DNA of 64,000 nt from IMG/VR virus record IMGVR_UViG_3300031758_000011, positions 62,001 to 126,000 of that record; one strand, given 5' to 3'. Within the stretch, counting starts at the first letter, position 1, and the number at the start of each line of letters is the position of its first letter. This DNA is from a virus. Shown piece by piece: positions 1 to 64,000 of this stretch. The position numbers and the translations under genes are program-made. The notes under the pieces are model-generated. The model saw only the letters and a program-made list of their open reading frames with translations. It made no database searches and was not told the DNA's origin.

Positions 1-1
1 T

Positions 2-1978
2 AACTTAAAATCGTTTATCCTACCTTCAACAACTTCTGACCCTTTACAAGTTGTTGACAGTTCAATTATTAGTGTTGTTAGGTCAGTAGTAAACAACCAA
101 GCAGACACAAAAGGTTTCTTTGATTATAGTGGTGGTACTTTTACAACCAAAACTGGTTCGACATATGTAAAATATACTTCGTTTAATGACCCTAGCGCAG
201 TAGGTAGCTCTATATTTAGTGGAACAACAAGACTTTACATTAATTCTACTGGTATAACAACTGGTGATTATGTATTGATTAAATATAGTAACTATAAAGG
301 AACACTTTCTGGTGGTACATTAACAGCAAATAGTAACGATAAACCATTACAAAACTTATGGTATAAGATTCAAAGTATGACAGCAGCCACTACTGGTTAT
401 TATGTTAATTTAGATAGACAATTACCAAACTTCAATTTAAGTAACTTTAGTGGTTATTCACAAATTTTTGTTTATGGTGGTGGTGAAGTTAATGATACGT
501 TTGGCGCTGAAACACAAACAGCATATTGGGATTCTAACACATTATCATTTGATTCGTTATGTCCAGTTAACTGTGAAGAAGTTCCAGTTTGGAATATGAA
601 TAATGTATGGTGTGAAACGTTGGCTGGTGTAACTGGTTTATCAACAACAAACTTATACGAAGATTATACAAAATATGGTTCTTATAGTTATTTAGGTAGC
701 AAATACCCTTATTTTAATTTACCTTGTATTTCTTCAGCTAACGCAATACAATTAACGAACCAAGCTTGTGATACTCCAGGTAAAAGCGTGTTGGATGATG
801 TAACGAAATCAATCTCAATCATTCACTATACCAACAATATGGTGTCTAGTATTTACGGTGAGTTTTTCTACACTGATATAGTAAACAACAAATATCTTTA
901 TTTAGATTTACCAGATTTGATGTATCACAGAAGAGATTTTGCTTCTGGATTTGGTACTCAAATGGGTATGAGATTTATCGGTAGTGGTATTACAAACGCT
1001 ATGGATAACGGTTTAGAATACATTGATTTAATAGAAGACCCAACAAGAATTCCATCAAGTGAAACTCCTTTGGTTGTAGGTAAAATATTCCCACAACTTA
1101 AAACAGTTGTTTTCCATGACGATGAGATTGTTGCTGCAATGTCTTATAAATCAAATAGAAACTGGACGTTACCAGAATTAACAGCAACATTATCGGCACC
1201 AAGTGGTGGTACATCAACTGGTATTTTAGGTGTTAACGAAACAATGTATTTAACTTATTCATTGGACAATTTAGGTGTATCATCTGGATTTACTTCAGCG
1301 TTACCTTGTCAAAAATACATTAAAATCACCAACACAACATCAACAGCTAAAGATGTTCAGTTTATGATTAATAGTGTTGATTTATTACCATATATGAGAA
1401 AATTAGAAGATGTTTCATATGATGGTTATGGATTCCATGCATATAAATTTAAATTATTATATCAAATAGTAACAAACATTAATGACAGACCAGATTCTGG
1501 CCTTTGGAAACAATTAGATTACACATCAACAGCAATTACTGGTGTGTCTGGAGAAACAATTAACCCTAGTTTATTAGAGGTTCAAATACCATTAACAAAT
1601 GGTTTCGTATTAGATTTAATAAAAGATGCTTCTTCATCAATATTTGCATTAAATGGTTTAGTTAGTTATGTACCAAACATAAGCCCAAGTAACTTACAAT
1701 TTGGTGATGAAAGATTCTTTTACGGTAATTTAAACACACACATTGGTGCGACTATCTTTAAGACAATTTTTGATATCAGAGTTAATTCTAGCCAATTTAA
1801 TTCAACTACAAACATTACTAGAAGTAGTGACGTAACAACTAACCCACCAAATATTAAAGTAAGTGAAGTGGGTATTTATGATTCAGATAGGAATCTAGTT
1901 TGTATTGGTAAATTAAGCACACCAGTTGCTTTAGCCAATAATAATACAATAACATTAGAATTATCAATTGACTTCTAA
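2..1978 (+). CDS. Phage structural protein, 5' end outside window
   Basis: The reading frame is open from base 2 to the TAA at 1978, so the gene starts upstream of the window; the first in-window start-like codon (TTG, 275) is internal. The product is rich in Ser, Thr, Asn and Gly with many short beta-type segments, as in appendage or baseplate proteins. Its last ~45 residues (KVSEVGIYDSDRNLVCIGKL) match in pattern the end of the next protein, an EVGΦYD-x-x-x-NLΦ-x-x-GK module typical of phage tail-fibre/baseplate proteins. The next gene begins 2 nt later. Exact role is not recognisable. Confidence 0.7.
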   Translation, partial: NLKSFILPSTTSDPLQVVDSSIISVVRSVVNNQADTKGFFDYSGGTFTTKTGSTYVKYTSFNDPSAVGSSIFSGTTRLYINSTGITTGDYVLIKYSNYKGTLSGGTLTANSNDKPLQNLWYKIQSMTAATTGYYVNLDRQLPNFNLSNFSGYSQIFVYGGGEVNDTFGAETQTAYWDSNTLSFDSLCPVNCEEVPVWNMNNVWCETLAGVTGLSTTNLYEDYTKYGSYSYLGSKYPYFNLPCISSANAIQLTNQACDTPGKSVLDDVTKSISIIHYTNNMVSSIYGEFFYTDIVNNKYLYLDLPDLMYHRRDFASGFGTQMGMRFIGSGITNAMDNGLEYIDLIEDPTRIPSSETPLVVGKIFPQLKTVVFHDDEIVAAMSYKSNRNWTLPELTATLSAPSGGTSTGILGVNETMYLTYSLDNLGVSSGFTSALPCQKYIKITNTTSTAKDVQFMINSVDLLPYMRKLEDVSYDGYGFHAYKFKLLYQIVTNINDRPDSGLWKQLDYTSTAITGVSGETINPSLLEVQIPLTNGFVLDLIKDASSSIFALNGLVSYVPNISPSNLQFGDERFFYGNLNTHIGATIFKTIFDIRVNSSQFNSTTNITRSSDVTTNPPNIKVSEVGIYDSDRNLVCIGKLSTPVALANNNTITLELSIDF

Positions 1979-1980
1979 AA

Positions 1981-3198
1981 ATGGGATTTAATAGTTCAGC
2001 AACATCGATTACATTAACTGCTAAGTTAACACCAATAGGTAGAGAGAAATTAATATCTACTAATAATAATTTAATTAAGTATTTCAGTTTAGGTGATTCT
2101 GATGCTAATTACTATACTAGTTTAACATTATCAACTGGTCAAGTACCATCTATAAATGGTAACATTGGTTATGGTAATACAACTAGTAATAGTACACCAC
2201 CAGTTGTAGGTATTAAAAGTTTTTTAGTTGTAAATCAAAATGGTGATTTAACTAAACCAGTTTCACCTCAATCAATCAATATCTTAACTGAAACTGCAAA
2301 TAATGGTTCAGTAACAATAAGTGGTGCTAATTTAACATATAACTTAGTAAATAGAAATAGCGTTAACTCAGACCCACTAGTTAATTTATTTAGTTCGTTT
2401 AACTTACCTTTAGACTCAATATCAGATATTAATTATACTGGTGTTACAGCACAATCTGGTGGTTATTCAGATACTTGTTTTAGTGGTTTCGCAACTAATA
2501 GAGTATTATTTATTGGAATAAACAATGCTACATATGGTGAAGTTATTGATGGTAAAACAGTTAAATTAGAGTTACCAACTAGTGCTGGTACATATACTTT
2601 ATATAGCACATTCCAATCTAATTCTGGTAGTGTAAATGAACTAGATGCTAATTACAGAGACGTTGCTAATAATGTTGTTTATTTTGGTTTAAATGTTGCT
2701 CCATTATTCAGCGACACAATCAAAAAACCTAACGGTGATTCATCATTAAGTTGGGCTACTGGTTATGGATTATCAAAACCATTTAGCAATAACAACAAAA
2801 GAGCATATAATTTACAAACAAACACAAATTTAGCAGCAACTGCTGACACAGCTGTTGGTATGGCTTATTTAGACAGTGGGTTTATAGCTATAACTAACCC
2901 AACAATTATAAATGATGTGTTAGTTTCTGGTACAACTTTATTTTCTGGTGTTACAGCAACAACATTAACGTTTGATAGTGTATCAACAAATGTAAGCCAA
3001 GTAATATCATGTATTGCAGAAAGAGGTGAATTTGGTGCATCAACTAGCATTTATTTTGGTAATGATGATATTCCAAAAATAACTGAAGTTGGGTTATATG
3101 ATGATTTTGGTAATTTGATTGCTTATGGTAAAACAGATAGACAAATCACTAAAAACGTTAACCAATTTTTAGCCTTATCAATAAAAATTACAATATAA
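1981..3198 (+). CDS. Phage structural protein with tail-fibre-like C-terminus
   Basis: This 405-residue protein starts MGFNSSATSITLTAKLTP and is dominated by Ser/Thr/Asn/Gly repeats suggesting beta structure. The C-terminal block (ITEVGLYDDFGNLIAYGKT) parallels the end of the preceding protein, so the two probably share a module for assembly or fibre attachment. It follows the upstream gene by 2 nt and is presumably co-transcribed with it. A virion appendage or baseplate component is inferred from composition and context only; no catalytic motif is seen. Confidence 0.7.
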   Translation: MGFNSSATSITLTAKLTPIGREKLISTNNNLIKYFSLGDSDANYYTSLTLSTGQVPSINGNIGYGNTTSNSTPPVVGIKSFLVVNQNGDLTKPVSPQSINILTETANNGSVTISGANLTYNLVNRNSVNSDPLVNLFSSFNLPLDSISDINYTGVTAQSGGYSDTCFSGFATNRVLFIGINNATYGEVIDGKTVKLELPTSAGTYTLYSTFQSNSGSVNELDANYRDVANNVVYFGLNVAPLFSDTIKKPNGDSSLSWATGYGLSKPFSNNNKRAYNLQTNTNLAATADTAVGMAYLDSGFIAITNPTIINDVLVSGTTLFSGVTATTLTFDSVSTNVSQVISCIAERGEFGASTSIYFGNDDIPKITEVGLYDDFGNLIAYGKTDRQITKNVNQFLALSIKITI

Positions 3199-3246
3199 CT
3201 ATTTATTTTTTTTAATTTGATTTTAAATTAATACAAAATTAAAATC

Positions 3247-3894
3247 ATGAAAGAAAAACAAAGTTTTTTATTGGCGTTAGATGTTTCGACATCTACAATT
3301 GGTATTGCCTTATTTGAAGATTTTGGTAACAAAGGTGAATTAAGATTATTACACCATGTTTCACCAATAGTTAAACCAAAACCATCTAACAAGATGGAAG
3401 AGTTATTCAAAAAGGTTGAAATATTTGAAACAGAATTTTTATTTAAATACAAAGATATTGGTATTGATAAAGTTGTTATTGAAGAACCTTTATTACAATC
3501 AAACAACGTATATACAATTGCTACATTATTAAGATTTAATGGTATGATATCTAAATCAGTATATGATACTTTAGGTATTGTACCAGAGTTTATTTCATCT
3601 TATGACGCTAGACAATATTCATTCCCAGAATTAATGGCTGTTAGAACATTTAAAAAAGATGGAACTCCTTTGAATGAAAAACAAATTGCTAAGAACAAAC
3701 CAGTGTTATTTGGTGGTTATCCTTTTGACGTTGATAAAAAATATGTGCTTTGGGAAAAGGTTGCTGAATTAGAACCACAAGTAACTTGGTTCTATGACAA
3801 AAACAACAAACTTAAAAAAGAAACGTTTGACACATCAGATGCATATGTCGCTGGTATAGGGTTCATGTATAAAAATAATCTTTGGGATAGATAA
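3247..3894 (+). CDS. RuvC-like (RNase H fold) nuclease
   Basis: 215 residues with the RuvC/RNase H-fold pattern: N-terminal beta hairpin with Asp in LALDVSTSTIGIA (about residue 12), Glu in KVVIEEPLL (about 77), and a C-terminal acidic DTSDAYVAGIG helix. Such enzymes cut Holliday junctions or branched DNA during phage replication and packaging. It stands before the primase and recombination genes, which fits a role in DNA processing. The specificity (resolvase or other RNase H-like nuclease) cannot be decided from sequence. A CTATTTAT lies 40 nt upstream. Confidence 0.7.
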   Translation: MKEKQSFLLALDVSTSTIGIALFEDFGNKGELRLLHHVSPIVKPKPSNKMEELFKKVEIFETEFLFKYKDIGIDKVVIEEPLLQSNNVYTIATLLRFNGMISKSVYDTLGIVPEFISSYDARQYSFPELMAVRTFKKDGTPLNEKQIAKNKPVLFGGYPFDVDKKYVLWEKVAELEPQVTWFYDKNNKLKKETFDTSDAYVAGIGFMYKNNLWDR

Positions 3895-3910
3895 TTATTT
3901 TAAACAAATA

Positions 3911-3942
3911 TTTGTAAATGGTTTATTATTTTTGTAATTTTG
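3911..3942 (+). promoter_or_regulatory. Host-type promoter for primase
   Basis: TTTG (3911-3914), 20-nt spacer and TAATTTTG (3935-3942) match the Bacteroidetes -33/-7 consensus. The GTG start is 4 nt after the -7 box, so the mRNA would be leaderless or nearly so. Confidence 0.6.
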
Positions 3943-3946
3943 AACC

Positions 3947-4888
3947 GTGAACGAATATTTGGTATACATACTAGAAAGTTTTTTAGGTCCTCATAGAAAA
4001 TATAATGAGGAAACGGGGCAGATTGCCTTTGATTGTCCAGCATGCGCTGAAGACAAAGATATGCCAGAGGGTGACGGTAAAGGTAACTTAGAAGTTAACT
4101 ACGAAGAATCAGTTTTTAAATGTTGGTCATGTAAAGAAAAAAACAACATGTATGGTTCAGTATACAAATTACTTAAACGTTACGGTTCACCAAAAAACTT
4201 ACGTGATTATGTATTGATTAAACCAGATATCAGCATATCTGAAAAGGAAAAAAAGAAAATCATACTTACATTACCAGAAGGTTATAAAGAACTATCTAAA
4301 TGCAAAGGTAATGAATACAGATACAATCAAGCTATTGGATATTTACGTGAAAGAGGAATCACTGATGAAATAATCAAAGATTATAAAATAGGGTTTACTA
4401 CCAGCGGTAAGTATTTCAACAGAGTAATAATACCATCTTATGATTCAGAAGGTGAATTAAATTATTTTATAGCTAGATGGTTTCCAAAAGATTTTACTAA
4501 ACTTAAATATTTAAACCCAGATGTTGAAAAGCAAGAAATAGTTTTTAATGAAGGTAAAATAAATTGGGATTCTACAATATATTTGGTTGAAGGTGCAACA
4601 GACCATATAGTCACACCTAACTCAATACCGTTATTGGGGAAATACTTACCAGAACAATTATTGGACTTGTTACAAGAAAAAGCAAAAGCGTATGTTGTTA
4701 TCGTAATGGATGATGACGCTTATGACGATACTGTTAGGTTATACCATGAAATTAACTTTGGTGAGCTTAGAGGCAAAGTTAAGGTGGTTAAGTGTCCAGA
4801 GGGTTATGACCCATCTAAACTATTTGAAAAGTTTGGTAGTAAAGGTATTATTCAATTACTTAAAAGTGCGTATAAGTTAACTATTTGA
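3947..4888 (+). CDS. DnaG-type primase (zinc finger plus TOPRIM)
   Basis: 313 residues. An N-terminal zinc-binding region has CPAC (about residues 27-30) and CWSC (about 58-61). The central part (RYNQAIGYLRERGITDEII) is typical of phage primases. A TOPRIM domain follows with VEGATD and the acidic VIVMDDDAYDD motif. It makes RNA primers for lagging-strand synthesis, like T4 gp61 or the T7 gp4 primase half; no helicase domain is fused. The start is GTG at 3947, set by the promoter that ends 4 nt earlier. Adjacent recombination nucleases support a replication cluster. Confidence 0.85.
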   Translation: MNEYLVYILESFLGPHRKYNEETGQIAFDCPACAEDKDMPEGDGKGNLEVNYEESVFKCWSCKEKNNMYGSVYKLLKRYGSPKNLRDYVLIKPDISISEKEKKKIILTLPEGYKELSKCKGNEYRYNQAIGYLRERGITDEIIKDYKIGFTTSGKYFNRVIIPSYDSEGELNYFIARWFPKDFTKLKYLNPDVEKQEIVFNEGKINWDSTIYLVEGATDHIVTPNSIPLLGKYLPEQLLDLLQEKAKAYVVIVMDDDAYDDTVRLYHEINFGELRGKVKVVKCPEGYDPSKLFEKFGSKGIIQLLKSAYKLTI

Positions 4889-4889
4889 A

Positions 4890-5396
4890 TTATTTCATAA
4901 AATCAATTAACTGATTTTTAATAGGATTATCAATTAAAGTGACTAAAATACCTTTACTAGATTCAATACATTCTAATTTAGAATCAGTTTTACAGAACTT
5001 ATTAAACATACCAAATAAATTAGGGTTGATTGTTCTACCTTTGCTTAAATATGCATGACCAAATTCATAAATAAATTTTTTAAGTATCTTAGAACCTATT
5101 TTTTTATTTTCTAAATTTTTATTTAAGAAAATATGGGGATGATATATAAAATCTTTTATTATTTGAACATAAAATTGAATTGAATCAGATAATATTTCTA
5201 AACTTGGGTCGTTAAATTTAATTTTTAAATACATTTTATCGTTACCGTCATCACCATTTTCTAAAATTTCAAAATCGTTTAAACCTATTGTTGATATTTT
5301 AGTTAATAACTCAGAATCAATATCTATGTGTTTAGGTAACTCAAATGATTTATCATCTAACATCTCTTTTAATAATTTTTTAATAAATGTTTTCAT
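4890..5396 (-). CDS. Hypothetical late protein with capsid-targeting-like leader
   Basis: 168 residues, convergent with the primase gene (1 nt apart). The ATG at 5396 is chosen because a minus-strand CTATTTAT late-type motif (5413-5420) sits 16 nt upstream; an in-frame start 30 nt further out would overlap the motif. The N-terminus MKTFIKKLLKEMLDD is a short basic amphipathic leader shared in style with several other genes here. The rest has no recognisable domain. A packaged internal protein is an inference from the leader and promoter class. Confidence 0.65.
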   Translation of the reverse strand: MKTFIKKLLKEMLDDKSFELPKHIDIDSELLTKISTIGLNDFEILENGDDGNDKMYLKIKFNDPSLEILSDSIQFYVQIIKDFIYHPHIFLNKNLENKKIGSKILKKFIYEFGHAYLSKGRTINPNLFGMFNKFCKTDSKLECIESSKGILVTLIDNPIKNQLIDFMK

Positions 5397-5412
5397 TAAA
5401 TAAAGTTTATTG

Positions 5413-5420
5413 ATAAATAG
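5413..5420 (-). promoter_or_regulatory. Late-type motif CTATTTAT
   Basis: One-base variant of ATATTTAT on the minus strand, 16 nt before the ATG at 5396. Confidence 0.45.
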
Positions 5421-5443
5421 TTGCAAAGTGATTAAAAATATAG

Positions 5444-5451
5444 TATATTTG
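5444..5451 (+). promoter_or_regulatory. Host-type promoter -7 element TATATTTG
   Basis: Matches TAnnTTTG; 17 nt before the ATG at 5469. Confidence 0.5.
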
Positions 5452-5468
5452 CATTAAAATAAAATAAA

Positions 5469-6251
5469 ATGAGTAAAGCAAGATTATGGGAAGGTCCAGT
5501 ATATCTAGAACCTATTGAACATAAATATCATCATAGAGTAACTGGTAAAATATATAAATCAGTTACTACTACTTTGACATCTATAGAACCACATTTTGAT
5601 TCAGAAGCGGTTTCTATGGCTATTGTCAATCAAGCTGATAATGTTAAACAAGAGAAATATATCGGTATGTCTCAACAACAAATATTAGAATATTGGCAAA
5701 TGTTAAATGATGAAGCGAACATTTACGGTTCTAAAGTTCACGACATCGTTGAAAGATATTTATTAGCAAACAAATGGTATTTCCCAGATGACACTGAAGA
5801 CGGTCAATTTGAACAAAAAGTTATTGATGGGTATGAAGCGTTAAAAATTGATGAAGGTGTTGCCATATGGCCAGAAAGAATATTATTTGCTGAACAATAT
5901 GAGTTAGCTGGTATGTCTGACCTTATTATTGATATTGATGATGTATATTTTGATGTTTGGGACTGGAAGACAAACCGAGAGTTTAATTTCTTTGACCCAT
6001 TTGGTTTTAAAACGCTTTTTAAGCCATTTGACCACATGCAAGCATGTCAATGGTCAGTTTATACATTACAGTTGTCTGTATACGCTTATATGTACGAATT
6101 AGAGTTCCCTAAAAGAAAATGTAGACAAATTAGAATTGGATATTGGGATAAAGAAAAAATGTCATTTGAAAAGATACAAATAATGTATATGAAAAACGAA
6201 GCTAAGAAGTTAGTTGAAATGCATTACTATAACTTAATGAAAAACGCATAA
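5469..6251 (+). CDS. PD-(D/E)XK (RecB/Cas4-like) nuclease
   Basis: 260 residues. The PD-(D/E)XK core is visible: Asp in AGMSDLIIDIDD, then DVWDWKTNRE supplying the D-x-K pair, and a downstream QLSVYAYMYELEFP helix as in the RecB-family Gln motif. YGSKVHDIVERYL upstream matches the helix with conserved His found in these exonucleases. Likely function is DNA end processing in phage recombination or host DNA breakdown. It lies just upstream of the SbcD/SbcC pair and is preceded by its own host-type promoter. Confidence 0.75.
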   Translation: MSKARLWEGPVYLEPIEHKYHHRVTGKIYKSVTTTLTSIEPHFDSEAVSMAIVNQADNVKQEKYIGMSQQQILEYWQMLNDEANIYGSKVHDIVERYLLANKWYFPDDTEDGQFEQKVIDGYEALKIDEGVAIWPERILFAEQYELAGMSDLIIDIDDVYFDVWDWKTNREFNFFDPFGFKTLFKPFDHMQACQWSVYTLQLSVYAYMYELEFPKRKCRQIRIGYWDKEKMSFEKIQIMYMKNEAKKLVEMHYYNLMKNA

Positions 6252-6252
6252 T

Positions 6253-6612
6253 ATGATAAAGAATAAAGATAAGATAATTGAAAGTGATTTACTAACAGAA
6301 AATGAAAAGAAATTAATTTTATTTGTTTTGGGTAGACAATTTATAATGGGTGAATGTGTCGTAACTAATGAGGAATTAATTGAAGAATTAGAATTAACCA
6401 AATATCATTTATCAAAAGTTACAAAATCATTAAATGCTAAGAAATTTTTTAAAAGTGGTGGTGATGTAGCTGGTTATAGCCATATAAAACACTATGGTTA
6501 TAATGGTTTTAGAAATATTGGTAAAAATAAAAGAATAATAATAAATGAAATATTATTAGAAAGTTTTTTAGATGGTAAAGAATTAGAGATTGAAAAAATA
6601 CAAAAAAAATAA
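6253..6612 (+). CDS. Hypothetical protein, possible winged-helix DNA binder
   Basis: 119 residues starting 1 nt after the nuclease. The middle part (VTNEELIEELELTKYHLSKVTKSLNAKKFF) reads like a helix-turn-helix followed by a wing, and the protein is basic at the C-terminus. No family is recognised. The tight spacing places it in the nuclease-SbcD operon. Confidence 0.6.
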   Translation: MIKNKDKIIESDLLTENEKKLILFVLGRQFIMGECVVTNEELIEELELTKYHLSKVTKSLNAKKFFKSGGDVAGYSHIKHYGYNGFRNIGKNKRIIINEILLESFLDGKELEIEKIQKK

Positions 6613-6618
6613 TTATAA

Positions 6619-7431
6619 ATGATAAAAAAAGTAGTACACTTAGCTGATATACATATCAGAACACTTAGAATGCATGATGAATACAAAGATGTGTTCAAAA
6701 CATTATTGGGTGATTTGAGAGAATTATTAGCTGATTATAGCAGAGAAGAAATTAGAATAGTTATTGCTGGTGATTTGGTTCACCAAAAGATTGTTATTTC
6801 TAATGAGATGTTAATTTTAGGTACATGGTTCCTAAGAAAGTTAGAAGAGATAGCACCAGTTATTATAATTGCTGGTAACCATGATTTATTAGAAAATAAC
6901 GCTAATCGTATGGATAGTATTTCACCTATGGTACAATTCTTGGGTGATAAAGAAATAAACTATTTCAAAGAATCTAAATGTTATTTAGATGACAATATTG
7001 TTTGGTGTGCGTATTCTATTTTTGAAGAAAACGCTAGACCAGACATTGAAGGTGCTAGAATTGAATTTGGAGATGACAAAACATATATCGGTTTGTTTCA
7101 TGCGCCAATAATCAACGCTAAAACTGATATTGGTTATGAAATCGACCATGGTGCTGAATTAGATATATTTGAAGGTTGTGATATTGCAATGTTAGGTGAT
7201 ATACATAAACGACAAATATTTAACCATAAAGGTATTATGATAGCTTACCCATCATCACTGATTCAACAAAATTTTGGTGAGAATGTTAGTAAACATGGTT
7301 TCTTATTATGGGATGTCGAAACTAAAACATATACTGAACATGATGTTGATAACAAATATCCATTCTATCAATTTAAAATAACATCATTGGAAGATATTGA
7401 AAATGGTGAAGAAAAACTAACTAATTTATGA
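6619..7431 (+). CDS. SbcD/Mre11-like nuclease (T4 gp47 type)
   Basis: 270 residues with calcineurin-like phosphoesterase motifs in order: HLADIHI (Asp, His), IAGDLVHQK, IAGNHDLL, LFHAPI, and LGDIHKR. This is the nuclease subunit that works with the SbcC/Rad50-type ATPase, encoded 0.6 kb downstream, in end resection and recombination-dependent replication. It is shorter than cellular SbcD, as usual for phage gp47. Its last codons overlap the next start by 4 nt. Confidence 0.9.
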   Translation: MIKKVVHLADIHIRTLRMHDEYKDVFKTLLGDLRELLADYSREEIRIVIAGDLVHQKIVISNEMLILGTWFLRKLEEIAPVIIIAGNHDLLENNANRMDSISPMVQFLGDKEINYFKESKCYLDDNIVWCAYSIFEENARPDIEGARIEFGDDKTYIGLFHAPIINAKTDIGYEIDHGAELDIFEGCDIAMLGDIHKRQIFNHKGIMIAYPSSLIQQNFGENVSKHGFLLWDVETKTYTEHDVDNKYPFYQFKITSLEDIENGEEKLTNL

Positions 7432-7658
7432 AACTAAGCGAATTAAAAGAGTTTATTAACTCTCTACCAGAAGAAATGAATGATTTCACCGTTGTTAATG
7501 GTGAATATGGGTTTGTAGACCCAGAAAACGAAGAAGGATTTATCTATAGAGTTGATAAACCAGTATTAGCAATAAATGTTGATGAGAAAGACCATGAAGT
7601 TGTGTTGCTACATCAAACACGTGAAGATTTAACAAAAGTGGACCTTGGAGATATCTAA
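7428..7658 (+). CDS. Hypothetical small acidic protein
   Basis: 76 residues, ATG overlapping the end of the SbcD-like gene (ATGA arrangement). The sequence is acidic (LPEEMNDF, DPENEEGFIYRVDKP) with no recognised domain. Location between the two recombination subunits suggests translational coupling rather than a known role. Confidence 0.6.
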   Translation: MKLSELKEFINSLPEEMNDFTVVNGEYGFVDPENEEGFIYRVDKPVLAINVDEKDHEVVLLHQTREDLTKVDLGDI

Positions 7659-8058
7659 ACAATTAAAAGATGAGATTTGGGATTATTGCAGAGCCAATAA
7701 TATAACCAATATTGACGAATTCACAATGAAAATTCTTAGACAAGGATTTACCGTTGAGAAATTTGGCGCTACACCACAAACTGTAGAGAAAGTGGTTGAA
7801 AAGGTAGTCGAAGTTCCAGTTGAAAAGATTGTTGAAAAAATAGTGGAAGTAAAAGTTGAAGTTCCAGTTGAAAAGGAAGTTTATATAACTGATAATTCTA
7901 ATAACGAAGAATTAGCGAACAAAATAAAAGACCTAGAAGCTGAACGTAACAAATACAAAGAAGAGTCTAAAGACTTTGAACAAAAATGGAACGATACTTT
8001 AGAAAAATTAAGAGAAGAGTTAAAAAAGAAAAACAAAAGAGATTTATATGGAGAATAG
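7645..8058 (+). CDS. Repeat/coiled-coil protein between SbcD and SbcC
   Basis: 137 residues, probable TTG start at 7645 overlapping the upstream gene by 14 nt. The middle carries an irregular Val/Glu/Lys repeat (VEKVVEKVVEVPVEKIVEK and further units), followed by a charged coiled coil (LEAERNKYKEESKDFEQKW). It ends with TAG inside the start of the SbcC-like gene. Function unknown; position suggests an accessory or tether for the recombination complex. The N-terminal 30 residues (LKDEIWDYCRANNITNIDEF) look like a small helical domain. Confidence 0.6.
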   Translation: MEISKQLKDEIWDYCRANNITNIDEFTMKILRQGFTVEKFGATPQTVEKVVEKVVEVPVEKIVEKIVEVKVEVPVEKEVYITDNSNNEELANKIKDLEAERNKYKEESKDFEQKWNDTLEKLREELKKKNKRDLYGE

Positions 8059-10417
8059 TATTGTAGTATCAGATATCAAAGCGATATCACCTTATGCGAA
8101 GATAAAAGTTTATTGGGATGACCAACCACATAATTACAGCAGAGAAGCTAAAAACAAAATTAGAAATTACTTTGCTACTAAATATGGTGTTAACAAAAAC
8201 AACATAAACGTAATATATCGTCCAGTTAAAAAGACTGCCAATGGTGACCTTATTGAAATCACTGGCGCTGGTATTGAAAACATAATGGATGTTAACTATC
8301 AAAGAGCCCTTATGAAGGAGTTAATTGATAGAGATGGTAAGAATGTTGACTTTAATAGAATACTTGCGTTAGATGACAAAGTTAACGGTGAATTAAACGT
8401 TGATGTTAATGAAACACAACATAGAAGTTGGAGTGTTAAATGGTTAATGATTAATAACCTATTATCATTTGGTGAAGATAACTATATTCCATTTACAAAA
8501 TTAAGAGGGTTGAACATAGTAAATTCAATCCCATCTAACCAAGGTGGTAAAACTACAATGACTATTGACGCTATGAAGTTTTTGTTACATGGTAATACGA
8601 CAAAAACAGATACTAATGAACAAGTATTTAATCAATATAGTGACAAAAATGAATTGACTGTTCGTGGTATGATTGAAATCGAAGGTGAAGAAATCATCAT
8701 TGAACGTAAGATGAAAAGAACTGCTAAGAAAGGTGGTGGTTGGACTATTGTTAACAAAGTTAATTATTATGAGTTATTACCAGATGGTGAAGAAAAACAA
8801 TTAAATGAAGAAGACGCTACTAGAACAACCAAAAAGATAAAAGAAAGTATTGGTAGTGAAAAAGACTTTGAGATGCTTGTATTGGCAACTGAAAATAATC
8901 TAGATGATTTGATTGGTTTAACAACAACTGAATCTGGTAAAGTATTGACTAGACTTATTGGTTTAGAAATATTAGAACTTAAAGAAAAAGCTGTTAGAGA
9001 AATGTATAACGAATTCGCTAGAAAGAAAAAATCTAATGAATATGATGTTATTACACTTACTGAAGAAATAGATGACCATAATGAAAAGGGTCAATTGGCT
9101 GCTGAATTAGAAATTAGTTTAAATGAGAAGTTAGAAAAAGCTAAAACAGATATTGCTGATTTAAACGCTGAAAATGATAAATTAATAAACAGCAAAGAAA
9201 AAATAGATGTTACTATTTCTGAATTAAACCCATCTAACTTAGAAAAAGAAATTGCTGATTTGATTGAAAAAGGTGTTAAACTAAAAGAAAGTGTTGATGA
9301 ATATGTTGTTAAAATAAATGAGATTGGTGAGGTATCTTTTGATGAAGACCATCATCATGAGTTAACAAAAGAGTTATCATCACAAACATCTTCAAAGGCT
9401 GTTAAAGAAGCTGAAATAACTAGACTTGAAAAAGTTGTTACCGACTTAATTGCTGGAGGTATCTGTCAATCATGTAACAGAAAATTAGATGATGTTGATA
9501 ACTCTGAACACATTGCTAAACATGAATCAGATATTGAAAAAATCAAAAAAGAAGTTACTAAACTAGATGCTAGTATCAAGAATATAAATAAAGAATTAGA
9601 AACGTTAAATAAGACCAAAGAACTTATTGATGACAAAAACAAATATGAATTAAATAGAGATAGATTAGAAGTTCAGATTGGTTCATTAAAAAATGATATT
9701 GTCGCTAAACGTAATGATTTGAAAAAATACAAACTTAATTTAGATGCTATTGAATTAAACAAGAAAATTGATAGTGAACTATCTAAAATTAAAACAGATA
9801 TTTCTGTGTTGGAATTTTCTAAAGATGATATTATCGCTAAAATAGAACGTGTTAAAACTGAAATTAAAAACCACAAACTTGGTGTTGAAACTAAAACCAA
9901 ATTGATTGAGACTATTAAAAAAGAAGAAGAAATAGATAAGATTTTTAAAATCTATATTGATTTGGTTGGTAAAAAAGGAATTAGCAAATTAGTGTTGCGT
10001 TCTGTGTTACCAATTATAAATTCTGAAATACAAAGATTGTTAGATGAAGTTGTAGATTTCGATGTTGAGATATTTATTAATGATAAGAATGATGTTCAGT
10101 TTTTATTAGTTAAAGACGGTGTGTCAAAATTATTAAAATCTGGTTCTGGTTTAGAGAAAACAGCGGCTAGTTTAGCGTTAAGAGCTGTGTTAGGTAAACT
10201 ATCAACTCTACCAATGCCAAATTTTATAACGTTTGATGAAGTTTTAGGTAAAGTAGCACAAGACAACATTGAGAAGTTAAAAACGTTATTTGATAAAATA
10301 AAAGAAATGTATGAAATAGTGTTCTTTATAACACACAATGATATTGTTAAAGATTGGGGTGACAATGTAGTTACAGTAATCAAAAAAGATAACATATCAA
10401 AAATAACTATTAAATAA
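8048..10417 (+). CDS. SbcC/Rad50-like ATPase (T4 gp46 type)
   Basis: 789 residues. Walker A region is NQGGKTT (preceded by NIVNSIPS), long coiled coils flank a zinc hook with CQSC (GGICQSCNRKLDD), then the signature (LLKSGSGLEKTAASLALR) and Walker B (FITFDEVLG) with FFITHND. About 130 residues precede the ATPase head, an extra N-terminal region (SPYAKIKVYWDDQPHNYSREAK) not typical of SbcC. Together with the SbcD-like protein it forms the end-processing complex for recombination-dependent replication. Confidence 0.9.
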   Translation: MENSIVVSDIKAISPYAKIKVYWDDQPHNYSREAKNKIRNYFATKYGVNKNNINVIYRPVKKTANGDLIEITGAGIENIMDVNYQRALMKELIDRDGKNVDFNRILALDDKVNGELNVDVNETQHRSWSVKWLMINNLLSFGEDNYIPFTKLRGLNIVNSIPSNQGGKTTMTIDAMKFLLHGNTTKTDTNEQVFNQYSDKNELTVRGMIEIEGEEIIIERKMKRTAKKGGGWTIVNKVNYYELLPDGEEKQLNEEDATRTTKKIKESIGSEKDFEMLVLATENNLDDLIGLTTTESGKVLTRLIGLEILELKEKAVREMYNEFARKKKSNEYDVITLTEEIDDHNEKGQLAAELEISLNEKLEKAKTDIADLNAENDKLINSKEKIDVTISELNPSNLEKEIADLIEKGVKLKESVDEYVVKINEIGEVSFDEDHHHELTKELSSQTSSKAVKEAEITRLEKVVTDLIAGGICQSCNRKLDDVDNSEHIAKHESDIEKIKKEVTKLDASIKNINKELETLNKTKELIDDKNKYELNRDRLEVQIGSLKNDIVAKRNDLKKYKLNLDAIELNKKIDSELSKIKTDISVLEFSKDDIIAKIERVKTEIKNHKLGVETKTKLIETIKKEEEIDKIFKIYIDLVGKKGISKLVLRSVLPIINSEIQRLLDEVVDFDVEIFINDKNDVQFLLVKDGVSKLLKSGSGLEKTAASLALRAVLGKLSTLPMPNFITFDEVLGKVAQDNIEKLKTLFDKIKEMYEIVFFITHNDIVKDWGDNVVTVIKKDNISKITIK

Positions 10418-10440
10418 TTGCATATTTAATATTAAAATTG

Positions 10441-10448
10441 TACATTAG
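10441..10448 (+). promoter_or_regulatory. Promoter-like TACATTAG
   Basis: Variant of the -7 box with AG at the end, also seen at 33989, 42153 and 50836. It is followed by an A-run and G-run directly before the ATG at 10465. Confidence 0.4.
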
Positions 10449-10464
10449 TTAAAAAAAAGGGGGT

Positions 10465-10998
10465 ATGGAATTTAAAAATTATTGTGTAATAATAATGGGT
10501 GATACTAAAAATGTTATCGCTGAGATAGAAAAAATCAGCGATAATAAACCCAATATATTGGATGCCAAAGGTATCATTATTGCTACACTATCATCAGCGT
10601 TAACGGTTGGCGAAATAAACGAGTGGTTTAAATTACAAAACAGAAGTTTTTTTGTTTTTGATTTAAATCCTAAATCTTCTGGATATCACATTGCAAAAGA
10701 AGAAATCCATGAAGGGTTATTTGGTTTTTTAAAAGAATCTGATTCTATCTTAACTAAAAGAATGAATGATTTATTAGATGCTATTGAAGACGCTAAAATC
10801 ATCAAAGAAAATAGTAAAAAAATAAAATTAGAAGTTAAAGAAGTTAAAGGTAGTATAAGACCAAGAAGGTTAACTGAAGAAGAAATTGAAAATATGACTC
10901 TTAAAGAAAAACAAGAAGCGATGAATAAAATCATAGATTCTGGGGTTGAAAAATTAACAGATTATGATAAAAAAATGTTGACCCTTTTGGCTAAATAA
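10465..10998 (+). CDS. Hypothetical protein
   Basis: 177 residues. The N-terminal ~95 residues look like a compact alpha/beta domain (YCVIIMGDTKNVIAEIE, GIIIATLSSALTVGEIN, SFFVFDLNPKSSGYH); the C-terminal part is charged helix with a basic RPRRL stretch. No family recognised. The ATG is preceded by AAAAAAAAGGGGGT, a G-run unusual for this genome. It has its own promoter-like element and ends exactly where the dyad in front of the sigma gene begins. Confidence 0.6.
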   Translation: MEFKNYCVIIMGDTKNVIAEIEKISDNKPNILDAKGIIIATLSSALTVGEINEWFKLQNRSFFVFDLNPKSSGYHIAKEEIHEGLFGFLKESDSILTKRMNDLLDAIEDAKIIKENSKKIKLEVKEVKGSIRPRRLTEEEIENMTLKEKQEAMNKIIDSGVEKLTDYDKKMLTLLAK

Positions 10999-11041
10999 AG
11001 GATATAAAGTATTGACTTTTAAGAAAATATCCTTATATTTA
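10998..11041 (+). promoter_or_regulatory. Sigma-gene promoter flanked by an 8-bp dyad
   Basis: TTGAC (11012-11016) and TATATTTA (11034-11041) form a promoter. The -33 box lies between the arms of a perfect inverted repeat, AAGGATAT (10998-11005) and ATATCCTT (11027-11034). The right arm abuts the -7 box, so a repressor or activator site is plausible. Confidence 0.45.
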
Positions 11042-11052
11042 AAAAGAATAAC

Positions 11053-11082
11053 ATGAAGAGTAACAATAGTATTAATGAATAA
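11053..11082 (+). CDS. Possible 9-codon leader peptide before sigma gene
   Basis: ATG at 11053 encodes MKSNNSINE and stops at a TAA overlapping the sigma start codon (ATG at 11075). It begins 11 nt after the -7 box, so ribosomes loading at the 5' end would meet it first. Translational coupling to the sigma gene is inferred. Confidence 0.35.
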   Translation: MKSNNSINE

Positions 11083-11896
11083 AAAGTTTGTAAATTTTGA
11101 AAACAACGACAGCATATCAAAATATTTTAAGGAAGTAAGAAAATCAGTAGTTTTAACTAAAAACGAAGAAATAAGTTTAGCGAAAAGAATTAAAAAAGGC
11201 GACACAAAAGCGATTGAGACTTTGGTTAAAGCAAATTTAAAATTTGTTGTGTCAGTAGCTAAAGAATATCAAGGGCAAGGTTTGCAATTGCAAGATTTAA
11301 TAAATGAAGGTAATTACGGATTAGTTAAAGCAGCAACAAGATTTGATTACAAAAAAGGTTTCAGATTCATCTCTTATGCAGTATGGTGGATAAGACAATC
11401 TATTATTCAAAGTCTAAATGATAACGCTAGAATGGTAAGATTACCTTCAAATGTTATTAATAAGATTTCTAAGTTAAATAAAGAAATATCAAAAATTGAA
11501 TTATTAGACGATGCTGATTTCACAGTTAATGATATTGATAACTTTGATTTAAACTTAATTAATTACCCAAAATGTACATCACTTAATGAACACATCAATG
11601 AAGAAGGTGACGAGTTAATAGAACTAATACCTTTTGATAATGGTGATGAAGACAAATTAATCATTGACGAAAGAATCAAAAATCAAATAGATATAACGTT
11701 ATCTATTTTAAGTGAAAGAGAAAAAGAAATTATAAAATGTTATTTTGGTATCGATACAAATTGCGAAGCTATGACTTTAGAAGCGATTGGTGATAGATAC
11801 GGTTTAACAAAAGAAAGAATTAGACAAATAAAAGAAAAAGCTATTAGAAAATTAAGACATAATGCTCATGATTTATTTGATTTAATAAATGAATAA
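11075..11896 (+). CDS. Sigma-70 family RNA polymerase sigma factor
   Basis: 273 residues with the primary-sigma layout of Bacteroidetes: region 1.2 (SISKYFKEVRKSVVLTKNEE), region 2 (ANLKFVVSVAKEY, LQDLINEGNYGLVKAATRFD, FRFISYAVWWIRQSI), region 3, and region 4 (LSEREKEIIKCYFG, YGLTKERIRQIKEKAIRKL). It would direct RNA polymerase to phage promoters; the ATATTTAT motif in front of late genes is the obvious candidate target, though this is not proven. It sits between replication genes and the late block and has its own promoter with a dyad. A host gene acquired and adapted is likely. Confidence 0.9.
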   Translation: MNKKFVNFENNDSISKYFKEVRKSVVLTKNEEISLAKRIKKGDTKAIETLVKANLKFVVSVAKEYQGQGLQLQDLINEGNYGLVKAATRFDYKKGFRFISYAVWWIRQSIIQSLNDNARMVRLPSNVINKISKLNKEISKIELLDDADFTVNDIDNFDLNLINYPKCTSLNEHINEEGDELIELIPFDNGDEDKLIIDERIKNQIDITLSILSEREKEIIKCYFGIDTNCEAMTLEAIGDRYGLTKERIRQIKEKAIRKLRHNAHDLFDLINE

Positions 11897-11899
11897 ACT

Positions 11900-11921
11900 A
11901 AGGGTCTATGACCCTTTTTTT
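11900..11921 (+). terminator. Rho-independent terminator after sigma gene
   Basis: AAGGGTC-TAT-GACCCTT hairpin followed by a T-run. Confidence 0.8.
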
Positions 11922-11930
11922 AGTTTTTAG

Positions 11931-11938
11931 TATTTATA
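11931..11938 (+). promoter_or_regulatory. Late-type motif TATTTATA
   Basis: Core of the ATATTTAT motif (here GTATTTATA), 12 nt before the ATG at 11951, immediately after a terminator. Confidence 0.5.
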
Positions 11939-11950
11939 AAATAAAAGTAT

Positions 11951-13273
11951 ATGAAAGTAAAATTTAGTTACATAATGTTAATTTTAGCACTAACCGTTGC
12001 TGGTTGTGCTGCTTATTTTTCTGTGTGGGGTTTAAGTCAGTTATTTGCTGGCGCTAGCACAGCTGTAATTATAATGGCCACAACATTAGAAGTTGGTAAA
12101 GTGGTTACGACAACTGCGTTACACACATATTGGCATAAACTAGCCAAAGGGTTAAAGTTTTATTTAACAATTAGTGTTGCGATTCTTATGGTTATAACGT
12201 CTGTAGGTATTTACGGTTTCTTATCTAACGCTTATCAATCGACAGCAAATAAGTTAGAGATACATGAAGGTCAATTAGGTGTGTTAGAAGCGAAAAAACA
12301 AACGTTTGAAAAGACTATTGCTGATAATACAAAAATCATTGAAACTAAAACTAAACGTGTTGACCAATTAAACAACCTTAGAGGTAACCAAGAAACTCGT
12401 TTAGACAACTCAACTGATAATAGAAATCAAAGAAACGCTAGACGTGATATTGAGAGTTCAGATAAACAAATTCAACTATTGAACGCTGAGATAGACGCTA
12501 TCAACGCTAAGAATATTGTTTTGTCAGATTCAGTTAACGCTTATAACGTTAAAGCTATTGAATTAAAATCTGGAAGTGAAATTGCTGGTGAAGTTGGTCC
12601 TCTTAAATACATATCAGAGTTGACTGGCATTCCTATGGCTAATGTTGTTAACTATCTTATTTTGTTACTTATATTCGTATTTGACCCATTGGCAATTGCG
12701 TTAGTGTTAGCAACAAATAAAGTGTTTGAATTGGAAGGTAAACAAACACCATTAGAACCTAAAATAAATCACGTACCATCTGGTGAAACACCAACAACTA
12801 TTATCGAAATGATTAAAGAAAAAAGTAACGATGAGGGAATAACTGAGGGTGTAAATGAGGGTGTAAATGAGGGTGTAAATTTTGATGAAGACCATGCGTT
12901 AAGTGAAGTTATGAATCAGATGGTTGAAGATTTGGAAATAGAAGATATCATTATACCAATTGAAGAAGAACATGATGACACTGTAAATGACACTGTAATT
13001 GAGGCTGTAAATGACCAAATAACTGATGCTGTAACTCAAGTAGAACCATCAACAACTGTTAGTGAAAAAAATATTGAAGTACCAGTTTATAAAAAACAAC
13101 CAGTAATACCAACTGGTAAAGTTAATTTAGAAGACATAAGAGAAATTAAAGAAGGTAGAGGGTTTTCTGTTGACGTTCCAAAACCTAAAACTAGCAACAC
13201 GATAGAAAGAATAGGTTCAAATAAAATAATCAAAAATGGTGATGATAACAAAATATTTTATAAACGTGGTTAA
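11951..13273 (+). CDS. Membrane protein with coiled coil and charged tail
   Basis: 440 residues. Predicted membrane segments near residues 5-23, 30-50, 68-92 and 228-252; a long coiled coil (about 97-215) lies between the third and fourth. The C-terminal third is acidic and low-complexity, including a tandem EGVNEGVNEGVN encoded by three copies of GAGGGTGTAAAT (12845-12880). The first hydrophobic segment contains AGC but lies too deep for a clear lipobox. It is first in a late-type operon and overlaps the next start by 1 nt. Function unknown; inner-membrane location is likely. Confidence 0.75.
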   Translation: MKVKFSYIMLILALTVAGCAAYFSVWGLSQLFAGASTAVIIMATTLEVGKVVTTTALHTYWHKLAKGLKFYLTISVAILMVITSVGIYGFLSNAYQSTANKLEIHEGQLGVLEAKKQTFEKTIADNTKIIETKTKRVDQLNNLRGNQETRLDNSTDNRNQRNARRDIESSDKQIQLLNAEIDAINAKNIVLSDSVNAYNVKAIELKSGSEIAGEVGPLKYISELTGIPMANVVNYLILLLIFVFDPLAIALVLATNKVFELEGKQTPLEPKINHVPSGETPTTIIEMIKEKSNDEGITEGVNEGVNEGVNFDEDHALSEVMNQMVEDLEIEDIIIPIEEEHDDTVNDTVIEAVNDQITDAVTQVEPSTTVSEKNIEVPVYKKQPVIPTGKVNLEDIREIKEGRGFSVDVPKPKTSNTIERIGSNKIIKNGDDNKIFYKRG

Positions 13274-13881
13274 TGGTAATAGAAGATAAAAAATATTCAT
13301 TAGAAGAAAAACATTACATACCTATAGAATGTATAAAAAAACAAATAGTTATTGGTAATACTTATAGTAACAATATGAACCATGTTATAGGTTGGAAAAC
13401 TAGGTTAAATGGGAATAACAAAAAGACTGCTGCGTTTACCATAGATAAATCTGGTGTAATACATAAACATTTTGAACCTTCGTATTTATCAAAGTATTTT
13501 CCAAAGTTAGAGCAAAACACAAAATCGATTGTTATTTTATTGGAAAATGAAGGGTGGTTAACTAGAAATTTACCAGATGAACGATTTTATGATTGGAAAG
13601 GTAATATTTATAATGGTATAGTCTTAGGTAGAAATTGGAAAGGTCACAATAAATGGGCTGTTTATACACAAGAACAAATGGACGCTTGTGTTGAACTAGT
13701 TAACGATTTATGTGAAGAATTCTTTATACCAAAGATAGCTATGAGCCACAACACAAAATTGGATGATACTAGTAGTTTTAATGGTGTATTATACAAAAGT
13801 AATTTGAATAAACACTATTTTGATGTATCACCAGCATGGAACTGTGAAGAATTTAAAAATAAACTAGAAAGTAAAAACTAA
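13273..13881 (+). CDS. Amidase_2-like (PGRP-fold) protein
   Basis: 202 residues. The order of elements resembles N-acetylmuramoyl-L-alanine amidases of the Amidase_2 family: KQIVIGNTYS in the place of the usual IVIHHT, AAFTIDKSGVIHKHFEP, KSIVILLENEGWL, YTQEQMDACVELVNDL, and a C-terminal HYFDVSPAW in the place of H-x-x-K-x-DPG. The usual first zinc His is replaced by Gly/Asn, so zinc binding and catalysis are doubtful. It may bind or cleave peptidoglycan. The start overlaps the upstream membrane-protein stop. Confidence 0.55.
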   Translation: MVIEDKKYSLEEKHYIPIECIKKQIVIGNTYSNNMNHVIGWKTRLNGNNKKTAAFTIDKSGVIHKHFEPSYLSKYFPKLEQNTKSIVILLENEGWLTRNLPDERFYDWKGNIYNGIVLGRNWKGHNKWAVYTQEQMDACVELVNDLCEEFFIPKIAMSHNTKLDDTSSFNGVLYKSNLNKHYFDVSPAWNCEEFKNKLESKN

Positions 13882-13885
13882 ACAA

Positions 13886-14416
13886 ATGAAAGAAAACATC
13901 AACGAACACGACATGACAAAAAAAATGATGTCTGTAATTAGAGGGTTTAAACAACAATTAATAAAAGAAGATGATGCACCAGTAACTGCGTCAGTTCCTA
14001 AATTTGAAAAAGGGGATGATTTACCAGATACAGAAAATACTGAATTACCAAAAGATGGTCCAACACCTTTATTCCCAATTGAAGGTTATAAAAAATTAGA
14101 AAAACCCGATGAAAGGCTTGAAAAAATATCTACAGCTATAGGTGGTATAAAATTAGGTATTAGAGTTACTAGTGTTTACGTTAAACCAAAAACAGAAGAT
14201 TTTAACGGTGATATCATTATTACTGGTGAAAAAATAGTTGATGATGAAAATAAAATTGAATTTTCTTTATCATTTACACAAGGTTCTAAATTTAACTCGA
14301 CTAGTGATGATAAATTAAATGAAGAAGAAATAAAAAATGGGTTAAAGGGTTATTTAGTTAATCTACAAAATGAACCTAAAGTAGAAGAAGAGTATTTTTA
14401 TGATGTTAAAAAATAA
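13886..14416 (+). CDS. Hypothetical late protein
   Basis: 176 residues. The N-terminus MKENINEHDMTKKMMSVIRG followed by FKQQLIKEDDAP resembles the capsid-targeting-like leaders on other late genes, ending in LIKE-D. A Pro/Glu-rich linker follows, then a beta-rich domain (GGIKLGIRVTSVYVKP, GDIIITGEKIV, IEFSLSFTQGS). No family recognised. It overlaps the next gene by 17 nt and belongs to the 11951 operon. Confidence 0.6.
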   Translation: MKENINEHDMTKKMMSVIRGFKQQLIKEDDAPVTASVPKFEKGDDLPDTENTELPKDGPTPLFPIEGYKKLEKPDERLEKISTAIGGIKLGIRVTSVYVKPKTEDFNGDIIITGEKIVDDENKIEFSLSFTQGSKFNSTSDDKLNEEEIKNGLKGYLVNLQNEPKVEEEYFYDVKK

Positions 14417-14966
14417 AATATTAATTGGATTAGTTTTATTAGTGATGTTTTTATTTACATCATTAGCTTTTTTATTTAAGTTATATAAAAATGAAAAAGA
14501 AGAAAGAACTAGATTTAGCAACAACATGGTTGCTTTAATCAAAAATAAATCTATGCAACAAGAATTAACTTTTAGAGAATTAAAAGACTTATACCCAAAG
14601 TATGATTCAATTGCAAAAGTTTTAAATATAAAAACAAAATACATAACAAATATTGTTGACACAAAATATAGATTCAAAGATTCAACGTTATCTGTTACAG
14701 TTTTAAAAAAAGATAGCGTTTCAGAAAAAAGTTATTTTAACTTAACTGAAAAATGTTATAGTCTTTCTGGTTACATTAAGAAAGACTCTATATCATTTAC
14801 AAAAAAAGAAGTTAATGATAAGTTAACTACTTTTTTATATAAAGATTGGCATAAGAAATATTTATGGGGATTGTTAAAATTCAAACCATATTATAATGCC
14901 AAAGTTTATAGTGAATGCATGAAGGACACTATGAGCGTCATAAATAACATAAAGATTAAAGAATAG
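14400..14966 (+). CDS. Membrane-anchored hypothetical protein
   Basis: 188 residues with one N-terminal transmembrane segment (about 7-27, KILIGLVLLVMFLFTSLAFLF), then a soluble domain with helix and beta segments. The coding region ends with TAG, followed two codons later by TAA. Basic N-terminus suggests the domain faces the periplasm. Function unknown; a spanin- or lysis-related role is possible from topology but unsupported. Confidence 0.6.
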   Translation: MMLKNKILIGLVLLVMFLFTSLAFLFKLYKNEKEERTRFSNNMVALIKNKSMQQELTFRELKDLYPKYDSIAKVLNIKTKYITNIVDTKYRFKDSTLSVTVLKKDSVSEKSYFNLTEKCYSLSGYIKKDSISFTKKEVNDKLTTFLYKDWHKKYLWGLLKFKPYYNAKVYSECMKDTMSVINNIKIKE

Positions 14967-14971
14967 TTTTA

Positions 14972-15688
14972 ATGAGCGAACCTAAACCAATTCAAGAAGG
15001 AACAACAAAATCAAACAAAAAGAATTATAAACCTAGAACTAGGAGAAAAGCGCAACCACCAAAAGCGATTATATCTAAACCTTTACCAAAAGAGTATGTA
15101 GAACAAAAGAAAAATGAGATTCCTATGTATGACCCTTTCACTGGTGAAGCTAACCCATATTATGAGGAATTAACTGGTAAAAAGAATCCATTGTTAGAAA
15201 AACCAAAAGACGCTTTATCTGACACTAAAAATGGTACTAACCATAGAGTACCAACACTTAAATACGGTAAAGAAGTAGTAGCGCCAGAATTTGTTAGAAA
15301 CAACAGATTTTTAGTAATATTACCAAAAGAATTGGGTATTGAACCTTTCTTTGTTTCATCTATAAGTGGACCAAAAGTTATTTTTGAAAATGTTAAAGTG
15401 TTGGGTATAAATACACATATAAAAAAATATGTTATTGAAGATATTGTTTTGAGATTTAAACCAACGATAACTAACAATATTAACAAGAAACTATTTGATA
15501 TGGGTTATAATCAAAAATATTTTGGTATGAAAATCGAAATGTTAGACCCAACTGGTGTTGTTTTTGAAACATGGTTAATGACTGGTTGTCAAATCAAATC
15601 TGTTGATTTAGGAACTTTTGACTATTCAAATAGTTCATTATCAGAATGTGAGGTGGTTATTTCATGTGGTGATTATATGATTAAATAA
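14972..15688 (+). CDS. Tail tube-like structural protein (T4 gp19/gp54-like fold)
   Basis: 238 residues. A basic, proline-rich N-terminal ~60 residues precede a domain resembling T4 tail-tube proteins: NRFLVILPKELGIEPFFVSSISGP, GMKIEMLDPTGVVFETW, and SVDLGTFDYSNSSLSECEVV, close in pattern to the gp19 segment with DFGDFDYSSSD. It could be a tube, tube-initiator or baseplate protein. The assignment rests on pattern, not on alignment. The gene is followed by a strong terminator. Confidence 0.6.
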   Translation: MSEPKPIQEGTTKSNKKNYKPRTRRKAQPPKAIISKPLPKEYVEQKKNEIPMYDPFTGEANPYYEELTGKKNPLLEKPKDALSDTKNGTNHRVPTLKYGKEVVAPEFVRNNRFLVILPKELGIEPFFVSSISGPKVIFENVKVLGINTHIKKYVIEDIVLRFKPTITNNINKKLFDMGYNQKYFGMKIEMLDPTGVVFETWLMTGCQIKSVDLGTFDYSNSSLSECEVVISCGDYMIK

Positions 15689-15708
15689 TATTTATAGAAT
15701 TAATAAAT

Positions 15709-15735
15709 AAAGCCCTAAGTTTAGGGCTTTTTTTG
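15709..15735 (+). terminator. Rho-independent terminator
   Basis: AAAGCCCTAA-GT-TTAGGGCTTT hairpin with a T-run, after the tail-tube-like gene. An ATATTTAT copy (15688-15695) lies 13 nt upstream with no gene after it. Confidence 0.85.
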
Positions 15736-15745
15736 TTTATTTACC

Positions 15746-15753
15746 ATATTTAT
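15746..15753 (+). promoter_or_regulatory. Late-type motif ATATTTAT
   Basis: Exact motif, 14 nt before the ATG at 15768. Confidence 0.6.
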
Positions 15754-15767
15754 AATTAAAAGTCTAA

Positions 15768-16010
15768 ATGAGGGATATAATTAAAGAAGAGCTATCAAAA
15801 ACAGATGTCAATAAACAAATTAAAGGTTATATTGATGGTGCTGAGTTCAAAAATAAAATAGAAAAGATAGTTAAAGAAAAATTAAAAAACGAAAAAGAAT
15901 TAGAAGATAAAGTTGTTGAAATAACTAAAAATGTTTTGACACAACTTTACAAAACTCTTTGGCTAAAAAGAAATACATGGATTGATAACCTTTCAAATAA
16001 AAATAATTAA
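15768..16010 (+). CDS. Small late helical protein
   Basis: 80 residues, Lys/Glu-rich and helical, with N-terminus MRDIIKEELSKTDVNKQ. It follows an exact ATATTTAT motif and ends 2 nt before the next gene. A head-core or packaged small protein is possible from the leader; no family is recognised. Confidence 0.6.
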   Translation: MRDIIKEELSKTDVNKQIKGYIDGAEFKNKIEKIVKEKLKNEKELEDKVVEITKNVLTQLYKTLWLKRNTWIDNLSNKNN

Positions 16011-16012
16011 TA

Positions 16013-17509
16013 ATGAGAAAACTAATTTTAACCAAAAACCAATATAAAACATTATTAGAATCTCTAAACCAAGAACCTATAGTTAAAGGAGGGTTAGATA
16101 GAGTTGATGATATGGCTAAAAAATATAACTTAAAAGAAGAATACAAAAACCTATTAGAATACCTATATGGTAAAAGTAAAAACCTATCAGAATTTTGGAA
16201 TGAATGCAGCGTTAATTATGAATCAATTCTAGAAGGTTTAAAAGATATCTTAGTAAAAGAAAAAGACGGTTATAAATTGTCAAAAAAATTAGGTTCACCA
16301 CAAGATGCATTAAAAATATACGAAGAAAGATTAAATGAAATTGTTGGTGGAATAACTGAAGGTGATTGGTTTGATAATCACCCAGACAATCCAATTAACC
16401 AAGAACCTAATAAATTCCCAAGACCAACAGCGCAAGAAAGCGATATTGATATTAAATATAACAATGGTGAAATAGCTATAGTATCATCTGGGGATGAACA
16501 ATTATTATTTGATTTAGACGATTATAATAGTGAATTCATGAAAGCTGTTAGTGGTGATGAATCTGAGTTGAGTAGTATTGCTACTGAACTAGGTTATGCT
16601 GACGATAACAAGGATGGTTATTGGACTAACAATGATGAACAAAGCAAACAAGTATTAAAAAACTACATTGAATCAAACTCTGATAAATTAAAATCTATTA
16701 CCGATGAAGTTAAAAATGATTTGTTAGATTTTTATTCACATGATGAAAAATTGATAAAAGCGTTAAATGGTGAAGAAGAAGAATTAAATGAAATAGATAA
16801 CGAAACGGCTAAAAACCAATTAGCTAAACAATTTCCACAAACACATAGAAAAAGTGATAAAACACCAGAAGAAATGAAAGCGGCATTAGACGCTAGAAAA
16901 AATATTACTGGTGACCATGAAACTGGTGGTTTTGGTGGTAATTATTTAAATAAAAATAAAAAAGTTTTACCTAAAGTTCAACCACAATCTAAAAACCCTC
17001 CTTCTACACAAACTAGACTACCTTTTGATGAAACAATGTCACTTGGTGGTGTTGGTGGTGGTGTTAGTGTTTTTGGTGGTGGTAAGTCTGGTGAGAGATT
17101 AAATATGCCAGTTGGTAAATATAATGAACCACTTAAAAAAACTTTTAAAGAAGGGATAAAAGAAACTACACAAGGTGAAGGGTCGATAGGCGCATACGAT
17201 GCAAACGCACTACCAATCGGTAGAAATGGTGAATTTAAAAATGTTGGTAAAACAAAGGCTGAGAAAACACCACAATATGCTGGAGGTGCATTTGTTGAAT
17301 TTAACGATTGTACAAAACTTAATAATAAACCAGCTGGTTCTGGTTGTAGTACTGGTGCTGTAGATGGTGTTGTTAAACTAAAAAAAGCTAAAGGAAGTGT
17401 AAACGCACCTTCATTAGGTGAAAACAAGATTTATGAAACGATAGCTAAAAAGACTGGTAAAACAATCGATGAAGTTAAAAGAATAATTGAATCAAAAAAC
17501 AATAAGTAA
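16013..17509 (+). CDS. Hypothetical late protein, capsid-targeting-like leader
   Basis: 498 residues. N-terminus MRKLILTKNQYKTLLESLNQ fits the basic leader ending in L-x-E-S seen on other late genes. An acidic helical middle follows (around residues 130-270), then a Gly-rich stretch (MSLGGVGGGVSVFGGGKSG) and a C-terminal globular part with Cys residues (EFNDCTKL, GSGCSTGAVDG). No enzyme motif is seen. Large late proteins of this sort are often internal head or core proteins; this is inference. Confidence 0.65.
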   Translation: MRKLILTKNQYKTLLESLNQEPIVKGGLDRVDDMAKKYNLKEEYKNLLEYLYGKSKNLSEFWNECSVNYESILEGLKDILVKEKDGYKLSKKLGSPQDALKIYEERLNEIVGGITEGDWFDNHPDNPINQEPNKFPRPTAQESDIDIKYNNGEIAIVSSGDEQLLFDLDDYNSEFMKAVSGDESELSSIATELGYADDNKDGYWTNNDEQSKQVLKNYIESNSDKLKSITDEVKNDLLDFYSHDEKLIKALNGEEEELNEIDNETAKNQLAKQFPQTHRKSDKTPEEMKAALDARKNITGDHETGGFGGNYLNKNKKVLPKVQPQSKNPPSTQTRLPFDETMSLGGVGGGVSVFGGGKSGERLNMPVGKYNEPLKKTFKEGIKETTQGEGSIGAYDANALPIGRNGEFKNVGKTKAEKTPQYAGGAFVEFNDCTKLNNKPAGSGCSTGAVDGVVKLKKAKGSVNAPSLGENKIYETIAKKTGKTIDEVKRIIESKNNK

Positions 17510-17530
17510 TAAACTTTATTAAAAACTAAG

Positions 17531-17538
17531 ATATTTAT
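17531..17538 (+). promoter_or_regulatory. Late-type motif ATATTTAT
   Basis: Exact motif, 17 nt before the ATG at 17556. Confidence 0.6.
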
Positions 17539-17555
17539 AATTAAATCAATTTAAA

Positions 17556-19292
17556 ATGGATAAAAATATAATTAAAAAACATCTAGTAAACAAATTTGTT
17601 AATGAGGCTGAAACTCCAGGTATTGCAGTTACAGCAGCAGCTCAAAAAGCTTCTGAAAAAATTAACAAACAAGCAATAAAAGATGTTGATAAAGATTTAA
17701 ACGGTTATGATAAAAATTTGAACAAAGGTATGGAAGTTACTGATGTTAACAACAAATTTAATTATAACAGTAACGAAGAAAAAGAATATCATGACCAAAT
17801 GGAAATCATGAATGGTCAAGAGATGATTCAATATGATAGAAATCCAAATAAAGAATTTAGTGATAGAGCTAAAGAAGCTATTGTTGGTTCTAGTAGAATG
17901 GGTAACAATCCAGAATGGGCTAATGTTATTCCAGCACAACAAGGATTTACTGGTCCAGATTTTGGAAAAAATCTAGCAGCGTCAATTGAAAAGTCACAAG
18001 AAATTAGAGCTAAAGAAACACCAACAACAAAAATGTTTGGTGATGACTGGGAAGTTACGCCAGATAAAAGTCATAAGGCTTATGCATTTGAGAATAAAGA
18101 TAACAATAAACCACAAATAAAAGAAGGAATGAAAAGACTTAAATTCAAAAAAGAGTTTAACGGTGTTGGAAATGCACTTAAAATGATACCAGAATCTTAC
18201 AAAGTAGATAAAAAAGTATTTGAAATGACTGATGGTGTTGAAAACTATAAAATCCGTTGGGAAGGTTCATTAACTGAAGGTAAAGCAGTTGTTCTTATGG
18301 CAGCTGACAAAAACATGGTTAATGAAGACATGCAAAAAATGAAACACCTAATGGGGTACAAATCTCAAGAAACATTAGGAACTGTAAAAGGTAGAGCTAG
18401 ATTAGATGAAAACTCAACGTTTAACGATATTTGGAAAAAAACAAAAATGTTAATGGAGATGGAAGACATCGAAGATGCTGATGCTAAAGAAGGTAACTGG
18501 GATGAAATCAAAGTTCCTCATGCTGCTGATGCAAAAAAACATGTTGAAGGTTCTGTAGCATCTGAAAAGAAAACTGAAGCGCCAAATCCAAAAACTGGTG
18601 AATTTGAAAAAATTAAAAAACATGCAGCTGAAGCTACTAAACATGTAACAATGAAAGAATCTGTTGAAGAAGAAGAAGTTGTTAAAGAAGAAGAAGAAGT
18701 AAAAGAAGAAACTACTAAATCAACAGAAACAGCATCTAAAGGTGGTAAAAATATCGAAGATGTGACAGCTAAAGAAGGTAACTGGGATGAAATCAAAGTT
18801 CCTCACGCTGCTGACGCTAAAAAACACATTCACATGGGTAAAGAATCAACTGCAAAAGTTGAAACTGAAGCTAAAGAAAACGAAGAAGGTTTATCTGAAG
18901 GTGTTGTAATTGGTGGAATTAAATTTGAACCAATCAACGAATCATGGATGGGTGAAGGTATGTATGAAGAAGGTATGTATGAAGAAGGTATGTACGAAGC
19001 TGAAGGTCTTAAAATAGGTTTTAATGATTTCAGAGATATGATTAATAATAAATTAAGAAGTGTTTTTGGTAAAATAGCTGCAAACGAAAGAGTTACTTTA
19101 TACAATATATTTGATAAATTAATTTCAGTATTTGATAATCCAGGTAATCAAGATACTGGTAAATTAGGTACACTTTTAGATAAATTTGATATGGTTGTTA
19201 GTGATATGAACGCTAAACAACCAGACGCACAACAAAATATGGGTGCTGATACTAATATGGCGATGGGTGAAGGTATGAATGAAGAATACTAA
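17556..19292 (+). CDS. Large repetitive late protein (possible head core/internal)
   Basis: 578 residues. The leader MDKNIIKKHLVNKFVNEAE ends in V-N-E-A, close to the T4 prohead protease consensus (L/I)-x-E-(A/S/G). The body is acidic and Lys/Glu-rich. The unit EGNWDEIKVPHAADAKKH occurs twice (DNA about 18487-18542 and 18775-18830), and EGMYE occurs three times in tandem (about 18955-18999). The C-terminal ~90 residues form a separate helical domain. Promoter class, leader and composition suggest a scaffold or internal head protein; there is no direct homology evidence. Confidence 0.65.
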   Translation: MDKNIIKKHLVNKFVNEAETPGIAVTAAAQKASEKINKQAIKDVDKDLNGYDKNLNKGMEVTDVNNKFNYNSNEEKEYHDQMEIMNGQEMIQYDRNPNKEFSDRAKEAIVGSSRMGNNPEWANVIPAQQGFTGPDFGKNLAASIEKSQEIRAKETPTTKMFGDDWEVTPDKSHKAYAFENKDNNKPQIKEGMKRLKFKKEFNGVGNALKMIPESYKVDKKVFEMTDGVENYKIRWEGSLTEGKAVVLMAADKNMVNEDMQKMKHLMGYKSQETLGTVKGRARLDENSTFNDIWKKTKMLMEMEDIEDADAKEGNWDEIKVPHAADAKKHVEGSVASEKKTEAPNPKTGEFEKIKKHAAEATKHVTMKESVEEEEVVKEEEEVKEETTKSTETASKGGKNIEDVTAKEGNWDEIKVPHAADAKKHIHMGKESTAKVETEAKENEEGLSEGVVIGGIKFEPINESWMGEGMYEEGMYEEGMYEAEGLKIGFNDFRDMINNKLRSVFGKIAANERVTLYNIFDKLISVFDNPGNQDTGKLGTLLDKFDMVVSDMNAKQPDAQQNMGADTNMAMGEGMNEEY

Positions 19293-19313
19293 ATATTTAA
19301 TTAATTAAAATAT

Positions 19314-19345
19314 AAAAAAGGTACTCATATGGGTACCTTTTTTTA
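19314..19345 (+). terminator. Rho-independent terminator
   Basis: AAAGGTAC...GGTACCTTT hairpin plus T-run, after the 17556 gene. Confidence 0.8.
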
Positions 19346-19353
19346 TTGATACA

Positions 19354-19361
19354 ATATTTAT
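19354..19361 (+). promoter_or_regulatory. Late-type motif ATATTTAT
   Basis: Exact motif, 11 nt before the ATG of the broken lysozyme gene at 19373. Confidence 0.6.
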
Positions 19362-19372
19362 GAATAAAAGTT

Positions 19373-19486
19373 ATGGAAAAGATTACAAAAACTGGTACAA
19401 AAGGTATCGAACTAATCAAGAAATTTGAAGGTTTCAGTGCAAAACCTTATAAATGTCCAGCTGGTGTACCAACAATAGCTAATTAA
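19373..19486 (+). pseudogene. Lysozyme 5' fragment (GH24), interrupted
   Basis: 37 codons encode MEKITKTGTKGIELIKKFEG, then FSAKPYKCPAGVPTIAN and a stop. Up to PTI this matches the start of the intact lysozyme at 20175 (ENGINLIKSFEGFSSKPYLC...CTIGYG), including the catalytic Glu of the GH24 K-x-FEG motif. It then ends where a GIY-YIG gene begins 3 nt later. It retains the late promoter. A matching C-terminal fragment lies at 21290. Confidence 0.85.
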
Positions 19487-19489
19487 TTA

Positions 19490-20188
19490 ATGGCGGTAGT
19501 ATATAGACATAGACGATTAGATACTAATGAAATTTTTTATATTGGTATTGGTGTAAAAGAAAAAAGAGCATATGAAAAACGTTCTAGAAATAAATTATGG
19601 GAAAATATAGTTAATAAAACTGAATATAAAGTTGAGATAATAGTTAAAGATATTGATTATGAATCAGCAAAAGAACTTGAAATATTATTAATAGAAACAT
19701 ATGGTAGACGTGATTTAGGTTTAGGTAGTTTAGTTAACATGACCAATGGTGGTGATGGTAATAAAGGTATGAGTCAAGAACAAAAAAATATAATCTCAGA
19801 AAAACTAACTGGTAAGAAACAATCTGAAGAAACAAAGAAAAAACGAAGTGAAACTTCAAAAAAAACTTGGTCGGACCCTAAATTAAAAGAACTTAAAAGT
19901 AAACAAACTTACGAACTAAACAAGTTAGGTGTTATTGGAACTAAAGGTAAAGAGTCAAAAAAGAAGGGTATTAAATTAAGTGAAGAAACGAAAGAAAAGA
20001 CTTCAAAAGGGCTTAAAAAATATTATGAGAATAACAAACCACATAATTTTAAAATAATAGAAGAAAATATAAAAAATGATATAATTATAGATTATAATAA
20101 TGGTATAAATAAATTACAATTACATAAGAAATATAATTTATCTAGAAACATAATAAATAGAATAATTAAAGAATATGAAAATAACTAA
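19490..20188 (+). CDS. GIY-YIG homing endonuclease
   Basis: 232 residues. The GIY-YIG domain begins MAVVYRHRRLDTNEIFYIGI, with the downstream Glu in the ELEILLIETYGRRD region. A C-terminal DNA-binding part has NUMOD3-like repeats (GKKQSEETKKKRSE) and a helix-turn-helix-like end (NGINKLQLHKKYNLSRN). It sits directly behind the truncated lysozyme fragment and overlaps the intact lysozyme start by 14 nt. It is a close relative of the enzyme at 20638. It presumably mobilises the lysozyme locus. Confidence 0.9.
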   Translation: MAVVYRHRRLDTNEIFYIGIGVKEKRAYEKRSRNKLWENIVNKTEYKVEIIVKDIDYESAKELEILLIETYGRRDLGLGSLVNMTNGGDGNKGMSQEQKNIISEKLTGKKQSEETKKKRSETSKKTWSDPKLKELKSKQTYELNKLGVIGTKGKESKKKGIKLSEETKEKTSKGLKKYYENNKPHNFKIIEENIKNDIIIDYNNGINKLQLHKKYNLSRNIINRIIKEYENN

Positions 20189-20636
20189 AATTAGTGAAAA
20201 TGGTATAAACTTAATAAAAAGTTTTGAAGGCTTTTCTAGTAAGCCTTATTTATGTCCAGCAAAAATTTGTACTATCGGATATGGCGCAACTTTTTACCCT
20301 AATGGTAAGAAAGTTACTATGGCTGACAAAGCTGTAACAGAAGCTGAAGGTGTTGAATTGTTAAAATCTATGTTAATAAAATTTGAACAATATGTTGATT
20401 CATACTGTATAGACAAAATAACACAAAATCAGTTCGATGCGTTGGTGTCTTTTTGTTATAATTTAGGACCAGCAAATTTAAAAGCGTCAACATTATTAAA
20501 AAAAGTTAATAAAAACCCTAACGATGAAACAATCAGAGCAGAATTTATGAAATGGACAAAAGCTTCAAATAAAGTATTAAAAGGTCTAGTTGTTAGACGA
20601 CAAGCGGAAGCTGATTTATATTTTAAAAAGGATTGA
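20175..20636 (+). CDS. Phage lysozyme (GH24, endolysin)
   Basis: 153 residues, the length of T4/lambda-type lysozymes. Catalytic motif LIKSFEGFSSKPY (Glu), then CTIGYGATF and a TQNQFDALVSFCYNLG helix typical of family 24. It cleaves the glycan backbone of peptidoglycan for lysis. No signal peptide is seen, so a holin or other export route is expected. The gene lies between two GIY-YIG genes and between fragments of a second lysozyme, and probably replaced the original gene functionally. Confidence 0.9.
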   Translation: MKITKISENGINLIKSFEGFSSKPYLCPAKICTIGYGATFYPNGKKVTMADKAVTEAEGVELLKSMLIKFEQYVDSYCIDKITQNQFDALVSFCYNLGPANLKASTLLKKVNKNPNDETIRAEFMKWTKASNKVLKGLVVRRQAEADLYFKKD

Positions 20637-20637
20637 A

Positions 20638-21303
20638 ATGGCGGTTGTTTATAGACATGTACGTTTAGATACTAACGAAGTTTTTTATGTTGGTATTGGT
20701 AAAACTATAGCTAGGGCTTACCAAAAAAGTAAAACAAAACGTTCAATTTTTTGGTTAAACATTATAAATAAAACTAATTATAAAGTTGAAATATTAGCTG
20801 AAGATTTATCATGGGAAGAAGCTTGTGAGATGGAAAAAAAATTAATTTACGAATATGGTAGAAAAGATTTAGGTACTGGCACTTTAGTTAATTTAACTGA
20901 TGGTGGTGAAAATCCACCATTGATGTTAGGTGATAAGAACTATTCTAAAACTATTGAAGGTAGGAGAAAAATTTCAGATAGAATGAAAGGTAAGGTAATG
21001 TCTGATGAAACTAAATCCAAATTATCAAAAAATGCGAAAGAAAAAGGTTTTGTACCACCATCACAAAAAGGTAAAACTAAAAGTATTGAAACTAAAATAA
21101 AACATTCAAATTCAATTAGTGGTGGTAAACATTGTAATGCTAAAAAAATTATTTGTATTGAAAACGGTAAAATTTGGGATTCAATTAAAGAATGTGCTAA
21201 AGATACTAATATAAGTTATAGTACTTTAGTTAATAAATTAAATGGCTTTAGAAAGAATGATACTACGTTTAAGTATTTGTCGAACATTGAAAGGTTTAGT
21301 TAG
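20638..21303 (+). CDS. GIY-YIG homing endonuclease
   Basis: 221 residues from the ATG at 20638, one base after the lysozyme stop. It begins MAVVYRHVRLDTNEVFYVGI, nearly identical in plan to the enzyme at 19490, followed by a NUMOD3-like segment (RRKISDRMKGKVMSDETKSK) and a second DNA-binding segment with IICIENGKIWDSIKECAKD (NUMOD1-like). It ends with TAG inside the lysozyme 3' fragment. Confidence 0.9.
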   Translation: MAVVYRHVRLDTNEVFYVGIGKTIARAYQKSKTKRSIFWLNIINKTNYKVEILAEDLSWEEACEMEKKLIYEYGRKDLGTGTLVNLTDGGENPPLMLGDKNYSKTIEGRRKISDRMKGKVMSDETKSKLSKNAKEKGFVPPSQKGKTKSIETKIKHSNSISGGKHCNAKKIICIENGKIWDSIKECAKDTNISYSTLVNKLNGFRKNDTTFKYLSNIERFS

Positions 21304-21343
21304 AAGAAGAACAGCAGAAGCTGATTTATATTTCACAAAATAA
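21290..21343 (+). pseudogene. Lysozyme 3' fragment
   Basis: Seventeen codons reading KGLVRRRTAEADLYFTK and TAA match the end of the intact lysozyme (KGLVVRRQAEADLYFKKD). The frame differs from the overlapping endonuclease end. With the 19373 fragment it brackets the endonuclease-lysozyme-endonuclease cassette. Confidence 0.8.
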
Positions 21344-21364
21344 AATTATAAACAAAAAAACAAT

Positions 21365-21393
21365 AAAAACCCTGGCAATTGCTGGGGTTTTTC
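21365..21393 (+). terminator. Rho-independent terminator
   Basis: AAAAACCCTGGCAATTGCTGGGGTTTTT forms a stem (written here as AAAACCC...GGGGTTTT) with T-run, closing the lysozyme locus. Confidence 0.8.
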
Positions 21394-21405
21394 AGTTTTT
21401 TTTAA

Positions 21406-21413
21406 ATATTTAT
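21406..21413 (+). promoter_or_regulatory. Late-type motif ATATTTAT
   Basis: Exact motif, 16 nt before the histidine kinase ATG at 21430. Confidence 0.6.
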
Positions 21414-21429
21414 ATTAAAAACTTACAAC

Positions 21430-23193
21430 ATGGATAAACTTAACAAATTATATATCGGTATTGGTTCTATTATCATGATGCTTTATATTTTAACACATAC
21501 CTTTATAATGTTAGATTATATTCCATTATGTAAAGAGATTGCAATATTCAATTATTTATCAATTATCCTTTTTTCTATCCCAGCAGTATTATTCGTAAGA
21601 AACTATATAAAGAAAAGCAAACAATCAGAGAATTTAAATTATTACGCTAAATCATTAAACGAAACGTTAATACATCAATCACACAATCAATTGTTTTATG
21701 ATGGGAATATTGTTGATGGTGCCAAACTATTAACCAAAGAAGTGACGTTATGTGCAAATGTTGATAGATGTTCTATTTGGTTATACAACAACGATAAAAC
21801 AAGTATCATTTGTCAACAACTATACATTAAAAGTGATGATAAATGGATTGAAGGGTTAACATTAAATAAAAAAGATTATGAACCTTATTTTAATGCGCTA
21901 AGTGTTAATCCAATTATTGTTGCTGATGACGCTGAAACACATCCATCAACAAAATGTTTTAAAGATGGTTATTTGATTCCATTAGGTGTTAAATCTATGT
22001 TAGATGTTCCAATACTTTATAAAGGTAAAGTAATAGGTGTAATTTGTATTGAATCATTAACACCTAGAGAATGGCATAAAGTTGAAATTAATTTTGCCGA
22101 AATGTTATCTTCATTATATTCTTTTATGTATTCAGTAAAAGAAAATAAAATGGTTGAACAAAATCTTGTTGATTTCCAAGATTTCATAAATGAAACAGCG
22201 TTGGTTTCAAAAACAGACAAACATGGTAAAATAACATACGCCAATAAAAAATTTTCAGAAGTATGTGGTTACACAAAAAGAGAATTAATTGGTAAAGACC
22301 ATAATTTGGTTAATTCTGGTTTCCATGATAAAAAATTCTGGGCTAAGATGTATAAAACTACAGTCAACGATAAGAAGATTTGGCATAGTTTGGTTGTGAA
22401 TAAAAGAAAGAATGGTAGTTTATATTATGTTGATACATATATTAAAGCAGAGTTTGACCATGATACGAATGAATTAATCGGTTTCTCATCAATAAGACAA
22501 GATATGACTGAGTTATATGAATCATTGAATGAGTTAAACAAAAAGAACACCTATTTAGAGCACGCTGCGAAGATTCTAAGACACGATATGCATTCTGGTA
22601 TAAATACATATATCCCAAGAGGAATTAATTCATTACAACGAAGATTAACACCAGAAATAATTGAAGTAAATAAATTAGAAGCACCATTGAAGATGCTTAA
22701 AGAAGGTTTGAAACATACACAGAAAGTTTATAAAGGTGTTTATGAGTTTACAAATTTGGTTAAAAAAGACGCTGTGTTAGCTAAAGATTATCATAACTTA
22801 AAAGAAATTTTAACAACCTTTTTAAAATCAACAGCATATTTCAGTCAAGTTAAAATACATGATTTACCTAATTTTGAAGTTAACGAATCATTGTTTTGTA
22901 CAGCAATTGATAATCTTATTAGAAATGGTTTAAAATACAATGACTCAAGCAATAAATTGGTCAACATTTACATGGAAGATGATGAAACGCTAGTTGTTGA
23001 AGATAATGGTAGAGGATTAACACAAGACCAATTTGAAGAATATTCTAAACCATATAATAGAAATAAAAACCAAAAAGAACCTGGTACGGGGTTAGGGTTA
23101 AATATTTGTATAGCAATACTTAAAGAACATGGTTTTGAAATTTTTTCAGAAAAAATTGTTAATGGTACTAAAATAAAAATAAAATTAAAATAG
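21430..23193 (+). CDS. Sensor histidine kinase (2TM-GAF-PAS-HATPase)
   Basis: 587 residues. Two membrane segments (about 5-28 and 36-57), a GAF-like domain (about 75-235), a PAS/PAC domain (about 248-360; ALVSKTDKHGKITYANKKFSEVCGYT), a short helical linker, then LRHDMHSGINTY with candidate phospho-His 385. The ATP-binding domain has the N box (NLIRNGLKYND), G1 (EDNGRGL) and G2 (GTGLGLNI). It should autophosphorylate and pass phosphate to the response regulator 2 nt downstream. The late-type promoter places expression late in infection. The ligand is unknown. Complete kinases are rare in phages. Confidence 0.9.
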   Translation: MDKLNKLYIGIGSIIMMLYILTHTFIMLDYIPLCKEIAIFNYLSIILFSIPAVLFVRNYIKKSKQSENLNYYAKSLNETLIHQSHNQLFYDGNIVDGAKLLTKEVTLCANVDRCSIWLYNNDKTSIICQQLYIKSDDKWIEGLTLNKKDYEPYFNALSVNPIIVADDAETHPSTKCFKDGYLIPLGVKSMLDVPILYKGKVIGVICIESLTPREWHKVEINFAEMLSSLYSFMYSVKENKMVEQNLVDFQDFINETALVSKTDKHGKITYANKKFSEVCGYTKRELIGKDHNLVNSGFHDKKFWAKMYKTTVNDKKIWHSLVVNKRKNGSLYYVDTYIKAEFDHDTNELIGFSSIRQDMTELYESLNELNKKNTYLEHAAKILRHDMHSGINTYIPRGINSLQRRLTPEIIEVNKLEAPLKMLKEGLKHTQKVYKGVYEFTNLVKKDAVLAKDYHNLKEILTTFLKSTAYFSQVKIHDLPNFEVNESLFCTAIDNLIRNGLKYNDSSNKLVNIYMEDDETLVVEDNGRGLTQDQFEEYSKPYNRNKNQKEPGTGLGLNICIAILKEHGFEIFSEKIVNGTKIKIKLK

Positions 23194-23195
23194 TT

Positions 23196-23633
23196 ATGAT
23201 AGATTCAATATTATTAGTGGATGATGAAGATTTATTTCACTTAGTTTTCGAAGACGCATGTAGTCTTTTAGATATAACACTTTCTTTACAAAGCGTTTCT
23301 TCAGCAGATGAAGCTGAAAAAATGTTTAAGAAATGGTATGAAACAAATAAAACAGATGAACGACCAGAATGTGTGTTCGTTGATTTAAATATGATAGGTT
23401 CTACTTTTGATGGGATTGAATTGGTTAGAAGAATTAATTTTGAATATGGTAACCATGTTGTTATAGGAATTATTTCATCAAGTGACGAAGCAGAAGAACA
23501 AGCAAAAGCGGTAAAAGCTGGAGCGCAATTTTGGATTGTTAAATCAGATGAGATTGAACCTAGGTTAGAAGATTTCAAAAAAGATTTTGAAAACTATAAA
23601 AAAGGTAAAGGAAAATTTAGAGTGTATAGATGA
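23196..23633 (+). CDS. Response regulator receiver protein (CheY-like)
   Basis: 145 residues, a single receiver domain. Acidic pair in ILLVDDEDLF, phospho-acceptor Asp63 in CVFVDLNMIG, Ser/Thr switch in IGIISSSDEAEEQ, and Lys in FWIVKSDEIEP. There is no output domain, so it probably works by protein-protein contact. It lies 2 nt after the kinase and overlaps the next gene, the coiled-coil membrane protein, by 4 nt, which makes that protein the most likely partner. Confidence 0.9.
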   Translation: MIDSILLVDDEDLFHLVFEDACSLLDITLSLQSVSSADEAEKMFKKWYETNKTDERPECVFVDLNMIGSTFDGIELVRRINFEYGNHVVIGIISSSDEAEEQAKAVKAGAQFWIVKSDEIEPRLEDFKKDFENYKKGKGKFRVYR

Positions 23634-24184
23634 TAAAATTAGATAAAAATACAATGGAGCAATTAATCCATCTTTATGAAACCAGAAAAATAGGTTTGGA
23701 GGGTAATATTGCTAAATTGATTGAAACTGATGACGATAATTTTCAACAATATCTTAGAACATGTATATCTAACGACAACGATAATAGAAGAAAAAGATTA
23801 ACAATAACCAAACAAGTTCAATCACAAAACACTGAATTAAAAAAAGCTAAAGAAGAAAACGAAAGAATAAACGCAGAATTAAAAATAGCGTTGGATGTTG
23901 CTGAAAAAGCTAGAGAAAATGCTGAAAATGATTTAGAACTTCTTCAAAAGAAAACACAATTTGAGTTAATAGGGTTGATTGTTAAAATTTCTTTATCTAT
24001 AATTATTGGTGTAGGTTTATTTACTAGCTTTATGTATTTATATGTAATATATTTAGGTGGCGACACTACAGTTATACAATCAACATGGGCTAACATATTT
24101 GGTATATTATTAACAAATAGTTTTAGTATAATAGGAACAATAATGGGGGTTAAATATGCCTCTGATAAAAATAAAAAAAGATAA
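23630..24184 (+). CDS. Coiled-coil membrane protein, holin-like candidate
   Basis: 184 residues. An N-terminal ~110-residue soluble part with a coiled coil (NTELKKAKEENERINAELKIA) is followed by two membrane segments (about 118-143 and 152-173) and a short basic tail (KYASDKNKKR). The two-segment basic-tail layout is common in holins, but the long cytoplasmic coiled coil suggests a regulated membrane protein. Start overlaps the response regulator stop. Lysis timing or signal relay is inferred from operon position. Confidence 0.6.
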   Translation: MIKLDKNTMEQLIHLYETRKIGLEGNIAKLIETDDDNFQQYLRTCISNDNDNRRKRLTITKQVQSQNTELKKAKEENERINAELKIALDVAEKARENAENDLELLQKKTQFELIGLIVKISLSIIIGVGLFTSFMYLYVIYLGGDTTVIQSTWANIFGILLTNSFSIIGTIMGVKYASDKNKKR

Positions 24185-24187
24185 AAT

Positions 24188-24799
24188 ATGAGTTACACAA
24201 GAGAACAGATTAAAGCTGCGGTTGAATCAAAAGGTTACAGATGGTTTAACGATGACGCTAATAAAACTTATGATGTAAATATTGTAGGTATTCGTAATGC
24301 AGCAACTGGTAAAAAAGTTACAAACGTATTTGATGACATTCTTACTATTTCATTTAAAGATGAAAAAGGCGCTTGGCAATTTTATGCATGGGCGGCAACA
24401 ACAGACCCAGGTAAAAAATCCATGTTAGAATGGAATAAAATGGGTATTAAAGGTGGTTGTGCAAGATTAGTACCAAATCAATATAGAAGTGTTTGGAGAA
24501 TAGATAAACATCAAGGAAAATATGATGCGTTATGTCAAAGAAATGGAAACGTAAGAGTTTACCGTGATGCTGACTTTGATTTAGAATATGATGAAAATAA
24601 AATCACTGAAGGTATGTACGGAATTAACATACATAAAGCTGGTAGAGATTCTACATGGGTGGAAAACTGGTCAGCTGGTTGTCAAGTATTTAAAAGAGTA
24701 ATGGATTTTGATGCGTTTATGAGTATAGTTAGAAAAGCGGCTAAAATACATGGTAATTCATTCACTTACACATTATTAAATTCAACTGATATTAAATAA
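24188..24799 (+). CDS. YkuD (L,D-transpeptidase)-like protein
   Basis: 203 residues. The C-terminal half has GINIHKAG followed about 12 residues later by WSAGCQVF, matching the His...S-x-GC active site of YkuD-type enzymes. The N-terminal part (REQIKAAVESKGYRWFNDD) is a small helical domain, perhaps for wall binding. It likely acts on peptidoglycan peptides. It belongs to the kinase/regulator operon (3-nt gap), next to the lysozyme locus, which fits a lysis or wall-remodelling role. No signal peptide is seen. Confidence 0.65.
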   Translation: MSYTREQIKAAVESKGYRWFNDDANKTYDVNIVGIRNAATGKKVTNVFDDILTISFKDEKGAWQFYAWAATTDPGKKSMLEWNKMGIKGGCARLVPNQYRSVWRIDKHQGKYDALCQRNGNVRVYRDADFDLEYDENKITEGMYGINIHKAGRDSTWVENWSAGCQVFKRVMDFDAFMSIVRKAAKIHGNSFTYTLLNSTDIK

Positions 24800-24804
24800 T
24801 TATA

Positions 24805-25275
24805 ATGAGCAATAATTTTAATAAATTAAATTTATTGGCTTATATTCATAACCCAGTAAGTTTTGATACTATGTTAAAGATATATAAAACACATAATATC
24901 TTATTTGATAAATGTGAGTTATATGGAGATTTTACATTATCTCTTATCGAATTAGTGTTCACAACTTACTTGGGTGATGATTTAACGACAGATGAACAGC
25001 GTTTTAAACATTTTGAATGGTGTTGGAAAAAGACTGTTGACAATTTTGAAAAAGAAGACATAACTATCAACAGCGACAAGTTATATCAATATTTTTTAGA
25101 ATTTGTGTTAGAGTTGTATTATTCAGACCCAAATAAAGATGAAAACTTAAACAAAACTTTATTGGTGATATGGACCAATATTTTTGATTATGAGAGAGAA
25201 AAGACAAACGCTGACATTGATACATTATTAGAATTATACAAAATATTTGAAATTTCGCTAAAAAAAACGTTTTAA
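24805..25275 (+). CDS. Hypothetical protein
   Basis: 156 residues, acidic and helical (LTTDEQRFKHFEWCWKKTVDNFEKED), starting 5 nt after the YkuD-like gene and probably last in that operon. No family recognised; no membrane segment or signal. Confidence 0.6.
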   Translation: MSNNFNKLNLLAYIHNPVSFDTMLKIYKTHNILFDKCELYGDFTLSLIELVFTTYLGDDLTTDEQRFKHFEWCWKKTVDNFEKEDITINSDKLYQYFLEFVLELYYSDPNKDENLNKTLLVIWTNIFDYEREKTNADIDTLLELYKIFEISLKKTF

Positions 25276-25313
25276 CTATTTATTTTTAGAAAAAATGCAT
25301 TAGTTTTAAAAAT

Positions 25314-25541
25314 ATGAATACTGAAAGAATTATTAATTTGGTCATGATGGAAATGACCATGGATAAAATGAAACTCGAAGATGACATCGAAAGTGCCATC
25401 AACCGAAACGATATTTCTATTGAAGAAAGGACTAATACACTTAAATCTTTAGTATATAGACTTTCAACAGTAGAAAACGCTATTGCTACGTTTAGCAATA
25501 TGTTAAATAATAATAATAACACAAAAGAAAAAGAAAATTAA
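25314..25541 (+). CDS. Hypothetical small protein
   Basis: 75 residues, helical, with Asn-rich end. A CTATTTAT variant of the late-type motif lies at 25276-25283, 30 nt upstream. It ends 2 nt before the next gene. No family recognised. Confidence 0.55.
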   Translation: MNTERIINLVMMEMTMDKMKLEDDIESAINRNDISIEERTNTLKSLVYRLSTVENAIATFSNMLNNNNNTKEKEN

Positions 25542-25543
25542 AA

Positions 25544-25726
25544 ATGGAAAAGTACGAAGAATTAAAAAACTTGGTAGCATCTATGGAAGATGACGCAACA
25601 AAATTTTACGAAAAAGGTAACAAAGCTGCTGGTGTAAGATTAAGAAAATCATTACAAGATGTTAAAACTTTAGCACAAAACATTCGTTTAGATGTTTCTA
25701 CAAAAACTAAAACAGTTAAAGCTTAA
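25544..25726 (+). CDS. Small basic histone-like/helical protein
   Basis: 60 residues, helical and Lys/Arg-rich (FYEKGNKAAGVRLRKSLQDVKTLAQNIRLDV). The run KAAGVRLRKSLQDVK resembles histone H1-like (Hc1-type) Bacteroidetes proteins, so DNA binding is plausible. The assignment is weak. Confidence 0.55.
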   Translation: MEKYEELKNLVASMEDDATKFYEKGNKAAGVRLRKSLQDVKTLAQNIRLDVSTKTKTVKA

Positions 25727-25737
25727 AAAATAAAAAT

Positions 25738-25950
25738 ATGTTTATAGTTATACTTAATAAATTACTTATCGTTTTATTCATGTTAGCATGTTTAAACGTG
25801 GTTAGACACGCTTATTACTTTATTCAAGCTGTTGTAACTTCAACCGAAGAAGAACCTAAGAAATATAAAATGCCTAAATTACAGTTAAATTTATTAGGTA
25901 TATCTATAGCATATATTTTATCAGTGCTTATTACTGGAATCACAATTTAA
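25738..25950 (+). CDS. Small membrane protein
   Basis: 70 residues with two membrane segments (about 1-22 and 50-69) joined by a short polar region (TSTEEEPKKYKMPK). Lies 11 nt after the preceding gene. Function unknown. Confidence 0.55.
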   Translation: MFIVILNKLLIVLFMLACLNVVRHAYYFIQAVVTSTEEEPKKYKMPKLQLNLLGISIAYILSVLITGITI

Positions 25951-25959
25951 ATTATTAAA

Positions 25960-26652
25960 ATGTCAAATATACAAAAAACATTAGATTCTTTACAACCATA
26001 TGTTATAGGTATAAGATATCTAGAAGGGACACCATTAGTTGATGCTGTGTTCAAAGAAGGTTGGACTGTACCAGATGACAATAAGGTTAAAAAAGTCAGA
26101 GGTAACGAAGAAATGAATTACTATATGCTTTTTAGTGAAGTTGCTGGTGTTGGTTTGGATGATTTATTAGATTATGTTAAGAAAACAATTGATTTAAATA
26201 TTGAGCGTGAAAAGAAACATGATTTACTAAAGGAAAAAGTTAATGAGTTAAAAGAAATTTTTAAGAAAACTAGTTTAGATAAATTAAAAAGACTTAAATT
26301 TAATTTTAGCGAAGAAGACTTAGTTCCTAGGTTAGATGATTTTGACGCTGAAATAGAAGAAGCATTAAACGAAGACGCTATAATTGATGAACCAATACAA
26401 ACAACCAACCCATCTGATTTTTATCCAGAAAATGTTGAAGAATATGCGACATCTGGTGAGAAAGAATTTGAAGAAACAATTATCCCATCTTATTTAGACG
26501 AAAATGGTAACCCAATTGAGTTAACTGAAGAAGAAATGGAAATGATTGAAGAAGAAAAAAGAGCATTACGAAACATGGAATTGCTAAAAAACAAAAAACA
26601 AAGTGAAAAACTAAAAGCAATATCTAGTAAAGTAGAATTACCACCTAGATAA
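25960..26652 (+). CDS. Hypothetical acidic protein
   Basis: 230 residues. The first ~85 residues form an alpha/beta domain (YVIGIRYLEGTPLVDAVFKEGW), the middle is coiled coil, and the C-terminal half is strongly acidic and probably disordered (EEEMEMIEEEKR). The gene ends at a bidirectional terminator. Function unknown. Confidence 0.65.
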   Translation: MSNIQKTLDSLQPYVIGIRYLEGTPLVDAVFKEGWTVPDDNKVKKVRGNEEMNYYMLFSEVAGVGLDDLLDYVKKTIDLNIEREKKHDLLKEKVNELKEIFKKTSLDKLKRLKFNFSEEDLVPRLDDFDAEIEEALNEDAIIDEPIQTTNPSDFYPENVEEYATSGEKEFEETIIPSYLDENGNPIELTEEEMEMIEEEKRALRNMELLKNKKQSEKLKAISSKVELPPR

Positions 26653-26668
26653 TAAACAACAACAAACA

Positions 26669-26696
26669 AAAAAAGCCCCTTAATGGGGCTTTTTTA
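26669..26696. terminator. Bidirectional terminator
   Basis: AAAAGCCCC-TTAAT-GGGGCTTTT flanked by A- and T-runs between convergent genes. Confidence 0.85.
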
Positions 26697-27032
26697 TTTT
26701 GAGAAAGCTCGTTCAAAAGCTTCTTGTACTGTATGTGTTAACCACACGCCAGCTGCGGAAATTAATCCATTAAAAAAAACGATTAAAATAGGTGATTCTA
26801 CACCCAAACTACCCATAGGGGTTAATTTACTGTATCCAAAATAAATCATAATTCCAGAAACCGCAAAACCCATCCAAGTACCCAAACACATAAAACACGT
26901 GAATAGTTTATGAATACTGTAACCGCCAGTACCCATCTTTGCTAGAAAGTTTCTCCAACCTTCAAAAACAGAGCCATAAATTAAATTGTTACAAGCCCCA
27001 TAACAAATAAGAATAAAAATTAATGTTGTCAT
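26694..27032 (-). CDS. Membrane protein with CxxC motif (DUF1360-like)
   Basis: 112 residues on the minus strand with about three membrane segments. The motif FTCFMCLGTWMGF resembles the C-x-x-C-x-G-x-W-x-G signature of DUF1360-type small membrane proteins. Upstream on the minus strand is ATATTTAA, a one-base variant of the late motif. Role in the phage is unknown. Confidence 0.65.
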   Translation of the reverse strand: MTTLIFILICYGACNNLIYGSVFEGWRNFLAKMGTGGYSIHKLFTCFMCLGTWMGFAVSGIMIYFGYSKLTPMGSLGVESPILIVFFNGLISAAGVWLTHTVQEAFERAFSK

Positions 27033-27051
27033 AAGTTTTTATTTAAATATA

Positions 27052-27081
27052 ATATTTATAGCGCATATAGTCAATATTTAT
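27052..27081 (+). promoter_or_regulatory. Two late-type motifs ATATTTAT
   Basis: Exact copies at 27052-27059 and 27074-27081; the second is 13 nt before the ATG at 27095. Confidence 0.6.
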
Positions 27082-27094
27082 AATAAAAAAGAAT

Positions 27095-27364
27095 ATGAAA
27101 AAATTCATAAAATATAAATTAAATGTTTTGCTTACCGAAAGTAAAAAAGATGAGTATCAATATCAAATGAGAGATATTGGTGGTTCTAACGTTTATTATC
27201 GAAAAAAGAAAAAAGACAAACATTGGACTATTATTGATGAAAAAGAATTTGAAATTACTTGTAAAAAATGTGATTGGCATTGGTTAGCGTCTGAATCAAA
27301 TAAATCTGATTTATTTGTTTGTCATAAATGTGACCATGACAATGAATCTTCTTATGTTAAATAA
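27095..27364 (+). CDS. Zinc-ribbon late protein with capsid-targeting-like leader
   Basis: 89 residues. Leader MKKFIKYKLNVLLTESKKDE ends in L-T-E-S, a match to the T4-type prohead protease consensus. The body has two CxxC pairs (ITCKKCDWHW and FVCHKCDHDN), a zinc ribbon. Two exact ATATTTAT motifs precede it. Packaging into the head is inferred from the leader. Confidence 0.7.
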   Translation: MKKFIKYKLNVLLTESKKDEYQYQMRDIGGSNVYYRKKKKDKHWTIIDEKEFEITCKKCDWHWLASESNKSDLFVCHKCDHDNESSYVK

Positions 27365-27409
27365 TTTACAATGTAAAAACTAATACATATATTTGATAAA
27401 AAGAAAAAT

Positions 27410-27628
27410 ATGAACGATAAGATGATTAACCGTGAAATTCAGATGATTGAAAACGAAATGGTGGCTGATAAATTAATCACCGACATCAAAAAAAAGAATT
27501 TCATTAATGACATAAAAACTAACTTGGGTACTGAAATTAAGAAAAACCCAAATAAAGTTAAAGTGATAACAAAATCAAAAAAAGAAAGATTTTTTGATTT
27601 TATAAAAAGTTTATTTACAAAGTTTTAA
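27410..27628 (+). CDS. Hypothetical small basic protein
   Basis: 72 residues, helical and Lys-rich with a basic hydrophobic end (KKERFFDFIKSLFTKF) that may be membrane-associated. Ends 1 nt before the next gene. No family recognised. Confidence 0.55.
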   Translation: MNDKMINREIQMIENEMVADKLITDIKKKNFINDIKTNLGTEIKKNPNKVKVITKSKKERFFDFIKSLFTKF

Positions 27629-27629
27629 T

Positions 27630-27851
27630 ATGAAATACGAAGACTTAATAGAAACAGTTTCAGAAATAATCAATAATGAAAAAATTAATAAAAATGGGTT
27701 AATTATTACTTATGTTTTAGACGAAGAAAAACATAATAAAATGAATGAACATCTTTATTATCTGTCTAACCCTAATGGAACTGATTATGAAAAAAACAAT
27801 GAGTTTGAAGTTGAAATAGATGGACTAATTGTTAAATTTATTAAAAAATAA
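27630..27851 (+). CDS. Hypothetical small protein
   Basis: 73 residues starting 1 nt after the previous gene. The pattern KNGLIITYVLDEEKHNKMNEHL is seen in hypothetical proteins of related phages as far as I recall, but no function is known. Confidence 0.55.
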   Translation: MKYEDLIETVSEIINNEKINKNGLIITYVLDEEKHNKMNEHLYYLSNPNGTDYEKNNEFEVEIDGLIVKFIKK

Positions 27852-27874
27852 TTTGTTACGTAATTATCTTTTTG

Positions 27875-27882
27875 TACATTTG
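27875..27882 (+). promoter_or_regulatory. Host-type promoter -7 element TACATTTG
   Basis: Exact TAnnTTTG; 14 nt before the RNase HII ATG at 27897. Confidence 0.65.
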
Positions 27883-27896
27883 TAAAAAAAAGACAA

Positions 27897-28505
27897 ATGG
27901 CTAAAAAATTATTAGAAGAATATGGTGACTATAAATTAGTCGCTGGGTTAGATGAAGTTGGTAGAGGCTGTGGTGCTGGACCAGTTGTAACAGCAGCTGT
28001 TATATTACCAAAAGGTTTTAATTCACCACTTATCAGAGATTCAAAGAAACTATCACCAAAACAAAGAGATGAAGCATACACATTGATAATGGAAAATGCT
28101 ATTGCTGTATCATGCCACGCTGGTTCAGTGAAAGAAATTGATGAAATAGGTATCAACCCATCAACATTTAATACTATGTATAAGTGTCTAGATGAATTAT
28201 CAGTTAAACCAGAACATATATTAATAGATGGGACTGTTTGGACTGAACGTGAACAAGACGCTGAAGTAACATTAGTACCAAAAGGTGATGATACATATAC
28301 ATGCATTGCTGCCGCTGCTATCGTTGCTAAAGTAAGACGTGACGAATATATGTGTAAATTACATTTATTACACCCACAATACAATTGGTGTAAAAATAAA
28401 GGTTATTTAACGCCAGACCATATTGAAGCGTTGAAAGAACATGGGTCAAATAAGTATCACAGAAAACAATATGTGAGAAATTTTGTAAAAAATTTGGTAG
28501 ATTAA
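27897..28505 (+). CDS. rnhB: Ribonuclease HII
   Basis: 202 residues, the usual RNase HII length. Catalytic motifs: LVAGLDEVGRG (D, E), RDSKKLSPKQR, HILIDGT (D) and the C-terminal YNWCKNKGYLTPDHIEALKEHG. It removes RNA from RNA-DNA hybrids and probably clears Okazaki primers made by the phage primase. It is expressed from a host-type promoter. Confidence 0.93.
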   Translation: MAKKLLEEYGDYKLVAGLDEVGRGCGAGPVVTAAVILPKGFNSPLIRDSKKLSPKQRDEAYTLIMENAIAVSCHAGSVKEIDEIGINPSTFNTMYKCLDELSVKPEHILIDGTVWTEREQDAEVTLVPKGDDTYTCIAAAAIVAKVRRDEYMCKLHLLHPQYNWCKNKGYLTPDHIEALKEHGSNKYHRKQYVRNFVKNLVD

Positions 28506-28516
28506 AAAATTATACT

Positions 28517-28524
28517 TACATTTG
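28517..28524 (+). promoter_or_regulatory. Host-type promoter -7 element TACATTTG
   Basis: Exact motif; the lipoprotein ATG at 28529 is only 4 nt away, implying a leaderless mRNA. Confidence 0.6.
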
Positions 28525-28528
28525 TAAT

Positions 28529-29041
28529 ATGAAAACAGAAACTAAAATATCATTATTTATAATTTCGCTTTGTGTAGTGACTTGCTTGTTTTTAGCGTCA
28601 TGTAAGAAAATAACTCCAGGTAGTTACGCTCAGAATGAACCTAAACCAGAAGACACGACAACATGGGAGTGGAAATATACATACAAAGGAACGTTACCTA
28701 ATTGGGGTGGTTCTACAAATAATGAATTAGTAGGTACAAGATGGGTATTAACAAAAGTAGTAACTGCATTTGCAACGTCATATCCAAATGACACGATTGA
28801 ATTTGTTTCAAACAATCAATATAAGTGTAATTTCTATGCGTTAAGAACATATACATTAACTGCTGGTGTTGCATCAACAAATAAGACTTTGACATTAAAT
28901 TATTTTTTACCTTTTGGCGGTAGCCATTATAGTGGCGAAGTTGGACAATACTTTGTTAGTGATGGACAAATAAACAACGCTGAGTTTAAGAATATACAAA
29001 ACTCTACTGCAACAGTAAGGGCATGGTTTTTAAAATTATAA
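28529..29041 (+). CDS. Secreted lipoprotein
   Basis: 170 residues. Signal peptide with hydrophobic core (LFIISLCVVTCLFLASC) and lipobox Cys at about residue 26, followed by KKITPGS. The mature part (GTRWVLTKVV, NDTIEFVSNNQYKCNF) resembles lipocalin-like small lipoproteins of Bacteroidetes. An early host-type promoter suggests action soon after infection, perhaps at the cell surface. Superinfection exclusion is a guess from precedents such as T5 Llp. Confidence 0.65.
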   Translation: MKTETKISLFIISLCVVTCLFLASCKKITPGSYAQNEPKPEDTTTWEWKYTYKGTLPNWGGSTNNELVGTRWVLTKVVTAFATSYPNDTIEFVSNNQYKCNFYALRTYTLTAGVASTNKTLTLNYFLPFGGSHYSGEVGQYFVSDGQINNAEFKNIQNSTATVRAWFLKL

Positions 29042-29052
29042 ATAAAAATAAA

Positions 29053-29529
29053 ATGAAAAGAAGTAAATTTTTAGTGTTAGGATTAATATTATCCTTAACT
29101 AGTTGTGCCGATACTGAAATCGAAACAACACCTATTTTAAGAGAAAAAGCAGTTGTGGTGACAACATTATATACACCATCAGAACATCGTACTGAAATAA
29201 GACGAACAATGGTTGACCATGGTGGGTTTACTGGTACTGATTATAACGGAAATACTGGTGTTAAAGTAGGTAGAAACCATCAATTAACAACAACTACTAT
29301 ACCAGAACGTTTTGGTGTTGCTTTTCAATGTGAGCATGGCACGTTTACAGTTGAAGGTAAAGAAACTAAACATAGAGTACTTCATGATAAACTAATAGCG
29401 TCTATTGGTGACACTGTAACGATTCTTTATCAAGAACATTACATTAGAACTTATGAGAAAGTAAACGGTATTAGAAAACTAGTTAAACGTGAATTATATG
29501 ATATGGATTTCTTAGATGCACAAAAATAA
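29053..29529 (+). CDS. Lipoprotein
   Basis: 158 residues from the ATG at 29053, 11 nt after the preceding lipoprotein. Signal peptide MKRSKFLVLGLILSLTSC with lipobox Cys near residue 18, then ADTEIETTP. The body is beta-rich with His and Cys residues (FQCEHGTFTVEGKETKHRV). It is probably co-expressed with the neighbouring lipoprotein. Function unknown. Confidence 0.6.
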   Translation: MKRSKFLVLGLILSLTSCADTEIETTPILREKAVVVTTLYTPSEHRTEIRRTMVDHGGFTGTDYNGNTGVKVGRNHQLTTTTIPERFGVAFQCEHGTFTVEGKETKHRVLHDKLIASIGDTVTILYQEHYIRTYEKVNGIRKLVKRELYDMDFLDAQK

Positions 29530-29582
29530 TTAGATAAAAATCAACAAATTAAAAAATAATTTAAAAAAAGTTTAAAAAAAAC

Positions 29583-29613
29583 TTGCAAAAACAAAAAAGT
29601 GTTCGTACATTTG
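29583..29613 (+). promoter_or_regulatory. Strong host-type promoter
   Basis: TTG (29583-29585) and TACATTTG (29606-29613), 20-nt spacer. Drives the TROVE-like gene with a 36-nt leader. Confidence 0.65.
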
Positions 29614-29648
29614 CAACACTTAATTATAAATCTTAAAAATAAAATATT

Positions 29649-31088
29649 ATGAGCACATTTTTAAAAGCAATGCAAACAGCGGATTCGTTAACTGAAAACG
29701 GAATGGCTACAAACTCATCATCTTTGAACCACTGTGTAGATTTATTCTTCCAAATCGGTGCAATGAGAGGTCAAGACAAGCAAAGATTAATCAATGCTTT
29801 CACGAAAGCTTTTGCTGAGAATCCATTACATGCAATGAAATTGTTATTTTGGGCTCGTGACGTAAGGGGTGGTGCTGGTGAAAGACAAATCTTTAGAGAT
29901 ATTGTTGCTTACTTAGCTGAGAACCGTACAGAGATATTAAGTAAAAACTTACACTTGTTTAACGAGTATGGTCGTTGGGATGATTTACTAACTCTTGTTG
30001 GTACACCATTACAAACTACAGCGTTGAACTTAATCTCAGCAGCGTTAGATAGAAAAGATGGTTTGGCAGCTAAATGGATGCCACGTCCAAACGTATCTAA
30101 CCGTGAGAAGAAAAGATGGGCGAATGCTTTAAGAAAGCATTTGGGGTTAACACCAAAGCAATACCGTAAGTTATTGACTGAAAACTCTAACACAGTTGAG
30201 CAATTAATGTGTGCTAGAGAATACTCTAAAATCGAGTACTCTAAATTGCCATCAAAAGCGATGAGTGATTACATGAAAGCGTTCTCTAAGAACGATTTAG
30301 AGAGATTCCAAGCGTATTTAGCTTCTCTTGAAAAAGGTGAAACTAAAATCAACGCTGGTGCGGTGTACCCATATGACATCGTTAAAAACTTGAAACATGG
30401 AAATGCTAAAGGTGCTAACGAACAATGGAAAGCGTTACCAAACTACATGGAAACTAACGAAGAGTATGTTTTACCAGTAGTTGACGTTTCTGGGTCAATG
30501 TCATGCCCAGCTGGTGGTAACCCTAACGTTACTTGTATGGATGTAGCAATCTCATTGGGATTATACATCTCTGAAAGAAACGTTGGTCCTTTCCAAGATG
30601 CTTTTGTTACTTTCTCTGAAAGTCCAAAATTACAAATCTTGAAAGGTAATTTAAATGAGCGTTACAATCAACTTCAAAGAGCTGATTGGGATATGTCAAC
30701 AAACTTGGAAGCTGTATTTAAGGTAATACTTAAACAAGCTAAACAGTCTAACGTTCCTCAATCAGAAATGCCGACAATGATTTTAATCTTGTCAGACATG
30801 GAGTTTAATTCTGCTTTAAGAGGTAGAGGTTGGAACCCAACTGCTCAAAAAATGATTGAATCAATGTATGCAGAAGCTGGATATAAAACTCCAAAAGTTG
30901 TATACTGGAACATTCAATCAAGAGGTGATAACAACAAACCAGTACACTTTGATACAAATGGTACTGCATTGGTATCTGGATTCTCACCAGCCTTGTTAAC
31001 AAACTTGTTAGCTGGTCGTGATTTAAACCCAATATCAATGATGTTGAGTGTTATCGACTCTGAGCGTTACTCACCAGTAACAATCTAA
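29649..31088 (+). CDS. TROVE/Ro60-like protein (DUF2828-like) with VWA domain
   Basis: 479 residues. The N-terminal helical-repeat region carries the signature KLLFWARDVRGGAGERQIFR and NEYGRWDDLL of the TROVE/DUF2828 group. The C-terminal von Willebrand A domain has a MIDAS motif (VVDVSGSM) and ILILSDMEF. Ro60-type proteins bind Y RNAs and misfolded RNAs in quality control and stress survival. A structured RNA follows at 31184. Codon use looks richer in GC than neighbours, as for a highly expressed gene. RNA binding is inferred from the family. Confidence 0.8.
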   Translation: MSTFLKAMQTADSLTENGMATNSSSLNHCVDLFFQIGAMRGQDKQRLINAFTKAFAENPLHAMKLLFWARDVRGGAGERQIFRDIVAYLAENRTEILSKNLHLFNEYGRWDDLLTLVGTPLQTTALNLISAALDRKDGLAAKWMPRPNVSNREKKRWANALRKHLGLTPKQYRKLLTENSNTVEQLMCAREYSKIEYSKLPSKAMSDYMKAFSKNDLERFQAYLASLEKGETKINAGAVYPYDIVKNLKHGNAKGANEQWKALPNYMETNEEYVLPVVDVSGSMSCPAGGNPNVTCMDVAISLGLYISERNVGPFQDAFVTFSESPKLQILKGNLNERYNQLQRADWDMSTNLEAVFKVILKQAKQSNVPQSEMPTMILILSDMEFNSALRGRGWNPTAQKMIESMYAEAGYKTPKVVYWNIQSRGDNNKPVHFDTNGTALVSGFSPALLTNLLAGRDLNPISMMLSVIDSERYSPVTI

Positions 31089-31092
31089 GAGG

Positions 31093-31117
31093 TTGGGGTG
31101 TAAAAGCCCCAATTTTC
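31093..31117 (+). terminator. Terminator after TROVE-like gene
   Basis: TTGGGG-TGTAAAAG-CCCCAA stem followed by TTTTCTT. Confidence 0.65.
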
Positions 31118-31183
31118 TTCAAATGTTTGTATAGAAAAATGCATTCTGCAACTTAAAAAAATTTATACAATTAATATAGTTCA

Positions 31184-31308
31184 GTAACAACCTTAAAATT
31201 AACACCTTCGGGAGATTTTAGGGTAAAAATAGGAGTCAAAGCCTAATAAAAAAATTGACACTTCTTTATTGAGTTTAGAAGGTTAAAACTACTCCAGCAT
31301 TTTGTTAC
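31184..31308 (+). ncRNA. Candidate structured RNA (Y RNA-like?)
   Basis: GTAACAA (31184-31190) pairs with TTGTTAC (31302-31308), closing a 125-nt unit. Inside are a 9-bp helix (CCTTAAAAT 31191-31199 with ATTTTAGGG 31215-31223) and a second arm with GGAGT (31232-31236) paired to ACTCC (31291-31295) and CTTCT/AGAAG within. No reading frame runs through it. It lies between two terminators directly behind a Ro-like gene, the place where bacterial Y RNAs are found. A further stem TTGTATA/TATACAA sits just upstream. Identity is a hypothesis. Confidence 0.5.
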
Positions 31309-31319
31309 AAACACTAATT

Positions 31320-31348
31320 AAAAGGACTCATTTTGGGTCCTTTTTTTG
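31320..31348 (+). terminator. Terminator after structured RNA
   Basis: AAAGGACTCATTTTGGGTCCTTTTTTT contains the stem AAGGAC/GTCCTT with a T-run. Confidence 0.8.
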
Positions 31349-31423
31349 TTTTTATGCTTTACAATGTGAAAAAAAATCGATAAACTTAAATTAAATAATA
31401 ATAATTTAATATTTAAAGTATAA

Positions 31424-31696
31424 ATGAAAAGAATTGTTGTAAAAGAAATTGATAAACTAAAAAGTTCTACGTTTGATGATAAATCGATTAGTGAATACCT
31501 AATCTATCTGATTCTAAATCTAGGTGAAGGTGATATAATACTAAATGGTTTTACTGAGTATGGTAGTAAAAACAAAGACGCTAAAGTTGATGAATTAATA
31601 ATAGAACATTTTGTTACAAATGAAAGTTTAGAAACGATTGATAAACAAAACATAATCGAAGAAATAAGTTTCTCCGAATACATTAAAAACAAATAA
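31424..31696 (+). CDS. Hypothetical small protein
   Basis: 90 residues, acidic; ATATTTAA (variant late motif) ends 7 nt upstream. Two nt separate it from the next gene. No family recognised. Confidence 0.55.
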   Translation: MKRIVVKEIDKLKSSTFDDKSISEYLIYLILNLGEGDIILNGFTEYGSKNKDAKVDELIIEHFVTNESLETIDKQNIIEEISFSEYIKNK

Positions 31697-31698
31697 AA

Positions 31699-32049
31699 AT
31701 GAGTGAAAATTATCCGTTGATTATAGTGTTCTATTTGGACGCTGAGATGATGAAAATTAAAGAAATCATCCAACCATTCACAGAATCAGTTAACATGATG
31801 TTAAATCAAAAAAAAGCTAACGCTATGGCATTCTTCTTACCGACAAACGGTGAAGAAAGAGTTGAATGTATCAACCCTTTGGTAGTTCCAAAAGATGAAA
31901 TGGAAAAAATAAACAAAATAATTGAAGACGTTAAAAATAGTTTCTCAATTGGTGAAGATATTGATATCCCAGAAGAAATCATTGAATTAGAAGAAAAACC
32001 ATGTGACTGTGGTAATAACCCAGATGGTAAATGCAAATGTAATGAATAG
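31699..32049 (+). CDS. Hypothetical protein with Cys-rich tail
   Basis: 116 residues. The first part (PLIIVFYLDAEMMKIKEIIQPF) looks like a compact alpha/beta fold; the C-terminus CDCGNNPDGKCKCNE holds four Cys and may bind metal. Ends with TAG overlapping the next start. Function unknown. Confidence 0.6.
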   Translation: MSENYPLIIVFYLDAEMMKIKEIIQPFTESVNMMLNQKKANAMAFFLPTNGEERVECINPLVVPKDEMEKINKIIEDVKNSFSIGEDIDIPEEIIELEEKPCDCGNNPDGKCKCNE

Positions 32050-32233
32050 AGAAGACAAAGCTAGATTATACGATGAATACGTAAGAGAAAGTGATATATT
32101 ACAAAGAGAAATATCTAAAATAAAATCTGAATACGTATTTGAGATTCCTACAGATAAACAAGAAATTATAGATAGGAATAACGCTAGAATAGAAGTTCTA
32201 GTTAAAAACTTAGAAAGACTGTATATTGATTAA
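32042..32233 (+). CDS. Hypothetical small coiled-coil protein
   Basis: 63 residues from the ATG at 32042, overlapping the previous stop; charged helical (RLYDEYVRESDILQREISKIKSE). No family recognised. Converges with the minus-strand gene that ends at 32230. Confidence 0.55.
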   Translation: MNREDKARLYDEYVRESDILQREISKIKSEYVFEIPTDKQEIIDRNNARIEVLVKNLERLYID

Positions 32234-32883
32234 GGTCTAGTACTAGTCCTTCTTATTTTGGTGTATGGCCAACCAGTTTCTTCATGTATGATATCATACA
32301 TTCGACCAATCTGTGCTGGTTGCGCTGTACCCATAAATAATAAACTTTTAATTTTTTGTTTTTTAACAATTTTTGCCAGCGTATGATGTAATCTTTGAGC
32401 GTCCTCTAAATTTTTACAAATAATCATATCAAACTGGTCTTCATTATAAATTACAAGTTTATTATAAACAACCAATACTTGTTTAACCATTTTTTTAGCG
32501 TGAGCACCTAACATAAGTCGTTTAACAACTTCTCTTATTGTTGGTCGTTCATCACCTTCATAACCATAGATATAAAACGTTTCTTCAATATTATATTCAT
32601 CAGAAACTAATATTGTCCAATCGCCCAAAGGTTGTTCAGTGTATAATTTGCCATAATCATCCCTTAACAATCTAAAAGTATCATCTTCTTCAGTAGGTTT
32701 AGTAACACAAATTTCATATTTAACTTTTTTAATTCCGTTTGTGTTTAAAAATCTTTTTGGATAAAGGACATTATTTTCTTCTTTCATTTTGTGAAATTTA
32801 AGAAAAGCGTTTTGTTTGGTTTTACATTTATATAACGTTTTTTTATATTTTCCATTTGATAATAACACAATTCTATAACTCAT
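32230..32883 (-). CDS. Hypothetical protein
   Basis: 217 residues on the minus strand, basic N-terminus (SYRIVLLSNGKYKKTLYKCKTKQ). The C-terminal half (DMIICKNLEDAQRLHHTLAKIVKKQKIKSLLFMG) suggests an alpha/beta domain. Upstream is CATATTTTTATA, a distorted late-like motif. No function recognised. Confidence 0.65.
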   Translation of the reverse strand: MSYRIVLLSNGKYKKTLYKCKTKQNAFLKFHKMKEENNVLYPKRFLNTNGIKKVKYEICVTKPTEEDDTFRLLRDDYGKLYTEQPLGDWTILVSDEYNIEETFYIYGYEGDERPTIREVVKRLMLGAHAKKMVKQVLVVYNKLVIYNEDQFDMIICKNLEDAQRLHHTLAKIVKKQKIKSLLFMGTAQPAQIGRMYDIIHEETGWPYTKIRRTSTRP

Positions 32884-32937
32884 ATACTTGCTTTTTTATA
32901 TAAAAATATGTAGTTTAGACAAAAAATAAAGATTAAC

Positions 32938-33960
32938 ATGAGTAAAAGAGATTATTACGAAGTATTAGGTGTTAAAAAAGGTGCTAGTGCTGATGAAATT
33001 AAAAAAGCGTATAGAAAACTAGCAAAAGAACATCACCCAGACAAAGGCGGTGACGAACAAAGATTCAAAGAGATATCAGAAGCATACGAAACATTGTCAG
33101 ATAGCAGCAAAAAGGCTAATTATGACCAATTTGGTCATTCTAGTGGTAGACAAGGTTTCGACCCATTCGGTGGATTTAGAAATCCGTTTGGTGGAAGAAA
33201 CCCATTTGGTGGGTTTGACCAACCTAGATATGGTTCAAATATTTCGTTAGTCGTTAAACTAACGTTAGAAGATATTTTTAATGGTGTTAATAAGAGCTAT
33301 AAATACACTAGAAAAGCCAAATGTGGTACGTGTGATGGTCATGGTGGTGAAAACACTGTAGATTGTCACGTTTGTGGTGGTTCTGGTCAAATGGTTCACG
33401 TTATGAAGACACCTATGGGTATAATTCAGCAAATGACTGCTTGTAATCATTGTTCTGGCACTGGTAAAACATACACAAAAGAATGTGGGAAGTGTAAAGG
33501 AAATGGTGTTGTTGATAAAGAAGAAATGGTTGAAGTTGAAGTTCCATCTGGTGTTATTGATGGTATGTCATTTGTTATGGAAGGTAAAGGTCATTGTGTT
33601 AAAAATGGTGAGGAAGGTGATTTAATAATAAAGATTTTAGAATTACCACATAAATTATTCACTAGAAACGGTAAAGATTTAAAATTAACGTTAAAAGTAC
33701 CTTTTCCAACAATGGTTTTAGGTGGTAAGATGGAAATACCTACAATTGAAGGTAACAACATTAGAATAACTATCCCAGAACATAGTGAAGTAGGACAAAC
33801 GTTAAGAATTCCATTCAAAGGTATTAAAGTGTATGGTGATGATGGTAGAGGTGATATTTTTGTTAACCTATCTGTTGACATACCTAAAGAGATTGATGAT
33901 GAAACAAAATCTGTTATCATTGATTTAAAAGAAAAATTACTTGCAACACAAAATTCTTAA
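32938..33960 (+). CDS. dnaJ: DnaJ co-chaperone
   Basis: 340 residues. J domain with EHHPDKGG (HPD), a Gly/Phe-rich linker ([15 protein letters not shown]), four CxxCxGxG-type zinc motifs ([32 protein letters not shown]) and the C-terminal substrate-binding beta domains. It recruits host DnaK for folding. It lies near ClpP and tmRNA, giving a local group of protein quality-control genes. Confidence 0.93.
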
Positions 33961-33988
33961 TTTGCTTGTAATTCATATAATAAAATTG

Positions 33989-33996
33989 TATATTAG
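33989..33996 (+). promoter_or_regulatory. Promoter-like TATATTAG
   Basis: Variant -7 box upstream of the 34031 gene; TTTG at 33961 and TTG at 33966 are possible -33 boxes. Confidence 0.35.
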
Positions 33997-34030
33997 GAAA
34001 AATAAAGTAAAATAAATAAAAAAGTAAATT

Positions 34031-34483
34031 ATGGCAAAATTTGAAGAACCATTTGAAGACACGTTGGATTTATACAACGAAGTAATTAAAAATGTTGGTT
34101 TAGACCAATATGTTAATATCAGTGTATTGGTTAACAACAAATCTAAAGAATTGTTTAAAGTTAACAAAGCAAATGAATTGTTAAAATACAAAACTGGTGA
34201 CGACATAATCATCGTTATCAATGAAAGAATTTTTGAACAATTAACTGATGAACAACGCAGAATTGTTGTTGAGGAATCTTTATCTAGTATCCATTATGAT
34301 ATGGAAAATGATAAATTAATTATCAGCAAACCAGATGTTGTAACATTTAGTGGTGTATTATCTAAACATACGTTTGATAAATGGAATACATTACGTGAGT
34401 CTATTAAATCTTTATACGAAGCTGAAAAACAAGCTGAAGATGAGGCTGCTAATGCTACTAGTAAAAAAGCAAAAGCATACTAA
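34031..34483 (+). CDS. Phage metallopeptidase-like protein lacking HExxH
   Basis: 150 residues. The layout (IIVINERIFEQLTDEQRRIVVEESLSSIHYD, then LIISKPDVVTFSGVLSKH) resembles the putative phage metallopeptidase family, where the QRR-x-x-x-x segment runs into HExLH and is followed by a basic strand, D-V-x-x-F and a helix. Here the HExxH position reads EESLSS, so no zinc site is present. If the relationship holds it is an inactive homologue. The tail is Ala/Lys-rich. Confidence 0.5.
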   Translation: MAKFEEPFEDTLDLYNEVIKNVGLDQYVNISVLVNNKSKELFKVNKANELLKYKTGDDIIIVINERIFEQLTDEQRRIVVEESLSSIHYDMENDKLIISKPDVVTFSGVLSKHTFDKWNTLRESIKSLYEAEKQAEDEAANATSKKAKAY

Positions 34484-34791
34484 TGAGTAGAGAAGAAGTA
34501 GAAGAACTATTGGCTGAGTCAAACCCAGAAGCGTTATTCATGGATGGGTTTGACGATGCTATAATAGGTATAGCTGAAAGACCTAATTTTGGTCCTATAG
34601 TAGCTTACGATGAAGAAAAAATAATTGAGATTCTATTCCATCAAATGGAAGCATCACCAGAAGATTTAGTTGATAGAACCAAAGATGAAGTTTGTTTAGA
34701 AATGGCTTTAGAATACTATTACTACAACGTAAAATCAACATGGATGGGTGAAAACACACCAATTATTATAACGACAAAATTTTATGAATAA
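34483..34791 (+). CDS. Hypothetical acidic protein
   Basis: 102 residues, overlapping the previous stop by 1 nt and the ClpP-like start by 8 nt. The sequence (FMDGFDDAIIGIAERPNFGP, VVAYDEEKII) is typical of small phage hypotheticals that describe a compact alpha/beta domain. Function unknown. Confidence 0.6.
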   Translation: MSREEVEELLAESNPEALFMDGFDDAIIGIAERPNFGPIVAYDEEKIIEILFHQMEASPEDLVDRTKDEVCLEMALEYYYYNVKSTWMGENTPIIITTKFYE

Positions 34792-35509
34792 TATGAATTT
34801 AACTAATGAATTTAGAGATTATGCTATTAAGCATATGGGTGTTTCATCTTTAGAGTTTCACCAATGGGAACAAATGCAAGAAAAGCTTTATGGTTCTCAA
34901 GCGTCATTAATGGTGCCATCAGCATCATTAACGCCTTACATTCTTGAAGAAAGAGAATTAAGAGCAACACAAATGGATATCTTTTCAAGAATGATGATGG
35001 ATAGAATCATTTGGTTAGCTGGCCCAGTTAACGACAGAATGAGCACAGTTGTACAAGCACAACTTATGTTTTTGGATAACTTAGAAACAAAAGATATTAC
35101 TTTACATGTCGATTCTCCAGGTGGTTCAGTAAAATCTGGTTTATCAATCGTTGACGTAATGGATTATATCACATCTGATTGCGTAACAATTAACACTGGT
35201 ATGGCTGCAAGTATGGGAAGTATCTTATTGGGTGCTGGCACAAAAGGTAAACGTTATACATTACGTTTCAGTAGAGTAATGCTACACCAAGTTTCGACTG
35301 GAGCTCAAGGTAACATCCAAGACATTAGACGTTCAATTGCTGAAGGTGAAAAGTATAATGACATTTTATTTGGTTTGTTAGGTCAATATACTGATAAAGA
35401 CCCAAAACAAGTAATGGAAGATGCAAGTCGTGATTTATGGTTAAATGCTGATGAAGCTTTAGCTTATGGAATCGTTGATAACATTATTACAGCTAAAAAG
35501 AAAAAATAA
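34784..35509 (+). CDS. clpP: ClpP-like serine protease
   Basis: 241 residues with the complete ClpP triad: Ser in NTGMAASMGS, His in VMLHQVSTG, and Asp in SRDLWLNADEAL; the substrate strand DSPGGSVKSG is also present. About 45 extra residues precede the usual ClpP start. ClpP forms tetradecamers that degrade unfolded or tagged proteins fed by ClpX/ClpA; no such ATPase is visible here, so host ClpX would be needed. The tmRNA gene starts 257 nt downstream. Confidence 0.9.
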   Translation: MNNMNLTNEFRDYAIKHMGVSSLEFHQWEQMQEKLYGSQASLMVPSASLTPYILEERELRATQMDIFSRMMMDRIIWLAGPVNDRMSTVVQAQLMFLDNLETKDITLHVDSPGGSVKSGLSIVDVMDYITSDCVTINTGMAASMGSILLGAGTKGKRYTLRFSRVMLHQVSTGAQGNIQDIRRSIAEGEKYNDILFGLLGQYTDKDPKQVMEDASRDLWLNADEALAYGIVDNIITAKKKK

Positions 35510-35521
35510 TTGCAAAATTAC

Positions 35522-35552
35522 TTGCATTATTTAAAAAATGTTTGTACATTTG
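35522..35552 (+). promoter_or_regulatory. Host-type promoter upstream of tmRNA
   Basis: TTG (35523-35525) and TACATTTG (35545-35552). Transcription would run through a hairpin, the small gene at 35613 and the tmRNA. Confidence 0.6.
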
Positions 35553-35570
35553 TAATAAGAAAATAAATAA

Positions 35571-35594
35571 GTGGGTTTTTTAACAGAAACCCAC
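35571..35594 (+). terminator. Hairpin GTGGGTTT/AAACCCAC
   Basis: Perfect 8-bp stem with an 8-nt loop near the predicted RNA 5' end. It lacks a clear T-run, so it may be a leader structure, not a terminator. Confidence 0.4.
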
Positions 35595-35602
35595 ATATTT
35601 AT
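35595..35602 (+). promoter_or_regulatory. Late-type motif ATATTTAT
   Basis: Exact motif, 10 nt before the ATG at 35613. Confidence 0.55.
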
Positions 35603-35612
35603 AAAACACATT

Positions 35613-35747
35613 ATGAATACAATAAAAATAATTAACAATTCAGTTTTCTTAATATATGAAAACGAAACTTTAGAATTTTCTAAGTCATCAAAAATTTTTA
35701 ATTATTTTATTAAACTTAATGGTGAAATTTATTATTTAGTAAAATAA
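35613..35747 (+). CDS. 44-residue hypothetical protein
   Basis: ATG at 35613 encodes MNTIKIINNSVFLIYENETL and 24 more residues to TAA. It follows an exact late-type motif and ends 19 nt before the tmRNA. No family recognised. Confidence 0.45.
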   Translation: MNTIKIINNSVFLIYENETLEFSKSSKIFNYFIKLNGEIYYLVK

Positions 35748-35752
35748 TACAC

Positions 35753-35761
35753 GTTCTTTAA
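35753..35761 (+). promoter_or_regulatory. boxA-like GTTCTTTAA
   Basis: Resembles the rRNA antitermination boxA (TGCTCTTTAACA in E. coli). Lies 5 nt before the tmRNA; similar elements at 37111 and 46868. Confidence 0.4.
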
Positions 35762-35766
35762 TTTAT

Positions 35767-36126
35767 GGGGTATTTAAGGTATTGACTGGGTATAGTCGTA
35801 GGTAGTAAGCATGTAGTGCTAGATTGGAAGCACTTTAAACTGTCTATTAGAACAAGAATTGACAACGATTTAATCGTATCAGAAAATTTCCTTGATGAAG
35901 CGACATTCGTTTCTAACGGAGAGCTTGCAGTAGCCTAATATTGCATATGGTAGTAACCTACCGATGGTGGTAATCCACTAAGATAATGGTAATCCATCTG
36001 GTGTGAAGCTTAAATTACACGGTAAAAAGAGGTAGCGAAATTTCGGATAGTTTGAAAACTATGTCCTAAACATGTAGAAAGCATTGAAGAATATTCAACA
36101 CACGGGTTCGATTCCCGTATACTCCA
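35767..36126 (+). ncRNA. ssrA: Transfer-messenger RNA (tmRNA)
   Basis: 360 nt, typical length. The ends pair as GGGGTAT/ATACTCC with discriminator A; CCA is not encoded. The 5' TATTGACTGGG and AAGCATGTAG, and the 3' CTAAACATGTAGAAAGC and T arm (CGGGTTCGATTCCCG), match conserved tmRNA features. The tag frame probably runs 35861-35938 (GAC resume codon to TAA), giving a long tag of about 25 residues that ends SNGELAVA. tmRNA frees stalled ribosomes and tags the products for ClpXP. A terminator follows. Confidence 0.92.
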
Positions 36127-36177
36127 CTCTTAACAGATTCATTCTCAAACAAATATCCGTGAGTAATGAAATTATTA

Positions 36178-36210
36178 CCCTCAGTAAGTCGCTTTACTGG
36201 GGGTTTTTTA
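36178..36210 (+). terminator. Terminator after tmRNA
   Basis: CCCTCAGTAA-GTCGCT-TTACTGGGGG, 10-bp stem with T-run. Confidence 0.85.
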
Positions 36211-36219
36211 TTTTTTAGC

Positions 36220-36227
36220 ATATTTAT
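36220..36227 (+). promoter_or_regulatory. Late-type motif ATATTTAT
   Basis: Exact motif, 15 nt before the ATG at 36243. Confidence 0.6.
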
Positions 36228-36242
36228 ATTAAAAACAAAACT

Positions 36243-36608
36243 ATGGAAAAAATAAAACAATTTTTATTAAAAGCTTTAAGTTCAAAAAGTGATGTATCTA
36301 GTAAAAGATTAATTTCATTTTTAGCGTTTACAATGATGTCAATTGGTTTTATAAGCAATTTATATTTTGGGTTAAAAGTTGAAGAACACATGTTTAAATC
36401 AATGGAATGGATAGTTGAAATAGGTATGGGTACTGTACTATTAGACCCTTTGACAAGAAGATTTGGAAGTAATAATTTAGGTGGTGAACCGCAACCACCA
36501 CAACCTCAAACACCAACAAGTGGAGGTACTCAAACACAAACAGTATCTACTGGTGATACGCAAACCCAATCAGTAGATATGCCAACTGGACCAGACCCAG
36601 TAGAATAA
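36243..36608 (+). CDS. Small membrane protein, holin-like
   Basis: 121 residues. The segment SSKRLISFLAFTMMSIGFIS with a second hydrophobic stretch (WIVEIGMGTVLLD) is the pattern of the small two-segment membrane proteins often called holins in Bacteroidetes phages; the C-terminal ~45 residues are Pro/Gln/Thr-rich. Late-type motif and terminator make it a single-gene unit. Holin function is unproven, and the 23630 protein is an alternative candidate. Confidence 0.6.
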   Translation: MEKIKQFLLKALSSKSDVSSKRLISFLAFTMMSIGFISNLYFGLKVEEHMFKSMEWIVEIGMGTVLLDPLTRRFGSNNLGGEPQPPQPQTPTSGGTQTQTVSTGDTQTQSVDMPTGPDPVE

Positions 36609-36609
36609 A

Positions 36610-36642
36610 AAAAGGACTCTAAATTAGAGTCCTTTATTTTTT
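36610..36642. terminator. Bidirectional terminator
   Basis: AAAGGACTCT-AAATT-AGAGTCCTTT with A- and T-runs, between the convergent 36243 gene and the minus-strand mini-gene. Confidence 0.85.
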
Positions 36643-36654
36643 ATAACCACCATA

Positions 36655-36729
36655 TTATTTACTAGTTGGTGTAACTGGTGGTGGAGTAGTAGTTTCTACT
36701 GTTCTTGGTTTTCCGCATCCGCAACCCAT
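36655..36729 (-). CDS. 24-residue Cys/Pro-rich mini-protein
   Basis: Minus strand MGCGCGKPRTVETTTPPPVT plus PTSK and TAA. It is bounded by a bidirectional terminator and, 36 nt upstream, by a minus-strand ATATTTAT (36766-36773), which supports a real gene despite its size. Metal binding by the CGC pair is possible. Confidence 0.45.
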   Translation of the reverse strand: MGCGCGKPRTVETTTPPPVTPTSK

Positions 36730-36765
36730 AGTTTCTAAGATTTAATTAATTGTTATTTTATAATA

Positions 36766-36773
36766 ATAAATAT
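36766..36773 (-). promoter_or_regulatory. Late-type motif ATATTTAT (minus)
   Basis: Exact motif on the minus strand facing the mini-gene at 36729. Confidence 0.45.
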
Positions 36774-36806
36774 TGACTATAAAGAAAAATAATCATATAT
36801 TTAAAT

Positions 36807-37037
36807 ATGTTTTCGACTAAATATAATGCGACATTATTGGATAGTAAATGGAATCCAATAAAAAATAACGTTAAATTTAACGTTATACCTAGAAAAAATG
36901 AATATATCTATTATATTGATAGATATTATCATGTTGTTAATGTGATTCATGATTTAACGACTAAACATAACGTTTTAGTTGTTTTAGAGGAACTTACAAA
37001 CGATAAACAGAATGAAATGGGTGGTACAAAAAAATAA
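36807..37037 (+). CDS. Hypothetical small protein
   Basis: 76 residues, beta-rich and aromatic (KFNVIPRKNEYIYYIDRYYHVVNVIHDL), resembling small phage beta-barrel proteins such as head-closure or adaptor-type folds, but no identification is possible. Preceded by ATATTTAA. Confidence 0.55.
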   Translation: MFSTKYNATLLDSKWNPIKNNVKFNVIPRKNEYIYYIDRYYHVVNVIHDLTTKHNVLVVLEELTNDKQNEMGGTKK

Positions 37038-37060
37038 ATTAAAAATATTTTTGATTTTAC

Positions 37061-37091
37061 TTGACAAACCACATATTTATTAGTACATTTG
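37061..37091 (+). promoter_or_regulatory. Strong promoter for stable RNA region
   Basis: TTGAC (37061-37065) and TACATTTG (37084-37091), with an ATATTTAT (37073-37080) in the spacer, so both promoter classes overlap here. Confidence 0.65.
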
Positions 37092-37096
37092 TAATA

Positions 37097-37594
37097 TAAT
37101 TAAAAACAACGTTCTTTACATATTAAAAATATTATCTAAAAAGATGGGTTCTGCAACCAAAACAGATACAATTACTATGAGAGTTTAGTTGGTATGCCAG
37201 AAAGACAATATGACCTTTGAAAGAAGGACTCGGATGGTTTTTACTGCAACGGAATTAAACAAAATTGGTTAGGTTTCCAATTAAAACAAAAACCACGTCA
37301 CAACCACCCCAATAGGTGCAAGTAGGATGTAGTCGAATAACAGTAGACTCTCGCCAAAGCGTAGCCGAAGACGTAAAAAGGGTTAATCCGCTGGGATGAA
37401 AAAACACAAAAAACCATCTTGAGATAAACTTATTGGCAGAAAGAATCTATTCAGCAATTTAACTATACTATATTCTAAGCAAAGTAAAAAAAACAGATTC
37501 TGGCCAACTATGCTCTAGAAGTTTAGACTTTATCAGATGGGTATCGAAAGATATCTATGGGATAACTGGTTCGTAGCCAGTCTAGGGCACACAT
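37097..37594 (+). ncRNA. Candidate large structured ncRNA
   Basis: About 500 nt with no credible reading frame, richer in G and C than neighbours, starting just after a strong promoter and running into a tRNA. Visible helices: AAGATGG (37141-37147) with CCATCTT (37414-37420); AATTGG/CCAATT (37263-37282); CACC/GGTG near 37304-37319; TATC-GAAA-GATA with a GNRA loop near 37542-37553; ACTGG/CCAGT near 37565-37582. A boxA-like GTTCTTTACA lies at 37111. Large phage RNAs such as GOLLD and ROOL are known beside tRNAs; identity is untested. Confidence 0.5.
37111..37120 (+). promoter_or_regulatory. boxA-like GTTCTTTACA
   Basis: Near the predicted 5' end of the candidate ncRNA; see also 35753 and 46868. 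Confidence 0.4.
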
Positions 37595-37666
37595 TGCGGA
37601 GTAGAGCAGAGGTAGCTCGCAAGGCTCATAACCTTGAGGTCGGGGGTTCGATTCCTTCCTCCGCTA
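37595..37666 (+). tRNA. tRNA-Met(CAT), initiator-like
   Basis: GCGGAG/CTCCGC acceptor pairs with an unpaired T1-T72, D arm GAGC...GCTC, anticodon arm CAAGG-CTCATAA-CCTTG, T arm GGGGG-TTCGATT-CCTTC. The 1-72 mismatch is typical of initiator tRNAs, though the three G-C pairs of the anticodon stem are not complete. CCA is not encoded. Confidence 0.8.
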
Positions 37667-37753
37667 GATAACCGAAATTAACTCACTTGCACGTAGTGGT
37701 TATTGCACACCTAAATGGTGACTAAGAAGTTAATAAATTTTAAAAGTATTTGT

Positions 37754-38260
37754 ATGAGTATTGAAGTAAGCAAACAAGAGTTAATAACCAAATTAAGTGT
37801 TGATAAAGGTTATTCAGTTGATAAAGATGGTAAAGTCTTTAATAAAGATGGTCAAGAAATCTCAATTGGAAAATCTAAAAAAGGTTATTTATCTTTTAAC
37901 ATTAGAGTAGAAAAGGGTTCAAACCCAACTAGGTCTTTTGTTCACAGATTACAAGCTTATCAAAAATTTGGTGATAAAATTTTTGAAACTGGTATTGTTG
38001 TCAGACATTTAAACGGAATATCAACGGATAATTCGTATGATAATATAGGGATTGGTACATATAGTGAAAATTCTTTAGACGTACCTAAAGAAAAAAGAAT
38101 TAAGTTATCTAGTAAAGCTAACTTAAAATATAACCATGAAGCTATTATCAATGATAAAAAGAATGGTTTAAGTTTTAGTGAAATAATGGCTAAACATGGG
38201 ATATCTTCTAAAGGGACAATCTCATTTATACTAAAAAAGTCACTAGAATCCACCAAATAA
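37754..38260 (+). CDS. HNH homing endonuclease-like protein
   Basis: 168 residues from the ATG at 37754 (an in-frame ATG at 37715 would add 13). The core SFVHRLQAYQKFGDKIFETG, VVRHLNGISTDNSYDNIGIG matches the HNH pattern H-L-(N)-G-x-x-x-D-N-x-x-x-N of free-standing phage endonucleases with an AP2-like strand region before it. The C-terminus (INDKKNGLSFSEIMAKHGIS) is helix-turn-helix-like. It lies between an intact tRNA-Met and a decayed tRNA-Met copy. Confidence 0.75.
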   Translation: MSIEVSKQELITKLSVDKGYSVDKDGKVFNKDGQEISIGKSKKGYLSFNIRVEKGSNPTRSFVHRLQAYQKFGDKIFETGIVVRHLNGISTDNSYDNIGIGTYSENSLDVPKEKRIKLSSKANLKYNHEAIINDKKNGLSFSEIMAKHGISSKGTISFILKKSLESTK

Positions 38261-38266
38261 TATATT

Positions 38267-38335
38267 GCGTTATGGTGTAAGAGGTTGCACACGAGGCTCA
38301 TAACCTTGAAGGGTGGTTCGATTCCGAGTTCGCTA
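38267..38335 (+). pseudogene. Decayed tRNA-Met(CAT)-like sequence
   Basis: Anticodon arm CGAGG-CTCATAA-CCTTG nearly repeats that of the 37595 tRNA, and GGTTCGATTCC is T-arm-like, but the acceptor stem pairs only 3 of 7 positions and the T stem is weak. It starts 7 nt after the HNH stop. Confidence 0.5.
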
Positions 38336-38341
38336 CTAAAA

Positions 38342-38421
38342 AGAATAGTTTCAGCAATCTTCTGGATGAAAATTAAATTTGCAAAATTCGATTAGTGGTT
38401 CAATTCCACAAAGACTATTCT
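38342..38421 (+). other. tRNA-like element, possible tRNA-Cys(GCA) remnant
   Basis: AGAATAGT (38342-38349) pairs with ACTATTCT (38414-38421), D arm TTCA...TGAA, T arm GTGG-TTCAATT-CCAC. The middle carries TTTGCAAA, which would give anticodon GCA, but the anticodon stem is poor and there are extra bases before the 3' acceptor strand. Confidence 0.4.
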
Positions 38422-38432
38422 GAACTTATTAA

Positions 38433-38459
38433 GAAGCCATCTAAATGATGGCTTTTTTT
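38433..38459 (+). terminator. Terminator after tRNA-like genes
   Basis: AAGCCATC-TAAAT-GATGGCTT with T-run. Confidence 0.8.
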
Positions 38460-38484
38460 ATTTGCATATATGAATAATATTTAG

Positions 38485-38492
38485 TAAATTTG
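38485..38492 (+). promoter_or_regulatory. Host-type promoter -7 element TAAATTTG
   Basis: Six nt before the ATG at 38499; TTTG at 38461 is a candidate -33 box. Confidence 0.55.
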
Positions 38493-38498
38493 TAAAAG

Positions 38499-38582
38499 AT
38501 GACGGTATTAGCAATTATTGTGTTTTTATTAGTTATTTTATTTTCCGCAAAAGGTAAAATTAAAAATAGAAGAAAATGGTAA
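38499..38582 (+). CDS. 27-residue single-span membrane peptide
   Basis: MTVLAIIVFLLVILFSAKGK followed by a basic tail (IKNRRKW). One hydrophobic span with a positively charged C-terminus. It lies right behind a promoter and overlaps the next start (ATGGTAA), so it is likely translated. Confidence 0.5.
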   Translation: MTVLAIIVFLLVILFSAKGKIKNRRKW

Positions 38583-38836
38583 AAAAATTAACTAGCGAAA
38601 ATTTAGAGTTATTTATCGACACTTATAAAACCAAACATAAAGAAGGTTTTACTGGTTATGAAATCGTGACCATATTAGAAAAATACAAAATCGATAAAGA
38701 TAAGTTTTATGAAGCGTTAGGTGTTAACACATGTATGAATATTGGTGGTGATTTTATCACTTATCATTGTGACGTTGAAAAAGGGTTACGTTGTGTTATT
38801 GAAGACCGTGACCAAAATATTTTAGAATGGGATTAA
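38576..38836 (+). CDS. Hypothetical protein
   Basis: 86 residues, overlapping the membrane peptide by 7 nt and the next gene by 10 nt. Helical with an acidic end (FTGYEIVTILEKYKIDKDKFYEALGVNTCM). No family recognised. Confidence 0.6.
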   Translation: MVKKLTSENLELFIDTYKTKHKEGFTGYEIVTILEKYKIDKDKFYEALGVNTCMNIGGDFITYHCDVEKGLRCVIEDRDQNILEWD

Positions 38837-39393
38837 ATATAAATTATATGGATGCAGAAACAAAAATGTTAGAAAGACTAACTGGTAAAACAAGAAAACC
38901 TAAGTTACTAATCATAGGTAACATGAGACATGGGAAAGATACATTAGCTGAAATCTTCAATGAAGAATTTGGTTATACGTTTGAATCATCATCTCAATCA
39001 GCAGCAAATATCTTTTTGTATGACTTATTAAAAGACAAATATGGTTATTCAACACCAGAAGAATGTTTTGAAGATAGAGTTAACCACAGACAAGAATGGT
39101 ATGAAGCTATTTGTGATTATAACAAAGATGATAGAGCTAAATTAGCTAAAGGTATCTTACAACGTTCAGATTGTTATGTAGGAATGCGTGACAGAGATGA
39201 AATTGAAGAATGTTTAAGACAAGGTATTTTTGATTTGGTTATTTGGGTGGATGCATCTGAAAGACTACCAAACGAAGACGCTAGTTCATTCAACATTGAT
39301 AGAACATGTGCAGACATTGTTATTGAAAACAATGGTACTTATGAGCAATTTAAAGCAAGTGCGTTAAGATTAGGAAAAATTTTATTCAAATAA
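38827..39393 (+). CDS. P-loop nucleotide kinase (dNMP kinase-like)
   Basis: 188 residues (an internal ATG at 38848 is an alternative start). Walker A is IIGNMRHGKDT, followed by a lid-like acidic region and FDLVIWVDASERLP, then a C-terminal DIVIENNGTYEQF strand-turn as in adenylate/deoxynucleoside monophosphate kinases including T4 gp1. It would supply dNDPs for phage DNA synthesis. Substrate is not predictable. Confidence 0.7.
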   Translation: MGLNINYMDAETKMLERLTGKTRKPKLLIIGNMRHGKDTLAEIFNEEFGYTFESSSQSAANIFLYDLLKDKYGYSTPEECFEDRVNHRQEWYEAICDYNKDDRAKLAKGILQRSDCYVGMRDRDEIEECLRQGIFDLVIWVDASERLPNEDASSFNIDRTCADIVIENNGTYEQFKASALRLGKILFK

Positions 39394-39423
39394 AAAATAT
39401 AGGGATAAAATAAATATTATAAA

Positions 39424-39458
39424 AAAAAAAGCATAGACATTATCTATGCTTTTTTTTA
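39424..39458 (+). terminator. Terminator
   Basis: AAAGCATAGA-CATTA-TCTATGCTTT with long A- and T-runs. Confidence 0.85.
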
Positions 39459-39468
39459 TTTTCATTAG

Positions 39469-39476
39469 ATATTTAT
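39469..39476 (+). promoter_or_regulatory. Late-type motif ATATTTAT
   Basis: Exact motif, only 4 nt before the ATG at 39481. Confidence 0.5.
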
Positions 39477-39480
39477 TTAT

Positions 39481-41100
39481 ATGAAACAGTTAATTAAAAA
39501 ATTATTTAAAGAATCTATAAAAAATATAAAAAATGATAAATTAATAATTGAAAGGCAAAAAATTGTTAATTTAAATAAATTATTTTTAATATTGGAAAAA
39601 GAAATCAAAGTTGGTGATAATTTAACTAAAAAATTAAATATCATTAACACACCTTTATCTAAAAAATTATTAGCGTTTTTAAATAGTGATAAAATAAAAG
39701 ATGACGCTAATGTCGAATATGTTGATTATGACAAAAAAAATGAAAAATTAATCACTTTAGGATATACTGATATTAATGGTAATACTAAAGAAAGATTGTT
39801 TAAGATTAATAAACTTCTCAATTATCTAGGTAGTAACATAAAAGATATTAAAGACTATGAAATAGAAGACCTTATTGGTCATCTTAAAACAGCTGATACA
39901 TCACAATTAAAAATGGTTGAAGGTGATGATATTCTAAAAGCATATCACTGTGGTAATTATGAAGATGGTGAAACTATGGGTTCATGTATGAGATTTAGTA
40001 GAGCGCAAGAATATCTTAAAATTTATACTGATAACCCTAATGAAGTTAAATGTCTTGTATTATTAAATCCAGAAACAAAAAAAGTTAGAGGTAGAGCGCT
40101 TATTTGGCATATGGATAACGACCAGTACTTTATGGATAGGATTTATACAACAAATAAAGAATTTAACACATTCTTCAACAATTATGCTGAAGAACATGGT
40201 TTTAGTAATAGAGCTAATTCGACAGTAACGCTTGAGAATGGTGGTGAATATGACACATACCCATTTATGGATACATTTGAGTATTATAATCCAGAAACTA
40301 GCACATTAGCGACTAGTGGAGAACAAGGTTGGATTCGATTACAAGACTCTCATGGTGGTCATTCAGAGGCTGGGGTTTATATTGAATATGGTGACCATGA
40401 AGGTGAGACTGTAGATGAAGATGAAGCGTTTTATTTATCATATAGAACACCAAATGGGTATGTAGAAGGTTACGCACACCAAGATGATATAGTATCAATA
40501 GATGGTGGTGTATACTTAATTGATGACTGTATTAAAACATATGACCATGAATGGATATATAAATATGATGATGATTCAGTACACGTAGAATTAACCTATG
40601 GTAGATACGAAGGCGAATATGCTAAATTAGATGATACCATAGAATTAGAACCAAATTACTATGGTGAAAATCAATATATAACAACTGATGACGACTATGT
40701 AACGTTAGATGACGACATTTATGAAATACCATATGCTTTTAGTGATGATACTGTAGAAACATATGATGAAAAAACAATATTAAAATCTGACGCTGTTGAA
40801 TTATACAGAGCACATTATGGTGAGGCAATGTTTGCACACCCAAATGACGCAACAAAAGTAAATACGAATGATTACGGTGACGTATGGGTGTTGGATACTG
40901 ATTTAGATGAGTTCGAAGAAAAGGAAAGAGAACGAGAAGAAAGGGATAAAAACATAGATTTAGAAAATTTGGCACAAAACCTTAAAAATGGTCTTATCAC
41001 ACAAAGCGAATACGATGAATTTGTTAGAAGAAAATCAAAACATAATGTTACTGAGAATAAAAAATTAATAAAAAAATTATTAAAGAATAAATTTGCATAA
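39481..41100 (+). CDS. Late protein with capsid-targeting-like leader
   Basis: 539 residues. Leader MKQLIKKLFKESIKN matches the basic leaders of other late genes, and a similar segment (ENKKLIKKLLKNKFA) closes the protein. Residues about 150-245 form a domain with YHCGNYEDGETMGSCMRF, VRGRALIWHMDNDQYFMDRIY and FNNYAEEHGF, a pattern seen in uncharacterised large-phage and giant-virus proteins. The acidic C-terminal half is rich in Asp/Tyr. No function known; a packaged protein is inferred. Confidence 0.65.
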   Translation: MKQLIKKLFKESIKNIKNDKLIIERQKIVNLNKLFLILEKEIKVGDNLTKKLNIINTPLSKKLLAFLNSDKIKDDANVEYVDYDKKNEKLITLGYTDINGNTKERLFKINKLLNYLGSNIKDIKDYEIEDLIGHLKTADTSQLKMVEGDDILKAYHCGNYEDGETMGSCMRFSRAQEYLKIYTDNPNEVKCLVLLNPETKKVRGRALIWHMDNDQYFMDRIYTTNKEFNTFFNNYAEEHGFSNRANSTVTLENGGEYDTYPFMDTFEYYNPETSTLATSGEQGWIRLQDSHGGHSEAGVYIEYGDHEGETVDEDEAFYLSYRTPNGYVEGYAHQDDIVSIDGGVYLIDDCIKTYDHEWIYKYDDDSVHVELTYGRYEGEYAKLDDTIELEPNYYGENQYITTDDDYVTLDDDIYEIPYAFSDDTVETYDEKTILKSDAVELYRAHYGEAMFAHPNDATKVNTNDYGDVWVLDTDLDEFEEKEREREERDKNIDLENLAQNLKNGLITQSEYDEFVRRKSKHNVTENKKLIKKLLKNKFA

Positions 41101-41115
41101 TTAAAAAATCTTTTG

Positions 41116-41123
41116 TACATTTG
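41116..41123 (+). promoter_or_regulatory. Host-type promoter -7 element TACATTTG
   Basis: Thirteen nt before the CUA tRNA at 41137. Confidence 0.6.
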
Positions 41124-41136
41124 TACTATAAGATTT

Positions 41137-41207
41137 GGTCTTATGATGTAACGGCAGCGTAACGGTCTCTAAAACCGATAGTGAGGGTTCGATTCCCTCT
41201 AAGACCA
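41137..41207 (+). tRNA. Suppressor tRNA, anticodon CTA (reads UAG)
   Basis: 71 nt. Acceptor GGTCTTA/TAAGACC (7 bp), discriminator A, D arm ATGT...GCGT, anticodon loop CTCTAAA (anticodon CTA), T arm GAGGG-TTCGATT-CCCTC. The anticodon arm CGGTCTCTAAAACCG differs by one base from that of the tRNA-Trp at 46895 (CGGTCTCCAAAACCG). It has its own promoter. The charged amino acid is unknown; the E. coli amber suppressor derived from tRNA-Trp takes Gln. Confidence 0.85.
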
Positions 41208-41239
41208 CAAATAATGTTTACTTTGGCATTATTATTGAT

Positions 41240-41247
41240 ATATTTAT
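41240..41247 (+). promoter_or_regulatory. Late-type motif ATATTTAT
   Basis: Exact motif, 12 nt before the ATG at 41260. Confidence 0.6.
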
Positions 41248-41259
41248 TAAAAAAAAGTT

Positions 41260-41610
41260 ATGAAATAGGTTAACGAAAAATTAAGAGTTGTCACAAGACG
41301 CGACTTATCATTACCGACACAAGCGGTACAATCGGCACATGCTGCCATAGATTTCCAACACGCTCATCCTATAGAAGCGACAGAATGGCAATCAAAATCA
41401 AATTATCTGGCATTATTGACAGTCGCTAACGAAGAAGAATTAGTTAGACTATCAGAGAAAGCTGATTCTAGAGGAATCAAGTACACAATATTTAGAGAGC
41501 CAAACATCAACAATGAAATAACAGCAATAGCATTTGAACCTTCTGATTCTAGCAGAAGACTAACTAGTTCTTTTCCATTATTGGGAAGGGAGATAAATAA
41601 CAACGTTTAA
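41260..41610 (+). CDS. Peptidyl-tRNA hydrolase PTH2-like, in-frame UAG at codon 3
   Basis: The frame reads ATG AAA TAG, then VNEKLRVVTRRDLSLPTQAV and QSAHAAIDF, the PTH2 N-terminal signature, and continues to TAA at 41610 (117 codons with stop). No alternative ATG, GTG or TTG restores the N-terminal strand; the first is TTG at 41416, mid-domain. The late-type motif 12 nt upstream marks ATG 41260 as the start. A CUA suppressor tRNA lies 52 nt upstream. PTH2 frees tRNA from dropped-off peptides. Either suppression is required or the gene is dead. Confidence 0.7.
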
Positions 41611-41673
41611 ATTTTAATACTATGATGTAGATATACAGAGCTCCACCTTAAATTTATTTTAACATAGACAATA

Positions 41674-41694
41674 ACATAGACACAGTGTCTATGT
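41674..41694. repeat. Perfect inverted repeat
   Basis: ACATAGACAC-A-GTGTCTATGT, 10-bp arms around one base; an extra ACATAGACA direct copy sits just before it (41662-41670). No T-run, so an operator or processing site is as likely as a terminator. Lies between the PTH2-like gene and 41730. Confidence 0.55.
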
Positions 41695-41729
41695 ATAAAA
41701 ATAATAACTAAAAATAAAATAAATTTAAT

Positions 41730-42149
41730 ATGAAAACAGTAGAGCAAAAACAATTAGAAGTTAAAAATTATTTAACTAAAACAGAATTACACTTATTCAA
41801 AAATAAAAAAAGTGAATTATTCAAAATAATACCATTTGAAGTTGATGGTGAATTATATGTTACTAAAATAACTATAAAAAGTGATAACACTGTTGAATCA
41901 AAAGTAAGAAAAGTATTTAGAAATGAATATTATGATTTAAAAAGTGTTTGGAAATACATATTCTTTCCTTCATCAATTTATGAAAAAGAAAATGTTATTG
42001 CAATAAAACACTTTAAAACTATAAATAAATTTTTTGGTCTTTTACATGGTAATTTGACGATAGATGATGTTAAAAATGTTGAATATATGAATAAAATTAT
42101 TGACGCTTATAAATTAATTTTAAATTTTGTTGACAAAACGAATAATTAA
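41730..42149 (+). CDS. Hypothetical protein
   Basis: 139 residues, basic with aromatic residues (ELHLFKNKKSELFKIIPFEVDGELYVTKITI). No family recognised. Preceded by the inverted repeat at 41674 and a long A/T-rich stretch. Confidence 0.6.
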   Translation: MKTVEQKQLEVKNYLTKTELHLFKNKKSELFKIIPFEVDGELYVTKITIKSDNTVESKVRKVFRNEYYDLKSVWKYIFFPSSIYEKENVIAIKHFKTINKFFGLLHGNLTIDDVKNVEYMNKIIDAYKLILNFVDKTNN

Positions 42150-42160
42150 TAGTATATTAG
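42130..42160 (+). promoter_or_regulatory. Promoter TTGACA ... TATATTAG
   Basis: TTGACA (42130-42135), 17-nt spacer, TATATTAG (42153-42160). Overlaps the end of the 41730 gene and precedes the FKBP gene. Confidence 0.5.
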
Positions 42161-42189
42161 TAAAAATAATTTAAATTTAAACATAAAAT

Positions 42190-42606
42190 ATGGTAATTAC
42201 AGAAAACAGTACTGTAAAAGTACATTACACTGGTAGATTAGATGATAACACAGTTTTTGATTCTTCTGCTGACAGAGAACCTCTATCTGCTGAATTAGGT
42301 AAAGGTATGTTAATCCCTGGATTTGAACAAGGATTACACGGAATGAAAGTAGGTGATAAAAAAACTATCACAATTCCAGCTGAACAAGCTTATGGTCCAA
42401 TTAGACCAGAAATGACGCAAGAAATCGAAAGAACATTTGTTCCAGAAGGTGTTCAAGTTGGTCAACAATTGGTTTCAGAAGGGCCAAAAGGGCAAATGGT
42501 TGTAACAGTTGCTGAAGTTAAAGAAGAAACTGTTGTGTTAGATGCTAATCACCCTTTAGCTGGTAAAGACTTAATCTTCGATTTAGAAGTAGTTGAAATA
42601 GCTTAA
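42190..42606 (+). CDS. FKBP-type peptidyl-prolyl isomerase (SlyD-like)
   Basis: 138 residues. FKBP core: VKVHYTGRLDDNTVFDSSAD, LIPGFEQGLHGMKVGDKKT, AYGPIRP, with an inserted flap domain (TQEIERTFVPEGVQVGQQL) and return strand (GKDLIFDLEVVEIA), the SlyD arrangement. The metal-binding His/Cys tail of SlyD is absent. It assists folding of proline-containing proteins, complementing the DnaJ and ClpP genes. Confidence 0.93.
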   Translation: MVITENSTVKVHYTGRLDDNTVFDSSADREPLSAELGKGMLIPGFEQGLHGMKVGDKKTITIPAEQAYGPIRPEMTQEIERTFVPEGVQVGQQLVSEGPKGQMVVTVAEVKEETVVLDANHPLAGKDLIFDLEVVEIA

Positions 42607-42625
42607 TTAAAAAAAATAAAAATAT

Positions 42626-42655
42626 AAAACCCAGATTTACGTCTGGGTTTTTTTG
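42626..42655 (+). terminator. Terminator after FKBP gene
   Basis: AAAACCCAGA-TTTACG-TCTGGGTTTT with T-run. Confidence 0.85.
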
Positions 42656-42675
42656 TTTTATTAAAATTTTATTAT

Positions 42676-42683
42676 TACATTTG
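42676..42683 (+). promoter_or_regulatory. Host-type promoter -7 element TACATTTG
   Basis: Four nt before the ATG at 42688; near-leaderless. Confidence 0.65.
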
Positions 42684-42687
42684 TACT

Positions 42688-43818
42688 ATGGAAAAGAGAA
42701 TTATATTTGATATGCCAATACCAAAAGACATTTTACAAATAAAAGATGTTTTTAAGCAAAATGGTTTTAACCTATATGTTGTAGGTGGTGCAGTGCGTGA
42801 TGCGTTGTTAGGTAAAACACCTAAAGATTACGATTTGGCAACCGATGCTATCCCAGACCAAGTGGAAGACATAATGGCTAAAGGTGGTTTTAGAACTTTA
42901 CCAACTGGTAAAGCATTTGGTGTTATCAACGTCTTTACTGATATGGGTGAATACGAAATCGCAACTTTTAGGGAAGACTTATCTAGCGGTAGAAGACCAG
43001 ATGGTGTTAGTTTTACAGATATAGTAGGTGACGTTAAAAGACGTGACTTAACAATCAACGCATTATTTTACGATATAGACACGTCAGAAGTTGTTGATTT
43101 GGTTGATGGTATAGAAGACCTTAAAAACAGTGTTGTAAGGACTGTAGGTGCAGCTGAAGATAGATTTGGTGAAGATAGATTACGTATATTAAGAGCAATT
43201 AGATTTGCTGGTAGATTTGGTAGTGAATTAGACCCATCAGTTGACGCTGCATTGCAAAAAGATGCTAGTTTGGAAGGTATATCTGGTGAAAGAATCAGAG
43301 ATGAGTTTTTGAAAGGTATCAAATCAGCAAAATCTGTAAAATCGTTTTTAAAAATGATTGACAAATACAATTTATTTGATTGGGTTTTTAAAGATGTTAA
43401 TGTTAATAAAAATTTCATTGAAGATAATGATATAATTATTGTTTTAGCAATGTTGTTAAAGAATAATAAAGTTGATTTATTAACAAAACAATTGAACAAA
43501 TTAAAATACTCAATTGATGAAATAAGAGCTATTACATTTTTGATTAGTCTATTGAATTTGTCGATTGATACAGCTGTAACGCTTAAAAAAGCTGAAAAGA
43601 CATCTGGTGTAACAGCAGAACAAATAACTAGATTTGCTCAATTAAGTGGTATTGATGTAAAGATTATAGATACATTTTTATTATTTAAATTAACGGTTAA
43701 TGGTTCAGACCTAATGACAAAGATGGGGTTAAAACAAGGACCAGAATTAGGTAAAGAAATACAAAGACTAGAAACTGATAATTTTAAAAAACTTTATCTA
43801 GATATATTTATTTTTTGA
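42688..43818 (+). CDS. cca: CCA-adding enzyme / tRNA nucleotidyltransferase
   Basis: 376 residues of the class II (poly(A) polymerase-like) family: LYVVGGAVRDALLGKTPKDYDLATDA, FGVINVFTD, EIATFRED, RRDLTINALFYDI and EDRLRILRAIRFAGRFG. The enzyme adds or repairs the 3' CCA of tRNAs. The phage tRNAs and tmRNA here do not encode CCA, so they depend on such an enzyme. Shorter than cellular enzymes at the C-terminus. Specificity (CCA or A adding) cannot be told from sequence. Confidence 0.9.
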   Translation: MEKRIIFDMPIPKDILQIKDVFKQNGFNLYVVGGAVRDALLGKTPKDYDLATDAIPDQVEDIMAKGGFRTLPTGKAFGVINVFTDMGEYEIATFREDLSSGRRPDGVSFTDIVGDVKRRDLTINALFYDIDTSEVVDLVDGIEDLKNSVVRTVGAAEDRFGEDRLRILRAIRFAGRFGSELDPSVDAALQKDASLEGISGERIRDEFLKGIKSAKSVKSFLKMIDKYNLFDWVFKDVNVNKNFIEDNDIIIVLAMLLKNNKVDLLTKQLNKLKYSIDEIRAITFLISLLNLSIDTAVTLKKAEKTSGVTAEQITRFAQLSGIDVKIIDTFLLFKLTVNGSDLMTKMGLKQGPELGKEIQRLETDNFKKLYLDIFIF

Positions 43819-43830
43819 TATTATAATATT

Positions 43831-43838
43831 ATATTTAT
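43831..43838 (+). promoter_or_regulatory. Late-type motif ATATTTAT
   Basis: Exact motif, 15 nt before the ATG at 43854. A further copy lies at 43804-43811 inside the CCA gene end. Confidence 0.5.
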
Positions 43839-43853
43839 TTTTTATTAATTAAT

Positions 43854-44249
43854 ATGGCAAAATTTATAGCGATTTTTAATGATACCATTAGTGATGTAGA
43901 AGTGAATGGTTTTTCTGTAATGACAGATAAAGAAGTTGATGAATATGAAGAATTAGCTTACAGCATTACATGGCCATTCACTTACAAAATTGGTGATTAC
44001 GAATTAGAGTTTTCAGATGGTGAAGATTTATTATCTAAAATAGAATTTAAAGAACTAACGTTTGACGATTCCAAATCTTTAAAAAAAGTCTTTAACAATA
44101 AGTTTGGATTTTTCATTGATTTAGATTATTTAGAAACAATCGTTGACGAAGAAGATGATTTAGATTCTGATGATGAATTTGATGACGATGGTTATGATGG
44201 GTATGGTACTAATTTTTACGATGACGATGAGTACGATGAAAACTATTGA
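43854..44249 (+). CDS. Acidic hypothetical protein
   Basis: 131 residues with a strongly acidic end (EEDDLDSDDEFDDDGYDGYG). The first ~95 residues appear folded (FIAIFNDTISDVEVNGFSVM). It overlaps the C39 peptidase-like gene by 14 nt. The acidic tail resembles DNA-mimic or late structural proteins; function unknown. Confidence 0.6.
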   Translation: MAKFIAIFNDTISDVEVNGFSVMTDKEVDEYEELAYSITWPFTYKIGDYELEFSDGEDLLSKIEFKELTFDDSKSLKKVFNNKFGFFIDLDYLETIVDEEDDLDSDDEFDDDGYDGYGTNFYDDDEYDENY

Positions 44250-44718
44250 CGTTAAATATTTTAAACAGACAAGCGGTAACACATGTGGTCCAGCATGTAT
44301 TTACATGGCTTGGTATCATTCAGTAAACAAAGACAATATGATTCAATTCGATATTGATATGAAATATAGTATTGAAGACATTGCAAAGTTATGTGGTACT
44401 GATTGGGTTGTAGGCACACCGCCAGAAAGATTAGCAAACGGTTTAAACATGTTAAATTTAAAATATGTTGAATACATATCATCACCACACCCTTTTGATT
44501 TATTAAAAACAATTATTGATAACGGAAACTTACCAATAATTAGAACGATAACGCAAGGTATTCCACATTGGATAATAGTTAATGGTTATGATGATAACTT
44601 TTTTCACATTAAAGACCCATGGTTAGGTGAAATTAAATATAATCAATCTGATTTAGATTATATATGGGAAGTTAGACAGTATCAATTTTTTGAAATTTTA
44701 ATGAATGAAAATAATTAA
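44236..44718 (+). CDS. C39-like cysteine peptidase
   Basis: 160 residues from the ATG at 44236, which fits the domain start. Motifs: QTSGNTCGPACIYMAWYH (catalytic Cys), GIPHWIIVNGYDD (His) and HIKDPWLGE (Asp), as in papain-like peptidase C39 family proteins. No signal or transporter domain, so the enzyme acts in the cytoplasm or virion. It overlaps the GNAT-like gene by 14 nt. Confidence 0.75.
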   Translation: MKTIDVKYFKQTSGNTCGPACIYMAWYHSVNKDNMIQFDIDMKYSIEDIAKLCGTDWVVGTPPERLANGLNMLNLKYVEYISSPHPFDLLKTIIDNGNLPIIRTITQGIPHWIIVNGYDDNFFHIKDPWLGEIKYNQSDLDYIWEVRQYQFFEILMNENN

Positions 44719-45148
44719 AGGAGTTACAGATGAATACATCGACCCAATATTAGATTGGGGTATTCATTTTGAACATGTAATGGATAAAGAATATTTTAAA
44801 TATTACATATCATGGACAGTAAACTTTGAAAACTCATTAATGTTATTGGATGACGATGACAAAGTTGTAGGTGCTTATTTGTTTTCTGAAAATCAAATAA
44901 CCGATTATTTCAAAAACACAGATAAGTTCAAAGGATTACATGGCGTTGAAGGTATCTTATTATTCATAGAAGAAAAACATAGAGGTGATGGTTGGGGTAA
45001 TAAGTTAAAAGACATGTCCAAAGAATTAGGATATGATTATATATGGGGGCAACAATTCAAAGGGTTGAATAATTTGCAAGATTGGTTGAAGCGAAGAGAG
45101 TTAATAACTGAAACTGATAACATCTATATAACAGCACAGATTTTTTAA
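44705..45148 (+). CDS. GNAT-like acetyltransferase
   Basis: 147 residues. The segment GVEGILLFIEEKHRGDGWGNKLKD has the R-G-x-G-W/x-G-x-x-L acetyl-CoA loop form of GNAT enzymes, followed by YDYIWGQQFKGLNNLQDWLKRR as in motif B. Coupled to the C39-like gene. Substrate unknown; protein or small-molecule acetylation are both possible. Confidence 0.6.
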   Translation: MKIIKGVTDEYIDPILDWGIHFEHVMDKEYFKYYISWTVNFENSLMLLDDDDKVVGAYLFSENQITDYFKNTDKFKGLHGVEGILLFIEEKHRGDGWGNKLKDMSKELGYDYIWGQQFKGLNNLQDWLKRRELITETDNIYITAQIF

Positions 45149-45158
45149 TGTTTTCTAT

Positions 45159-45166
45159 ATATTTAT
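45159..45166 (+). promoter_or_regulatory. Late-type motif ATATTTAT
   Basis: Exact motif, 16 nt before the ATG at 45183. Confidence 0.6.
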
Positions 45167-45182
45167 AGTTAAACTTTATTAT

Positions 45183-45665
45183 ATGAAAAAGAAAGAATTT
45201 TTAACTGAAACTAAAAGAAAAGCAATCATTGCTGATAAAGAAAAAGCAATCCTAGAATCGTTTGCAAAAACGTTTAACAAAATCAAACGTATTGATGAGA
45301 ATGAAGTTCCTATTATGGGTATTGATGAGAATGAAATCAGTAAATTTAAAGTTGGGGATATCGTCATTTGGAGCCCAAAAAAATCAAGATGGAATAATGA
45401 TTATTCAGTAAGATATGGTGCTAAAGCAAAAGTTATTGAAGCGTCAAGAGACATGTTAAGAATAGAGTGGTTAAAAGACCCTCGTAATTTAGAATTAGTT
45501 GGAGGGCAAATGGATGGAAATTATTTTACAGATGATTTTGAATTATCTAATGAAGATGGTGTTAACGCTAATAACGCTGAAGATTGGGAAAAAGAATCTA
45601 GAGCTCAACAAAATAAAAATGCATATCAAGATTTTGACCCAAACGACTTTAATCAAGGTTATTAA
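45183..45665 (+). CDS. Late protein with capsid-targeting-like leader
   Basis: 160 residues. Leader MKKKEFLTETKRKAI contains FLTE-T, similar to the L-x-E leaders on other late genes. A repeat of IDENEVPIMGIDENE follows, then a domain (FKVGDIVIWSPKKSRWNN, GAKAKVIEASRDMLRIEWL) resembling a KOW/SH3-like barrel. C-terminus acidic. Function unknown. Confidence 0.65.
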   Translation: MKKKEFLTETKRKAIIADKEKAILESFAKTFNKIKRIDENEVPIMGIDENEISKFKVGDIVIWSPKKSRWNNDYSVRYGAKAKVIEASRDMLRIEWLKDPRNLELVGGQMDGNYFTDDFELSNEDGVNANNAEDWEKESRAQQNKNAYQDFDPNDFNQGY

Positions 45666-45696
45666 GAAAAAATTAAAAAAATAATTACAAAAACAC

Positions 45697-45727
45697 TTGA
45701 CAAATAGAAAAAAAGTTTGTACATTTG
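45697..45727 (+). promoter_or_regulatory. Host-type promoter TTGACA ... TACATTTG
   Basis: TTGACA (45697-45702), 17-nt spacer, TACATTTG (45720-45727); precedes the small gene at 45776. Confidence 0.6.
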
Positions 45728-45775
45728 TAGTATAAATTTAAACTTTTTAGAAAAAACGATATATTTAATATAAAA

Positions 45776-45871
45776 ATGAGAACAATTAACATACATATGA
45801 TTTCGATTAATAATTGGAGACGCAATAGTTTCCATAACGGTCAAGGTATGTTAAATAACATCATAGAATAG
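45776..45871 (+). CDS. 31-residue hypothetical peptide
   Basis: MRTINIHMISINNWRRNSFH plus 11 residues, ending TAG directly followed by TAA. It has a strong promoter 49 nt upstream, an ATATTTAA just before it and a terminator after it, so it is probably expressed. Function unknown. Confidence 0.45.
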   Translation: MRTINIHMISINNWRRNSFHNGQGMLNNIIE

Positions 45872-45895
45872 TAAAACATTTTATGAAGTAATCAA

Positions 45896-45929
45896 CAAAA
45901 AGCCTTGACCACAAATCAAGGCTTTTTTT
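45896..45929 (+). terminator. Terminator
   Basis: AAAAAGCCTTGA-CCACAAA-TCAAGGCTTTTT stem with T-run. Confidence 0.85.
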
Positions 45930-45941
45930 ATGCTTATAACT

Positions 45942-46133
45942 ATGGAAGAATTAGTAAGACCACTCGGAAAAGTAAAAGTAAAAAAGTTTAACGAAAACTT
46001 TGATGAAATAGTTGACGAGTATAAAGAAAAAGCAAAACAAATGGGTTACAACGGTGACCTAAGATTTAAAAAAGAAAACGGTAACATAATAATATTTGTT
46101 ACAATAGACGGTGGCGTTAGCTCAGTTGGTTAG
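45942..46133 (+). CDS. Small protein whose 3' end is encoded by a tRNA 5' half
   Basis: 63 residues from the ATG at 45942 (ATG 45930 overlaps the terminator T-run). The last codons (GGVSSVG, TAG) are the acceptor/D-arm sequence of a tRNA-Lys-like fragment, so the natural C-terminus may be lost or the frame may simply run into the tRNA. No promoter is evident after the terminator. Doubtful functionality. Confidence 0.4.
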   Translation: MEELVRPLGKVKVKKFNENFDEIVDEYKEKAKQMGYNGDLRFKKENGNIIIFVTIDGGVSSVG

Positions 46134-46149
46134 AGTGCTAGATTTTTAA
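46111..46149 (+). pseudogene. tRNA-Lys(TTT) 5' half, truncated in anticodon loop
   Basis: GTGGCGT-TA-GCTC-AGTTGGTTA-GAGT-G-CTAGA followed by loop TTTTTAA (anticodon TTT). The 3' strand TCTAG of the anticodon stem and the T arm are missing; an HNH gene follows with its own late-type motif. Confidence 0.65.
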
Positions 46150-46179
46150 AGTGATATTTACTTTTTGAACTATTATTCT

Positions 46180-46187
46180 ATATTTAT
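46180..46187 (+). promoter_or_regulatory. Late-type motif ATATTTAT
   Basis: Exact motif, 14 nt before the HNH gene at 46202. Confidence 0.55.
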
Positions 46188-46201
46188 ATAAAAACATAAA
46201 T

Positions 46202-46780
46202 ATGGAAAAAATAGAATTAGAAAAACTTCTTAAAGAAGGTTTATCTTTAAGACAAATAAGTAAAAAAACTAATAAATCATTAACGACTATAAGATATTGG
46301 GCAGATAAATATGGTCTTAAACCTAAAAAATATTATCATAAATGGAGTTTTGAAGAATTAAAACCTTTAATAGAATCTTCAAATTCTAAAGCTGAAGTGT
46401 TAGAAAAAATGGGTTTAACACTAAAAGCTGGTAATTATAGAACGTTAAAAAGGTATTTTGATTTATATGGAATAGATAATGATTTATATAAAGGTAACCC
46501 TAGAAGAAACGTTACTAAGGTAAAATATAGTGATTCTGAAATATTTTGTGAAAATTCACAATATAATTCTGGTCATTTAAAGAATAGAGTGTTAAGAAGT
46601 AATTTATTAGAGTATAAATGTGTAAGTTGTGGTAATACTGGTGAATGGATGGGTGGTAAACTAATATTACAAATAGACCATATTAACGGTATAAATAATG
46701 ATAATAGAATAGAAAATTTACGTTTTTTATGTCCTAATTGTCATTCACAAACTGAAACATACGCTGGTAAGAATAAATAA
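46202..46780 (+). CDS. HNH homing endonuclease
   Basis: 192 residues. N-terminal helix-turn-helix (LKEGLSLRQISKKTNKSLTTIRYWADKYG), C-terminal HNH domain with zinc pairs (YKCVSCGNTG, FLCPNCHSQTE) and catalytic LQIDHINGINNDNRIENL. It follows the truncated tRNA-Lys and ends 2 nt before tRNA-His. The insertion point in the anticodon loop is a classic target for mobile elements. Confidence 0.88.
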   Translation: MEKIELEKLLKEGLSLRQISKKTNKSLTTIRYWADKYGLKPKKYYHKWSFEELKPLIESSNSKAEVLEKMGLTLKAGNYRTLKRYFDLYGIDNDLYKGNPRRNVTKVKYSDSEIFCENSQYNSGHLKNRVLRSNLLEYKCVSCGNTGEWMGGKLILQIDHINGINNDNRIENLRFLCPNCHSQTETYAGKNK

Positions 46781-46782
46781 AT

Positions 46783-46856
46783 GGTGGTTATGGTGTAACG
46801 GTTAACATGATAGATTGTGATTCTATTGATACCAGTTCGATTCTGGTTAATCACCC
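46783..46856 (+). tRNA. tRNA-His(GTG)
   Basis: Acceptor GGTGGTT/AATCACC, anticodon arm ATAGA-TTGTGAT-TCTAT (GTG), T arm CCAG-TTCGATT-CTGG, discriminator C as usual for tRNA-His. Confidence 0.88.
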
Positions 46857-46867
46857 TTGAACTGTAA

Positions 46868-46878
46868 GTTCTTTGACA
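46868..46878 (+). promoter_or_regulatory. boxA-like GTTCTTTGACA
   Basis: Between tRNA-His and tRNA-Trp; resembles leader sequences of Bacteroidetes rRNA operons. TTTGAC could also be a -33 box. Confidence 0.4.
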
Positions 46879-46894
46879 TGTTGGTAAATTAATA

Positions 46895-46967
46895 CACAAG
46901 TATAGTTCAGTGGTAGAATAGCGGTCTCCAAAACCGTTGACGGGAGTTCGAGTCTCTCTACTTGTGC
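46895..46967 (+). tRNA. tRNA-Trp(CCA)
   Basis: Acceptor CACAAGT/ACTTGTG, anticodon loop CTCCAAA (CCA), T arm GGGAG-TTCGAGT-CTCTC. Anticodon arm nearly identical to the CUA suppressor at 41137. Confidence 0.88.
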
Positions 46968-46997
46968 AATTAACTGAATATTAGTTAATTATAAATA

Positions 46998-47086
46998 CGG
47001 AGAGGTAAGCAGAGTTGGCCTAACTGCAACCGCCTTGAAAGCGGTAGGCCCTAGAGGTGTGTGGGTTCGAGTCCCACCCTCTCCGC
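46998..47086 (+). tRNA. tRNA-Ser(TGA)
   Basis: Acceptor CGGAGAG/CTCTCCG, anticodon arm ACCGC-CTTGAAA-GCGGT (TGA), long variable arm (class II), T arm GTGGG-TTCGAGT-CCCAC. Confidence 0.88.
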
Positions 47087-47155
47087 TAAAATTTAATTTT
47101 ATGAAAAAAGAATTTGATATGTTGTAAGGTCTGCTATTCACAGACTCACAACATT

Positions 47156-47344
47156 ATGAGTAAAAACGTAAACAGAGCAAAACTGAACAAAGCACAAAAT
47201 GGTAGACAATACCGAATCATGTTAATCAATGATTTCTACCCAATTTATTGGGATGAAGGTATTCGTTTCTATGGAAACAAAATGAGTTATCAAGTTAGAA
47301 TGTATAAAACTTGGAAACACTACCGAAAAACACAGTGGAAGTAA
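47156..47344 (+). CDS. Small basic hypothetical protein
   Basis: 62 residues from the ATG at 47156, basic and aromatic (RAKLNKAQNGRQYRIMLIND, YRKTQWK). Just upstream (47131-47155) a hairpin with GTCTG/CAGAC and ATGTTGT/ACAACAT covers the leader. It lies inside the tRNA cluster. No family recognised. Confidence 0.5.
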   Translation: MSKNVNRAKLNKAQNGRQYRIMLINDFYPIYWDEGIRFYGNKMSYQVRMYKTWKHYRKTQWK

Positions 47345-47355
47345 TTCCACAATTT

Positions 47356-47427
47356 TGTCTAATGGTGAAATGGTTATCACGCTGCTCTGATACGGCAGTA
47401 TTTCCAGTTCGAGTCTGGGTTAGACAA
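47356..47427 (+). tRNA. tRNA-Ile(GAT)
   Basis: Acceptor TGTCTAA/TTAGACA, D arm GTGA...TCAC, anticodon arm CTGCT-CTGATAC-GGCAG (GAT), T arm TCCAG-TTCGAGT-CTGGG, discriminator A. Confidence 0.8.
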
Positions 47428-47433
47428 CAAGAT

Positions 47434-47510
47434 GCAGATGTATCCCCTCAAGCTTATATCTTGTAGAAAGGGTAGTTGGTCACATGTGAGTTCGAATCTC
47501 ACCTTCTGTA
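47434..47510 (+). other. Aberrant tRNA-like sequence, no normal D arm
   Basis: Acceptor GCAGATG/CTTCTGT (6 of 7 pairs) and T arm GTGAG-TTCGAAT-CTCAC are present. The middle folds as CAAG-CTTATAT-CTTG (would-be anticodon TAT) with flanking CCCT/AGGG, while a D-loop-like GTAGTTGGTCA occurs after instead of before it. Possibly a tRNA disrupted by an inserted hairpin. Confidence 0.4.
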
Positions 47511-47520
47511 CAAAATATAT

Positions 47521-47594
47521 TCTCCTTTAGCTCAGTAGGTTAGAGCAACGCACTGTTAATGCGTGGGTCCTAGGTTCGAATCCTAGAGGGAGAG
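47521..47594 (+). tRNA. tRNA-Asn(GTT)
   Basis: Acceptor TCTCCTT/AGGGAGA, D arm GCTC...GAGC, anticodon arm ACGCA-CTGTTAA-TGCGT (GTT), T arm CTAGG-TTCGAAT-CCTAG, discriminator G. Confidence 0.9.
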
Positions 47595-47604
47595 CAACAA
47601 ATAT

Positions 47605-47706
47605 TCACCCATAGCTCAGTGGTAGAGCAAACGGCTAGGTATGATAAGTAAGTTCATACAAGGAGTGTTAACCGTTAGGTCCTAGGTTCGAATCCTAGTG
47701 GGTGAG
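47605..47706 (+). tRNA. tRNA-Asn(GTT)-like with 30-nt insertion in anticodon loop
   Basis: Acceptor TCACCCA/TGGGTGA, D arm GCTC...GAGC, T arm CTAGG-TTCGAAT-CCTAG are normal. Anticodon stem AACGG/CCGTT encloses CT, then 30 extra nt (47637-47666), then GTTAA, so removal gives the loop CTGTTAA. The insert contains a perfect GTATGA/TCATAC hairpin. Confidence 0.7.
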
Positions 47707-47712
47707 CAAAAT

Positions 47713-47782
47713 GCCGACACTTAGTGGAAAAGGACCGTCCCTCATATGGATGGTTAAGTGAGTTCGAACCTCACAGTCGGTA
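47713..47782 (+). tRNA. tRNA-Met(CAT) (or tRNA-Ile2)
   Basis: Acceptor GCCGACA/AGTCGGT (6 of 7), anticodon arm CGTCC-CTCATAT-GGATG (CAT), T arm GTGAG-TTCGAAC-CTCAC, discriminator A. A CAT tRNA could be elongator Met or, if lysidine-modified, Ile for AUA. Confidence 0.75.
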
Positions 47783-47788
47783 CAACAT

Positions 47789-47861
47789 GCACTTATCGTT
47801 CAACTGGATAGGACAATCGCCTACGAAGCGATAAATCGGAGTTCGAATCTCTGTAGGTGTA
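47789..47861 (+). tRNA. tRNA-Arg(ACG)
   Basis: Acceptor GCACTTA/TAGGTGT, anticodon arm ATCGC-CTACGAA-GCGAT (ACG), T arm CGGAG-TTCGAAT-CTCTG. Confidence 0.88.
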
Positions 47862-47870
47862 CAACAATCT

Positions 47871-47943
47871 GCCCCTATCGTTCAACTGGATAGGACATGG
47901 CCCTTCTAAGGCCAGTATCGGAGTTCGAATCTCTGTGGGGGTA
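47871..47943 (+). tRNA. tRNA-Arg(TCT)
   Basis: Acceptor GCCCCTA/TGGGGGT, anticodon arm TGGCC-CTTCTAA-GGCCA (TCT), T arm CGGAG-TTCGAAT-CTCTG. Close paralogue of the tRNA-Arg(ACG) just upstream. Confidence 0.88.
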
Positions 47944-47949
47944 CAAAAT

Positions 47950-48034
47950 GGAGAGTAATCCTTGATGGCGATAGGGTCCGACTGCTAATCGTGACGTACC
48001 TTTTTGGTATGAGGTTCGATTCCTCTGCTCTCCG
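47950..48034 (+). tRNA. tRNA-Ser(GCT)
   Basis: Acceptor GGAGAGT/GCTCTCC, anticodon loop CTGCTAA (GCT), long variable arm, T loop TTCGATT, discriminator G. Confidence 0.85.
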
Positions 48035-48065
48035 CAAAATGTTATCTTTATTAGTATAGTTTTAT

Positions 48066-48073
48066 ATATTTAT
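48066..48073 (+). promoter_or_regulatory. Late-type motif ATATTTAT
   Basis: Exact motif, 17 nt before the ATG at 48091. Confidence 0.6.
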
Positions 48074-48090
48074 TAATGTAAAACTTAACT

Positions 48091-49026
48091 ATGAAAACAA
48101 TACTATTTTTAATCCTATTTTTACCAACATTGTTATTATCACAAACAACTTTGGTTGATGAAGATTTTTCTCCACCAACAACTTCTGGTTGGTCATCAAC
48201 ACCATCTGGGTGGATGTTAAACAACTATGGTTCTGGTAATGCATTATCTGGCACATGGGCGTTAAGATTAACTAGTTGGTCAGCTAGTTCACCAAAATAT
48301 GTTTATTTTCCAGTTACAGTACAATCAAATAAAAATTATATTATAACATTTTGGACAAAAAGGGTTTGTAGTTTAACAGTTAACGTCAACGAAACAGCCA
48401 ATCAAACAACATTAATTCAAAGTTATTCATCAACAAATCCAGATTGTTCGTCAAATTGGACAAATTGGTATCAATGGACTGATGTTTATTCATCAAACTA
48501 TGATGGAACTGTATATTTTCAAATATTGGTTAATTCAACTTACTTTTCGACTACTTTATATATTGAGGACGTTAAAATTGTTGAAATGGACCCAACGCCA
48601 TTACCAATAGAATTGATATATTTTAAAGGTAAAAATGTTAACGACTATAATCTTTTATTTTGGTCAACAGCGACTGAAATAAATAATGATTATTTCACGA
48701 TTGAAAAAAGTTATGATGGTTATAATTTTCATGTTATTGACAATATTGAAGGTGCTGGCTATTCAACACATCAATTGTATTATGAGTATCATGATTATAA
48801 TTTACAACCATTTATAACATACTATCGTTTAAAACAAACTGATTACGATGGTAAAAAAGACGTTAGTGATATAATATCAATAGATAATAGAAATGATAAA
48901 GGTGATAAAGCAAAACTAGTCAATATAATTAACATATTAGGGCAAACAGTTAACGCTGATTATAATGGATTAATAATTTACCGTTATAGTGATGGTAGCG
49001 TTATGAAAGTAAATAACCAACATTAA
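48091..49026 (+). CDS. Secreted protein with T9SS-like C-terminal sorting domain
   Basis: 311 residues. Signal peptide MKTILFLILFLPTLLLSQ, a jelly-roll-like domain (about 20-170; WALRLTSWSASSPKYVYFPV, TLYIEDVKIVEMD), then LPIELIYFKGKNVNDYNLLFW with TATEINNDYFTIEKSYDGYNF, the module that precedes type IX sorting signals in Bacteroidetes. The end (NIINILGQTVNADYNGLIIY then RYSDGSVMKV) has the form of a T9SS C-terminal signal. It probably leaves the cell or sits on its surface through the host T9SS. Late-type promoter. Confidence 0.75.
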   Translation: MKTILFLILFLPTLLLSQTTLVDEDFSPPTTSGWSSTPSGWMLNNYGSGNALSGTWALRLTSWSASSPKYVYFPVTVQSNKNYIITFWTKRVCSLTVNVNETANQTTLIQSYSSTNPDCSSNWTNWYQWTDVYSSNYDGTVYFQILVNSTYFSTTLYIEDVKIVEMDPTPLPIELIYFKGKNVNDYNLLFWSTATEINNDYFTIEKSYDGYNFHVIDNIEGAGYSTHQLYYEYHDYNLQPFITYYRLKQTDYDGKKDVSDIISIDNRNDKGDKAKLVNIINILGQTVNADYNGLIIYRYSDGSVMKVNNQH

Positions 49027-49069
49027 TAAGATATTTATCAATAAATTTGGTTAATAAAAATTAATTCTG

Positions 49070-49077
49070 TACATTTG
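49070..49077 (+). promoter_or_regulatory. Host-type promoter -7 element TACATTTG
   Basis: Five nt before the ATG at 49083. An ATATTTAT lies at 49031-49038. Confidence 0.65.
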
Positions 49078-49082
49078 CCAAT

Positions 49083-49979
49083 ATGAAAAAAAATGTTTTA
49101 AATATCGAAATAACTAGACCATCACAAAAATTGTTTGTGATGCGTGGTATTCCTGGGGCTGGAAAATCAACAATGGCGAAATCACTAATGGGTGAAGGGA
49201 TAATTCATTCAACAGATGATTTAATTGAAGCTACTGGTGACTACAGAGGTTTCTTTGCTAAAATGATAGAGTCTGGAGACTTTAAAGATTTGTCTAGAAT
49301 GCACTCTAAGAACTTATCTAACGCAATCAAATCTATGAAAGATGGTATTAGTCCAGTTGTAATAGATAACACGAATATCAAAGCCAATGAGGCTAAAGCA
49401 TATGTTGTTGCAGCGTTGGAAATGGGATTTGATGATAACAACATACAAATACATGATGTTGGCACTCGTAACTTGACTGCTGAGCAATTAGCTGAGTCAA
49501 ATACACATGGAGTTCCATTAGATAAAATAAAAATGATGATGGATTCACATAAATCTGTTGGGCCATTGACTGTTAAAAAAATAGTTGAATCTAAAGATAT
49601 GTATAAACAATCAGATGTGTTATATTCTTGTGTTTTGTTGGATGGACAATCCAAAGGTACGTTATTGGATAAACTTGGTATATGGATACCAAAAGATTGG
49701 ACTGTGATAACACATCATATGACAATAAATTTGGGTGAACTTAAAGATAAAACTGATTTAGGTAAAGAAGTTACATTGACAGTTGAAGCGTTAGGTCTTT
49801 CAGATAAAGCTATGGCTGTAAGAGTTAGCGGTTATCCATCAAAAAATGAAATTCCACATATAACTATTGCGATTAACCCAGATGGTGGTAAACCAGTTAT
49901 GAGCAATCAAATAACAAAATGGCAAGACATTAAATCATTTATGATAAGTGGTATTGTCACTGAAATAAAAAAACAATGA
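49083..49979 (+). CDS. Polynucleotide kinase fused to 2H cyclic phosphodiesterase
   Basis: 298 residues. N-terminal P-loop kinase of the Pnkp type (VMRGIPGAGKSTMAKSL, STDDL, VVIDNTNIKANEAKAYV). The C-terminal ~130 residues carry two H-x-T-x motifs (THHMTINLG and IPHITIAIN), the active site of 2H phosphoesterases, with AVRVSGYPSKNE as in the CPDase domain of tRNA ligases. Such an enzyme heals RNA ends: it opens 2',3'-cyclic phosphates and phosphorylates 5'-OH, preparing them for a ligase. The Rnl1-like gene lies 1.3 kb downstream. Confidence 0.8.
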   Translation: MKKNVLNIEITRPSQKLFVMRGIPGAGKSTMAKSLMGEGIIHSTDDLIEATGDYRGFFAKMIESGDFKDLSRMHSKNLSNAIKSMKDGISPVVIDNTNIKANEAKAYVVAALEMGFDDNNIQIHDVGTRNLTAEQLAESNTHGVPLDKIKMMMDSHKSVGPLTVKKIVESKDMYKQSDVLYSCVLLDGQSKGTLLDKLGIWIPKDWTVITHHMTINLGELKDKTDLGKEVTLTVEALGLSDKAMAVRVSGYPSKNEIPHITIAINPDGGKPVMSNQITKWQDIKSFMISGIVTEIKKQ

Positions 49980-50185
49980 GCGAAGTTAAATTAAATTTAA
50001 AAGGGTGGGGTTTTGTATATTCAGAAATTCTATGGATAGAAGGACCCCTTTACAAAATAAAATTTGTGCCAGAAGATAATTTATTGGCAGATATGAGAAC
50101 TGAAGTATTTCACGTCAAAGAAATATTAAACATAAATGATATTTTTATTGACAAAAATTTAAAGATAACAAAATATGAAGATTGA
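49976..50185 (+). CDS. Hypothetical small protein
   Basis: 69 residues overlapping the repair-enzyme stop by 4 nt and the Nudix start by 11 nt. Beta-rich (GWGFVYSEILWIEGPLYKIKF). No family recognised. Confidence 0.6.
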   Translation: MSEVKLNLKGWGFVYSEILWIEGPLYKIKFVPEDNLLADMRTEVFHVKEILNINDIFIDKNLKITKYED

Positions 50186-50822
50186 TAAGGATATTAAAGT
50201 TTCAGCACAAGTTGTGCTAATTAATCCAGAAGGTTACATTTTAGGTGTTTCTAGAAAAGATGACCATAATGATTTCGGATTACCTGGAGGAAAAATGGAC
50301 CCAGAAGACAATGGTGACCCTAAAACCACAGCGATACGTGAAACAAAAGAAGAAACTGGATTAGATGTCACTAATCTAAGACTTATTTTTGCTATCCATA
50401 AAGATGGGTTCATGGGTTTCACATATCTAGCTGATTATTCTGGTAATATAGAACATAACGAACCACATGTTGTTAAATGGCAACCAATGGAAGTATTGGT
50501 TAATGGTAGATTTGGTAAATACAACAAACTAGTATCGGAATCAATGAATGATATGGGTATTCAATACAAATATAACGTTGACGCTAAAGCAATCAAAGAA
50601 GATGTTTCTAGAGTTATTGATGAATACTTTAAAGGTGAGTTAAAAGTTGAGTTTATTAGAAAATCATGGAATGATAATTCATACATTGTTTATTTTGTTG
50701 ATGAAAAGGGCGAGTTGGAAGAAAGTTTTGGTTTTGACAAGAAGTTAGACGCTAGATTTGATGCGTTATCTAGGAAATATGGTGTTACTATCAGAATTGA
50801 TTCAAGTTATTATTGCAAGTAA
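50175..50822 (+). CDS. Nudix hydrolase with extra C-terminal domain
   Basis: 215 residues. Nudix box GGKMDPEDNGDPKTTAIRET followed by KEETGLDV fits G-x5-E-x7-RE-U-x-EE-x-G-U with a small insertion. The C-terminal ~70 residues (LKVEFIRKSWNDNSYIVYFV) are an added alpha/beta domain. It hydrolyses a nucleoside diphosphate-linked substrate, perhaps RNA caps, NAD/ADP-ribose or oxidised nucleotides. Proximity to RNA repair genes and a PARP makes NAD/ADP-ribose chemistry attractive but unproven. Confidence 0.85.
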   Translation: MKIDKDIKVSAQVVLINPEGYILGVSRKDDHNDFGLPGGKMDPEDNGDPKTTAIRETKEETGLDVTNLRLIFAIHKDGFMGFTYLADYSGNIEHNEPHVVKWQPMEVLVNGRFGKYNKLVSESMNDMGIQYKYNVDAKAIKEDVSRVIDEYFKGELKVEFIRKSWNDNSYIVYFVDEKGELEESFGFDKKLDARFDALSRKYGVTIRIDSSYYCK

Positions 50823-50835
50823 TTGTTTTATTTAG

Positions 50836-50843
50836 TATATTAG
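50836..50843 (+). promoter_or_regulatory. Promoter-like TATATTAG
   Basis: Variant -7 box, 14 nt before the ATG at 50858. Confidence 0.4.
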
Positions 50844-50857
50844 TTAAAAATAGTTTT

Positions 50858-51211
50858 ATGAACAGAAAAGAAATCGACAGAAGATTGGATTTAAGTACCA
50901 AATTTATGAAAATGGGCCAATCTCTTATTACTGAAGGTAAAGAAGAAGGTGATATAGCTTTAGCTCAATTTGGTACAATTATGGTTTTTATGAGTGGTTT
51001 ACTCATAGGTGGTGATGATGATATATTTAAATTTTCTGACTTATGCTCAATGTTTTCATCAAAGAAGATATTAGACGCTATGCAAGATGAAAACCCTATT
51101 GCTGATTTATTTAACAATAAATTGGATGATAAAACTTATGATGAGTTTATCAAAAAAATAAATAGCCTAAGAGATAAAAACAATGGTAAAAACGATGATG
51201 AAATAAATTAA
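50858..51211 (+). CDS. Hypothetical helical protein
   Basis: 117 residues from the ATG at 50858, chosen because the promoter-like element lies just upstream. Helical (KEIDRRLDLSTKFMKMGQSL) with a hydrophobic middle (FGTIMVFMSGLLIGG). Acidic tail. No family recognised. Confidence 0.6.
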   Translation: MNRKEIDRRLDLSTKFMKMGQSLITEGKEEGDIALAQFGTIMVFMSGLLIGGDDDIFKFSDLCSMFSSKKILDAMQDENPIADLFNNKLDDKTYDEFIKKINSLRDKNNGKNDDEIN

Positions 51212-51246
51212 TCATCGTTTTATTTGTTTTATTAAAAATTTATACC

Positions 51247-51254
51247 TACATTTG
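51247..51254 (+). promoter_or_regulatory. Host-type promoter -7 element TACATTTG
   Basis: 22 nt before the RNA ligase ATG at 51277. Confidence 0.6.
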
Positions 51255-51276
51255 TCTAACATTAAAAAATTAACGC

Positions 51277-52401
51277 ATGTTAGCTATACAAAAATATTTA
51301 AGAACACACGGTTTAGAAAAAACAATCAAAGACTTTTCTTTAAAAACTAGAGAGTATGAACACAAAATACTCTTGAAGTATGACCAATTAGTGTCACCAA
51401 CACTTATGTCATTGCCAGAGATGCAAGATTGTCGTGGAATCATCCTTGAAAAAGGTACTTGGAACGTAATGTCTTTGGCGTTTAGAAAATTCTTCAACTC
51501 TGAAGAAGGTAACGCTGCTAAAATAGATTGGAATACTGCACAAGTACTTGAAAAATTGGATGGTACTATGATACAAGTGTATTATGATTGGCACGACATG
51601 ACATGGTATGCTGGTACTACTGGTACTGCAAACGGTGAAGGTGAAGTTAACAACAAAAATGGTACTAAATTTAACGAATTGTTTTGGGATACTGTTAACA
51701 ACAAATACACATTCAATGCATGTTTGTTAAATTATGATTATATCTATGTGTTTGAGTTAACTACACCATATAACATAGTAGTAAAACCACATGGTGAATC
51801 ATCAGCGACTTTGTTGGCTGTTAGAAACAGAAAAACACTTGTTGAGTTGTCTGGGAGAGACTTGGAAATGACTGCGGTATCATTGGATATACCATTGGTA
51901 AAATCTTTTGATTTAAACGCAAAAAATGTTGGTCACTTGTTGAAAACATTTGAAGGTATGCCATGGTCTGAAGAAGGTTATGTTGTACGTGATGGTAATG
52001 ACAATCGTGTTAAAGTGAAAAATCCAGCATATGTTGCGGTACACCACTTGAAAGGTAAAACTGCTGAACACAACATATTAACTATTGTAAAAACTAACGA
52101 GATAGAAGAATTTGCTGCTACTTTCCCAGAAAGAACAGAAGAATTAAATCGTCTTAAAGAGTCTTACGATGCGTTGGTTGCAAAATTGAATGTTGTATGG
52201 GATGAATTAAAGTTGCGTAAACCAAAAAACGTAACAAAACCAGAACAAAAAAAGTTTGCTGCTGCTGTGTTTGAAGTTTGTGAGAAATATGATTTAAAAA
52301 ACTTTACTGGGTTGTATTTTGGGTTGAAAGATTACAAAATAGCATCAGTTGAAGAATATATGTTTAACTATGACGATAAAACGTTATATAAAATGTTGTA
52401 A
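51277..52401 (+). CDS. rnlA: RNA ligase 1 (T4 Rnl1 family)
   Basis: 374 residues, the length of T4 Rnl1. Nucleotidyltransferase motif I K-x-D-G is VLEKLDGTMIQVYYD; motif III is YIYVFELTTPYN, motif IV EEGYVVRDG, motif V RVKVKNPAYVAVHHL. N-terminal CRGIILEKGTWNVMSLAFRKFFN also matches the family. The enzyme seals tRNA anticodon-loop breaks made by host nucleases such as PrrC or VapC-like toxins. It works with the kinase-phosphodiesterase at 49083. Confidence 0.92.
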   Translation: MLAIQKYLRTHGLEKTIKDFSLKTREYEHKILLKYDQLVSPTLMSLPEMQDCRGIILEKGTWNVMSLAFRKFFNSEEGNAAKIDWNTAQVLEKLDGTMIQVYYDWHDMTWYAGTTGTANGEGEVNNKNGTKFNELFWDTVNNKYTFNACLLNYDYIYVFELTTPYNIVVKPHGESSATLLAVRNRKTLVELSGRDLEMTAVSLDIPLVKSFDLNAKNVGHLLKTFEGMPWSEEGYVVRDGNDNRVKVKNPAYVAVHHLKGKTAEHNILTIVKTNEIEEFAATFPERTEELNRLKESYDALVAKLNVVWDELKLRKPKNVTKPEQKKFAAAVFEVCEKYDLKNFTGLYFGLKDYKIASVEEYMFNYDDKTLYKML

Positions 52402-52402
52402 T

Positions 52403-52714
52403 ATGTTAATTGATGGAGGACCAGAAGGGTTTCAATGGTTTAGAAGTGAAACAAAAAAAGAAAAAATGGAAAATAACGAAATAACAGCGGATTGGGCTAG
52501 AAAAACAGCCCAATCTATTTTAGGTGAAAAAGTGCGAAAAGAAGTTGATGTTTGCTTAAATGGGGTTAAAAAAGCTGTAGAACAGAATAAATTAAGCACT
52601 ACTATTGCTATATATGTTGATGATTTAACCAAAAAAGAGTTAGAAAACAGAGGTTTTATAGTAAACAAATATAGCGACCAACGTGATGGTAGTTATACAA
52701 CAATATCTTGGTAA
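52403..52714 (+). CDS. Hypothetical protein
   Basis: 103 residues from the ATG at 52403, 1 nt after the ligase. The core EITADWARKTAQSILGEKVR and LENRGFIVNKYSDQRDGSYTTISW is a pattern found in many phage hypotheticals; function unknown. Compact alpha/beta domain expected. Confidence 0.6.
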   Translation: MLIDGGPEGFQWFRSETKKEKMENNEITADWARKTAQSILGEKVRKEVDVCLNGVKKAVEQNKLSTTIAIYVDDLTKKELENRGFIVNKYSDQRDGSYTTISW

Positions 52715-52715
52715 T

Positions 52716-52940
52716 ATGACTAGAGAGTTTTACACAGAATTAGCTGAACTAATTAAGAAACATAAGATGACATTAGTTACTGGCACACATCAAGGTTTAG
52801 AATCATTTACTAAATCATTTGAAGGTCGAATGTTCTTTGTTACTGATGGGACGAAGAGTCATCATTTACAAGGTGGTGAAAGTATGTTGCATGAAGCATC
52901 AACTATTATTAAATTAGAAAAAAATAGATATCGTGGATAG
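52716..52940 (+). CDS. Hypothetical small protein
   Basis: 74 residues from the ATG at 52716, 1 nt after the previous gene; ends TAG overlapping the next GTG start. Contains several His (GTHQGLESFTKSFEGRMFFV). No family recognised. Confidence 0.55.
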   Translation: MTREFYTELAELIKKHKMTLVTGTHQGLESFTKSFEGRMFFVTDGTKSHHLQGGESMLHEASTIIKLEKNRYRG

Positions 52941-53157
52941 AGAAGCGTTAAAGAAAGAAGTGATGGGTAAGGTTGTTAAAAAATCTTACCCAGAACTAGA
53001 AAAAGGTGGTCAACATTGTGGTGTGCCAAGAGGTGTCAGTTTGTATTGTGAAGAATTTGATATTGAAATCAGAATGCAAGCTCATAGGTCTCAATATAGA
53101 AATTTAGAATTGGCAGCAACACTTATGGAGTTGGCTATCGATGAATTAATAAAATAA
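52933..53157 (+). CDS. Hypothetical small protein
   Basis: 74 residues with GTG start at 52933 overlapping the previous stop. Basic N-terminal half (KEVMGKVVKKSYPELEKGGQ), Cys pair (HCGVPRGVSLYCEEF). No family recognised. Confidence 0.55.
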   Translation: MDREALKKEVMGKVVKKSYPELEKGGQHCGVPRGVSLYCEEFDIEIRMQAHRSQYRNLELAATLMELAIDELIK

Positions 53158-53160
53158 AAT

Positions 53161-53445
53161 ATGAAAGAAATATTAGCAAATCCGTATTTATCAGCATTTG
53201 TTGTGTTGATTAGTCAAATCATTTTCATTTATTTGAGAACAATAAATGTTATTTATACTGCTGAACGTAAAATGGTTCCAGCAATCATAAGTGGTAATGG
53301 GATTGGGTTAGCATGGTTAGTATCGATATCTATCGGTGGTAATTCAATAATGCATGGTGAGTTCTTACCAATATTAGCATTTTTAATTGGTGGTACGTTA
53401 GGTACTTATTGGGGTATTAAAAAAGAAATGAATAAACATGAGTAA
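53161..53445 (+). CDS. Small membrane protein
   Basis: 94 residues with three membrane segments (about 10-27, 40-58, 68-86). Resembles DUF2179/DUF5698-type small membrane proteins in pattern (VLISQIIFIYLRTINVIY). Overlaps the next start by 8 nt. Function unknown. Confidence 0.65.
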   Translation: MKEILANPYLSAFVVLISQIIFIYLRTINVIYTAERKMVPAIISGNGIGLAWLVSISIGGNSIMHGEFLPILAFLIGGTLGTYWGIKKEMNKHE

Positions 53446-53620
53446 AGATAGTATACAAAATGATTCTCGTATTGAAGAGGAAAACAAACCTAAAGTTTAT
53501 ACAGAAAGGGATGTTATCGAATTATTAATAGCTTGTAAAGATAGATTTGGTGGTTCAGAGTTATATGACTACACTAGCGATTCTGAAGTTATTGAATGGT
53601 TTAATCGAATTAAAAAATAA
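53438..53620 (+). CDS. Hypothetical small protein
   Basis: 60 residues, charged; NKPKVYTERDVIELLIACKD resembles a motif common in short phage proteins with a terminal EWFNRIKK helix. 2 nt before the next gene. Function unknown. Confidence 0.55.
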   Translation: MSKDSIQNDSRIEEENKPKVYTERDVIELLIACKDRFGGSELYDYTSDSEVIEWFNRIKK

Positions 53621-53622
53621 AC

Positions 53623-53988
53623 ATGAGTAGAGAAGAATTTGAACAATATCTTATTTCCATTGGTGGTGTTTATAATTGGAAAGGTGCTAACCTTACCAAC
53701 CCATCTATGTTTGGTGTTGGTGAAGGTTGGTTTCAGTTGTTAAAGAACCTCATAGACGAACTTTTATCGTTAGGTTGGGATAGAACTATGATTCAATCAA
53801 AAGAGAAGTTTGGTGGGCTTAATTTCTACGTAAAAGACCCAACACCAGAGATGCATGACATAATATTAACATATGAAAAGTTATCATATGAAATATGTGA
53901 AGTTTGTGGTGACCATGGCTATCCTAGAAAGTTGGATTGGATAAAAAGTTTGTGTGATAAACATGCTGCTGAAAAAGGAATTGATTAA
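53623..53988 (+). CDS. Hypothetical protein with Cys/His cluster
   Basis: 121 residues. EKFGGLNFYVKD and YEICEVCGDHGYPRKLDWIKSLCDKH suggest a domain with a C-terminal zinc site (Cys-x-x-Cys...Cys-x-x-His). Similar proteins occur in several large phages as far as I recall; no function known. Confidence 0.6.
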   Translation: MSREEFEQYLISIGGVYNWKGANLTNPSMFGVGEGWFQLLKNLIDELLSLGWDRTMIQSKEKFGGLNFYVKDPTPEMHDIILTYEKLSYEICEVCGDHGYPRKLDWIKSLCDKHAAEKGID

Positions 53989-54027
53989 AAATTTTAAATT
54001 AGATTTGGTGGATTCAATTTAAATTCG

Positions 54028-54035
54028 TACATTTG
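54028..54035 (+). promoter_or_regulatory. Host-type promoter -7 element TACATTTG
   Basis: 19 nt before the DNA ligase ATG at 54055. Confidence 0.6.
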
Positions 54036-54054
54036 TAAAACAAAAGAAAAAAAT

Positions 54055-55449
54055 ATGACTATTAAACAGATTTTTGACGAGATTGCATCAACTAGTGGTA
54101 ACAACGCTAAGATTGAAATCCTTAAAAAATACTCAGACAATGAGTTATTGAGAAGAGTGTTATATATGGCTAACTCTAAACGAGTTAAGTTTTATATTAA
54201 ACGTGTACCAGAATACACTCACAACCAAGTTGATTGGACGTTAGAACAAGCGTTGGGTATGTTGATGCAAATCGCAAACCGTGACTTCACTGGTCAACTA
54301 GCTATTGATAAACTAACTATTTGGTTAGAAAACGTATCAGCTGACGATGCTTACATTATTGAACGTATTATCGATAAAGATTGTAAGATTGGTATGGGTA
54401 CAACTTTTATCAATAAAGTTTTCAAAGACTTAATCGAAGATACGCCATATATGGGTGCTGTATCATTTGACGAAAAGAAAGCACGTAAAATTTTTGAGAA
54501 AGGTGGAAGAGGTTATTCACAAGTTAAAATGGATGGTCGTTATTGTAACGCAGTTATTCGTAATGGTGAAGTTGAACTAGAAAGCCGACAAGGTGAAGCA
54601 ACTATTCTTACTGGTGCTAAATTTCTTTCAGAACTAAGTAATTTTGAAGATTGTGTGTTAAATGGTGAATTAACAATGGATGGGATTCCACGTTATGAAT
54701 CTAACGGTATTATTGCATCATTGATTGATATTTGTGGTAAGAAAGAAAGTCGTTCTGAAAAAGAAAATGAAAAGAAAATTGCTGCTTTTGAAGAAAAACA
54801 CGGTGAATTACAAGAAGCGTTAGATAAAATTCGTTACACAGTTTGGGATACTATATCAATTGATGAATATTTCGAGAAAGGTTCTAAAACACCATATAAT
54901 GAAAGACTTGAATTTGCTGCTAGTTATGTATCTGTGGCTAATGCAACAATGATTTCAGTTGTTGAATCAGTAATTGTTGAAACATATGAAGATGCGATTA
55001 AACACTTCCAAGAAATATTAGGTAGAGGTGAAGAAGGTACTATTCTTAAAGCATATGATGGTAGTTGGAAAGATGGTAAACCAACACATCAAATCAAAAT
55101 GAAGTTGGAATTAACGTTGGATTTGGTTATCACTGGGTTTAACTATGGTACAAAAGGTACCAAAAACGAAAATGTAATCAGTTCATTCAATGCTGAGACA
55201 TCATGTGGTAAATTAAAAACAAGACCACAAGGGTTAACAGAGTCTTTGATGGCTGAAATTACAGAGAATCAAGACAATTTGTTAGGTACTATCATCGAAG
55301 TTAAGTGTTCTGGGTTATCTTTTGACCACACTGGTGCATACTCATTGTTATATCCAGCGTTTAAACACTTTAGAGATGACAAATCAGAGGCTAACTCACT
55401 TGACGAGTGTATAGAAATACAAAATGCAGCAATAGGTTTAACAGTATAA
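54055..55449 (+). CDS. ATP-dependent DNA ligase (T4 gp30-like)
   Basis: 464 residues. Motif I YSQVKMDGRYCNAV (K-x-DG), motif III VLNGELTMDG, motif IV GEEGTILKAYDG, motif V QIKMKLELTLDLVITGF. An N-terminal helical DNA-binding region precedes the adenylation domain and an OB fold follows, as in T4 DNA ligase. It seals nicks in phage DNA replication and recombination. The last bases overlap no other gene; a small membrane-protein gene follows 2 nt later. Confidence 0.93.
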   Translation: MTIKQIFDEIASTSGNNAKIEILKKYSDNELLRRVLYMANSKRVKFYIKRVPEYTHNQVDWTLEQALGMLMQIANRDFTGQLAIDKLTIWLENVSADDAYIIERIIDKDCKIGMGTTFINKVFKDLIEDTPYMGAVSFDEKKARKIFEKGGRGYSQVKMDGRYCNAVIRNGEVELESRQGEATILTGAKFLSELSNFEDCVLNGELTMDGIPRYESNGIIASLIDICGKKESRSEKENEKKIAAFEEKHGELQEALDKIRYTVWDTISIDEYFEKGSKTPYNERLEFAASYVSVANATMISVVESVIVETYEDAIKHFQEILGRGEEGTILKAYDGSWKDGKPTHQIKMKLELTLDLVITGFNYGTKGTKNENVISSFNAETSCGKLKTRPQGLTESLMAEITENQDNLLGTIIEVKCSGLSFDHTGAYSLLYPAFKHFRDDKSEANSLDECIEIQNAAIGLTV

Positions 55450-55451
55450 GT

Positions 55452-55646
55452 ATGGTAGCAGTATTAGTAGTAGCATTGGGTATTTTATTGGTAGTAATAG
55501 CATTTGCCATATTATTTGTTGTTTATAAAGTAAATAAATTAAAAAATAGAGTAGAAGACACGGTAATTGATAGTGTAAAACAAGTAATTGTTGAACATGG
55601 TCCAGAAGCTGTAAAGTATGTTAAAAATAAAGTAGATAAAAAATGA
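55452..55646 (+). CDS. Small single-span membrane protein
   Basis: 64 residues from the ATG at 55452. One hydrophobic span (about 2-26, VAVLVVALGILLVVIAFAIL) then a charged helical tail. Overlaps the outer-membrane protein gene by 4 nt, hinting at joint action. Function unknown. Confidence 0.6.
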   Translation: MVAVLVVALGILLVVIAFAILFVVYKVNKLKNRVEDTVIDSVKQVIVEHGPEAVKYVKNKVDKK

Positions 55647-56101
55647 GAAAATTAGTATTATTAGTAATGTGTATGTGGGCGGTTAGCACTTTCGCACAAG
55701 ATTCAACAAAATGTAATGTTGGAAAGTATGTATCATGGGGTGTTTCATTATCAAACAATTCAGATTTTAACACTGGTTCATATAGTTCATTAGAATTTGG
55801 TGTTGTGTGTAACGATGTAGCTTTTGGGTTAGCGTTAGGTAGAGGTAGTTTAGATGGTATTTTTAAGAATGATGATATTAGAAACTATTTCTATGAAGTT
55901 AAAGTAGCACCATCATTCCCTATTGGTAAAGTATATGGTAATATCATATTGGGTGTCGGTAGTTACATTGATACTAAACATAATTTTATTGAATACGGAT
56001 TAGGTGTATCATATACACATAATAAGATAGGATATGGCGTGTCTTACACAAACTGGGATGGTGTCGATTACGTAACACCAAGTATTAGTTACAATTTTTA
56101 A
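55643..56101 (+). CDS. Predicted outer-membrane beta-barrel protein
   Basis: 152 residues. Signal peptide MRKLVLLVMCMWAVSTFAQ, then alternating amphipathic strands (YVSWGVSLSNNS, SSLEFGVVCND, AFGLALGRGS, GNIILGVGSYID) and a terminal strand ending ITYNF-like (TPSISYNF), the usual outer-membrane signal. An eight-strand barrel is plausible. Phage-coded outer-membrane proteins can block receptors against superinfection; this is inference. Confidence 0.65.
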   Translation: MRKLVLLVMCMWAVSTFAQDSTKCNVGKYVSWGVSLSNNSDFNTGSYSSLEFGVVCNDVAFGLALGRGSLDGIFKNDDIRNYFYEVKVAPSFPIGKVYGNIILGVGSYIDTKHNFIEYGLGVSYTHNKIGYGVSYTNWDGVDYVTPSISYNF

Positions 56102-56116
56102 AAAAAAAAGAATAAC

Positions 56117-56488
56117 ATGAATAAAAATAAACGATTAATCAAGTTCCCGTCTATTGAACAATTTAGAACAGTTGTTTCTAATGTCAACAGACATTTCAAC
56201 TTTGTTGGTTTGGATGAAAATGGTGAGGCGATTTATGACCCAACATTACCAAAACCAACAATTACGTTCAAAGGTGCTATAAAATTACATGGTACCAATG
56301 CTGGTGTGTCTTTTAACGCACTAAGCGGTATGTGGGCTCAATCTCGTGAGAATATTATCACACCAGCACCTTCAAAATTAATAGAAATTGAGTTTGAAGA
56401 TGGTTCAAAACAATTATTTGATGAAAATGCGATTATTAATGGTAAAGTAATTAATGATTATAAAATAGGTGAGATTATTGTTTTATAG
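56117..56488 (+). CDS. RNA ligase (Rnl2-like), N-terminal fragment
   Basis: 123 residues. Contains motif I with nucleotidyl-acceptor Lys56 (GAIKLHGTNAGVSFN) and WAQSRENIITP, then about 40 unrelated residues (PSKLIEIEFEDGSKQLF...) and a TAG. Ligase motifs III-V are missing here but are found in the protein at 57658, which begins with the continuation SDNAGFAFFV. A GIY-YIG gene on the other strand separates the halves and overlaps this 3' end by 14 nt. The two parts may associate to give an active enzyme. Confidence 0.8.
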   Translation: MNKNKRLIKFPSIEQFRTVVSNVNRHFNFVGLDENGEAIYDPTLPKPTITFKGAIKLHGTNAGVSFNALSGMWAQSRENIITPAPSKLIEIEFEDGSKQLFDENAIINGKVINDYKIGEIIVL

Positions 56489-57305
56489 CATACCAATTTT
56501 TATATTTGTAAAAATCTTTATTGGTTAATATAGTAATAATTCGTTTATCAGTAATATTTTCATAAAGTTTGATGTTGTTTCTTTTTGAATTATATAATTC
56601 AGTATATGGTAATTTATGTTCCTTACAAAATTTTCTTAAATTTATTGTTACTACATAAATTAATTCATTGTTGTTGTTATATATGTGGATAATTTCAGCC
56701 TCTTTTTGGTAATTTGTTTTATCTTTTTTAGGTTGTTTTAATTTGTCTCTAGTAGACATTGTTTCACCATCTTTAATAACGTCCAAACGTTCTTTATATT
56801 TTTTAGCTGCTAATTGATGGATATTTAACCCATCAGATGTGATAGTGTTTCTTTTTGTCTCATCACCTTTTCTAGCGGCTAAATTATATAGATTTTGACC
56901 ATTATTGTTAATAGTTGTTTTCATAGTATTAACTTTTTTTGTTATTGCATTTTTGCGTGATTCTGGGTTGTGTTTTTTACCAAGAAAACCGTAAATAAAA
57001 CCAGTTGTTGTTACGTTTGATTTATTATAAAATTTATCATTTTTAGCAACATTGAATTTAGCATGTAAATGCGACTCAAATAATAAAGCTTCATTTCTAG
57101 AATTAAAAACTCTAACTATAACATATTTGTAATTGTGTGTATTTAATTTTTGGTCGTTAATAAATTCTTTGTCAGAGCTAGAACTAAAATAACTCACACC
57201 TAAATCATATTTAGGTTCTATTTTTGATGTTCTAGAACCATAGTAATGTTTTTTATTTAGTTTATTAGTAATTCTATAAACATAATGGTAATTTTGTTTT
57301 TTCAT
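56475..57305 (-). CDS. GIY-YIG homing endonuclease
   Basis: 276 residues on the minus strand. GIY-YIG region YHYVYRITNKLNKKHYYGSR, Glu in NEALLFESHLHAKF, then a linker (GFIYGFLGKKHNPESRKN) and DNA-binding repeats with NLYNLAARKGDETKRN / NIHQLAAKKYKERLD. A minus-strand ATATTTAT (57328-57335) lies 22 nt upstream. It sits inside the split RNA ligase. Confidence 0.88.
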   Translation of the reverse strand: MKKQNYHYVYRITNKLNKKHYYGSRTSKIEPKYDLGVSYFSSSSDKEFINDQKLNTHNYKYVIVRVFNSRNEALLFESHLHAKFNVAKNDKFYNKSNVTTTGFIYGFLGKKHNPESRKNAITKKVNTMKTTINNNGQNLYNLAARKGDETKRNTITSDGLNIHQLAAKKYKERLDVIKDGETMSTRDKLKQPKKDKTNYQKEAEIIHIYNNNNELIYVVTINLRKFCKEHKLPYTELYNSKRNNIKLYENITDKRIITILTNKDFYKYKNWYAIKQ

Positions 57306-57327
57306 AATGCTGGTTTATCGTTTTTTA

Positions 57328-57335
57328 ATAAATAT
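57328..57335 (-). promoter_or_regulatory. Late-type motif ATATTTAT (minus)
   Basis: Exact motif on the minus strand for the GIY-YIG gene starting at 57305. Confidence 0.55.
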
Positions 57336-57367
57336 CTATAAAATTTGGAAAAGTTAAAAAAATGTCG

Positions 57368-57375
57368 TACATTTG
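57368..57375 (+). promoter_or_regulatory. Host-type promoter -7 element TACATTTG
   Basis: 13 nt before the ATG at 57389; would also transcribe the ligase C-terminal half. Confidence 0.6.
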
Positions 57376-57388
57376 TAAAAAATAAAAA

Positions 57389-57649
57389 ATGGAAAAGTTA
57401 GTTTTTGATTATACATATTGTTCCGAACCAGAGTGTTGGGAGTGGAATATACCATTTGAATATGAATCTAAAGAGAAATTCATACTTGATGTTTTAGAGA
57501 ATCCTATGATTTTAGATGAACTAGGTATAACATCCGTATATGTATGGCAAATAGTGGAAAAAACTATATTTGAAGAAGATTACGTCAAAAATGTAGATGA
57601 ATACGTATTCACTTTAGATGAATGGTTTGAAAAAAATAAAAAAATATAA
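57389..57649 (+). CDS. Hypothetical acidic protein
   Basis: 86 residues, acidic and Trp-rich (CSEPECWEWNIPFEYESKEK). Lies between the two ligase halves, 8 nt before the second, and carries the promoter for both. No family recognised. Confidence 0.6.
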   Translation: MEKLVFDYTYCSEPECWEWNIPFEYESKEKFILDVLENPMILDELGITSVYVWQIVEKTIFEEDYVKNVDEYVFTLDEWFEKNKKI

Positions 57650-57657
57650 ACATAAAA

Positions 57658-58494
57658 ATGGAAAAGAAAATAAAAAATATTAGAGAAATTAAAACATCTG
57701 ATAACGCTGGATTTGCATTTTTTGTGCATTCACATAAAGAAATTTTTGAAGCTATGATTAATGCTGTGTTGTTAAACAATGGTTTAGACGGTGATAAAAA
57801 TACTGTAACAATCTACGGTGAATGGGCTGGTGGTAATATTCAAAAAGGTGTTGGTGTTTGCAATTTACCTAAATCTTTCTTTATCTTTGGTGTTAAAATC
57901 ACACCACATACTGAAACTGAAGAAGAGTTAAAAGCTAATCCAGCATATTGGGTTGATTACTCTTATTTAAGAGCACCAGAGCAGAATATTTACAATATTG
58001 ACGATTACCCTACATATTCAATCGATATTGATTTTAACATGCCACAATTGGTACAAAATCAGTTGTCTGAGTTGACTATCAAAGTTGAAGAAGAATGTCC
58101 AGTAGCAAAAGCTTTTGGTTACTCTGGAATTGGTGAAGGTATTGTATGGACTGCTGATTTTAAAGGTGTTGTTCATCGTTTCAAGGTAAAGGGCGAACGC
58201 CACTCTAGTTCTAAAGTAAAAACACTTGCAGCTGTTGATGTTGAGAAATTAAATTCTATTAAAGAATTTGTTGATTATGCAGTATCTGAAAGTCGTTTTA
58301 ACCAAGCGTTAGAAAACATTTTCCCAAACAACGAACCTATTGATGTTAAGAAAATGGGTGACGTTATCAGATGGGTTGTTAATGACGTTATCAAAGAAGA
58401 AATGGATACAATGGTAGAGAACCAATTGGAACCAAAAGAAATAAATAAATACATTTCATCTAAAGTAAGAGAAATGTTCTTTAAAATGGCTTAA
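57658..58494 (+). CDS. RNA ligase (Rnl2-like), C-terminal fragment
   Basis: 278 residues. After 12 unrelated residues (MEKKIKNIREIK) comes TSDNAGFAFFVHSHKEIFEA, continuing the ligase fold broken at 56117. Motif III YGEWAG, motif IV GEGIVWTADF and motif V RFKVKGERHSSSK are present, followed by a helical C-terminal domain. It lacks motif I Lys, so cannot react alone with ATP. Both halves keep their motifs, which suggests selection for a two-part enzyme. Confidence 0.85.
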   Translation: MEKKIKNIREIKTSDNAGFAFFVHSHKEIFEAMINAVLLNNGLDGDKNTVTIYGEWAGGNIQKGVGVCNLPKSFFIFGVKITPHTETEEELKANPAYWVDYSYLRAPEQNIYNIDDYPTYSIDIDFNMPQLVQNQLSELTIKVEEECPVAKAFGYSGIGEGIVWTADFKGVVHRFKVKGERHSSSKVKTLAAVDVEKLNSIKEFVDYAVSESRFNQALENIFPNNEPIDVKKMGDVIRWVVNDVIKEEMDTMVENQLEPKEINKYISSKVREMFFKMA

Positions 58495-58495
58495 T

Positions 58496-58696
58496 ATGAA
58501 CGGAACTGTTTATAGATTAAAACAAGATGTAACTGTCGCTAAAGGTATGGACCTTAAAGCTGGACAAGAATTAGAAGTGGTAATGGGAGTTGTCTACATG
58601 GGTGGTTTCCCATTACCCTTCGAAATGCAACAATTATTTGTTAAATTCATTGATAACAACAAAAATTTGTTTGTAGATGATACTAGAACGTGGTAA
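58496..58696 (+). CDS. Hypothetical small protein
   Basis: 66 residues, 1 nt after the ligase half; beta-rich (GTVYRLKQDVTVAKGMDLKAGQ). Overlaps the next start by 20 nt. No family recognised. Confidence 0.55.
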   Translation: MNGTVYRLKQDVTVAKGMDLKAGQELEVVMGVVYMGGFPLPFEMQQLFVKFIDNNKNLFVDDTRTW

Positions 58697-59168
58697 AAAG
58701 AAATGTGATTGTGGTAATGTAGCTGTATGGTTATACATGCCAGGTTATGCCAATAATGATAACCCATATATCTGTGATGATTGTATTGGTACACCAGATG
58801 ATATTGGTTGTTCATGCAACTGGCATTATGGTTTACCACAAGAAGGATTACCAACAGATGAACCAGAAGGTATTGAAAGTAAAGATTGGCGATGGGTTGA
58901 ATACGAAGGTGATGAATATACTGATAAAATAACCAAAGAAGAAGATGGTTATTGGCAGTATATTGATGAACGTGGTAGACCATATCCATGTAATGAGTAT
59001 GAATATGATGAAGATGGTTTCACAGATTACACATGGTTGGGTGAAAAAGTTGCTAATTTAGATATGCGATTCTATTTTTTTAAAGAAAGAATAAAACGTA
59101 AGTTTAAAAATTGGTGGAAAAGAAATATTGCTGATTATATACCAAAACATTTGGAAGATAATTTTTAA
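58677..59168 (+). CDS. Zinc-ribbon hypothetical protein
   Basis: 163 residues. Cys pairs KKCDCGNVAVWLY and YICDDCIG plus GCSCNWH form a likely zinc site; the middle is acidic (EGIESKDWRWVEYEGDEYTD) and the C-terminus basic (KRKFKNWWKRN). Similar Cys-led phage proteins are common; function unknown. Confidence 0.6.
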   Translation: MILERGKKKCDCGNVAVWLYMPGYANNDNPYICDDCIGTPDDIGCSCNWHYGLPQEGLPTDEPEGIESKDWRWVEYEGDEYTDKITKEEDGYWQYIDERGRPYPCNEYEYDEDGFTDYTWLGEKVANLDMRFYFFKERIKRKFKNWWKRNIADYIPKHLEDNF

Positions 59169-59173
59169 ATTAG

Positions 59174-59181
59174 TAAATTTG
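59174..59181 (+). promoter_or_regulatory. Host-type promoter -7 element TAAATTTG
   Basis: 16 nt before the PARP ATG at 59198. Confidence 0.55.
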
Positions 59182-59197
59182 TATAAAATATTGAAGT

Positions 59198-60505
59198 ATG
59201 ATAGTAAAAGAGAACGGTTTAAGATACGCAAAACTGATACATGTATCAGTTGATAATGGTTTGACCAGCCAAAGTAATAAAGTTTATATTATGGAAGAAT
59301 TATCAGATGGCCGTATCAAATGTGAATATGGTCGTGTTGGCAAGTCTTTAACAACTGAATATAAACCTAGTTCAAAATGGGATAGTGTGTTGAAACAAAA
59401 ACTATCAAAAACAAAAGGTTATACAGATGTAACTGATTTGTTGGCTGAACCAGTTGTGGATGAATCAAAACCAGTTGATAATAAAGTTGCAAATATCAAA
59501 GATGAGATTGTGCGTAAATTGGTTGATGAATTGATGTCATTTGCCAACAAATCAATCCAACGTAACTATAAGGTAACGCAAGAAGCTGTATCGGAACAAC
59601 AAGTTACCGCTGCACAAGAGATTATCACTAACATTAGTGGATTGATTGCTATTGGTGTAGATATCAAACATATCAATGATATGTTATTGAAACTTTATAC
59701 AATTATCCCTAGAAGAATGGATAACGTAAAAGACCATTTGTTTAGAGAGATTAGTAATGATGTTAGTTTGACTAACGCACAAAGATTGATTGATAACGAA
59801 CAATCAGCGTTGGATACAATGGCTGGTCAAGTTGAGTTGATTAAACAACAAAGAGAAGCTGCTAAGAAAGCTGCTGAGGCTGAAGCTGAAGGTAAAAAAG
59901 AAGAAGTATCTGAAGTTACTATCTTAGACCAAATGGGATTATCTATTGAGGTTGAAAATGATACTGAAACGCTTGAACTTATCAAAAAATTGATGGGTCC
60001 AAATGTGAATCAAATGAAACGTGTGTTCAAGGTTGTTAACAACAAAACACAAAAAATATTTGATAAACACATGGATAAAGTTGAAGTTAAGAAACGTAGA
60101 CTATACTGGCATGGGTCAAGAAATGAGAACTGGTTTAACATTTTACAAACTGGGTTACTTATCAGACCATCTGGTGCGGTACATACTGGGTCAATGTTTG
60201 GTGATGGTATCTACTTTGCTGACAAAGCACAAAAATCTATTGGTTACACATCGTTAAGAGGTTCTTATTGGGCTCATGGTGGTGATAACAAAGCGTTTTT
60301 GGCATTGTTTGATGTGCATTTGGGTAAACAAAAAGAAATATTGCACCATGACTCAAGCTGTTATAAGTTATCTAAGAAAGTGTTAGATAATGAAGGATTT
60401 GATAGTGTGTTTGCAAAAGGTGGCGCTGACCTAAGAAATAACGAATATATAGTATATAACTCAGCACAATGTACTGTATCACATTTAATTGAAATAGGAA
60501 ATTAA
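59198..60505 (+). CDS. Poly(ADP-ribose) polymerase-like enzyme (WGR-PRD-ART, H-Y-E)
   Basis: 435 residues with the layout of PARP2/3-type enzymes: a WGR-like domain (about 1-85; YIMEELSDGRIKCEYGRVGK), a helical regulatory domain (about 105-240; ISGLIAIGVDIKHINDMLLK), and an ART domain with His305 (LYWHGSRNENW), Tyr339 (MFGDGIYFADKAQKS) and Glu416 (LRNNEYIVYN), the H-Y-E triad of true PARPs. It should transfer ADP-ribose from NAD to protein, nucleic acid or growing chains; WGR domains sense broken DNA/RNA ends. Early promoter. Confidence 0.9.
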   Translation: MIVKENGLRYAKLIHVSVDNGLTSQSNKVYIMEELSDGRIKCEYGRVGKSLTTEYKPSSKWDSVLKQKLSKTKGYTDVTDLLAEPVVDESKPVDNKVANIKDEIVRKLVDELMSFANKSIQRNYKVTQEAVSEQQVTAAQEIITNISGLIAIGVDIKHINDMLLKLYTIIPRRMDNVKDHLFREISNDVSLTNAQRLIDNEQSALDTMAGQVELIKQQREAAKKAAEAEAEGKKEEVSEVTILDQMGLSIEVENDTETLELIKKLMGPNVNQMKRVFKVVNNKTQKIFDKHMDKVEVKKRRLYWHGSRNENWFNILQTGLLIRPSGAVHTGSMFGDGIYFADKAQKSIGYTSLRGSYWAHGGDNKAFLALFDVHLGKQKEILHHDSSCYKLSKKVLDNEGFDSVFAKGGADLRNNEYIVYNSAQCTVSHLIEIGN

Positions 60506-61218
60506 TGGAAAAGATATTAAAAACTGGATATGAATGGTGTTTAGATGCAAATGTTAGAATATTAGACATTTCATCATGGGACACATCTATGGCATTTTAC
60601 GAAGAATCGTATTATGAAGAAAAAATTGATGTGCAAGAGTTTTACAGACGTTTAGGGTTATGTAAAGTTAAAGCTGATTCAACACCACGTAAGAGTGAAA
60701 TGTACTTAGAACGTAGAATGTATGGGTTGGTTCCGTATAACATGTCCCCGATTCAACAAGGAATCCAATTTGGTCACGCTGTCGTTGATTATGGTAGAAC
60801 TGTTGAAGGGTTAAAACCACATCAACAAATATATAACAAATGGGCTGATAAAGATAAAACATTTATTATTCTTAACGGTGGTACAACAAACAACAACCCA
60901 GAAAGATTGGGAACTTTGAATAGACACATGCAAACTATGCGTGAAGCTGGTGTGTTGTTGCAAGAGTTTCATGAACCAGATTTGGGTGACCAATTAACAG
61001 CGTTTGTTTTCTTAGTTGATGAAAGGGTGTTTAACAGAACGTTATATCCAGACTTTGTACCAGAAACGTTACCATGGAGTAGACACAAGCCATCAGAGAA
61101 AGCTTTATCTCAATTGGAAGAGAAAAATGCTAAGAATTATAAACAATGGGAAGAAAAAATTGGTGGACCAGTTAATGCGTTCCTAAGAGAATATTTAAGA
61201 CCATTGAAATTAGCTTAA
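60505..61218 (+). CDS. PTH2-fold-like protein
   Basis: 237 residues, start overlapping the PARP stop by 1 nt. After a ~65-residue N-terminal region, ERRMYGLVPYNMSPIQQGIQ and FGHAVVDYGRT resemble the PTH2 signature (compare DLSLPTQAVQSAHAAIDF in the 41260 gene), followed by TFIILNGGTTNNNPERLGTL and TAFVFLVDERVFN. It may act on peptidyl-tRNA or a related ester. Coupling to the PARP suggests a linked function. The family call is tentative. Confidence 0.5.
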   Translation: MEKILKTGYEWCLDANVRILDISSWDTSMAFYEESYYEEKIDVQEFYRRLGLCKVKADSTPRKSEMYLERRMYGLVPYNMSPIQQGIQFGHAVVDYGRTVEGLKPHQQIYNKWADKDKTFIILNGGTTNNNPERLGTLNRHMQTMREAGVLLQEFHEPDLGDQLTAFVFLVDERVFNRTLYPDFVPETLPWSRHKPSEKALSQLEEKNAKNYKQWEEKIGGPVNAFLREYLRPLKLA

Positions 61219-61230
61219 TTTTTAAAGTAT

Positions 61231-61710
61231 ATGATAAAAGTAGTAGAAAAAAAGAAAAAGAAGAAAAAACAAAATCCATGTTATTTATTGGAGTTTAGTT
61301 ACATGATTGGTGATGGTAGAGGTCACACTGAAGAAGAAATGACGGCATCAATAGAAGATGCAGATATTGTTGAGCGTTTTGTAACATTAATAAACAAACT
61401 TACACCAACAAAAGGTCACTGGGGTGTTATGTTAGAAGATGATAGAATTTATAAACATTTTGAAGAAGGACAAATCACTGAAGATGATTATAAATTTTTA
61501 ACTACGGTTATGTTTGATGACTATTATGATGAAGACGATGAAGAAGAAAATGATAACACTGAAGAAGAAAACGAGTATAAAAAATATAGTGGTTATTTTT
61601 CTGAATGTGTAATGTCTGTTACTGAATATTCGTTCTTGGTTTTTGAAGGTGTTGATTTATACTATTATGATGAGTATGGTATAAAACATGAAACAGAGAT
61701 TATTAACTAA
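61231..61710 (+). CDS. Hypothetical acidic protein
   Basis: 159 residues with a Lys-only patch at the start (VEKKKKKKKQNPCY) and an acidic middle (FDDYYDEDDEEENDNTEEE). The rest is alpha/beta (CYLLEFSYMIGDGRGHTEEE). No family recognised. Confidence 0.6.
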   Translation: MIKVVEKKKKKKKQNPCYLLEFSYMIGDGRGHTEEEMTASIEDADIVERFVTLINKLTPTKGHWGVMLEDDRIYKHFEEGQITEDDYKFLTTVMFDDYYDEDDEEENDNTEEENEYKKYSGYFSECVMSVTEYSFLVFEGVDLYYYDEYGIKHETEIIN

Positions 61711-61750
61711 AAACTATTGATTTTTCTCAAAATCTTCTTTATAATTAAAC

Positions 61751-62323
61751 ATGGAAGATTTTGAGAAAGAACAAGAAATTACTAGGTATTTAGATAAATA
61801 TTATCACGTAAAAGAAGGTGTCTTTATAATCAAATATGATGACACTCAAGAATGGGGTTTTAATTTATTACAATATCTAGTTAAAATATTTAACCATGAA
61901 GTAGACTTTACTCAAGAAGTAATCAAAAAATGGTATTTTTCAAAAGGTTATGATGAAAACGCATATAAGCTATCACTTGGAACTAAAAGGATAAATGCTG
62001 TATGGTCAGAAGAAAGAATAACTGATTTACAACGATATGGTATCATGGATGCCGAAGCTGAACTTATCAAATTATTAAGTGATGAGATAGCTAAAGAGAT
62101 TGATGCACAAATACTTAAAGATTTAAGAGGTCAAATTAAAAAGAAAGATGAATTTTTTGAGTTATTGGAATGTGTTGGTTTGGAACCAACACAAACAATC
62201 TATAATCCAATGAATTTTTCACCACAAAAAGGATTTATAACCACAAGTTATGAACGAAGAGAAAATGCAAGGAAGAATAACATTATCTGGAACTATTGGG
62301 TTCGAGCCAGAGGACCGAACTAA
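61751..62323 (+). CDS. Hypothetical protein
   Basis: 190 residues, helical, with VHVKEG-type start (YLDKYYHVKEGVFIIKYDD) and AELIKLLSDEIAKEIDAQILKDL, a pattern seen in capsid-neck or small terminase-like helices but too weak to name. It overlaps the next gene by 74 nt, an unusually long overlap here. Confidence 0.55.
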   Translation: MEDFEKEQEITRYLDKYYHVKEGVFIIKYDDTQEWGFNLLQYLVKIFNHEVDFTQEVIKKWYFSKGYDENAYKLSLGTKRINAVWSEERITDLQRYGIMDAEAELIKLLSDEIAKEIDAQILKDLRGQIKKKDEFFELLECVGLEPTQTIYNPMNFSPQKGFITTSYERRENARKNNIIWNYWVRARGPN

Positions 62324-62792
62324 GAAACATTCTAACCAATCTTCTTGGAAGAAGATTGCTATGGTATTTTTTGATGGTGACGTTGCTGAATATTATGCAT
62401 GGTTCATCAAGAAAAGATACAATCTTATATTAAACAAACCGCTACGTGGTGCTCACATTTCATTTATCAACGATAGTATGAAAGATTTATCACAAAACGG
62501 TGTGTTGTCAGCAGAAGAAGTTGAAGCTAAATGGGAAGAAGTTAAGAAAAAATGGGATGGTAAAAAAATTGATATAGTCTTAGACTTAGACCCTAGAACC
62601 AACTCAGAACATTGGTGGTTAAACATTCCACATGAAGAAAGAGAACAACTCCAATCAATTAGAGATGAATTAGGTTTGGGTAGACCATATTTCGGAATGC
62701 ACATGTCAATTGGGTATGCAAATGAGAAAAACATTCACCATTCATCATATATTCACGATTTAATTAAAAAAGGTTTCATAAAATTTGCATAA
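62250..62792 (+). CDS. 2H phosphoesterase-like protein
   Basis: 180 residues (an ATG at 62265 is an alternative start). Two H-x-S-x motifs, RGAHISFIND and FGMHMSIGYAN, spaced about 110 residues, mark the 2H phosphoesterase superfamily. Members hydrolyse 2',3'-cyclic phosphates or 2'-5' linkages, including phage enzymes that cut cyclic oligonucleotide signals. Substrate here is unknown. Start lies inside the preceding gene. Confidence 0.6.
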   Translation: MNEEKMQGRITLSGTIGFEPEDRTKKHSNQSSWKKIAMVFFDGDVAEYYAWFIKKRYNLILNKPLRGAHISFINDSMKDLSQNGVLSAEEVEAKWEEVKKKWDGKKIDIVLDLDPRTNSEHWWLNIPHEEREQLQSIRDELGLGRPYFGMHMSIGYANEKNIHHSSYIHDLIKKGFIKFA

Positions 62793-62807
62793 GTCAAAAA
62801 TGATTTA

Positions 62808-62815
62808 TACATTTG
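62808..62815 (+). promoter_or_regulatory. Host-type promoter -7 element TACATTTG
   Basis: 24 nt before the transporter ATG at 62840. Confidence 0.6.
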
Positions 62816-62839
62816 TATTATAAATTTAAAAATTAAATA

Positions 62840-63736
62840 ATGAGTAGTTCAAATTCAACAAAAGCGGTGATGGTTGCTTTAACTGGTAACGGTTTAATTA
62901 CTATCTTAAAATTTATTGCAGCGTTTTTCACTAAAAGTGCGTCAATGATGGCTGAAGCTATCCACTCTAGTGCAGATTGTTTAAACCAAATATTTTTATT
63001 GATTGGTAATAAAAGAACCAAAAAAGAAAACGATGAGTTACACCCGTTTGGTTATGGTCGTGAAGAGTATTTTTGGGGGTTTATGGTTGCAATATTATTG
63101 TTTTTTGGTGGTGCTGCATATTCATTTTATGAAGGGATTCATAAAATTGGTAATCCAGAACCAGTACAACATGTTACATGGGCGTTAGCTGTATTAGGTA
63201 TATCATTAATAATTGAAGCTAAATCTTTTTATGTTGCATTAAAAGAATTGCGTAAAACATCCAAAGCGTCATTTTTTAAAGCAATAAAGAAATCAGTTGA
63301 TATTAACTTAATAGTGATACTATTGGAAGATGCAGCGGCATTGATTGGTTTAGCAATAGCGTTTATTTGTACGTGTTTAGCTATTTGGTTACCAATATTT
63401 GATGGTATAGGTAGTATAATGGTAGGTATGACGTTGTGTTATGTTTCATACTCGTTAGTGAATGAATTACGTAAGTTGATTATTGGTGAAAGTATGCCTA
63501 GAAAAGATAGAGTGCGTATCAAAGAAATAATTAGCGATTTTGAGTTGGTAACACATGTAAATAGAATAAAAACAATGACGATGGGTAAAAATAACTATTT
63601 GTTATTGATATCAATAAATGGTGATGACTTTATGAAAGTATATAACGTTGAAGACACTGTTGAAGAAATGAAACGTGATATAATGAAAGAGTTTAAACAA
63701 ATTAGTGAAATATATATCGAAATAAGTGAAAATTAA
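62840..63736 (+). CDS. Cation diffusion facilitator (CDF) metal transporter
   Basis: 298 residues with about six membrane segments. CDF motifs: AEAIHSSADCLNQ (H-x-x-x-D metal site), HPFGYGREEYFWG after segment 2, and VILLEDAAALIGL (D in segment 5), then a cytoplasmic domain (HVNRIKTMTMGKNNYLLLIS). It exports Zn2+ or related divalent ions in exchange for protons. It has its own early promoter. The length is normal and the gene looks intact. Metal transporters are rare in phages. Confidence 0.85.
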   Translation: MSSSNSTKAVMVALTGNGLITILKFIAAFFTKSASMMAEAIHSSADCLNQIFLLIGNKRTKKENDELHPFGYGREEYFWGFMVAILLFFGGAAYSFYEGIHKIGNPEPVQHVTWALAVLGISLIIEAKSFYVALKELRKTSKASFFKAIKKSVDINLIVILLEDAAALIGLAIAFICTCLAIWLPIFDGIGSIMVGMTLCYVSYSLVNELRKLIIGESMPRKDRVRIKEIISDFELVTHVNRIKTMTMGKNNYLLLISINGDDFMKVYNVEDTVEEMKRDIMKEFKQISEIYIEISEN

Positions 63737-63737
63737 T

Positions 63738-64000
63738 ATGGAAGATAAAGTAAAAGAAATTATTGATTTTGATGATTACAAATCAACAATGTTTGATAAA
63801 ATAAGATGGTGGTTACAAGACCTTAGATATTACCCACGTAACTTTGTGATTAGCGTTAAAAATTTGATATCGTGGTTTCCAATTATATGGAAAGACAGAG
63901 ATTGGGACGACCATTATATCTTTGAGGTTTTAAAATTTAAAATCAAAAGACAAGCAAAATATATTGCTGAAAGAGATTTCCATACTAGTGCAAAACGTGA
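63738..64000 (+). CDS. Hypothetical protein, 3' end outside window
   Basis: ATG at 63738, 1 nt after the transporter stop; open to the window end (87 complete codons). Trp/Arg-rich (MFDKIRWWLQDLRYYPRNFV) with WFPIIWKDRDWDDHYIFEVL, a pattern common in hypothetical proteins of large phages. Function unknown. Confidence 0.65.
   Translation, partial: MEDKVKEIIDFDDYKSTMFDKIRWWLQDLRYYPRNFVISVKNLISWFPIIWKDRDWDDHYIFEVLKFKIKRQAKYIAERDFHTSAKR

What the first reader, a model, noticed from the sequence alone, without database searches (positions are those of the whole stretch)
41116..41610. Amber suppressor tRNA next to a PTH2 gene interrupted by UAG at codon 3
A well-formed tRNA with anticodon CTA (41137-41207) lies 52 nt upstream of a peptidyl-tRNA hydrolase frame that reads ATG AAA TAG and then continues with the conserved PTH2 N-terminus. 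No other start codon can make that N-terminus, and a perfect late-type motif sits 12 nt before the ATG. Other genes in the window do end in TAG, some with back-up stops close by (14966, 23193, 45871), so this is not a simple genome-wide recoding. The likely reading is conditional expression: PTH2 is made only when the suppressor tRNA is charged. The suppressor anticodon arm differs by one base from the phage tRNA-Trp arm.
Basis: partly seen in the sequence, partly recalled or inferred. Interest (0 to 1): 0.9.

Follow-up and report, generated by a model that had tools for sequence, protein, structure and literature searches.

The report
Stop-codon-gated phage gene with suppressor tRNA
Many large phages put a stop codon almost at the start of one gene, for a peptidyl-tRNA hydrolase, and carry a tRNA that reads exactly that stop, so the protein can probably be made only when the phage's own tRNA works; this gives a target to phage suppressor tRNAs whose purpose was reported as unknown.

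Summary
The window has a good tRNA with anticodon CUA (41137-41207) and a PTH2 gene reading ATG AAA TAG (41260). Comparative searches found the same arrangement in 67 loci (44 protein clusters at 90% identity): ATG, 1-6 further codons, a stop, then PTH2 with no usable start in nearly all. The stop is TAG in 66. In the 67th, Agrobacterium phage Atu_ph07, whose suppressor tRNA is opal (UCA), it is TGA; its 72%-identical relative in phage Phosso has TAG and CUA tRNAs. I predicted the opal gate before looking. Relatives without the gate (RaK2, Hallingskeid, Aeromonas 65) have no detected suppressor tRNA. The genomes are not recoded wholesale: TAG still ends ordinary genes, and a gate scan found only PTH2 (twice as endonuclease fusions). 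Best reading: PTH2 is made only when the phage suppressor tRNA is made, processed and charged (lysine predicted) and outcompetes RF1. Why PTH2 is gated is inferred: probably homeostasis of suppression or peptidyl-tRNA drop-off. Exceptions: two large gated records lack a detected CUA tRNA, and phage DLP5 has the tRNA but no gated PTH2. I found no report of this system in the library searched.

The parts
41137..41208 (+). Suppressor tRNA gene, anticodon CUA, A73, short variable loop, 3' CCA not encoded
   Evidence: ARAGORN; Infernal RF00005 60.1 bits; identity bases
41239..41249 (+). TATATTTATTA promoter-like motif just before the gene; similar TATATTTATA elements precede the gene in several relatives
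   Evidence: count in the window is not above chance
41260..41268 (+). Gate: ATG AAA TAG, two sense codons then amber
   Evidence: conserved in 66 loci
41266..41268 (+). The amber codon read by the suppressor; followed by G
41260..41610 (+). Amber-gated PTH2 gene, MK*VNEKLRVVTRRDL..., 116 codons if codon 3 is read as sense
   Evidence: Pfam PF01981; PDB profile; dN/dS well below 1 downstream of the TAG
42688..43818 (+). CCA-adding enzyme (tRNA nucleotidyltransferase), needed by a tRNA gene without encoded CCA; probable functional partner
   Evidence: PF01743 E 2.6e-34
35767..36127 (+). Phage tmRNA (ribosome rescue), about 5 kb upstream; context, not shown to be part of the gate
   Evidence: ARAGORN

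Best explanation
A dedicated stop-codon gate. The PTH2 mRNA starts at an ordinary ATG but meets UAG after 1-6 further codons (UGA in one phage). Host RF1 normally ends translation there, leaving only a tiny peptide. When the phage's own suppressor tRNA (CUA; UCA in the opal case) has been transcribed, given its CCA end and aminoacylated, probably with lysine by the host, it reads the stop and the full PTH2 is made. PTH2 output therefore reports the ratio of active suppressor tRNA to release factor. SHOWN by comparison: the conserved gate, the tRNA-gate linkage, the covariation of codon and anticodon, and absence of genome-wide recoding. INFERRED: that readthrough really occurs, and the amino acid. 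HYPOTHESIS for why PTH2 is the gated gene: as with prfB (RF2 made by failure of its own stop) and infC (IF3 acts on its own odd start codon), the product probably acts on the event that controls it. It would clear short peptidyl-tRNAs dropped at AUG-x-UAG and other suppressed or failed stops, or limit the suppressor itself, giving a homeostatic loop.
For: 1) Conservation: 67 gated loci, 44 clusters at 90% and 7 at 50% identity; stop TAG in all 66 amber cases, never TAA. 2) Covariation: Atu_ph07 has a UCA suppressor (paper PMC6102473; ARAGORN) and a TGA gate, ATG ATT GGC GAA CAC TTT TGA; the 72%-identical Phosso gene has ATG AAG TAT TAG and two CUA tRNAs. 3) Ungated relatives RaK2, Hallingskeid and Aeromonas 65 show no suppressor tRNA in pattern or tRNA-gene searches. 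4) Shine-Dalgarno GAGGA sits before the gated ATG in most enterobacterial phages. 5) Authors of XacN1 and Summit looked for targets of their CUA tRNAs and found none; XacN1 does have a gate, MK*TIKAMKL, upstream of annotated ORF364. 6) Purifying selection after the stop: dN 0.04-0.16 against dS 0.2-1.2. 7) Gate scan over 54 loci: 31 TAG gates are PTH2-derived; the background is 7 TAG, 16 TAA, 6 TGA. 8) tRNA bodies differ widely, but the CUA anticodon is kept and A73 is present in 30 of 35.
Against: No protein or RNA data. Two large gated records, L170 (430 kb) and LR745206 (635 kb), show no CUA tRNA by my searches. Several gated fragments also lack one. DLP5 has a CUA tRNA but no gated PTH2. 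In mycobacteriophages the stop sits in ATG/GTG-TAG-GTG and the GTG has a better-spaced Shine-Dalgarno, so the gate there may be spurious. The ungated controls are few (3), so Fisher p = 0.002 is only indicative and ignores relatedness. The homeostasis role has no direct test here.
Confidence: 0.86

Rival explanations
1. Genome-wide or late-gene reassignment of TAG (genetic code 15): PTH2 is simply one of many genes with in-frame TAG.
For: A suppressor tRNA is present; LR756501 has a second TAG inside PTH2.
Against: In the window 6 of 70 genes of at least 100 aa end in TAG; the gated phage G006 has 18 such genes and G011 75. The gate scan finds no other gated gene class. The TAG is always at codon 2-8, not scattered. 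An opal gate accompanies an opal tRNA in Atu_ph07.
Confidence: 0.04
2. Termination at the TAG followed by re-initiation at the next codon (AUU, GUU, AUA and similar), with no suppression.
For: In the Bacteroidota-phage group the codon after TAG is often AUU, GUU or GUA; mycobacteriophages have GTG there.
Against: In other groups it is AAT, AAC, ACC, ACT, AGC or CTT. It does not explain why the stop is TAG with a CUA tRNA and TGA with a UCA tRNA.
Confidence: 0.05
3. The gene is a pseudogene or the TAG an assembly error.
For: Annotation pipelines skip or truncate the gene.
Against: The stop is conserved across independent isolates and assemblies, with strong purifying selection after it.
Confidence: 0.01
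4. The suppressor tRNA exists mainly to disturb termination in host or defence genes, and PTH2 is the co-regulated antidote, made in step with suppression.
For: Coupling of PTH2 to suppression is conserved although tRNA bodies turn over; tmRNA and release-factor genes lie near the locus in some phages. DLP5 keeps the tRNA without a PTH2 gate.
Against: No direct evidence of host targets; not exclusive of the main explanation.
Confidence: 0.3
5. Timer or AND-gate: the purpose is only to delay PTH2 until phage tRNAs have accumulated, and the identity of the gated gene is incidental.
For: A synthetic suppressor-tRNA feed-forward loop does exactly this (PMC7969014, seen as title and abstract).
Against: The gated gene is always PTH2 (or a PTH2 fusion) in distant phages, so identity is not incidental.
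Confidence: 0.2

Closest known systems
prfB (RF2) autoregulatory +1 frameshift at an early in-frame UGA
   Same: A translation-factor gene interrupted by a stop near its start; expression depends on failure to terminate there.
   Different: Here the stop is passed in frame by a cognate suppressor tRNA, with no slip; the gene is PTH2; the stop is UAG or UGA according to the tRNA.
Phage genetic code 15 (TAG to Gln) with suppressor tRNA, as in crAss-like and Lak phages
   Same: Phage-encoded suppressor tRNA, standard-code host.
   Different: One gene is interrupted, at a fixed early position; TAG still ends ordinary genes; A73 tRNA points to Lys rather than Gln.
Orphan CUA suppressor tRNAs reported in XacN1, Summit/DLP5 and RsoM2USA (PMC5852040, PMC9022506, PMC8504454)
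   Same: Same kind of tRNA; XacN1 is a member of the present set.
   Different: Authors of XacN1 and Summit found no target; the gate upstream of XacN1 ORF364 is a target missed because the CDS was annotated from a later ATG. DLP5 remains without one; RsoM2USA was not checked.
Phage lambda bar minigenes (AUG-AUA-stop) that drop peptidyl-tRNA and are toxic when Pth is low (from general knowledge)
   Same: AUG plus one or few codons plus stop, linked to peptidyl-tRNA hydrolase.
   Different: Here the mini-ORF is fused in frame to a PTH2 gene; drop-off has not been shown.
Synthetic suppressor-tRNA feed-forward leak dampener (PMC7969014)
   Same: A gene is made only if the suppressor tRNA is also made.
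   Different: Engineered; the present one is natural and widespread.

Membership tests
PTH2 (PF01981) | Significant match to the family profile over most of the domain | tested here: met
   window protein E 1.8e-9, 38.2 bits against cut-off 23
PTH2 (PF01981) | Canonical G-K-x-K-x-A-A-Q segment of catalytic Pth2 | tested here: not met
   the gated Bacteroidota and gamma groups lack the GKxK part but keep Q and HA; Atu_ph07 and Phosso keep AGKLASQ. Score below the NCBIfam equivalog cut-off, so it is filed as a PTH2-domain protein and hydrolase activity is inferred
tRNA (RF00005) | Cloverleaf with CUA anticodon | tested here: met
   60.1 bits, full length
Genetic code 15 phages | TAG not used as terminator and many in-frame TAGs | tested here: not met
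   TAG ends 6-9 window genes; only PTH2 is gated in the scan
prfB-type +1 frameshift | Downstream frame is +1 relative to the start | tested here: not met
   ATG, TAG and PTH2 are in one frame in 66 loci; L133 may be an exception
Suppressor-gated gene | Stop codon matches the anticodon of a phage suppressor tRNA | tested here: met
   TAG with CUA; TGA with UCA in Atu_ph07
Suppressor-gated gene | Full-length product is actually made by readthrough | not testable with these tools
   needs proteomics or a reporter assay
Pyrrolysine system | PylRS and Pyl biosynthesis genes | not tested
   ARAGORN's label tRNA-Pyl follows from the CTA anticodon only; the RNA fits the ordinary tRNA model

The most novel reading that the evidence does not exclude
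Large phages run a conserved UAG-decoding circuit: a suppressor tRNA whose body evolves fast while its anticodon is fixed, a PTH2 gated by the matching stop codon, and in some a phage RF1-like gene interrupted at CUU-UAG-C in the manner of prfB, together setting how a stop codon is read during infection. PTH2 is a feedback actuator that acts on suppressed or failed termination.
Probability: 0.4. Interest if true: 0.97.

Novelty: new variant of a known kind. Interest (0 to 1): 0.93.

Why it matters
Phage suppressor tRNAs outside recoded genomes have been orphans: several papers report one and no specific target. This gives one specific, conserved target, in culturable phages (Serratia BF, GAP32, CBB, Arash, ME3, XacN1, pT24, Atu_ph07), so it can be tested at once. 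It would be a natural example of a single gene controlled by its own cognate suppressor tRNA, with codon-anticodon covariation as the evolutionary evidence of function. It also shows that annotation pipelines miss or truncate this gene in the records inspected.

Tried and rejected
Genome-wide TAG recoding (stop usage and gate scan). Re-initiation at the codon after TAG (codons not start-like in several groups). Sequencing error (conserved). Trp ancestry of the tRNA body (only the anticodon loop is alike). Nucleotide BLAST of the locus against phage records found nothing; a bacterial genome scan found no relatives. Alignment A3 was too diverse for a scan, and a scan with RAS14 PTH2 found none. 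Lak phages: a TAA after ATG in Lak-B5 looked like an ochre gate beside a UUA tRNA, but Lak-C1 has an ordinary ATG there and the TAA is not conserved, so rejected. A CUA tRNA candidate in LR745206 reads as Arg(UCU) on inspection (sequence). RsoM2USA could not be checked because the record is not held. Window-wide count of the promoter-like motif is not significant. Structure prediction was not run; sequence profiles sufficed.

Full report
Observation. The window (part of a 126.5-kb IMG/VR virus record) holds a tRNA with anticodon CUA at 41137-41207 and, 52 nt on, an ATG AAA TAG followed in frame by 113 codons of PTH2. No ATG, GTG or TTG lies between the TAG and the conserved N-terminal strand; the first is 49 codons in.

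Conservation in close relatives. A scan of viral contigs with the PTH2 protein gave 33 loci down to 48% identity. Every locus that holds the 5' end reads ATG, one to six more codons, TAG, PTH2: MK*, MT*, MTH*, MN*, MKN*, MKH*, MKQH*, MKDT*, MKKPFYY*. CUA tRNAs lie 130-270 nt upstream in most and about 0.9-1.3 kb away in others.

Distant phages. Protein searches of annotated phages led to the same architecture in Tenacibaculum phage pT24, Acinetobacter ME3, Serratia BF, Pectobacterium CBB, Xanthomonas XbC2, Cronobacter GAP32, Erwinia Kaldavass, Salmonella Arash, huge phages LR756500, LR756501, LR745206 and LR756511, and, as an HD-like/PTH2 fusion, XacN1 and Stenotrophomonas RAS14. In the records inspected, annotators start the gene inside, call it hypothetical, or omit it. 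In most of the enterobacterial phages a GAGGA Shine-Dalgarno sits before the ATG that precedes the TAG, which supports that start. CUA tRNAs were found in nearly all of these genomes, from 0.1 to 10 kb away or elsewhere in the genome.

Counts. Sixty-seven gated loci form 44 clusters at 90% and 7 at 50% identity. The stop is TAG in 66. The base after it is A or G except in L023 and L027. In a scan of 54 loci (936 kb) for ATG-(0-6 codons)-stop followed by a long frame without early starts, 31 TAG cases are PTH2-derived; the rest are 7 TAG, 16 TAA and 6 TGA, mostly antisense frames. Downstream of the TAG selection is purifying, dN 0.04-0.16 and dS 0.2-1.2.

Covariation test. A paper on Agrobacterium phage Atu_ph07 reported an opal UCA suppressor and PTH genes (PMC6102473). 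If the suppressor reads the gate, the gate there should be TGA. It is: AGAAAGG..ATG ATT GGC GAA CAC TTT TGA ATT AAT TAT..., and no start codon follows before the conserved core. ARAGORN confirms the UCA tRNA. The nearest relative, Sinorhizobium phage Phosso, has at the orthologous gene AGGAGAAAACGAA ATG AAG TAT TAG and carries two CUA tRNAs; no UCA tRNA matched the pattern. Gate codon and anticodon thus changed together.

Absence test. PTH2 relatives without a gate in RaK2, Hallingskeid and Aeromonas 65 come from genomes where pattern and tRNA-gene searches found no suppressor tRNA. Exceptions: no CUA tRNA was found for gated L170 and LR745206, and DLP5 has a CUA tRNA but no gated PTH2. A conservative Fisher test gives p = 0.002, but the records are not independent.

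Not a recoded genome. TAG ends 6 of 70 window genes of at least 100 aa, 18 in the gated phage G006 and 75 in G011, so TAG is still a terminator.

The tRNA. Acceptor stems differ almost freely between phages, and even between near-identical flanks (L129 and L130), but the CUA anticodon and A37 stay. A73 is present in 30 of 35 and no G3:U70 pair occurs. By established E. coli identity rules (A73, U35; general knowledge) lysine is the most likely residue; this is an inference.

Mechanism. Shown by comparison: dedicated pairing of one gene's early stop with a phage suppressor. Inferred: PTH2 is made only by readthrough and so senses active suppressor against release factor. Hypothesis: PTH2 acts on the products of suppressed or failed termination, such as short peptidyl-tRNA dropped at AUG-x-UAG, closing a loop like that of prfB. 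The gated PTH2s mostly lack the GKxK segment of canonical Pth2, so their activity may be specialised. XacN1 carries a second, canonical PTH gene with an ordinary start (ORF295).

Neighbourhood. In 12 relatives a phage gene with an RF-1 domain, closest to prfA (E 5e-48) and with the PxT-type motif, lies 1.5-4 kb upstream. It is itself interrupted, either at CTT TAG C with the rest in +1, like prfB but with UAG, or by two in-frame TGA codons. The window lacks it but has a tmRNA. This suggests a cluster of genes around stop-codon handling; it was not pursued further.

Literature. Searches for PTH with amber or suppressor in phages returned papers that report such tRNAs without a target or with only general ones, plus unrelated work. 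XacN1 authors state that no target could be identified; Summit authors say the purpose remains unknown. Most subscription papers and all preprints are outside this library, so novelty is provisional.

Noticed in passing
L002-L005, L007, L009-L012, L014, L015, L019; e.g. L009:6330-6970, L005:7400-8019: Phage release-factor gene of RF1 type (PxT-type motif, GGQ) upstream of gated PTH2, interrupted at CTT TAG C with +1 continuation (five lineages) or by two in-frame TGA codons, at least one aligned with Cys (six loci): possible RF1 counterpart of the prfB frameshift.
   Followed up: partly
L014:9184 and L139:9249: A second TAG-gated frame fuses the PTH2 N-terminus to a homing-endonuclease-like protein (MTH*ISNNEKLRIVTRRDI.., M*IGSKLIVITRRDL..), next to an intact gated PTH2.
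   Followed up: no
L133:9940-10001: PTH2 relative without a detected CUA tRNA in a 165-kb contig; ATG..CAG TAG is in another frame, so either a +1 shift at TAG or an assembly error.
   Followed up: partly
window 60505-61218: Second PTH2-like gene (phrog_3668 hydrolase) with an ordinary ATG and long N-terminus, ungated.
   Followed up: partly
window 35767-36127: Phage-encoded tmRNA, tag VSENFLDEATFVSNGELAVA; also in L014, with an odd call in L012.
   Followed up: no
L129:13800-13880 against L130:13461-13540: CUA tRNA body replaced within otherwise near-identical flanks, anticodon kept; L129 and ME3 have C33 instead of U33.
   Followed up: partly
L011, L012, L016, L021-L026, about 0.6-1.6 kb after PTH2: Odd tRNA-like genes with 2- or 4-base anticodon calls; in L003-L005, L007, L014, L019 a tRNA-Cys sits about 0.6 kb after the PTH2 start.
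   Followed up: no
L038, L041, L042, L173-L175: Mycobacteriophage PTH2 genes have ATG/GTG-TAG immediately or nearly before the annotated start, with a CUA tRNA about 0.5-0.7 kb downstream; start site ambiguous.
   Followed up: partly
L043, L324, L325 (Lak phages): An ochre suppressor tRNA (anticodon UUA) lies about 0.6-0.8 kb upstream of an ungated PTH2.
   Followed up: partly
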